Shown here in pieces: positions 1-41,137 of a stretch of 41,137 nt of DNA (positions are counted from its first letter, which is position 1; each line of letters starts with the position of its first letter). The notes beneath the pieces were generated by a model. It was not told where the DNA came from and searched no databases. It saw nothing but the letters and a program-made list of their open reading frames with translations. The position numbers were made by a program, and so were the translations under genes. The stretch comes from Ectocarpus siliculosus (taxonomy: Eukaryota; Sar; Phaeophyceae; Ectocarpales; Ectocarpaceae), in assembly GCA_000310025.1 (NCBI GenBank), contig FN649729.1, forward strand, positions 4,097,857 through 4,138,993, in the 5' to 3' direction.

Positions 1-374
1 CCCCCCCCCCCCCCCCGCCCCGCCTGTGCCGAGCGCGGCAGTCTACAATAGCAACTGCTGTGACGGCGAAACGAACATGGCCTACATCTACGTTGCATGA
101 GATACCCCACCCGCCTGAACCGGTTTTCAAAGCTCCAGTATTCTGCAGAAAAGGCAGTGACGGTGCCGAAAGTGGCGGAGGGGGAACCGTCTGGCCAAGA
201 GCTTTCCGAAAACGAGATCGTCTAAGTTCGGCATCCTCTTCGTCGCGAAGCAATCGAGCTTTCAAAATGGCTCCAGGGAGCGTGCTACCCCACGCAGTCT
301 CTACGGCAATAGACCGCCTTCCACGCCGCGGTGGACAAGTGCAAGGGCGAAAACCACACACGAAACACACAAAC

Positions 375-3300
375 CTCTTGGAACGTAGTGAGCATGGCAG
401 CCGTGTTCTGCGCGGACTTGAGGCGTTCTGCGATCCGCATGCGCATGCGCGTCATCTTTACCCTCGACTCGGTGCGGTCACCGTTAGCGGCAGGGCTGAT
501 CGGCGGAAGCGCCACCTGCCAGGGGGGTATGGTACGGCCAAAATAGAGCGTGACAGGACAGCATTGCGAGCATGCATAGGGTCGAAGTAGAGCTTGATAG
601 GCCAGATATCAGACGCATAAAGGGCCAAACTGGAGCATGACAGGACAGATATCAGTAGCATGCATACGGCCAAAATAGTGCATGACAGGACAGTGTATGA
701 GGCAAGATTAAATGATACGTCTGCAGGGCGCGGAACAAGTCTGTTTCATCAACGCGAGCCAGGGTTGCCCTCCTTCCAAGCAGCCAAAAACACCACAAAA
801 CAGCAATGTCGACATATGGATATAAAACGGAGAACGGGGGGTGGGGTGGGGGGAAGGCACCGACTTGGAAGCACAACCACGGAAAAGCCGATCATTGTCC
901 ACGTTGGTAGCGGAGCGATCTCCTTGCCTGACTGGCTCCCTCGAGGGATGAACCACCTTTACGGAACTCTTGCACGTCGCTAGCATCGACGAACTACCGT
1001 TGAGTGGAGTTTGCATTGGAGCTCCTCCGGACCCTTGGTACCGCTGTACCAAGGCTTCTCGAGAAGCTGCGACACAACTCCGCACCAAACGACGGTTTCA
1101 TTTCATTTCGTCGTTGCTACAATAACGACGTGCACCGCCGCAGAGTTGCTTACGGTGGATTATCCCTCGAGGAAGTCAGGTACGTTCGTAAGTTCCCTCG
1201 ATACCGCGGTGAAAACGATTGGCAGCCGGAATTCGTCCCGACACTTTGGGGAAAGGGCAGACCACCGGCAACCAATCATTGTGATCTACTGCTCTAGCAC
1301 CACGCCGACAAAAAAGTGTACCATGCGACCGATTACTCTTGACCCCCTATTGCTGCTGCAAGGGAACCAGACTCTCCAACTCCACGTAGTATTGTTTTCG
1401 TCTAAAGGAGCGGGTCCAGGTAAAGGGGACGGCAGCGTCAACGTGGATGCCTGAATCCGAAGACAGCAGCTATCTTGTCGCCGCTTCAAAAAGCGAATGG
1501 CCAAACACAGCAGTGAACTCGTCCAAAAAGCGCATCGGCACGGCCAACGACCGAGCCAAAACCTCCACACCGACTCTGTTACTCGCCTACCAAACCAACA
1601 GATTGTGCTACCTACCCGCAACCATCGTCATACGTACACACGCACCTTCTGCCCCGCGGCGGGTGCGGCAGCCGGAGCCGGGGCGGCGGCGGCGGCGGCG
1701 GGGGGGGGTGCCGGCTTAGGCGCCGGGGACGGCTTCGGGGCAGCTGCCGCGCCGGGCTCTTTGGGTGGTTCTGCCGCCTTAGGCGCTTTTTTGCGGTGAA
1801 GGCGCCGGTTGAGAACGTCCAAGGCGCGGCGGCAGGGGAATCATCGGTTTGTGCGTGTTTCTTTGACATTTATGATAGCAACGACCGGGCTGACCAGTGA
1901 CACGACGTGCGGCTGAAAACGGGAGTGCTTCAAAAGGCCATGATCTGGGACCCCGTGAGGGGGGGGGCTTGATGCGTGTGTGTTTGTGTGTTTATTTGGT
2001 TGTAATTTAGCAACGACCGCGCTAACCGGTTGCTGATCACTGAAAAGACGTCGGACTAGTTAGCGGGATAAAATGACGTGGACATGCTTTCTGGCTGTGA
2101 AGGCTTGTACCGACAGGGGGGGGTTAGAACGACAGTGTGGGTGTGTTTTGTTCTTAGCATCGACTGAGCTAACCGGACTGACTAAATAATAAAAATACGG
2201 TAGTCTCGTCGCGGCGTCCCGTAACGGCTACACTGGGATGCCCAAAACGCCGCGCAAAACAACTCGAAACCTTCAAATTGTACGCGAAAAAACTACCATC
2301 ACAAAGCAGTCCTCACCGGGTGCGGCCGCCGCTGCCCCTCCCCCACCCCCCCCTCCGGCCGTATCGAGCTTCATCAAAGGTGCGCCAACCTCCACGGTGT
2401 CGCCATCGGCCGCCATCTGCTCTACGAGTGTTCCCGCACTCGGCGCACGGACATCGATGCTTACCTGCGACAACCACATCAGATGGAGCCGAGTTGGGAC
2501 AGTACGGTAGGGTACGGTACGGGGATACAGATCGCATAGTTTGACGGATCGATCAGGACGGAGCGGAGAGACGTTCTTGCAAGCTCCAGTCATGGAGCAT
2601 GGATGTTTGGAGGAGGGTAGGAGACGGTGTATAAATAGGGGGGTAATGAGTTGCGCTTCATAGGAACGCAAAATGTTATGAAGTGAAATTTCTACAGAAA
2701 ACTGAACACTAAGAAAGTTAGAGGGGAGAGGTCTTCGGGGGAAGAGGATGAGCATCAGTCTCAAGACGGAAAAAAAGAGGGGCGGAAACACCCTAACCGA
2801 CCAGTAACATATATATCGTTGATCACACATAGACAACCAATCACACCTCTAGCAAGAAGGGTCTCCATCAACTAATAATCAATTGATGATTGGGAACGAA
2901 CGGATGCCACAGCTCAACCATCAAGCAAATTAGAAAAGAAGGTGCAGCAGAGGTCCCTGATTACCGCCGCTTGTATGGGGCCGGCTGCCCTGTTCAAGGC
3001 AGGTGAAATCGCTTGGCACAGATGGAATATTCAAGCTTTCTCGTCCTCTGAATATGGCCGGGTGCCTATAATAATATAAGACCGGTGTTTCCCTTGGACC
3101 ATAGCTTGAACAAGGACCTCTACTGAACACCTTACACCTTACCTTATCCGTCTCGAGGACCACAACCACCTCGTCCAACTCCACCGAATCCCCTGGCTGC
3201 TTGGCCCACTCGACGATGGTTCCCTCGCTGATGGAGTCTCCCATGCTCGGCACGGGAATGACCTCCTCGCTCCCTGAAGCAAGCACAGGAAAAGTCAATC

Positions 3301-4044
3301 AGACCAGGCGGGTCAGCGTCAAGCGAGAAGCGGGACTGGACGAAGGCCGCGCACGCTGAAACGATGTGACACCTCCGCAAGAGCTGGACTGAGAACTCGG
3401 AAGGAAACGCCTTTGTTTGACCACCTTATCCCTGCAGCGCCAACAAACGTTCACAACTATGTGCCCGTGAGAGTTGCACGGCCTACAATACGTACCGGAG
3501 GATAGATGACGAACGAAGTGGGTGTGAGACCCGCCGATCGCCCCATGTCTTGCCCATACCCCCGTCGTCGGTGCTACCCTTGCAGTAGCAGCTGCGGCGC
3601 CCCCCCTGCTACAAAAAACAAGAGAAAAACGTGCGAGAACGGCATTCGCTGCAGTACCAGAAGAGAGGGAGCACGCACTGCGGAAGAGTATCGCAACTTC
3701 CATCTCTCACGGCACTTCTGCGCGATTCGGAGAACAGACGGGGATAATGTGCACAGGTTCCGTATGACCACCTAGTTTTATCCTGAACAGAACACGCCAC
3801 CCACCCCAGTAGAAGCGAACGGGCCCAGTGGAATACCCTTTTTTTAAGAAACGGTCAATCATCGAAGGAAAGAAAACAAGACGAAAAAGCGACTCACAAC
3901 AACAACAACAACAACAAAACGACGACGAGAATAACAACAATACCTGGTAGTAATTAACCTCACCGCACCTGCTAAGAGCGCTCAATCGCACCGTCGCGAC
4001 TGCGACAGCCGGGGCGGCTTGCCAGCTAGAAGAACGCGCGCCAT
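375..4044 (-). CDS. DLST: Dihydrolipoamide succinyltransferase (2-oxoglutarate dehydrogenase E2), 5' part
   Basis: This is the E2 core of the mitochondrial 2-oxoglutarate dehydrogenase complex, which moves the succinyl group from E1 to CoA through a lipoyl-lysine. Exons on the minus strand are 3992-4044, 3496-3608, 3143-3273, 2317-2464, 1646-1785 and 375-515; phases agree at every junction and give 242 aa before the left edge. Residues 1-55 are Arg/Ser-rich and look like a mitochondrial presequence. Residues 57-134 are a lipoyl domain with the ETDK motif; the lipoylated Lys99 ends exon 3. Residues 135-205 are an Ala/Pro/Lys linker without a peripheral subunit-binding domain, as in eukaryotic E2o. 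Residues 213-242 ([15 protein letters not shown], then AMLTTFQE) open the acyltransferase domain. The His/Asp active site is not in the window. The first exon (Met at 4044, donor ACG|GTGCGA) was chosen because only it matches exon 2 phase; it is the least certain exon. Intron 1 has a GTT-triplet tract, intron 4 the ~140-bp satellite and intron 5 a 44-bp tandem repeat. Confidence 0.92.
535..705. repeat. 44-bp tandem repeat in DLST intron 5
   Basis: About four diverged units of 40-45 bp share GGCCAAAATAG, then GCATGACAGGACAG and an AGCATGCATA-like segment. They lie just upstream (in sense) of the acceptor of DLST exon 6. Confidence 0.8.
1869..2190. repeat. ~140-bp satellite, three units, DLST intron 4
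   Basis: The core GACCGnGCTAACCGG recurs at about 1880, 2014 and 2162, followed by an AT-rich segment and an ACGTC-like box. A second conserved block, AAGGCCATGATCTGGG, lies at 1935-1950. The same unit recurs at 13478-13535 and 29120-29470. Confidence 0.75.
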
Positions 4045-6019
4045 GGCGGACCTGTTCGTCAGCGCGTATGCATGCAGCAGTAGCGCGACGGAATTCAGCA
4101 CCGATAACGCTCAAGTACCCAACGGCGACCACGCCAATGCTTGACTGCAGAGTTGCATCGGTAAGCAGCAGCTATACTACACAAGGTATGGTATATAAAC
4201 AAGGGTGGGTTTCATGAGGTGTGAGAAGAATCGGGATCCGATGACGACAACAACGTTCTTCGCGCTGCAGTGCCCAAACCCTCGGATCGAGCTCCCCTGC
4301 TTATGAACGATGAACGCGTTTTGTATTTCTTGAAGAGCAAAATATATGTTGCGGTGCAAGTGTCGAAGAAATTTACAGCTTGTCGAAGCTGAGAGCTGTC
4401 GAACGAACTGAAGCATGCGTGCTTTCGAAACCGTTCGAGGACGCGCTGGTCACCCTTCATTTACGCAGATAGCAGCTGCGGCTGTACCCCTTGGGTGACA
4501 CTTCGCACTCTTGGAACATGTACACCACATCCACTGTGCTACAAGTCAGGGCTAGAAGACAGACAGCGCCGACTTCGCTACAGGACAGTCAGCGCCGACT
4601 TGTAGCACAGTGGATGTGCTGTACATCACCAGACATGGCATCAAACGTTTGGGGCACAACCTCATCTCGCCGGCGATACATTACATGTAAGCGTTTAGAA
4701 AACCATCACAATTGGCATACACTACAATACGCCCGTTCCAATATATTTGATGTAAAGATTGCTTTAGTTTCATGGCCCCATTTTTGATGCGTCATGTTGT
4801 ACATACAATAACATGGTGTATAGGGGGTGTCGTGTCTCCCATGGGTGGTTTATGGCACGTCTCCGCCAACCAACCAGCAATCAACTGTCGACTTGGCGGC
4901 GTGTAGTACCGAGCACCAAGTCTTCCATCATGCAATACCGGTTCACCGGTAGCAAACAACTTTACATTGTAGACTACATTCGCTGCTGTGTTGTTATACT
5001 GCGCGATATGCTCACAGAGAGAACCGCGGGATAAGACACGAGCCGAGTGCCAATCGACCCCACACAGAGCGCAGAACGGTAGAGCCATGGAAATCTGGCC
5101 CGACCAACCGGGGGTGTAGGTCGCTTTTCAGCCGTGCTTTTCGGCTTTCGGCAACATGCCTCAACTTTCCGTTGCGGTTCGACGTCAAGGAGAGCCGTCG
5201 GCTAGGCTCGACCGCTTCACCATGAAGTTCTGCCTTTCGTCCTACTCAACTTCCTTAAATCGCCGGGCCCTGTAATCAGGCTCCAGAGTATCATCGCCCC
5301 CGAAGCCATCCGTGCGTGCACTACGCAAACCTGCCAGCAGTGCTGCTACTGGACGACTGCTGTGACGCGCCGCACAACCAAGGTGCCGCCGAACTTCAGC
5401 CAAACCGCGACGCAGCGGCCAAATAGCCGATTTGGTGACCGAAGAAAATTTTCCCGTTTTCACTGCCGTACCGAGCGCGCTTCGGCTTGCATTGCGGCAA
5501 GTGCGGGCTTTGTGCTCGCGTCGGCAGCGCGCTGCTATTGCTTTCGCCCGCGCGCCACTCACCAGTGATGTTCCTAGTCTCAGCATCCTGGGTGCCTCTC
5601 GGTGTTGTGTCTGTCCGATAACTAGCCGCTCTCAGCCGACGGTCTGGACAGCTTGCTTGCTCTGGAGACGGGATGGGAAACGTCGAGAGAGCCGCGAGAC
5701 GGTCGTTGCAACGCGGGTTCTATTGCTGCTGCAGGAATATACGCGAACAACGGCGAGTGGAGCGCTGTGCGTGAAAGCTTGTGTGTGTTTTGCTCTGCGT
5801 CGCTTGGCCGTCGGCGGGTCTTTTCGAGAGGGGACTTCGCAGATGGCCGGGCATATGGGCATATACCCTCCCCCCAGCACCTCGAAAAGACACCACGCAC
5901 TGCTGCAGATGCAGGATGGATGAGATTTGACATTCCTTTTCGCGTAAACAACACGGCTACCCAAGCTCCGTGTTTGCGTGTCACATACGGATCCCCAAGA
6001 GGTCGAACACTAGGGTGTG
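4045..6019. other. Divergent intergenic region between DLST and NTT
   Basis: This 2.0 kb region holds the promoters and 5' leaders of both divergent genes. I see no recognisable gene or convincing TATA box. The one clear structure is the inverted repeat at 4518-4626. Open frames at 5242-5586 and 5432-5923 resemble no family. Confidence 0.6.
4518..4626. repeat. Long-armed inverted repeat (hairpin)
   Basis: Arms 4518-4547 and 4597-4626 are complementary over 30 bases with one mismatch (position 4525), separated by a 49-base loop. The loop and right arm contain a 12-bp direct repeat, CAGCGCCGACTT (4564-4575 and 4590-4601). A transcript would fold into a 30-bp stem. It could be a small non-coding RNA precursor or a degenerate miniature transposon; no target duplication is evident. 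Confidence 0.85.
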
Positions 6020-9000
6020 ATGGGAAAACGCTTCCACTTGCCTGTCCTGCTGCTGCTTACTGCTGCTGCTGCTGCTGTCAGAGGTGCCTGCTGTAGTCAT
6101 AGCAGCTCGACAGCAAAAACACTCATCTCACCGATCAACCGCACCAGACATCATCCTCTGGTAGAGGTAACAACGACAATACGCGGGGGGGCTCGAGGAC
6201 GCGCTGAGCTAGGCAAAAGCAGGCGTGCACGCAGCATGACGAAGGCCCCCTCGACCGGGTTGGGCCGGCTTCGAGACGCCTTGTTTCCGATCTACGGCGG
6301 GGAGGAGACGGGCAAGTTCTTGGCGTTGGGGGGCATCCAGTTCTTCATCATCTTCGTCTTGACGCTCACCAGGGACCTCAAGGACACGCTCATCATCACG
6401 TCGTGCGGGGCGGAGGCCATCTCTTTCCTGAAGGTGTAACATGCGTGTGTACGTATGTGTTGCAATGGTAGATATGTAGATATTGATCGTCTCGCGCCTG
6501 CTGGGTTTATTCTGTTCCTGTTTCCTGACGAACGTCATGCAAGACAACGGATCATGTGTCGCAGGTCGCAGGTACCCAGGGTACAACCGTCTTTTTCCCG
6601 TTCTGGTGCAAGGTGCAAGGTGTCTGATCGACCGCGCAGGAGCCGCGGCTCCTGTTGTTCATGATGTTATGTGTGTGCAAGCACTTTCACGTTAAGAAGA
6701 TGAACGAACCGCTGGTTTTACTCGCAAACCATGCACTTCCTCCCCTCAACGTGTTGGAGGAAAATCTTCTTTTTTTGTCGGGACGAAGATAATTTGTTCT
6801 GCTTGCACCCCGCACCACGCAACCAAAGCAGTTGCGGGGTTATGCTGCACTGCACACAACAGCTTGATCTATGTATAAATCTATGGATGCTGTGAGGTGT
6901 TGCGCACGATGCTGTGCGTATCAGCGTCGACCATGTTGGACGGCTGCAGATCAGGAGTAAAGTCGTTTTTGTGGCCCCGAAGGAAAAAAAAACGAGCATG
7001 TTGGCGGTCTGCATAGATGTGTTGTCTCCGACCTTCCCACGAGGAGATTGGTGCCACGATCTAACCGTTGTCTCCAGAGAGAAACAGCTGGCCATACATA
7101 GTAGAAACGTGCATGAAGGACAAACGATTAATACTAAACACAAGTACGACTTTTTCCCAGTGTCTCCTGCGTGGGCCTGTGCGGGTACATATATCGGGTG
7201 CGCTGTTTGTCGCCCTGGCACCCACCCACCCCTCCACTCAATACTCGTTCACTAAAGCCTAGCTACCCTCGATTTCGTTCTGCGGCATCCCATATTATTA
7301 TAGCGGTTGCTCGCACATTTGGAGAACGGTGACATGCCTCCCTGGCTCTCGCTGTGCCGCGGTTCGACCCCCTGAACCCAACCACAGCAGTAGCCTTAGC
7401 ACGGTTTTTCGTTTAAGTAAACATGTTGGATAAAGGATTCGATTGGGGAAGTTGAGGTTACGGACAGGGTCTGCGTACCCCCCCCCCCCCCCCCCTCCCT
7501 GTTCTATTTCCTCACAAACTTAATTTCTCGCGAAGGCGGTCCATCAACCCCCCCCCACCCCCTCTTCAGGTCTACGGTGTCCTCCCCGCAGCGACGGTCT
7601 TCATGCTGGCGTACTCCAAGGTCTCCACCCTGCTCTCGAAGCGAGCCCTCTTCTACGCCACGGCCCTCCCCTTCTTCGTCTTCTACCTCTTCTTCAAGCT
7701 CGTCATGTACCCCATGCGGGACTCGCTGCACCCTTCCGAGGCCGCCGTGGAGGCGCTGGTGGGTCTGCCGGAGGGTATCTCGTACGTGGTCAACCTGTAC
7801 CGGAACTGGACGTTCGCGCTCTTCTACGTGGTATCGGAGCTGTATTCTTCCGTGAGTGTTTGAGCTTTATTCCTCCGTTCGTGCTGCTGGAGCTTTATTA
7901 ATCCGTGAGTGTTGGAGGAGCTTTGTTCCTCCGCGAGTCTGACTGCCTCCCACGAGACGAACGTACGCGGCGCCACGTTGTATGTACCTCGGGGTTACGT
8001 AGTTCAGGATAAAATTTTAGGACGTAAGCGTAAAAACAGGTGCTACGTTGTGGGGTGACCCTATTTGCAGGATGGTCCTGCAACCGAAATGCTGCAGGAT
8101 GGAAAACGCCCCCAGAACCAACCAACCACAAACCCAGAACCAAGCAGCGAACCAAGACACACAGAAACACAGTGAAACACAGACACCTGCTCCACAGACC
8201 ACCACCACAGACCACATACATCATGGATATTATCGGGAGGAAGCTGCCCTTGGGTGGAGATGACGACCTGCTTTCGGACAGTAGCAGCGTCGTCGAAGTA
8301 GAGGGCGGCGCGGACGATTCCACGAGGCTTCATGCCAACTTGTTCATTGCATTGGTGAACACCCATCCTTTCATTTCCTATACCAAAGCCCCCCCCCCCG
8401 TACTTAACACAGCAGTGGCCTCAAAAAAATTGTTGTCACATAAAAAAAACGTTTCGATCTCTCTACCCAGCCTTCATAACTGTCCGTACTGATCCAATAC
8501 TTGACGCGGTCGATTCCCGTGGTCACAGGCTAACTTACCCTAAAAAGGTACACTCAAATAAAATGGACTCGAGGGGTCCGCAAGCCAATTTATATCAACC
8601 ACAGGTACTGCTGTAGTCTGGAGCCCTCTGCTGCCCCCTCTCTCTGTGCGCGTGTGTGTGATTTCGTCCTACTTTTTATTATGGCGACAGTCCCTCCATT
8701 TTTCGTGGTGAGACGTGTACTAGTCTACACTTTTCAGTGTGTGTAGAGTAGTACACTTTTTCAGCGTATTTTTGCGTACAACTACAACACTACAACCATC
8801 CAGGGTCACACAGGAGGGGGGTAAACACCGACACGCTGATAATGTGTCTCTCTACACGCTATGTGAGGTAAGAACTGGAACTGGGAGTCAGCATCACGGG
8901 GCGGAGACAGAGAGAGGTACAACCCCTGGTTCAACCTTGTATGGCTGCTGTGTGGGCTGTGTGTAGTCTGCCCGGTTGTGGGCTGTGTGTTTCGTGCTGG

Positions 9001-12000
9001 TTTCGTGTGGTCTGTGGAGCAAGTGTCTGTGTTTCACTGTGTTTCTGTGTGTCTTGGTTCGCTGCTTGATTCTGGGTTTGTGGTGGGTTGGTTCTGGAGG
9101 CGTTTTCCATCCTGCAGCATTCCGTTGCAGGACCATCCTGCAAATAGGGTCACCCTACGTTGTGTGCAGTCGATGTTGGGTTACCCCACCGAGAACGTTA
9201 GAACGAGCCTCGGGCGAAGTAGAAGCGGTTCTTAAATGGTGGATTGTGATGTACACGAAGTGCTGCCGCTGCTTCCGTACAGCGTTGCCGTTTACTCTGG
9301 AGTATGGTATTTTCGCGATGCCACTCCCTGAGGTTTTGATGTGGCTGGGGGCTAGCCGGTTCTCGTCGCACCATGTGCACGACCGATGGTTGAGACGTGC
9401 CAAACGCTCACTGGCACTCGCAGCAGCGATGCGACGGCAGTGGACATAAACTTTTGAGGTTCTACTGACCAGCTGTTCCCGTTAAACACTTGTAGGTGTT
9501 TTTCTTCTGTCCATGCACCTCTCCTTTGAGTCGAATGTCTTGCCTCATTGCGTTTTTTTCGCGCGCGCTGGCTGGCCATCGGAACCCCACTCTCCCAAAA
9601 CACACGAAACAGGTTTCGATCGGGGTACTGTTTTGGCAATTCGCGAACGACATCGTCCCAGTGGCCCAGGCGAAACGGTTCTACCCTCTGTTCGGCCAGA
9701 TGTCAAGCCTAGCCCCTGTCGTGGCGGGGCTTTGCGTGGTGCGCTTCACGAACGCGAAGTCCTTGGGGGGCAAAAATGTGGCGGCGACGGAGGGACTGCT
9801 GGACTTCGTGTTGGTGAGAGGGGCGGGCCTTGTTTTGTCTTTTGGAGCTTCTCCGGGCCTGAGGCTCTTGTTGTTGTTGTTGTTGTTGTCGTCGTGGTTG
9901 GTGATGATGGTGGCGGTTGTGATCATGGCAATTGTTGTTGTTGTTGTTGTTTTTGATGATGGCGACAATGATGGTGGTGGTGATGATCATGGTATTGCTG
10001 TTGGTGTTGCTTTGGTGTTGCTGTCGTCGCTGGTACTGCTGTCGTTGTCGTTGTTGCGTTGCTGTTCCCGTGGTTTCCGTGCCCGCATCGTTGTTGGTAT
10101 GGCTTTCCACCACGACCGTGACGGCGTTTTCCGTCTTACCTGTAAGACTGTTGACGGCGATTGCTCGTTTCTGTGGACGACGATGGCGGTGTTGCTTTCG
10201 TGTTGCTGCTGTTGGCATTGTTGCTGTTGTTGTCGTGGTCATCGTTGTCGTCCTTGCCGTCGTGGTTGCCTTGTTCCACTGGTTCTGTGCCCGCGTTGTC
10301 GTTGGTAGAGCATTTCACCGCGGTCGTGGCAACTGTTGACAGCCAGCGCTCGTTTTATGTCACGGCAACCTGTAACAGCCAACAATAGTAGTTGTCTTGT
10401 CATTGAACAGGGTATAAATACATAAATACAACACGCGGTTCATCCGAAGTCTGCGGAGATTTCCATCTCTATTCCGTCTTTCGTACCCCGATCGAACCAC
10501 CCCGTCCCTGCTGCCACCCGCCTTGCCCCTGCCTCGCCAGAACTTGGTGATGGTCGCCGGGGGGGCTATCTTCGCTCTGTACGAGGTTTCCACCGCCCTG
10601 TCCGTCCGAGAACAACGGCGGGCGGGGGGAGGAGACCCTGTGACTAAGATCGCCGCCAAGGTCAGAGCCTGTATTTCCATTTTGCAGACACTTGCGGAGA
10701 AGTTTTTCTGGGGGGAGGGAGGGGGGGCTGCCGAGACAACCAGTGCCCTACGTAGGTAGTCGCGCTACGTTTTGGCGCTGCCATGACCCCAATGACCTCG
10801 TGCAAACGGCCTTGGACGCCGTGAGCTCCTTGGTTGACGGCCGTGCTCATGTGTTGGCGGTCCGTTGATCTTTCATATGCTCAGGGGAAGAAGCCGAAGC
10901 TCGGGCTGAGGGACAGCTTCAGGGTGCTGGGCAAGTCCAAGTACCTCGGGTTTTTGGCGACACTGGTGCTTGGGTACGGCCTCTGCATCGCCCTGACGGA
11001 AGGTGCGCTTTTTCGGCGACACAACAGCGTCGTTTTTTATCATCCTTCGTCTTTTTTGGTTTTTTGAAGGTTCACATTCATATACAATCACAGCAAACTA
11101 CCCGTTCGACACATGCCCATTGTGGAGGCGGGGGCGGGGGGGGGGTGAGGTGTACTCATAGTCGTGCATGCCATCGTCGTTAGACCATTGACCTCGCATC
11201 CCTACAAAGCCGGGACGGAGCACGCTGGGTTCTCACCGGACCAGGCTCTCACATCACCAAGCGCGAAGCACCGTGAGGTATTCGGCGAGTCGCATGAAGG
11301 GTGAGCTGCATCCTGCTAAGGGTGTTCGGCATCTTGTGCTTACTTCCTTGTGTACGGATGACAGCTGCGTATGACTTAATGTATTTTCTGGTGCGTTCAC
11401 TTCCAGAGACAATTGTGTAAGCTCTGCGAAACTGCCTCGAGGGTGTTTGACCAATTTAACACAACGTGCGATTATCCCCTTTGCGCGGAGTGAGGGTTCT
11501 CGACCCCGCACAACATGATCTACTCGACCACCATTCATGGTTACCGCAAAAAAAAAACAAAGGCAAAAAAAAAAAGCGGTAACCTGGTCGCCGAGCTCAC
11601 GAAGTGAATCGGCTTGTTTTACAACGTCGTTGCCAAGCGACGAAAACCCAACCCCGATGGCAAACACCGGGGGGGGCGGCTTGTTTTACAACGTCGTTGC
11701 CAAGCGACGAAAACCCAACCTCGATGGCAAACACCGAGGGGGGGGCTTGTTTTACAACGTCGTTGCCAAGCGACGAAAACCCGACCCCGACGGCAAACAC
11801 CGGGGGGAGGGGTGGTGGGGGGGGAGTCCCTGGTGAACGTGGAAATCTCTATGCCCCCGCTTTTCGGCGGACCAGGATCATAGTCGTCGATGCTTGCCCA
11901 TACATGTGGTTGATCCCCCATGAGAGAAAAATGTGGCACATCCTCGTGGATGTTTCGCAACAGCATCCTCGGGATGGAGACTTTCATCATCATTCTTCTC

Positions 12001-15000
12001 TTCCTTCTTCGAAAAGCTTCTCAGGGCTGCAATCAACGGCGTTTGTTCCTGAGAATTTTTCAGCGTAAAGGTCTGCGTGCTGCAGCAGTCAGTGTAGTCA
12101 GTGTGGGGTGGGGCCATGCAGCCCAGCCCTCTCTCCTACCTTGGTCCAACTTTCAGTCAAGGTTGTCGGTCGGGGAGAAGTCGAAGAAGCCATCGACGCT
12201 CGAATTCTCACGACAGTTGCAACGTGTCTACAGTGCCAATATGCAATATTTACTTTTTGCGACCAAAGCTACACGAGGGAGCTTGCGTTTGTCACCGGAG
12301 GTCGGTCGGGTTTTGGTTCTCAGGCGTTCCGTCTATAATACTGTCCTTAGCCCTTCGTGACAAAAAGCCGCATGAAAAACTGACCTTCGTGGCCTTTCGT
12401 GGAAAATACTGCTCCGCTCCCTCCTACCCCTAGTACATAGCCTGCTTATGCCGCCGCCGCTGTCGCTGCTGGTTGCGTTGCTTCTCTTGGCATGAAACCG
12501 TCGCGTCGTATTGCGGGGGCTTAATTATCGCGATCGTCGACACGCCGTCGACAGTGATGTGGAAGCGGATGGTGCAAAACCAGTTCCCCGACCCGGTTGA
12601 CTACGCCAGGTTCATGGGCAAGTACTCGAGGTGAGCGGTGTTTGCAAATGTTGCTGTTTTCTATTTTTTGCAGTTGGTTGTTTTTCGTCTCACTGTAGCG
12701 GAGTATTTTTTATTCAGAAAACTCGAGCCGGTGCCGGCGTAAATTTTTCTTTTTTTAATCGTTGTTGTTGTAGTTGTTCGGAAGGCTCGCCATCCAGAAC
12801 CGACGCACGATGCGTGTGCCCGTGAAAGGCTTGTGTCCAAGGCCTCTACCCAATCAACCCATGGCATCATCTATCTGGTTTGGCACAGCGAGCACAAGGA
12901 TGATTACCGGCTTCTGGTTCATCCTCGTGAAGCATAGCCGGAGCGAGCGAAAACCCGGCATATCGCTCCTCACCAGTATTGTAGGGATGCGAGGTCGATG
13001 GTCGAACGACTACGGCATGCGTGCACATCACATGAGCCCCCCTCCCCCCCTGCATGGTAGGGATGCGAGGTCAATGGTCAAACGACTACGGTATGCGTTC
13101 ACATGGGTACCCCCCCCCCCCCGCGCTGCATTGTACTGACGCGAGGTCACGACTACGGCATGTGTTTACATGAGTACCCCCACCCCCCGTTCGCTTGCCC
13201 GACAGCACGTTGGGCATAACGACGTTCGTAGTCATCTTCTTCGGGAGCAACCTCATCAAGCACCTGGGCTGGCGGGCCGGAGCACTTGCGACTCCCGTGA
13301 GCATGGCGCTGCTGGCCGCGCCTTTGTTCGGGGTTGTCATAGCGTCCAAGGTGTGTGTGGTTGGCGCTAACGGACGGTTGGGAGTGGTGCGGAATAATGT
13401 TTGTTTGTTGAGGTGAAGGACGTATTTGTGTGTTTCGGCAAAGTTGTGTTGTGTATCGTTTCGTGTGTGTTTCTTGCTTCAAGAAGCATCGACCGCGCAA
13501 ACCGGCTGGCCGCTGAGAATGCGTTAATCCGGTAGCGGAATGTGTGCATGTCTTCGTTCTTCCTGCCATCGGAATGATCGATTGACAACGTTAGGCTGAA
13601 AGGTGTGTTCGACCATGAAATTCGACTGACGAAGATGAAAATCAAGACAAGGCAACCCAGCTTTGCACTTGGTCTTGGTGTACGCAATCCCCTAATGCTT
13701 TGACCGACCTTCGTGGTACTCCTATGTTTTTTCGTTGCGATCGGTCGGTTTTTATCCGCAGGGAGACCTGGGAGGGAGGCAGCTAGCGTTCGCGGTGATG
13801 GTGGGAACGGTGCAGAGCGTGCTCAGCAAGGCTACCAAGGTATGAGGCAGACGAGAACACCGAAGAACGCGTTGAACCAATCGTTTATTCTCCCACTCAC
13901 TAGCTGTAAGACTCAACACATCCCCTTGGGACAGTGGTATTGTCCCGAACAGGTATAATAATTCTTCTGTGTTTTATGTATGTTTTTTACGAAAAATCAA
14001 GCCAACGAAGGGAAGGTTCTGGTTCCTGATGGTTCCGTCAGAGGGGTGACGAGCTCGGAGTTCTGTTTTTTCTTTGTAAGCGTCCTTGGAGATGCAGATA
14101 ATTTTTAGTTGCGCGCCTCTCTCATGATAGCTTGCCGAGCACCAGCGAGCGAATACGTACTTCTTATCGTTCTGTTCTTGGGGGTGTTGCTGTTGTCGTC
14201 ACATTAGAACCGTTTTGATGTCTGCCCAGAACCGTCTACCATCCATACTGGTCCAACTACAGCGGGCGTCTTCCGTGGTGACAGGCTGACGACATTATCA
14301 TTACAATACTCGAAACGGGGACAAATGATCAATTTTTTGAAGATCAAGGATTCGATGCCAGGTATGTACAAGAACTGTTTAGGTACGACTTCCAGCGATG
14401 ATGAAATTCACCGCTCTTGACACGATTCTCAAATTGCATGAAACCGTCATTGCAACGCTTGCACGGGTGTACCGCACTCCACACGCGATACCACGGGGCC
14501 CCGGTTTAACGTACCCCCTCTACCCCCCTCGCCTTTCCCCGTCGTGTGGCCCCTTTGCAGTACGCTCTGTTTGATCCCACGACACAGATGGCTTACATCC
14601 CTCTCGACGAAGAGTCTAAGGTATCTGACGTTAGCACGTGTTGGCACTGTCATGGATGTACTGCTGGTTGGACATGGCGTGGGGTTGGATGTTTTTTGCT
14701 TTAACGTTCGGCGGTTTCTCGCCTTGGGGTAGTCGGGAAATGTGTCGAGCACGCCGTGGCGGTGTGTCGCGTAGGGGAGGCGTGCGCGTTGCGACGACGA
14801 CGATTCGCGCTCGCACGGAACACGGAGCATACCACACCTGTCTAGTTCCATCTTATCGTTGGTGTTGGTGTTGATGTCACACATCTAACAGTTGTAACCT
14901 CTACCCGAAAGCTCTTCCCATACCATACCTTGTGTTCAAGAGACCGATTAATGCTGATGCCGTAAATTCCAGGTGAAGGGGAAGGCGGCCATAGACGGCC

Positions 15001-16202
15001 TGGGTTCTCGGCTGGGCAAGTCGGGGGCCTCGTTCATGCAGCAAGGCCTGGTGCTTGCCTTCGGAAACATCCTCAACGCTGCTCCCGTGGTTGCAGGTGT
15101 GTGCTTGTCCAAATGCTACAGTCGTATCCTAGACGGTGGCATTGTTCGCCGCCATGGTGTGTTGGTGTGTGGTTCGTTCACGGGTTCGGTTTTGATTTGA
15201 TTGGCTGACAAATGCTGTCCGGCGAGGCTGAGACAGCAGTACCATATGAACGAACAGTGTCGAAGAACAGCAGCGTCAGAGAAACAGGATCGTAGAGAGT
15301 TTCCTGCCTGATGATGTACGGAAGGGAGAGAGAGTGGCGGCGGCGGAGATAATAAAATCACGCCTAGAAGATTTCACTTCTGGCTAATGCACGGTGATCT
15401 TGGCGTACTTTTTCTCGGTTGTGGTTCGGTGGTTTGTGCTGTAGGCGTTATTTTTCGTGCAGGGGAACGGGGACACGAGTCTGTCGCACCGCAGGACCCA
15501 CACGACGGTCTCATCGTTCTTAGTCCACAGTTTAAGTGGCTCAAGAATGCCTTGCTCTTCACCCATTAACACACCCTCCCACCCAAACTTTACCCCTTTC
15601 AAGAACGCCTTCTCTTCACCCATCAACACACCCCTCCACGGGGGGTGATATCCATACGATAGATGGGATAGATGGGATAGATAGGATAATTTAGAGGACA
15701 TTTTTTTAGGCACCTTTGGCAAGGTAGGAGGGAACGGTTGGCCATCGGTGATCGATCCTGTGGGAACAATGCTCCGACCTTTGGACGACGGACGCGTGGT
15801 CAATGGTCTAACCGCTAACGCATGCAAAACATAAGTGTAAGAGTACGCCCCCCCCCCGTCCTACCCCTTCCGTCTACCCGACCCCGGATATGTACGAAAC
15901 GTGCAGTAATCTTCTACGCGGCCCTTGGGTCGTGGACCTACGGAGCAGTGCGGTTAGCGGACATGTTCGAGGCCAAGACGCGGCAGCAGGAGGGAGATCA
16001 CAAGCCCAGAGCCATCCGCACCCGGGGCGGGGGTGGGCACGACCGCAGCAGCAGTACCGGGGGTCCCGTGGATGACGACGGTAGTAGCGGGGAGGAGGGG
16101 GCCAAGGGCCAGTGGTCGGCGCGGTATCAACCGCCCGCCAACCCCGCCGCGACAAGCGGGCTTCTTCACAGGAGGGCGACTAGTAGGGATTGTCAAGCGT
16201 GA
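6020..16202 (+). CDS. NTT: TLC-family nucleotide (ATP/ADP-type) transporter
   Basis: This is a multi-spanning nucleotide exchanger of the plastid/Chlamydia/Rickettsia translocase type. Exons are 6020-6433, 7570-7851, 9613-9813, 10541-10660, 10885-11002, 12555-12630, 13206-13350, 13762-13839, 14561-14620, 14973-15096 and 15907-16202; all phases fit, giving 637 aa. The start is the first ATG after an in-frame TAG; residues 1-23 are a hydrophobic signal peptide, then a Ser/Arg-rich stretch to about residue 82. Family motifs are RDLKDTL (119-125), SELYSS (227-232), LTEVMWK (376-382) and KGKAAID (500-506). They hold the Lys, Glu, Glu and Lys that I recall as the four transport-critical residues of Arabidopsis NTT1. 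The C-terminal ~70 residues are hydrophilic, and the last part comes from a minisatellite that runs past the stop. Exchange of ATP for ADP is the likely activity, but the family also has proton-driven nucleotide importers, so the substrate is not settled. Intron 2 holds a Mutator-like element; introns 3, 5, 6, 8 and 10 hold other repeats. Confidence 0.95.
7850..7945 (+). repeat. 28-bp tandem repeat carrying the NTT intron 2 splice donor
   Basis: Units start at 7850, 7875, 7903 and 7931. Each begins CCG and the first three continue to GAGCTTTATT or similar. The first unit includes the real donor TCC|GTGAGT; the third repeats CCGTGAGTGTT exactly, and the fourth has CCGCGAGTC. The donor region has therefore been duplicated into the intron. 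Confidence 0.85.
8223..8492 (+). CDS. Short open reading frame inside the Mutator-like element
   Basis: An 89-residue frame starts at an ATG just inside the left inverted repeat. Its first half is acidic (GGDDDLLSDSSSVVEVEGG) and its second half basic, and it ends in TGA. I recognise no domain. The last ~40 codons overlap the dispersed repeat at 8429-8534, so at least that part is probably not protein-coding. The first ~55 codons could be a host exon fragment captured by the element, which is common in Mutator-like elements. This is a weak call. Confidence 0.2.
   Translation: MDIIGRKLPLGGDDDLLSDSSSVVEVEGGADDSTRLHANLFIALVNTHPFISYTKAPPPVLNTAVASKKLLSHKKNVSISLPSLHNCPY
8429..8534 (+). repeat. Dispersed repeat B, copy inside the Mutator-like element
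   Basis: This segment (TTGTTGTCACAT, then CTACCCAG, TACTGATCCAA and GGTCACAGGCTAAC) is alignable with 14184-14292 and, over its first part, with 29582-29645. The copies are diverged by roughly a quarter of their bases. Confidence 0.6.
9866..10275 (+). repeat. Degenerate GTT/GTC/GTG triplet tract in NTT intron 3
   Basis: The 410-bp tract is made almost entirely of T/G-rich triplets such as TTG, TCG, TGG and TGA with a clear 3-base period. It includes pure (TTG)n runs at about 9868-9888 and 9931-9950. The long open frames across it on both strands are by-products of the triplet period. Confidence 0.8.
11128..11204 (-). repeat. Poly-C-tailed dispersed repeat, copy 1
   Basis: The reverse complement reads TAGGGATGCGAGGTCAATGG, then TCTAACGACGATGGCATGC and, after ~25 bases, a C10 run. 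It lies in NTT intron 5. Confidence 0.8.
11611..11815 (+). repeat. 66-bp tandem repeat in NTT intron 5
   Basis: Three nearly identical units start at 11611, 11678 and 11744. Each runs GGCTTGTTTTACAACGTCGT, TGCCAAGCGACGAAAACCC, a variable GATGGCAAACACCG and a G-run. Differences are a few transitions and G-run length. Confidence 0.95.
12982..13193 (+). repeat. Poly-C-tailed dispersed repeat, three tandem units
   Basis: Units start at 12982, 13058 and 13133, each with GCGAGGTC, an ACGACTACGGCATG-like core and a C-run. The third lacks the TCAATGGTC part. They end 12 bp before exon 7 of NTT, so the C-run replaces the usual pyrimidine tract region. Confidence 0.85.
13478..13535. repeat. ~140-bp satellite, single partial copy
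   Basis: AAGCATCGACCGCGCAAACC, then GGCTGGCCGCTGAGAATGCG, matches the core of the units at 1869-2190 and 29120-29470. It lies in NTT intron 7. Confidence 0.6.
14184..14292 (+). repeat. Dispersed repeat B, copy in NTT intron 8
   Basis: It shares GTTGCTGTTGTCGTCACATT, CCCAG, TACTGGTCCAAC and CCGTGGTGACAGGCTGAC with the copy at 8429-8534, in the same orientation. Confidence 0.6.
15542..15640 (+). repeat. 58-bp tandem duplication in NTT intron 10
   Basis: Two units start at 15542 and 15600 (CAAGAAnGCCTT, CTCTTCACCCAT, AACACACCC). A short GATAGATGG microsatellite follows at 15657-15687. Confidence 0.8.
15786..15858 (+). repeat. Poly-C-tailed dispersed repeat, copy in NTT intron 10
   Basis: This is a well-preserved copy: GACGCGTGGTCAATGG, TCTAACCGCTAACGCATGC, AAAACATAAG, then AGTACGCCCCCCCCC. 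Confidence 0.85.
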
Positions 16203-16387
16203 CGACCGCCGAGAGAAAATGGTGCGTGCGTCGGGGCTCTCCTTCATGGGGGGGAGGCTCATAGGGATTAGCAAGCGTGATGACCGCCGGTAGAAAATAG
16301 CGTCCGGAAGAGCATGCGCCGGGGCTTCTTCATAGGAAGGCAGCTATTTTAGTAGGGATTGGCAAGCATGACCGACGAGAAAAAATC
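16157..16387 (+). repeat. ~80-bp tandem repeat spanning the NTT stop codon
   Basis: Three diverged units start near 16157, 16235 and 16320. Each has GGGGCTTCTTCA or similar, a GGAGG-rich segment, TAGGGATTnnCAAGC and a GACCGnCGAGAnAAAAT-like end. The first unit encodes the last ~15 residues of NTT and its TGA; the others are 3' UTR. Confidence 0.8.
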
Positions 16388-17978
16388 GCCTGCGGAAAGG
16401 GTGTGTCATAAGGGCTGCGGCGTGGACCGCCCTACTACAGCAAAGTAGACGGTTTTGACCAAGGATAACACGTCAGCGGTTCCAAGTTTTGTGTTTTTTT
16501 CCGCCTGTTTCGGCCTTGTACGAGGCTGTGAAGCGAAAACCGCCGGACGCAGCTGCTGTTCGTCCGGAGCAGCGGGGGAAAAATTACATGTACCTGTCTA
16601 GGGGTTAGAAGTAGTGCTGCGTACATCCCCGCGGCTGCCTCGCTGCTCTTTCTGTCTGTCCGTTGTGTACGTGCGACGATTGGTGGAGTGAGAGGATCAT
16701 TTTCCACCGTGTTCCCATGATGTTGTGGTGGTGACAAATTATCTTGGTATTTGCGATTTTCATGAACAGATCGCAACGACGTCGTAACCAGTAAAGCACG
16801 CCGATAACAGGTGATGCTAGGTACCGTAGAGAGTAGGTTAGATACAGCAGTCGAGGCTCCGATATAAGAGGGCGCTCCGAAATATGAGGGTCGAAATCGG
16901 TTGGCACGGACTCGACCCTCTATGTAGTATAGTTGAGTACTCTCTTCTTCCGGTATAAGAGGGGGCTCCGTTATGAGAGGGTCGAGGGCCTTTCTCACAC
17001 CACCCTCTCTCTTAAATCTCAGCCACCACTGTAGCAGGAAGCGGACGTGTTGACCGTCAGACCCCGATACGACTTGGGCGTCTCGCACCTAGATTACGGT
17101 ACATTTAGTTCCCCAAGGACTGCAGGAGAACCTCGTCGCCCGCACTAGAATACCTCAGCAGCAAAAAAAATGGGAGGCATGCAATGCAACACGCAGCATC
17201 TCCGTGGGGGAAACTCTCCGACACACCCTGTTGGTCGGCATCGAGTAGTGCAGCTTTTGGCTCTCGTTGTTTGCGGTTGCGATGGGGCATGTCTCAAAGA
17301 CTACACATTTGAGTACCATGCACACTGCTGTCGGTATCTGCTGGTACCCTTGTTTGCCCATGACGTTCGCGCTTGTATGGGGCACTGCTATCTAGCCCGT
17401 GTTGACAGCAGCGGCTCATTTGTTGCGTATTTACTTTGTTCTCACCGACTAACGCCGACGCACCGCACACATGCAAAAAAAATACAAAAATATCAGTGCG
17501 TCGGCCAACCGCTCATCTAGATGCCTTACAAGAACAAATTCGTGGTGGGGCCTTACTTAGTGGGGGTTGTGCAACCAGGCAAGCTGCACAACGCGTTGAC
17601 TGCCATGGCCCGCAGGCAATCTCTTTGCACCGTCCGTCCATCCCACATGCCTCTCAATGCCACCGACGAAAAGTCGCGCAACGGGCTCTGGAAAAAACAT
17701 GCTTCCGCCGAGGGAAAACTTCTATCGGCACAAAGACACAAAAAACTCCAATGTCCCACTTTTCATGCGCGACGAATGTCGTGGTGTACCCCATGTTCGA
17801 AGCCGGATTTTCATCCCAAAACCCGTATCCCCACTACCATCATCGCCTAGACTTCGTGGAATCCCGTCTTCCGCCATATTCACGGGGCGGGTATTGTCAA
17901 CACCCGTCCCAGCACGCAGTGCTCGTCTCTCTTCACCCCCTTCATATATCATCTCCCTTTCTGAGTCATCATGTTCTC
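16203..17978. other. Convergent intergenic region between NTT and SmB
   Basis: This 1.8 kb region contains the 3' UTRs of two converging genes, the end of the NTT minisatellite and the short inverted-repeat element at 16848-17031. I see no gene in it. Confidence 0.6.
16848..17031. mobile_element. Candidate miniature element with pogo-like ends
   Basis: The left end CAGTCGAGGCTCCGATATAA and the reverse-complemented right end CAGTGGTGGCTGAGATTTAA match at about 20 of 27 positions and both begin CAGT. Inside, a ~38-bp direct repeat (CCGATATAAGAGGG at 16859, CCGGTATAAGAGGG at 16951) recalls the repeated ends of pogo/Tc1-mariner elements. TA directly follows the right end, but no TA abuts the left end, so the target site is unproven. 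Length is about 184 bp with no coding capacity. Confidence 0.45.
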
Positions 17979-19725
17979 CTAGCCCGATCGTGGCGGGTAC
18001 CCCCCCTGTCCCGGGGGGGGCATGCCTCTCCCCATCGGCGGCATCCCCGGGTACCCACCACCCGGCATACCCATCGGGGGCCCCCCGTAGCCGGCCGGGG
18101 GCATTCCTCTTCCACCAGGAGGCATTTGTCCGGGGGGGCCGCGACCCATGGGGGCACCGCGGCCGTATGCCTGTGCTTGAGCGGACGCCGCCACTGAAAA
18201 ATAAAAGAAGCAACGGAATGGACGGCGTGGTGTTAGGAGGAGATCGCTGCTCCAGACACATGTGTATATATACGCTACATATATTTGGCAGGCACAAGAC
18301 GCATTTCATGACATGTACTGATGGGAAAAGAAAAGAAGGGGTCGCTGTTTGTTGTCGGTGTGTAATCCACGGACGAGCAGCTGCGCTGCTTTTCTTGAAT
18401 GAGGATCACTGCTACACGCATATTCTATAACCTACCGCCGGCACAGGACCGACACATCTGTCTGGTTGCTTCAATTGCACGTGACCACTGTTCCACATGC
18501 CACCCGATTTTCATGCCACAGTCAGGCGGGCTGACAACAATCATTTCCACGGAAAGACACGCACGAACGAAACCCCCGCTTGGTGGAACGATTACAATTT
18601 AACCGTGGAACTCGGGGTTCGCCATAAGCAAATCGACAGAAAGAAAGAACCGACACTCGCCTGCCTGGGGCTGCATCATCGAAGACGCCGGCCCGCCGAT
18701 CCCCCTCACGGGCCCCGCGAGACCCCGGGGCGCGCCCTGCACCGGCATCGTGGGTACCCCGCGCCCCGCCGCCCGGCCCACCCCGGGGCCCCCCGGGGTC
18801 GCCTTGCCCGTGTCCTCCGCCGGCGGCGGGCCTTCCACGGTGAGGGACTGGACGTTCTCTCCGCGGAGTAGGACAAGCCCCAGCACTCGCTTTTCTTCCC
18901 GCTCTTCGTGGATGCCGGCGGCTGCCTCGGAGCCCTTCTTGGGCTTGAACCTACGGTACTCTTCGCAGTCGCCTAGTACCTGATGGTATCAGCACCGGCC
19001 CCGGCCCCGCCCCGTGAGCGGCGTTGTGAGAGGGAAGGCGAGTGAGTGTTTTGTTGGCGGCGGGTTGCGTGGGATGAGGCGTTTGAGTTTCAAGTGTTTT
19101 GTTGGCGGCGGGTTGCGTGGGATGAGTCGTTTGAGTTTCATGTGAGAGGGAAGGCGAGCGAGTGTTTCGCTAGTGGGGGTTGATTGGGATGGCTTTAGAG
19201 GCTTTTGAGTTTCATGTGAGAGGGAAGGCGAGCGAGTGTTTCGTTTGTGCATCATGGATCTTTAGGGAGAGTGTGGTAGGTGGGAAACAGGTCTACAGGG
19301 GGTGCTGCTAAAGCCCCTAGATTCTAGGTAATGGGTAAGTAGGGATGGCTGGCGGTTTCAACATCAAGTAACGCTCGTGGTTGCGAAAGAGGTTTACCGC
19401 GAATCTTGTCGAGCTCTGCAAGCGCTATGGCGTCACCAACAACTACCACGAAAAAACTAATGCTTCACAAGCAATGACACCAAGAAACCGCAAATGTTGT
19501 CCACAAATTAGATGCCCCACCATAGAGAGAGGCGACAGGAAATAGCTCCAGCAGGAGCGCACCTCGGGCCACACTCAAACAGCAGCCCCATGGGTGAAGA
19601 GCAACACTCACCAGGTTGAGGTGTCGGTCGAAGGCCATGAGGGTCCCAACAAGCACTCGCCCATCCAGGATGGTGATGCGCATGCGGTAGTTCACGTACT
19701 GCAGCATCTTGCTGCTCCGAGACAT
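17979..19725 (-). CDS. SNRPB: Small nuclear ribonucleoprotein SmB (spliceosomal Sm core protein)
   Basis: SmB is one of the seven Sm proteins that form the ring on the U-rich Sm site of U1, U2, U4 and U5 snRNAs. Exons on the minus strand are 19612-19725, 18661-18979 and 17979-18193, giving 215 aa. The Sm1 motif lies in residues 13-45 ([11 protein letters not shown], then [15 protein letters not shown]). A charged spacer (FKPKKGSE to EEREEKR) follows, then Sm2 at 70-84 ([12 protein letters not shown]). After it comes the SmB-specific TVEGPPP and [14 protein letters not shown] run. The C-terminal tail (145-215) is Gly/Pro/Met-rich with repeated GRGMPP-like units, as in SmB/B'. The start is the Met directly before SRSSKMLQ, matching the usual SmB N-terminus. 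Intron 2 must use a GC donor to keep the frame. Intron 1 contains a ~70-bp tandem repeat. The gene is divergent from NOT2, 3.1 kb apart. Confidence 0.95.
18194..18660 (-). other. GC-AG intron (SmB intron 2)
   Basis: The donor reads GCAG|GCGAGT and the acceptor TTTTTCAG|TGGC on the minus strand. The GC donor is forced by phase: exon 2 ends one base into a codon, and joining there restores the SmB reading frame. The only nearby GT (GA|GTGTCG) gives the wrong phase. Confidence 0.85.
19027..19245. repeat. ~70-bp tandem repeat in SmB intron 1
   Basis: Three to four diverged units contain GTGAGAGGGAAGGCGAGnGAG, a GTTTTGTTGGCGGCGGGTTG-type middle and GTTTGAGTTTCA. Some units lack one part, as in unequal exchange. 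Confidence 0.85.
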
Positions 19726-22700
19726 CGACTGCAGCACGCGACGCGGCAGGGAGCGAAATGACGACACCGTCAAGAGCAAAAATGAATCAGAGGACAGAAA
19801 ACCTTGTCAAGAGTCTAAACATACCCAAAAGAACACACGGAGAAGAGAAGGCTTCTGCTCTAATCGCAAGGTGGGTGTGTCGACATGCTGAGCCACCGCT
19901 GTTACTACGCAGTCGATCGCACTCAACAACATAATCGAAAATGATGCGGGGCGGTCTCCCTGGCTCAGCGCGACGGCAAATTCGCTGTCCGCACGGTTAG
20001 CACGGTTCGTTTGGCGGCTGCGGGGGGGAGTCAAGACTATCCGACAGCTGCTGTATGTAATGCAGTCAACCTCGTTCAGACACCCGTGAATTTGAAAACT
20101 ATAAGCAACAGTAGTGGGATGCACACGTCTACTCTGCAGAAATTAGCAAATTTTCTCCAAGATACAGCCGAAGATCAGATAGGTAAATCGTCTCTGGAGA
20201 TCGGGTAGAGCCAAACACCCAGCGTTGTTGGTGGTTGAGTCAAGTGTCGACAAAGCAAGCAAGCAAGGGGGCACCAGGAGTAGCCGAGGAGCCAACCAGC
20301 TGGTGAAGCGGCAGGCAGAAAAGAAAAAAGCAAACAAAACGCCGTAAGATGGCAATAGCCGAAACAACAATATATGAGGGCACAGTCGGTGCGGGTGTTG
20401 CGTGATCCGACCATCCGCTCAACTCAGCCAACGCGCGGTCGGGCTGCCTGCTGTTGTTGCCCACGACACAGCCGCGCAATCAAACACTCGTGTCCAGGAA
20501 TGAACAACAGCAGCGTCGACTGGCAGACCTGGCCATCCCCTTTCGCCTTAACCACACATGGTCGGGGAACACCGGCATGATGCCCAACCACCAAGATCGA
20601 CCTACCAGATTAGCCACGACGAATGTTGCACCCACTCACCATGGCGCAGCTTTGTTCGGGAGACCTCCAAGCTTAGCAACAACCGACAGCAATATCCGCC
20701 CCTCCTCGCCCCGCGCTCGAAAACACCGCTCGGATTTCCAGCCTCGTCAAAAGCTCCAAGAAAATTGAACCAATGCGGCCGTGACAGGATTCGCTGCTGC
20801 TCTTTCGCGTCGCTGTCCACTGGTTACGTGGTATCTCTCTCTCGCTCGCTCGCTCTCTAGCCCTCGCTGCTGCTATGGTTGCCTGGCTGACCTCTGCTCG
20901 TGCTACGCCGCTGCCCCGCCAATTTTCGGAGGGTCCCCGCTGACAGAGAATCATATACCCCGTTCTCCGACCAAGGAACCCCCAAGGCCGATTTTTGGGC
21001 GCGCCACCACGCAGAGAGGGGGAAGAGCGCGACCGGGATAACCACGGAGGCGGGTGAGTCCAACATCAGGGTGGTTCCTCTCGTGTTGGGGTATCGAGCG
21101 CGTGGAGCCTTGTACAATAAAAGGGGCTGCTTCGCTGACAAGGGAGAGAGCGCCGTGCCCCTCTTTTTTCTTTTTTTTCGTTGCTCTTGCTCTATGCATA
21201 GTTCTCCTCTCACCTCTTTTCAAGCGACCCCCCTCCGTCTACGAGCATTTATAGGGCCGGATCGCAAGCGCGTAGGCAGTTTCGTAGCTTTCACTTCGCG
21301 AACATAGTCCGTTACCAGGCGTTCGTCCCACGCACCAAGCGGTCTGGCTCTGCCTCTTTACGGATCGCCGGATTTTTGTCCATCATGGTGAAGTGATTTT
21401 TTTTTTGCAAGTTGGGGCAGATGCACCGCCGCCGCTGTATGAGGTGCCAGACGTAGAGGTCAAGGTTGATGCAAGCGCGTGTGGCATCTCGATTCCGGTG
21501 CTGGTCGAGGAGTCAAGATTTTGAATTCATTGGTTTGGATCTACGGTCCTTCCTCTGGTCTCATGATCTGAGACCTCGATTGCAGGATTCGTGGGCATGG
21601 TAAAAAGTGGGAAGAGCTCTTTTGAGGTGGCAAAAAAAACGAGGTGTCTTTGCATGGACGGAGATAGAGGGATGTTTGGTGTAACGCCGCAAGTGTACTC
21701 GACTCGCACTGCTGTGGGTGTGTCATGTATCGCTGACGGCGGAACTGAGCACGCCGCCCTCACACGCGATACCTCCTGTTGACCTTGAGAACGCGTCGCG
21801 CGTAGAAGGGTCTTGATTTAGGAGCAGGTGCAGCCTCAAGCGTTGTTCGACCCTCAGCAAGTAGCCTGAGAGCCACCACGAGTATTTAGTGTAGGCTAAC
21901 GCTCGCTCGTGTAAGAATACAGCATCGTTTCGCCCGCATGAAGAAACCAGCCGCTTCCGAGCGAGCTCGATTCTTCCCCTCCTATAGCCCGATACACTGC
22001 TCGGAACTCCAGACCAGCGGTGCTAGTTCAGAACGACGTTGACATGCGGTTGACGGAAAACATGACTACATATGCACTCACCATGCATACATACGAAACC
22101 TCTAAATAAACTTTTCTGTACCAGCGCAAATATTCACCCGCTCTTCTGTCTGACTTTGAATTTGTAGGCGAGATTAACAATCGCCCAGTTGTCGCTTCGG
22201 TCGTCAACGATACTGTATCTTCTTGTACAGAACGCGTAACCTTGTGTGTTTGCTCCCAAGAAAAAAATGTCGTACTTCGAAGTATGCATAACAAGTCTAC
22301 AGCAGTTGTAATGGCGACATATGTGTGCTCCTCCCCCCAGCTAAATACGAATACCAACATGCCCCTGACTTACCTCGAAACCCACGATGGCCCGGTGCGC
22401 CCTGCCCACTCCTGGAGGAGCCGTCGCCAGCTGGCATGACTCTCTGGATTCGGAATAGTTTGAAAAAAACCAAGTGTATTCACGAGCAGAACTAGTGCTG
22501 CAGGCCGGGTGAAGGATCCATTGGTTTGATTACCCTACCTACGACGTTTTTTTTTTTTTACCCAGATAGTGTAGACTACGGATAGGATCGCCTCCCAACT
22601 GTCCCCAGACCTCCGTGCAAGGTGGTCAGCGGCTGGGGTACGGTTAGCTTTATTTTCTTTGAGGACTTTGCTGGGGGTGTTTTGAGTCGTTATGTGTCTT

Positions 22701-22850
22701 CGAAATGGCGTGTTGCTCATCACCCGGAGGTCAACATCGGCAGCAGCAGCAGCAGCAGCTCCACCGCCTGACTGACAAACTCCACACCTTTCCTGCTTGC
22801 GCCTCCGTCCCTCCCCCCCCCGCTTTGACCGGAAATAGCTGCAGCTGCCC
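19726..22850. other. Divergent intergenic region between SmB and NOT2
   Basis: This 3.1 kb region must hold both promoters and probably 5' UTR exons. It has a short CT/CTCG microsatellite at 20837-20862 and a coding-like fragment at 21411-21524. No gene is supported. Confidence 0.55.
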
Positions 22851-25800
22851 ATGAATGACGCATCGGGGTACGCCGGTGGTGCAGGGGGGTTTGGTGGAGG
22901 ATTTAGCATGCATGGCATGGGGGGAGCGGGGCGAGCAGGCATGGGGCAGGCGGGGGCAGGCGGCGGCGGCGGTCAGATGGTGAGGAAGGGGCCGTAGATA
23001 ATCGTTATTGAGCGCGGTTCTGAAGCGAGATGTCGGTCGCAAGGCAGCATACCCGCCACAGAGAGGCCTATGTGTGTGGGGGGGGATTTTGTTTCGCGTT
23101 GTTGAGATTTTTGCTTTTTCCAGAGGAAGGGCTCGTTGACTTGTTTCGCTTGTTGGGACCCTTGCGATAATCATGCGCACTTGGATGCGTGGCTCGTTGG
23201 CATTGCCTTGGTGTGCATGACTTGTCTTTTACATCATGTTCTACGGGATACTTGAAAGCCGGGCTTGCAGAGTCCCGCGCTGGCTGTCGCGGTGCCGTTG
23301 CGCTGTCCTTCTCCAATCGCCTATGTTGGTTTGGCACGTCAGTTGTACATTTCCAGATCAGCACCAAGCGCACGTACCGGTCGTTTTAGCACTGGCACCG
23401 CCGTTGTCGAGCTTGGCTCGAACCGTGCCACCGCCCATTCGCGGAAACACACCATCTTTTCCCGCATACATGTGCATGTACATGTCTTGCTCAAGCCATG
23501 ACACCAACCCTTGCGTCCTGTCTTTTCCTCTCCGCTTCTACCGTAAGCGATGCTCACCGTCGAGTACCGAAACACCATGCAGCTGACACTCTCGCTATGT
23601 TCACGCCAAACCACCACAAACCACCACGCGCACACTCCCCAACCAGCCGACAGCCTTCAGCACGCTATCAGCGAGAGCCGGAGGAGGCGCGCCCGGAGCT
23701 CTCGGAATGCCGGGAGCAGCAGGAGCAGGAGCAGGAGCGGCGACTGCGGGCGGAGCGCACGGCCAAGCCCTCGGCGGGGCCGGGGGCGGCGGCGGCGGCG
23801 GCGGCGCAGCGGGAGGCGGTAACGGCGCGGCGGGCGGGGCCGGCGTTGCCCAAAGAGAAGGGGGTGCAGGTGGCGGCGGCGGCGGCGGTATGTACATGCA
23901 ACACCCGGCGGCACCGGGGGGAGGAGCAGCAGCAGCAGCAGGTCAACGGGCGATGCAGGACGGCATGCCTTACCCGGCGACGGACTTGCTCTCAACTGTC
24001 GGCAACAACAAGGGTAAGTGAGGAGTGAGGAGCCGTCGTTGTTGGCTTGGCAACAACATGCGGACCGGTGATGTGTTTGGTGTTCTGGGATGCTTGAGTC
24101 GAACGTCAATGCCCCCCTTGGGCGATTGTTGATCTCTAGGATACGAACCACGTTGGCCAAGACATAACTTGTCTTGTTTCTTGGCAGTGTGGACGTGAAA
24201 TTCTGGTGTGGTTTTTTTGGGAGTCCTTCATCGCTGTAAGGAAAGCACCCCCACCAAAACCACAGAGTCATGAACATGTTTCGGGAACGGAAGGGCTTCG
24301 CGGAGGGTGGACGTGACGCGAATCATCACAACTTTCATGCGGCGCGTTTTTTGTCTCACGGTGTTACGTTTTATAGATGCGTGCATGCTGAGTCAGAACT
24401 CCCGCGTGGCAATCGTTGCAGGCGTTGTAGCCATTTTAGGCGTTTTTCCCGTCACCTTTTACGAAGATGGCTGTTGCAAGTCGAACGGCAGAGAAGAGGG
24501 GTTCCGGCGAAAATCTTGGTGCAGTCGGCGCAAGAGTGCTGAATCGCTTTAGTTTGTTTCGGTGCCGTACTGCGGTGGCGTTCCTGGTGCGTCAGGCTGC
24601 CCTGGGTGCTGGCGTAATTAAATACGTGGACGTATCGTATACCCTGTTGCTGTACTACGGGTGTGTTCCTGGTGGAATCGTGTCCTGGCTGGTTTGGGTG
24701 CTGGCATCATAAGATGTGCGGACGTATTCCTTTGCCGGATGGGATAGAAGAGATCCTGATTTACTCGTGTCAGGCTTCCCTGGCTGATGAGGTGCTGGCA
24801 TCACTTGACATGCGGGCTATTTACTTTCGCAGGATGGGATAGCAGTAGATGTAAATGAGATCCAGATCTCATTGGCAGGTGTTCCCAGTCGGACGAGGCG
24901 GTACGGGCTCGTTTTTTGTTGTCGTTTTCGTCTGTTTTTGGAGGCTTCCCTTCCTTGTGTGCTTGCTCGTCCCGCTCTCTCAATCAATGACGCACTGCGT
25001 CGGGCCTCGTGGGATGTCTTCGATGAGGACCTTTGAGACCTCTCTGGTTGACTCCACCTCTCTCTTGTTTCGCCATTTGGACACCTCTCTCGGTTGCCTA
25101 CACGTCTGTTTAATGACGCATTTTTAAAACCTCTCTGTTGTCTGCACGACTCTGTGTGGGGCACTTTTGTCGACCTGACGATTCTCTGACTGCATGCCGA
25201 ATTGACATCCATAACGTTGGTCAGGTCTTGCCCAAGTCGGTTCATTTTCCGTTTTGTACCGTTTTCCACAGATGCTGCTCCCAGCGTCTATTTCCCCGCA
25301 CCACGCCACGTCTCTGAAGCTCCAGATTGCGTTCGTAAGATCGGGCTGCCTCGATCCGGACCTCCTCCACACGCCCCTAATCTCCCACGACGACACGCCC
25401 ATTCTCCCAAGCAGGCGCAACAAATATGGCATCCCAACGCCTGAACGCGGGGCAGCTCGCGATGGACGGAGCAGGGGCGGGCCTAACCCCGTTCGGTGGC
25501 GGCGGCGGCGGCGGCGGCGGCAATGACCTTGGCGCGCATGGCCTCGGGGGAGGCGGTGCGGCGGCGGGTAATGGCGGCGTGAGCGGGCTGGGGGCCGGGC
25601 TCGGCGGGGGTGCGCCTGGCGGACACTCTTCTCTGTCCTTTGACATGAAGGTAAATGGTCACCCATTGTACAGCAGTATATCCAAACACGAGGGGGTGCT
25701 CCCTTAGGGTCAACCAAGACTTGCACCGAAAGGCCTCTTTTACGGCTACAAGGACACAACGCCTAGGGGACACGTGCGCTACTCTTGTGTATGTAGCGTT

Positions 25801-28800
25801 GTGGATCCCGCGTGGATGAGAGGGTTGAGTTGGGGTCGGGGTGCGGATAGTGTAGTGCACGTGGCGGTGCATTGCCCGCGCGCGGAAGGTAGGAAGGTGG
25901 AGAGAGTTACAAGAGCTCGCTAGGCGCCTTGGACCGTTGACAGTGGGGCATGGGGGTGCTCAAGGAGAAGATGAGGAGTGTGCACTAGTTGTCGCAAGGA
26001 ATGTGCTTGTCCTCGTCGTACACTGGCATTAAGGTGGTAAACGTTGTTCGTGTCTGAACACCCTCCTCTTTTGTGATTGCCCTGTCTTGAGCGGGAAATG
26101 CGCACGGGGGCTTGGATTAGGCAGGAAGATCATGGCTCCATCCTTCGACATAGACGGCGTAAAATATGCACCGGAGTGTGTTCTTCCAAGAGGAATATTA
26201 TGTGCTAATATAATAGATTTACCCTCCGACCTCATTGGTTCCACGAGACGGAGACATGGAAAAATGTAGCATGTATTCAGTTCGCCACGAAAGACTCTTC
26301 TCTCCTTAGGTTTCAGATTCATTGGGATGTGTGGAAACCCAAATAGGAAGGGGGAGACACCTCTGCTGGATGCTGGGCGTATGCTGCTCAAGTTTTCGTC
26401 CCGAACGATGAGTCAGCCGTCGTGCTCACGTATCTCCCCATCCCCCCCCCGGTTTCTGTTTCCCACCCCCAAACGTGCCGCCCGCCGCGACCAATTGTTG
26501 GCCCTGTACTGGATGGGATCGGGCGTGTTTTTCAGGAGTTCCCCGCCCTTGGCAGTGGCATGGCAAACCTCAACTTGGGGGGAGGCGAAGAGGGATACTC
26601 TCGACAGGTAGATATACTGCTGTACAGCAGTATGGTCTCGTCGGCTATTGTCTGTGTCGACCCTCTGTCGGCGTTGTTGTTTCTGCAGGGATCAGAGTGT
26701 AGTTGGTTGTCTCGGCCCTGTGTCGAGCGTTGTTTTCGTGTCCGTGGGGGCCAGATAAGTGGTGGGAGGAGAGGATTGGGGAACGATCATGTCTGTGGCT
26801 GCTGCCAGTTTGCTGTTGCTGCTCTTGTTGTTGTTTGTCAAGCGTTTCTGCCAGGGAACAGCTCTCGTCTATGACCGCTCTGTGTCGTATCTTAAAAATG
26901 CCTCGGGTACTGCATGTATATTTGCATCTATGTATGTATGTAGTGTTGCCGGTCGAAGTCGCCGTGTGATGCTACGGACGCCAAGGCCTGAGATAGAATT
27001 GTGTTGTGTTCGGTGTAGGACGGCGATGATCTAGGATAACAAACCTTTCGACGTGAAATCTTCCGTGGCCTCGGCAGCATCGAAGTGACGACGCGATTAG
27101 TGTTACTCTTGCTGCATGCAAAACCGTGAAACCATCCTGCTGCTGCTGCTGCCGTGCCCGGCGCGCCGTACCTCCTCCGACCCTTGTGACGCGGACCAAC
27201 CCTTTCGACCATCTTCGTTGCTGTCGGTGCCTTGCGGTGCGGCGGGATCTCAACGATGGATCATGATGATGACGTCATGATGACGTATGTGATGGCGTCA
27301 TCCGATGTCTTCCGGGCAGGCCTACCGAGGCGAGCCGCAAGGATTCAGCATGCAGAGCGACGACTTCCCCGCACTGCCCGTGGCCGCTCCATCTGCAGCA
27401 GGTATGGTTGGGGGTTAGGCCCGCAGACAAAAGTCAGAGACAAGGGGGAGGGGGGTGCTCATGTATTGCATGCCTTAGGTGTTAGGCCAGGAGGAGGGGG
27501 CATGGAAAGAGAGGGAACACGATCGCTCGCTGTAGACGAGGAATTCTTGGGTGTAGACGCGGAATGAAGTGAACGAATGCATATCGTTAGTATGTTGGGT
27601 GGTGTTTGATGTCCTAGCCGATGTTCGCGTTGGCCCTGAGACACCATCCGGTTTGGTGGACCTTCTAGATATTGATTTTTTTTGTTGGACTCTTCCGAAA
27701 AAAACAGTGTTGGCCTGTAGATGGCTTTTAATTGTAGATGATCAACTTGACATCCTCAAAATAGACGCAGAAATGCTATGTGCCGTGAGGCGCAACATGC
27801 TGCAACGGTCAGTTCGACACTCCACCCGACACACAATCCCATGGCTCCGCCCCTCCCTGCTTGTGTCTGTTTTTCTTCTGGTGCTTCGTTTGTTGTCGCT
27901 TCGCGTGGCCGGCGGTGATTGGGCGAGACAGGCCCAACAGGCTCTTCGGCGCTTGGCGGAGCCACCTTCCACCCGCCCACGGCCACTGAGGGCATGGGCG
28001 CTGGGGCCTTGAGAGGAGCGCCAGGGCAGGTGGGTGATTTACTTCCGTCATTTTGCTTCCGTTTTCTGATGGCTGCAGGACCGTCTGTGTTGCACTTGAT
28101 GCGAATGATGTAACTCGCTGAATGTCATGGTCGAAAACGACCGGTTTCTCATCTCCAGGCTGCTTGCTCATTGCCCAAGGCATGAATTGTTGCATTTCAT
28201 GACAAGCCAGTTGGCCGCTCTCCAGTTGGAGAGCTCTTGAAAATGGCTGATACGCCTGAGGGCATGGGTACACAGCTGCAAATATATCACACAGCACGCG
28301 CTTTTGTGCCCTGTGAACAATGTTCAATGTCGATGGCCGTCATGTGGCGGATTTCTGCGGCTTTTCAGTCGCTTTCCAAGTCCTATAACAGTAACAACCA
28401 TCTTCCAAGGGCGACAAGGGGGTGGCATCACGAAGGAAGATTAAGATTCACGATTTTGAGTGCTGGGCTTGTTTCCAACACTGACTCTCTGTCTCCACTT
28501 TTTACGTCAGCCTTGCCTCCTAGTAGTGACTGGCGTGTTTGGGGCTACGTTAAAGCTCAGGTTCACCCAGGTACTCCTCCTTTTCATGTTTGGACGCGCG
28601 TTCCTACTTGTTCGTTTCTCTACACAATTTATGTCTAAAACACCAAAGCACGATCACGCTGCAATGCATGGTATCACTATGTCCTCGTTCGGCTCTCGCC
28701 ACGGCTGCGAAAACTAGCGATAAGCCCAGTATCCAGCAGGTTTTTCTCCCACCCACTAAAAGACTTCAACACATCTCCTTCGACTGTGGTTATATCTCGA

Positions 28801-31800
28801 ACGGGTAGCCTTATCTTAGTGATCGTATGCAGATATTTCGAATATTTTGAACAAGCGGCTTTTTTTTTTTGTTTTTCTTTCAGCCAAGGCCAATGGGGCC
28901 GGGAATCGCGGGTGGCCCCACCGCAGCGGCAGTAGTGGCTGCGAGCGAGGGGAAGGCGAAGAAGTACGGGCTGCTGGGCTTGCTGGGGGTCATCCGAATG
29001 ACAGATCCAGATCTCAACACCCTGGCTTTGGGATCGGACCTCACGACGGTGGGGCTAAACCTTGACAGCGCAGAGGTGAGAATTGACTCTGTCTATTCTT
29101 TGTTAGCGTGTGTCTTTCAGTGTGTCATCGACCGCAGGAAGCGGCTGGCCAAATGAAAAGAGGCCAGTGTCAGTGAGGCTGAAAACTTGTAAATTCTTCG
29201 AAGGCAATGATTTAGAACCCTGTGAAGAGGCGTCGTGGGGGAGCCTAAAACTAGATGCACTCTCCGGACTTTTTGTGCTGTGTTTTATTGTAGTAGACCG
29301 CACTAACCGGCTGACGAATGAATATATATATATATTTTCTCAGTGTGGCTAACAAATGAAAAACGCTTCTAAGGCCATGGTCTGGTCTGGGGTCCTATGT
29401 GTGTTGGGGTATTTCTTTGGCTGGCATCGACCGGGCTAGCCGGCTAATCAATAAAATCACGTCCGAGTTTTAGTGGGAAAGACGTACTATAGTAAATAGT
29501 GGTATATAGTAGTCACGCGAGTGTTTCCACGTCTTCTCGGTCAAGCATGGTTCGGAGTTTTGGAGATGAAGGAGTGGATGGGTTGTTGCTGTTGTTGTTG
29601 TTGTCTTCACATTAAAAATCGGTCCGATCTCTCTCTACCCAGTGCACTGTGATGAACATGGCTGTCGTGACATACAGCAATGCATGCGCCTACAAGGCGG
29701 CCTTTGTGACAGTACATGTCTATTAGACTTTTTTGTGCCTGTTGGGTGTTCGACTTGTCATGAAACATATTTTCCTGATATTCCCCCAGGAAGGTTTATT
29801 TGTATATCGACAGACCTTTTGAGAAATATGCTGCGGGAAGATCATAATTTGATGATAATTCCTGTAGCAGAAGGTTTAATTGTTGGTCGACGGAACTTTC
29901 GAATATATGCCGAGGGAATACAAAAACAATTTGATAACCCGATTTCACACTTTTGTTCTCCCTTGCTTGCTCGTGGCTGGAGGAAGGTTTGAGTGTTTAC
30001 CGGCGAACCTTTTGATAATAGGTGGATCTAATAGCTTGATTTGCACGCTTCTCTCTCCCCTGCTTGCTTGTGGGGGCGCGAACAGGTGTTGTACGCGTCG
30101 TTCGCGAGTCCGTGGGCAGAGGAGCCGGCGACACCAGAACCCCAGTTCACCCTTCCGTCGTGCTACTACCTACAGCCCCCGCCGTTGAAACCTATGCACT
30201 TGAAGAACTTCCAGCTCGAGACGTTGTTCTACATCTTCTACTCTATGCCGCAGGACGTGTTGCAGGCGAGTTCTCTCTTACTATAGTTCGTCGTCTTGAT
30301 TTGTTTTTCCGATGTGTGCTCCGGATGGTAAGAGTTTTGTTGCGAGTGCTGCAGAGGGGAAGGAAGCTACCCGCTCTTGTAAGGGTCTCGGTGTCGTATG
30401 TTTCATACCAACACCGACACTCAGTTTTCACCCCCCCCCCGCCTCTTGCATGCTCTGTCCTCTCGAGGACGTGTGGTCAATGGTCTAGTCGCTAAGGCAT
30501 GCAAAACATGAGAGAGTGCGCCCCCCCCCCCCCCCCCCCCTTTCCCCCCAAGTTTCCTTTTGTTTTTCCCTCCGACAGGGATACCCGGGGCAAGAGTTGC
30601 CCCCCCGCGAATGGGGGTTTCAATCCGTGGCGAAACTGGGGGTCAAGAGGGGCGGGGCCGCGGAAGGGAACGTGGCCCCCAACGGGGAAAATATCTACTT
30701 TGACCTTAACCAGTGGCAACCCCCGTTCTTCCCCGGGAACCTCCAAATAGAATGTGAGTCCAGCCCNNNNNNNNNNNNNNNNNNNNNNNNNNNNNNNNNN
30801 NNNNNNNNNNNNNNNNNNNNNNNNNNNNNNNNNNNNNNNNNNNNNNNNNNNNNNNNNNNNNNNNNNGTTTTTTTCCTCCCACCCCCCCCCCCCCTTTTTC
30901 CCCCCCCCCCCCCTTTTTCCATTTTTTTTCCTTTGGAGGAGGGGGGGCCAAGGGTTAAGGGGCAAAGGCAGCCAAAACAGGGGAGGGGGGCCCCCCCCCC
31001 CCCCCCCCCTCTTTCCTCCGATGTTTCGTTTTGTTTTACCATCCGACAGGCATACGCGGCGCAGGAGTTGCACGCCCGCGAATGGCGGTTTCAATCCGTG
31101 CTGAAGCTGTGGTTCAAGAGGGTCGGGCCCGCGGATGGGAACGTGCCCCCCAACGTGGAGTATATCTACTTCGACCATAACGAGTGGCAGCGCCAGTTCT
31201 TCGCCGGCAACGTCCAGATGATTGTGAGTCAAGCCCATCCCTAGCCAATCCTAACCCTCCATCCGTGCGGGATGATTGATTGCGAGTTGTTCGTGGCCCG
31301 CTGGTTGAGGGGGATCCGTCGTCTGCGTATCTGATTTCTGGCCTTCGAAGGGTTGGTGTTGCTCCGAATGAAGAGGTTTTGGAGTGGAAAGAGAGCGAGA
31401 GAGTGGTGCTGAAAGCTCTGTTTCAACATACACGTGTGTCGGGGGGGGGGGCACACTCATGTTTTGCGTATTAGACCATTGTATCTTCCACGTTTTTGTT
31501 TTGTCCTTTCACAAACACGACGAATTCACCTCTTTCCACAGACCGTAAGGCTGGGATAAAGTAACACATTTCTTGACGGTGGTGCATGACCAACCTGCGT
31601 TTATGTTATGCTACATGTACACCTCCACCTATTATTATTTTTGATGGTTCCGTCGTAGGGCTTGCATGACGTACAACGGCCGGGCAGTATATCTGTAACC
31701 GTTCTTGATACTGCAGCAGGCCGGACGTACATCACACCCTCACCACATGCGTCGCTCAGATTTCTTCCGACGCACCAGCAGCGACCAGGAAGGACTTGTT

Positions 31801-32165
31801 GGAAGGAAGTTGTGTGGTTGTTGGAACAGCAGTAGCGGCGGTGTGTCGGAGGCTGGAAGCCGACGTCTGTTGTCTGTTACATGGACGTGATACGAGCGAG
31901 TCCGAAATGCCAATTGTCCGCGCCATGCACAATCGAACGTTGCGCCGCACGGGTGGATGGCCATCACAAAGGTGTCTGTGTTGGTGGCATCCAACTTTAC
32001 TGTTTGGTTACTTGTCTGGCGTGTTCGATCTAACCGCCCGATTCTTCCCTGCCCGAATATTTTCTGTTTTTCTTTTTCGCGCGTGGTACTTGCTGCTGTA
32101 CCCCTCCCCAATTACAGCAGGTCTCCAATGGCCTGCTTACAGAAGAAGACATCCGGATCAAGTGA
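22851..32165 (+). CDS. CNOT2: CCR4-NOT complex subunit 2 (NOT2)
   Basis: NOT2 is a scaffold subunit of the CCR4-NOT deadenylase; its C-terminal NOT box pairs with NOT3/5 and docks on NOT1. Exons are 22851-22979, 23647-24013, 25415-25650, 26536-26607, 27320-27401, 27932-28029, 28884-29075, 30086-30265, 31050-31223 and 32121-32165, giving 524 aa, close to human CNOT2. Residues 1-245 are low-complexity Gly/Ala/Met. Two short family motifs follow: SFDMKEFPALG across exons 3-4 and FSMQSDDFPALP in exon 5. The NOT box runs from about 355 to 520 (KYGLLGLLGVIRM, DLTTVGLNL, FQLETLFYIFYSMPQD, then AYAAQELHAREW). The last exon, ending TEEDIRIK and TGA, was placed by phase and family likeness. Intron 8 has a GC donor and contains the assembly gap. 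A 5' exon may exist, since an acceptor-like CAG lies just before the start ATG. Confidence 0.94.
24575..24850 (+). repeat. Diverged tandem repeat in NOT2 intron 2
   Basis: Three loose units share CAGGCTnCCCTGG-like, GGTGCTGGCnT and GGATGGGATAG segments, at about 24590, 24685 and 24770. Confidence 0.5.
26614..26633. repeat. 20-bp perfect palindrome beside a NOT2 splice donor
   Basis: ATACTGCTGTACAGCAGTAT is self-complementary and begins 6 bp after the exon 4 end. The half TGTACAGCAGTAT recurs at 25667-25679, just after the exon 3 donor. Confidence 0.8.
27445..27488 (-). repeat. Poly-C-tailed dispersed repeat, partial copy
   Basis: On the minus strand it reads GGCCTAACACCTAAGGCATGC, AATACATGAGCA and a C-run. 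It lies in NOT2 intron 5. Confidence 0.7.
29120..29470. repeat. ~140-bp satellite, three units, NOT2 intron 7
   Basis: Cores recur near 29128, 29300 and 29428 (ATCGACCGGGCTAGCCGGCT in the last). The block AAGGCCATGGTCTGG at 29371-29385 matches 1935-1949 in DLST intron 4. Confidence 0.75.
29582..29645 (+). repeat. Dispersed repeat B, partial copy in NOT2 intron 7
   Basis: GTTGTTGCTGTTGTTG, then TCTTCACATTAAAAATCGG, GATCTCTCTCTACCCAG, matches the first half of the copies at 8429 and 14184. Confidence 0.55.
29788..30085 (+). repeat. Diverged tandem repeat containing the NOT2 exon 8 acceptor region
   Basis: AGGAAGGTTT-headed segments start at 29788, 29869 and 29981, with a shared ACCTTTTGA box. 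The block TTGATTTnCACnCTT, then CTTGCTTGCT, occurs at about 29935 and 30036; the second copy leads into the real acceptor. The region is AT-richer than its surroundings. Confidence 0.65.
30463..30540 (+). repeat. Poly-C-tailed dispersed repeat, copy in NOT2 intron 8
   Basis: TCGAGGACGTGTGGTCAATG, GTCTAGTCGCTAAGGCATGC, AAAACATGAG and a C20 run. The long C-run is the point where the assembly breaks. Confidence 0.85.
30579..30753 (+). other. Low-quality duplicate of NOT2 exon 9 (sequencing artefact)
   Basis: This aligns end to end with the real exon 9 at 31050-31223, including the CCGACAG acceptor and GTGAGT donor flanks. It has one extra base and about 30 substitutions. Most substitutions turn a base into its neighbour (GCACGCC read as GCCCCCC, AATGGCGG as AATGGGGG), as in poor Sanger reads after a homopolymer. 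It should not be counted as a tandem exon or a pseudogene. Confidence 0.85.
30767..30866. other. Assembly gap (100 N)
   Basis: A run of exactly 100 Ns, the usual placeholder for a gap of unknown size. Sequence on both sides duplicates sequence across the gap, so the true gap is probably negative. Confidence 0.99.
30867..31010 (+). other. Low-quality duplicate of 30400-30540
   Basis: This homopolymer-smeared stretch aligns base by base with 30400-30540. For example, GGCCAAGGGTTAAGGGGC here stands for GGTCAATGGTCTAGTCGC at 30474-30491, followed in both by the AAGGCA, CAAAACA and poly-C segments. It is the bad left end of the right-hand contig. Confidence 0.85.
31440..31482 (-). repeat. Poly-C-tailed dispersed repeat, partial copy in NOT2 intron 9
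   Basis: On the minus strand it reads CAATGGTCTAATACGCAAAAC, ATGAGTGTGC and C11. Confidence 0.8.
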
Positions 32166-33740
32166 TTCGAAGCGGGTTGGTCGAGTGACGTAGACACTGA
32201 TTCTCAGGTCGAAGAGGAGATGGGAGCCCTGCCGGAGTGCTTGCTTTCTCTCTCATCTGGTGCTTGTGTCGGTTACGCTTGTGTCCTGTGTTCCATGTTG
32301 TGGTCGTGCGTTTGTATCAAGCGGTGCGGTTGCAAGGTGGGGGGGGGGGGGGGAGGGGATGGATCGCCGTTGTCCCCTCCCTGTTCGGGAAAAGCGTCGT
32401 CTTTTTCCGTCGTGGTTTCCAAGAAAAGAAAGGCTTTGTGTGACAAGAAGTGAGTGAGTTGCCTCTGCTTGGGGTCTGTCTTGTGATCCCCGGCGTGGGC
32501 CCTGGCTGGTGTGTGATGTCGAAGTAGGAGACCCACCTCTCTTGGACTTTTGTTAATAGAGGCAGGAGCCCTTTCGTACTGTTAGCCTCCCCCCCCGCTC
32601 CACGAGGAGCGCCCTTTGCGCCGGTAGCTCCATCATCTGTGCAGAGCGAGCTTGCTAGGGCGAGCGGTCCGGGTGGGGACCCCACGGAGAGCTTCCATCC
32701 TCCTTCTAGAAGAAATGTTGGTTATTTGTGCTTACCGCGTCTCCGGTTTTGACGATTTTTGATGCGTCCTCTCTCTCGTCTGGAAGATGACGAGGTACGA
32801 GCAGCAGCGTGTCTTTTTTGTTGGCGAGGCGCGGATGGAGACGGGGGCGGCGGGCGGGTGATAGATAGTTTGGGCGGACAGGGCGATGAACTTTGTCTCC
32901 TGGGTGGTGGGAAATCTGTCGATCGATGTGCTGTGTCCCCTCTGTCTGTGGTGAATCACAAAGTGTGAACCTCCCTTGTTCTGATGATGTGGTCCCGCTG
33001 CTGCGCCGGCTGGTGTCCTGCATGGAATCGATCATTGTCGCGCTTGTGTTTGTCGCGGCTCTGCTAACAACCAAATTACAATCGCGCGCACCGTGCGGGA
33101 GGTGCGGGAAAGACTGCCCGAAGTGTGAGGGTGGGTGTCGCTACGGTCAGATTCGTGAGACGCTTCATCGTCGCTGCTTGGGCGGATTTTCACTGATTGT
33201 AACAGCAGTTTCATCTTGCTTCCGGCTTGACCATGACTACTGCTGTCGACCCAATCAAAGAGCTGTCCTATGCCAAACCTACGTACGTACGGCCAACATG
33301 ACACATCTGAAATACGTGGGCAGAGCGAGAGAGAGAGAGAGAGTCCCCCCCTCCCGCGCCCTCAGCGATCACCACCCTCCTGGTGACAGCAGCGGCACCG
33401 TTTCATCACTATCGAGGTGTTACAACAGGCTGTGACAACTCACATATGCATACAAATCCTTCGTTCATCACAATATCACAAGGACATGATGCGGTACGCG
33501 GTATTAAGGAAGAATAAAACACACACACAGAAAGACTACCATTCGAGATAAACCCACGGTCTGTACGCGGTACGCACACACATGAAGCGACGTGTGGACG
33601 GTTACAACCGCAATCCCGCCGCGTTTTTATTTTCCCGCGCACGTCGTAGTGCTGCGCAACGCACTCATCTCTGACGCGTATAGCGAGAGAAGTCACTTTC
33701 TAACCGAAGAAAAAACCTGGTCCCTTGCCTGTCATCTACC
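32166..33740. other. Intergenic region between NOT2 and CFAP161 (same strand)
   Basis: This 1.6 kb region holds the NOT2 3' UTR and CFAP161 promoter, a poly-G run at 32339-32352 and an AG microsatellite at 33328-33342. An open frame at 33022-33435 starts with a hydrophobic stretch and Cys pairs but resembles nothing known to me. Confidence 0.55.
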
Positions 33741-34962
33741 ATGCAGTTTACTCCACAGCAGATGGCCGGCGCCCAGCGGTATGGATCCCAAACACGCATC
33801 GGGAATTGGTGAGCCAGTTTGAATCTCCCCGCCTAACGCACTTTGTTTTTCAGTACAAAGAGCGAGGTCAACTTTGTGAGCCTGCTGTTCGCCACTGCCT
33901 TTATCGTCCAGTCTGTGCATGCTGTGTGCTTATTCGTGGGCATGCCCTTGATTCGAGCTGGGGCGTCGGCCTCACGGTACATAGTAGACTACGTCTCCTC
34001 ACTGGGTGGTACAGAAACAACCCATTTGGTTGTACGTAGTACAGCAACAACTCTGTCCTGTAGACTGCGGTTCTACAGGCAGTGTACCTCATACTCTTGA
34101 GTCTGAGTAGCGTAACTACGGCGCATGTGTGTGTGGGGTATGCTGTTGCTGTAGCAACAAGGGGGCGTTTTGGAGATGATACTTGTAGATGTGTCCTCCG
34201 TACCGGTCATCGTTACGGTTCTTTCGAACAGAGGAGATGGGTCTCCGCGGACCCGTGGCAGTGCAGCCTTCCTTGCTCTTGTGACTCTTTGTCCTTTTCT
34301 TACCCTTCATCAATTTAGGTTTAGTCGACAGCAGTACATGTACAAGAGTGCCGACCGCTTATTAGAGACATCCACAAGAAACCGAGGCACAGATTTGGAA
34401 AAATAAGAACAGTTGCGCTAGCTCCTATTTTCCAGTACATGGCACAGGTATACTCTGTAGACTTAGTCTTATGACACCTATTCATACCAATATCTGGCCT
34501 GTCTTCAATCGCTGAGACAGGGCAAGGTATTTGAGTCTGTGTTCAAAGCAACTTTTGCTCACGAGCCGGCCGACACTGCACCATGCAACCGTCACCCACC
34601 CGCGTTTAGATTGCACACACAGCAACAGTAGTTCAAAGCACAATTCAAAATCAGCGGCAACTAATCCTCTCTTCTTGCAGGTACGAGGACGAGCGTCTCG
34701 CGGAAGGGCGGTTCAAGGCATTCACGGACAGAAAAGACCGCAAGCTGTTGGCCTCCGACTACCGTAGGAAGAAAATGGATACCTGCATGCAGAAAGTAAG
34801 CCCGGCTGGGGGGGGGAGGTGGGGAGGATTCACTTGCTGAGTCCTTGAAAGGAAAAATACTTTGATGCCTGACCACATCCCTCTCGGGGTAGGGAAATCG
34901 GGGGGGGGGACGGGGGGGAGGCCGGTGCTAGAACATTCGTAAGAGGGTAGACTGTCGATGTG

Positions 34963-35004
<42 letters not shown>

Positions 35005-38000
35005 GGTTGCACTGCCTGTTGCGTGCGGTGCTGCCGTCTCTACTGTTCTGGGCGCTAGTTAACACCATTCGGTGAATGTTTGACGCGCCAGCCGGGGAAA
35101 GCATGTTGCAAGAGGTATCAGAATTGCCTGGTGGGAATTACAGCAATTCACCCTTGAGTGACAGAATCACTCCTCTCTGCGTCGATCGCCATATCTCCAA
35201 ACATTACTTCGCGTTGTGGCGCCTCTCAACGGTGTTGTTTCGTGTAACATGCCAACAGGTGCCGTTGTCGTACAGTGAGGATAAAATCTTGCGGTATGGC
35301 AGCGTCATCCAGCTTGAGAGCGCTGAGGTGAGCGGCCGGCCAAGAGAGCTATCTATGTGTTGGGCAAACGACGTGGCGCGTTTGCTTCGAGAAAACCTTT
35401 GTTGTCGTTGTTGATGTCGTTGATGTTGTTGTCGCTGTCGTTGTCATTTTTGTTGCCATTGTTGGGGATGTTGTCGTCGTTGTCGTCGTTGCCAGTGTCA
35501 TTGTTTTTGTTGTCGTGGTGCTGTTCATGTTGCTGTTGATGGTGTGGCCCGTTGCGTGGCTTGCTGTCACGATCCAGCTATACTCCTCTAGCGCAAGAGG
35601 TGACCGAAGCACAAGCTCTGTGCTGCAAAACTTGTGCACGCCGTCGTAGGCTTCGGCAGAATCTTTTCAGCGCCCTGTTGATAACACCAACATGCATGTT
35701 CGGATCAATGCCTTCACAGGTTATATTTGATGCACTACTAATAGTCACAGTTTCGCAATGGGGTTTGGCCCATATTGTGCTGTGCAAACTGTTACACTAT
35801 GTACCATCATCCCTGAAGGGTCAAAACACGGTGTTCTCCGCCATGAGTCCGTAGAGAGGTGCGGGCAACGATAGCATCTCTGCGGCTCTACTGCGGGCTC
35901 TATCATATGTATAATGACGAGAATTCCAACATTCCCCCTGATACTATTACTCCGGCTGTTTCTTGCCCGGCTGGCTGTTTCCTTCTTCCCTCCCGAAGGT
36001 CGGCGGTATCCTAGCGTGCGATCCTTTCGAGGAAATCTCTCTCGGCTCTCAGACCTACCTCGCTACGGTCTGCCCATGCCCTCCACAGTCCCCCTCGCCC
36101 GCCCGCATGGCCTTCAAGGTTGTCGCGGTCAACGACCCGCGGCTTAAGGTAGGGAGGATCAGGCGAGGCCGTCGCGCCCTGAGTGAGCCTGCTGTCAGGT
36201 ATTGTTGGGAAACTGGTTATCGCCAGCGGTGTGGTCGCGGAATTGAGAGAGGGTCGTGCGTCGGAGATCTTTTTTCGCCCTCCCGAAAACTTTTACCCCT
36301 TGTTAAATTCACAATACCGATCGCCTCTAAGCTTTCTTTCACCATGGCTTCATTCCTTCCGACGACGAAAAAGATCAAGGGCGACGTTGTCGGGGTCGAC
36401 AGCTGGGTTCAACACCCACAGCCAACGGAAACAATGTAGTTTTGGTTGAGCTTATAGCCGAGGATCAATTTTCACCGGAACAGGATTTTCTGTCTGTCTC
36501 TCGCATCCCACATATGCGGTGTTTGAATGTCCTAGGTAGTACCGCGGTGGGATAGGTCCCCCCCCCTACTCAATGTGAGAGAAAACCTGCTCGATGGCCC
36601 CGAACCAAACAGCGTTTGTTGTCCAGAGAAAAACTACATATCCAAGGGTGGGGAGAAAATAGCTAGCTGGATGCCGAGCTGGGTTATGACGGGGTAGTTT
36701 TGAGGGCGTGCGAGCTTAACTGGTCTTGTGGGTGACCGCTGCAGCTACCATGCCGTTCTTTCAACGTGCGCCCTACGGGTATGACTGCCTCGATCGACTG
36801 ATTCGAGCCGCTTCGGAATGACTGGCAAATCATGCGCGCAGGATATGGCGACACAGGTACAGATGCACAAAGAGATGAGGGACAAGCTGCCGGACGTCGA
36901 AGGGCAGCCGGTGAGTGCATGGGAAAGAAATAGACAACACCCAGAGGTATCCAGAGGTTGGCTTCACGGTATGTACTGCTGTTAGTGTTGATGGTAGGAA
37001 AAAAGAAGTAGGTAGTACCGCTCATCTATTGCCGTTGCTTGCTTGTTGTGTCTCTCGCTGTCGTTTTTTTCATACGGTCCACGTACCCTGCTGACCATGC
37101 TGCGATAAGACATTTTCTGTGGCAACAGACCAACTAAATCGCGCGCTCTTTGCCGAATCGCTACCATGAGTGAGTGAGTGAGCCCGAATTGAGCTGCAGC
37201 ACCCGCCACGTTTTTGTCACAAACGTTCCTGCACGACACCGCACGCACTCCACTCCAATGTCTAGAAAAATCGTTGTTGTTGTTGTTGTTGTGGTTGTTG
37301 TTTTGTTAGTATTTCACATTGTCAGCCGTCCGGTCTCCGCTCAGTACCTTTTATCTTCGGTACGGGTCCAGCTGACCCGGAATGCCTTCCGCGGTCACAG
37401 ACCGACTACCCAAAATGAAACCGTCATTTTGTTTTCATCCGCAACTGAGCAAAAGAACATGTGCTGCTCGACGTGGTACCCTGACCCTAACTGTGAAGGT
37501 TGGGTACGGTGACCTGTTTCACCTCGTCGGCGACCCGGGTCTCCGCGTGTGCGAATCCGTCAACATGCGGCGACCACCTCTCTACCTCACCTCGGGTGGG
37601 TGACGAACTCGTTACGATGATTGTCTCCGCTTGGTCGGATACCGAGGATGAGCATTGTTTTCTTTGCGATGATTCTTGGTTGATTACGGAAGATAAGCGT
37701 TGCTGTTCACTGCGATGATTTTTGGGTTGGTTTCCCAGGATAAACGTTGTTTTTTGTTGCGATGATTGCCTCCGCTTGGTTTTCCAAGGATAAGCAAAGT
37801 GTTAGCTATGATTATCTGCACGCGGTTTTCCAAGGGTGTGCTCCGGCGGGTTGTTCGAAATCGGCGGGGCCGAGGTTGCTCGCAGTGTCGCAATAAAAGA
37901 CTTCGGGCGGGTTGCTTGGAGGCGGGACTGATGGTGTCAACGAACCGCGCCAACGTGCACGCCGGGATGAGGTTTTGGAGGGTCTGCCATATATCTTCGC

Positions 38001-40219
38001 GTTGAGTGAGACGTTCTGTCGAAACCATTGGCACTTTCTGTACGGGCAGGGTTTCAAACAAGGTTTGCGCTCAGCTCAGAAAGTACTGAAAACCGAGCCG
38101 TGTCCTTCGTAAAACAAGAAGCGGTGTGCGCCCATCCAAACGGTGCCATGCAGAAGAGTGTCAACCCTGTAGCCCCTACAAGAACGGATGGGATAAACGC
38201 TCCCCATATCTATACAACAGGAAAAGTACAAGAAGGCGCGCTACGGCTGGGCAAAATCAACCCCCAGTCCTTCCGCGCATACACACCACCCCAATCATGG
38301 CTTCATTCTGTCGATGGCCCAAATGTGGGCCCACATCGATCGGCGTTCTACGCGTGTCGCATCCCGGACAGACCTCAAGACACAGAACCTGTCTTCGAAG
38401 GTTTCCAACAAGCAAGCGGTGTTTCTAAGGGCTGGCGCGTCGAGCGGGACCGTGTGGCAGTTTCAGAAGGCCACCCACGGCAAGGACGGGAGGGTGGACA
38501 GGATCTTGGGCGTCGGCTCCCCCGTGTGTGTCGACACCGAGGTAGGTTGTCTGGTGCCGTCTGCTCTGTTGGCCGCCAAAGTCTGCTGGTTGTAAATGTC
38601 GTTGCGATCATTGTTTTCGTTGTCATTGTTGTCACTGGCTTGACAAACCGTCGCTGTTGTTAGTCTCATCGCCGACGCCTGCGGCCCGTTTGGTATTGTT
38701 GTTTTGGCTGGCTGGTGGTGGTGGGGATGGGGGGGATGCTGCTGCAGCTACCACGTCAACCTTTACCACGTCAACCCCTTTATATGACTCTTCCAATACA
38801 CGTGGCACCAACGTTATTCGAACGCGACTACTACCCCGAACGACTGCAAGTCGAACCAAACTGCTGAACTACAACTTGGTTCGCCGAGCCTTGGCGCCAT
38901 CTTACAATAGCGCCGCGTCGTATCACCTGAATCTAACAATCTGACAGGTCGTCCTCCAACACCGCGACACCCTCATGGCTCTCAGTTGCGAGAGGGCAAA
39001 CATCGAGCCTACCGATTTTGGGGCGGAGTTCGAGGTGAGATACGCGTTTAGGAGGTGGGGGGTGCGAGGACAAGGACAAAGGTAGGCTCAATTAGCAGGG
39101 AGAAGCTGGAAAAATATTTCAATGTGGGGGAGGGGGGAGGAGACTCGCACAAAAAGAGAACGTTACAATCGTCGATCGTTCCATATGCCATACAAATATG
39201 TCATGTCCAGGTCTGCTGCGACAACAGGACAACGAACGGCAAGTGCCTGCAGCTCCTCTCCGAGACTCAAGGTGGGACGCACAACTGATAATACGCCGAA
39301 CGCAGAGAAGACGGGGAGTAAGCACAATTTACCACAGCAGTGCGTTTTCCCTCCACCTTACATGGGGGCGTGGAAAAAGTGTGTGTGCGCCAGCACTTCT
39401 CTTTCTGCGCACGCCACGCACAACCAAGCGCGTGTAGTACGATAGACCACATCTGAGCTACAGAGCAGCCGTTGTTGTGGTACAATGGCACGCAGGGAGA
39501 TCGTGAGTGGCCGCATTTTTGCCGAAGGCTTGTTGTGCAAATTGCGCTTGGGGAGATTTCACAAGATGTTTTACCCCGTTTTCACTGTTTGCTGCACCTT
39601 AGTTCAGCCTCGTCTTCGTTGTACCCGTTGTCACTCAACCAAATGCCTTGTATCGCAATCACATAAATAAGGTCGAGTGCAGTGTGAGTTCGGTACGTTT
39701 TGACACCTCTCGAATCTCCACACGATTTCAAAGAGCGACCAAACCTCAGTTTGGTTGCGATGCCTTGCGTCCAAACGGTACCATCTAGTGTTCAAGGACC
39801 ACAAGGATTCCATATTTTCTAGCTCACCGTTGTTGTTCGTATGTATTCAACTCGAATCTCCCCCGGACCGAGACTCATACCTATTTCACGCCTCCCCCCC
39901 CGCCATTAGCTCGAGACCTAGTTATCCCGCGACCCCCCCCCCCTCCACTAGCTCGAGGCCCAGCTATTCCGCGCCCCCCCGCCCACCCTTTATGCTTTTT
40001 TTCCCGTCAGGGAGGACAACCGCTGCCGCCGCCGCGAAGGCGGAGCTAAGAGCCAACCGCTGGATGGTGCGCCTGGGGGCACGTGACACGGCCAACGCTG
40101 GAGGTGGTGGTTCGGAGGAGGCGGGGGAACGGCGGCTTCCTCCGGAGATGACGGCGGAGAACCTGCTCAAGAAGGCGAGATATATACCTAGACTATATGC
40201 AGTCATGGAATCTCGATAA
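33741..40219 (+). CDS. CFAP161: Cilia- and flagella-associated protein 161 (CFAP161)
   Basis: CFAP161 is a microtubule inner protein of axonemal doublets. Exons are 33741-33808, 34681-34795, 35259-35327, 35999-36148, 36857-36910, 37499-37595, 38372-38541, 38948-39034, 39211-39271 and 40011-40219; all phases fit, giving 359 aa (human about 300). Family signatures in order are YGSQTRIGNWYEDERLAE (14-31), SEDKILRYGSVIQLE (67-81), VGYGDLFHL in exon 6, LYLTSD across exons 6-7, TDFGAEFEV across exons 8-9, and NRWMVRLG in exon 10. The first exon was found by completing the split Trp codon of GNW. Seven of the nine downstream exons begin with GT. The C-terminus (ENLLKKAR, then 10 residues to TAA) is the least certain part: AAG|GCGAGA at 40172-40177 could be a GC donor to a further exon. 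The gene suggests the organism makes flagellated cells. Confidence 0.87.
34964..35002 (+). repeat. (GCT)13 microsatellite in CFAP161 intron 2
   Basis: Thirteen uninterrupted GCT triplets, likely length-polymorphic. Confidence 0.98.
35397..35540 (+). repeat. Degenerate GTT/GTC triplet tract in CFAP161 intron 3
   Basis: A T/G-rich, 3-base-periodic tract like that in NTT intron 3, starting about 70 bp after the donor at 35328. A shorter pure GTT run is at 37273-37293 in intron 5. Confidence 0.8.
39890..39985 (+). repeat. ~55-bp tandem duplication before CFAP161 exon 10
   Basis: Two C-rich units share CCnCCATTAGCTCGAG or CCACTAGCTCGAGG, then CCnAGnTATnCCGCG. Confidence 0.75.
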
Positions 40220-40694
40220 ACACGGCGATGTGCCACCAAGTCGATTCGCCCGCCCTTTGAAGCGGGCACCCGCTACAACGTAATCATGCAAGTTGATAAT
40301 TGCTATTATCTGTGCCAAGTGAGATAATTCACCGGTCTCCCTGTAGAGGGACCCAGCCCTGTAGAGGGACCACCGCCCACGACTATACAGCAAGATGCAG
40401 ATGCGGCGGTGGCGGTATTAGCACATGGCAGTGAGGCACCAAGGACCTTGCATCGTAGACGGGACCGAACGAATAGAACGCGCTACCACCGCTCCTGACT
40501 TCATCAGCGGGGAAACCCAGCAGAGAATGCATATTAGGTTGTCAGTCTTAAACAAGGGGTGACCACGCGTCGTCAACGGTCAACGGTCAATCGAGTAAGA
40601 CAAGCAATCGAAAGAGACGGAGGACGCGTGGTCAATGGTCTAACCGCTAAGGCATGCACACCATAAGAGGACGCCCCCCCCCCCCCCCCCCCCC
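40220..40694. other. Downstream flank of CFAP161 with a poly-C-tailed repeat copy
   Basis: This contains the CFAP161 3' UTR and, at 40618-40694, a repeat copy (GACGCGTGGTCAATGG, TCTAACCGCTAAGGCATGC, then GACG and C21). A tandem GTCAACGGTCAACGGTCAA lies at 40572-40590. No gene is seen. Confidence 0.65.
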
Positions 40695-41137
40695 GGTGGC
40701 CCGGGAGGGCCCACTCGGCCTCCCCGGGCGGGGTCCCCGGATTCCGGGGCCCCCAAAACCGCCCCCTTTCCGGGGACCCGGCGGGAAAGGGAAACTCCAA
40801 TCCGAGGAACTCCGGGGGCGGCCGAAACGCTTTTTTTTTCCGCCCACCGGTGAAGTTTTACCCCCGTTTTCCTAAATTTAACCCGGGGCCAAACCCAATA
40901 AAACGAAACCAAAAACCGGGGACAACAATTATGGGCCCCGGGGTTGGGCCCCAAAAAATGGGCGGGGGGCCCCTATAAAGGCCATGAAAACCCGGGGAAA
41001 CGGAGGGAAATTTGAATTTTTTCCCCCCCTTGAAAAAGGTGGGGGGCCCGGATTTAAACCGGCCAAACCCCTGGAAATATTTTGTGGGCCTTTTTGGGGG
41101 GCCCCCACTGGTAACCCCGCCCCCGCAACCAGTTTTA
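40695..41137. other. Low-quality contig end
   Basis: After the poly-C tract at 40674-40694 the sequence becomes runs of two to nine identical bases, with almost no isolated bases. The texture matches the proven artefact stretches at 30516-30766 and 30867-31010. Nothing coding can be supported here. Confidence 0.7.

Follow-up and report, generated by a model that had tools for sequence, protein, structure and literature searches.

Several kinds of assembly fault resemble the one described here. Adjacent contigs that should overlap can stay unmerged because their end sequences disagree; such joins are called negative gaps in the passages on gap closing of the PBJelly paper (PMC3504050). Kelley and Salzberg (2010) reported that overlapping contig ends can be falsely duplicated, in some cases with exons, and the portions of their article that we draw on name haplotype divergence as the cause (PMC2864568). 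For Ectocarpus, the assembly sections of two papers state that version V1 was built from Sanger data and that V2 contains 11,588 gaps, with a contig N50 of 33 kb (PMC7386250, PMC11541908). Passages of a further paper describe Ectocarpus LINE families, RTE-X for example, as having several thousand copies each, often with a 5' truncation and commonly located in introns (PMC12477816).

Here we analyse a window of 41,137 nucleotides of the Ectocarpus siliculosus genome (contig FN649729.1, positions 4,097,857 to 4,138,993), in which the gene NOT2 is interrupted by 100 N. By its anatomy, this gap appears to be of the negative-gap kind, with the same unmerged overlapping contig ends as the PBJelly cases. 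The cases tabulated in that paper, however, trim only 1 to 43 bases, whereas the overlap in NOT2 spans about 370, and unlike in those cases a C run has garbled both ends and the copied sequence includes an exon (compared with the part of PMC3504050 cited above). The duplications of Kelley and Salzberg share with NOT2 the falsely duplicated contig ends including an exon, but in the text cited above they are put down to haplotype divergence, whereas the cause in NOT2 is stutter after a homopolymer. We do not claim that this cause is new to the literature. We counted six N runs in random stretches amounting to 111 kb of known bases, a gap rate similar to that which the cited sections give for V2. 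The repeat in the NOT2 intron resembles the Ectocarpus LINEs in abundance, 5' truncation and intron location, a likeness by description only; the cited passages of PMC12477816 do not mention C-run tails, and "tail-to-tail" there concerns other elements. A narrow literature search found no paper on C-tailed retrotransposons among those listed.

Results

The window holds a single N run, exactly 100 long, at 30767–30866. Local alignment of the 900-bp flanks pairs 30396–30766 with 30867–31236 (291 matches, 79 mismatches, 1 gap column, score 419) and stops exactly at both gap edges. Scored from edge to edge, the overlap reaches 497. Shuffling the base runs of the right flank gave at most 12 in 15 controls (15 shuffles were made for each gap studied), and reversing that flank gave 5. 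The overlap is therefore far beyond chance, and by edge-to-edge alignment the left contig's end and the right contig's start are one sequence, as in a negative gap.

A run of C divides the overlap. It is present as C20 at 30521–30540 in the left contig and as C19, a copy of the same tract, at 30991–31009 in the right contig. The left contig is clean 5' of the run, the right contig is clean 3' of it, and beyond the run each is garbled. On the forward strand, the clean intron stretch at 30396–30520 returns in garbled form at 30867–30990, an assignment that rests on the alignment, on the miscall pattern described below and on other copies of a repeat. Likewise, the clean intron end, exon and donor at 31010–31240 have a garbled counterpart at 30541–30766, which copies 31010–31236 and includes a false exon at about 30579–30751; here the alignment and the miscall pattern are joined by a Pfam comparison of the two exons. 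Aligned separately, 30541–30766 and 31010–31240 give 188 matches, 37 mismatches and 7 gap columns (6 of which are unaligned ends), and 30396–30540 and 30867–31009 give 104 matches, 39 mismatches and 2 gap columns. The original prediction had taken 30516–30753 for a corrupted copy of 30991–31223 and 30867–31010 for one of 30400–30540. Both pairs do align, up to the exact gap edges, and those coordinates are good to a few bases.

The way in which the copies differ shows what happened to them. Differing columns make up 37 of 225 in the part to the right of the C run and 40 of 124 in the part to its left. At all 77 of them the miscalled base equals a neighbouring base of the clean copy (37/37 on the right, 40/40 on the left). 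To the right of the run, 35 of the 37 miscalls repeat the preceding base of the clean copy; to the left, 35 of the 40 repeat the following base, which is the preceding one for a read running leftward. Hence, the bias on both sides of the run is toward the base already read. When the same letters were shuffled over these sites 5000 times, the fit was never matched on either side. If the roles are swapped and the garbled copy is taken as true, the fit falls to 7/37 and 4/40, which is the level of the shuffles. With a plain local alignment of the left part, 32 of 37 miscalls match the lag-side neighbour and all 37 match a neighbour on either side. On this statistical evidence, the neighbour rule with its shuffles and swapped roles, the differences between the copies are sequencing errors, as expected of a negative gap.

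The miscalls are homopolymer stutter and not mutation, because the neighbour rule is what molecules one base out of step produce after a homopolymer. The type of error points to Sanger chemistry. Corrupted copies beyond the poly-C tract had been predicted, and alignment and neighbour rule bear this out; the predicted loss of read quality has to be refined, since the miscalls reflect a stutter of one base and not simply a drop in quality. The neighbour rule also supports the proposed true order, 30400–30540 followed by about 31010–31240 with one exon, and does so only with the clean and garbled roles as assigned here.

The clean exon at 31050–31223 on the forward strand translates into 58 codons in phase 0 and matches the Pfam family NOT2_3_5_C (PF04153) with 37.8 bits. 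Its garbled copy, taken as 30579–30746, matches no Pfam family at E values up to 10. The preceding coding sequence, at 30095–30265 on the same strand, ends in TTGCAG at 30265 and underlies a PF04153 match at C4:4127951–4128124 (30095–30268 of the window). When a stretch of this exon is joined to the clean exon, the match to PF04153 reaches 86.5 bits. We placed the junction by sequence and by aligning the joined exons to yeast Not2, which left no gap at the junction. Judged by sequence and protein junction, the intron between them (30266–31049) seems to be of the GC-AG type, with GCGAGT following the TTGCAG at 30265 and the acceptor AG at 31048–31049.

PF04153, the C-terminal domain of NOT2/NOT3/NOT5, was found at two places in the genome, in the window and on C2 near 8.47 Mb. 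The Not3 N-terminal domain (PF04065) gave four matches in the same genome search, in which weak matches may be missed; all four lie on C2 beside the other PF04153 gene and none at the window gene. Because the Not3-domain matches adjoin the C2 gene, the window gene is NOT2, as it had been named before, and the C2 gene is NOT3/NOT5-like. NOT3 was considered for the window gene and rejected: in PDB a yeast Not2 chain ranks first and chains of CNOT3 and CNOT2 come next, and with Not2 and CNOT3 side by side it was the search for the Not3 domain that decided. A reading frame of 251 codons (30489–31244) is uninterrupted across the two exon copies and the Ns between them, because the offset between the exons is 471 = 3 × 157. 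Gene calls may thus report an over-long fused exon just as well as a duplicated one. A search against Rfam gave ten matches, all far below the gathering scores and nine of them on the C/G-rich stretch, which we take as chance.

The C run itself is the tail of a retroelement. Genome repeat matches, together with a reverse transcriptase upstream of a longer copy, identify 30451–30514 (forward strand) as the 3' end of a truncated LINE copy, and the C20 run is its tail. The repeat has 41 listed matches in the genome, the window's own included (40 of 1372 first-look candidates were scored). In most copies read, the 3' end is constant and leads into a C run, which is often interrupted; two (L043 and L070) have none there. 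The upstream sequence that copies share is between 73 bp and 1230 bp long, the latter being where the test ended; this is the variable 5' truncation of a LINE. Upstream of the long copy L036, the one copy tested in this way, an RVT_1 match of 112.3 bits lies in L109. The LINE reading frame next to the tail has no match in Pfam, NCBIfam or PDB, and reverse transcriptase appears only further upstream. A tRNA-like look of the repeat was dropped as an idea after ARAGORN detected no tRNA in the window.

The other copies of the repeat also tell which intron copy is the true one. All 39 match the clean copy with a better score than the garbled one. Of the 20 differing sites that could be scored, the majority of these copies agrees with the clean sequence at 18, with the garbled one at none and with neither at two. 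The 39 copies had been retrieved by searching with the clean copy, which makes them less than fully neutral and a weaker witness than Pfam.

The LINE 3' end is present three times in the window, at 15769, 30441–30540 and 40620–40694, with runs of C10, C20 and C21. The C21 run is likely to be a trouble spot for reads too. At 31441–31467 there is a LINE 3' end on the opposite strand together with a G11 run, 81% complementary over 27 nt to 30501–30527; the NOT2 exon hence lies between two inverted LINE tails.

The same fault recurs elsewhere in the genome. We examined 103 loci: the window, 39 loci of the repeat, 40 random 3-kb stretches and 23 loci with C/G runs, the last representing 27 listed runs of at least 22 that cover C1 up to about 2.9 Mb. 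Among these loci there are 17 gaps of exactly 100 N, one in the window, six at repeat loci, two in random stretches and eight at C1 runs. Clear edge-to-edge overlap is present at 10 of the 17 (the window, L032, L045, L084, L085, L086, L093, L094, L102 and L104), including both of the gaps in random stretches. Overlap is doubtful at three (L034, L092 and L101) and absent at four (L010, L012, L013 and L096), of which L010, L012 and L096 end at or near a C/G run. A gap of 100 N is therefore not diagnostic by itself. Overlap was called clear when it spanned at least 80 columns and scored above three times the control maximum, a cut-off chosen after the scores were seen. Loci L021 and L056 were refetched with longer flanks as L084 and L085, and each is counted once. 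The figure of 10/17 is not a genome-wide rate, because apart from the two random gaps all were drawn from sets selected for the finding, the repeat or the C runs. An earlier dovetail scoring was discarded as too lax: its controls across gaps reached up to 810 from shared repeats, and it returned "no" for all 17 gaps.

Miscalls equal to the lag-side neighbour exceed all 2000 shuffles on the left side of L032 and at L084, L085 and L045. In L085 the opposite and the lag-side neighbour occur about equally often (99 and 96 of 129). To the right at L032 there are 11 mismatches, a count that shuffles reach too. At L034 the neighbour test spans only 31 columns, and the edge-to-edge score is 38 against a control maximum of 47; a score that rewards neighbour matches gives 331 against 27 to 101. 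Neighbour counts obtained with this last score were set aside, since the score favours them. A shorter gap of 38 N at L103 shows, judged by eye, the same kind of garbled copy.

On C1, 25 of the 27 listed C/G runs of at least 22 are within 600 bp of an N run, against 3,747 of 111,333 random positions (3.4%). Most of the longer N runs are cut by the ends of our loci, and N may stand for withheld sequence, so not all of them need be assembly gaps. Long C runs are common in this genome, where a pattern of 22 C can be placed 3067 times forward and 3147 times in reverse, with overlapping placements counted separately.

Discussion

We consider it almost certain that the NOT2 gap joins overlapping contigs that were left unmerged, garbled after the C run of a truncated LINE, and that the genome has one copy of the sequence. 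A truncated LINE copy with a C-run tail sits in the intron of NOT2, a short way upstream of the exon. Reads crossing the run from either side would then be a mix of molecules one base out of step, and the base caller would have written many bases as their neighbour. The outcome would be two contigs, each clean as far as the run and garbled past it. With ends agreeing at only about 68–84%, the assembler presumably left them unmerged, and the scaffold join probably received the default spacer of 100 N. The true genome would read from about 30396–30520 through a single C run into 31010–31240, and should be about 471 bp shorter than written. Edge-to-edge alignment and neighbour rule agree with the original prediction that the gap is an unmerged overlap, most likely without missing DNA. 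Apart from a possible error in the length of the C run, no real DNA appears to be lost.

One could also take the assembly as written, with its two copies, and propose a real tandem duplication of about 370 bp in which one half of each copy has decayed by mutation. Mutation, however, has no reason to copy neighbouring bases, let alone in opposite directions across the C run, and codon positions are hit alike (12, 10 and 8 mismatches in the right part, with 7 outside the exon). Such a repeat would also have to start and stop exactly at the gap edges, and the same pattern recurs at unrelated gaps. We therefore reject a duplication, chiefly on the neighbour rule, as very improbable. Two haplotypes or alleles assembled side by side are, if anything, still less probable, even if haplotypes are a known cause of duplicated overlapping contigs in diploid assemblies according to the cited parts of Kelley and Salzberg (PMC2864568). 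Allelic differences would not switch copies at the C run, nor would they obey the neighbour rule, as all 77 differences do.

A milder alternative accepts the overlap and holds that the true C run is clearly longer than 19–20, so that 471 bp is too large by that amount. Slippage leaves the length of the tract uncertain, and runs up to C38 are found elsewhere in the sampled loci. On the other hand, the overlap does not stop at the tract but runs on into unique sequence to either side of it, and the lengths in the two contigs are nearly equal (C20 and C19). We regard a clearly longer run as unlikely, with a chance that is still appreciable.

The reading of an unmerged, stuttered overlap means that the duplicated exon is not real and that its cause is ordinary. 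The assembly may thus present its users with a duplicated or over-long NOT2 exon that the genome lacks. There is a modest surprise in the signature being present at 10 of the 17 sampled gaps of 100 N and in the C run being a LINE tail. As an artefact the NOT2 gap is ordinary, and it is the recurrence that is useful. Edge-to-edge overlap combined with the neighbour rule needs no reads. Such a test could flag false duplications and garbled stretches at the gaps of old assemblies before gene models are built.

Our results point to the C-run tails of LINEs as one cause of these faults in this genome. We lean, with some reservation, toward a LINE family that tends to end its copies in C runs and not in A runs, the long tails of which break the assembly and make the artefact systematic. 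If this is true, many gaps of 100 N would mark garbled DNA that is falsely duplicated and in part read as coding sequence, and a LINE acquiring C-run tails as it inserts would itself be unusual. A second, related 3' end with C runs is present at several gap loci (L016, L092, L094, L102 and L106), and more than one repeat subfamily may be involved.
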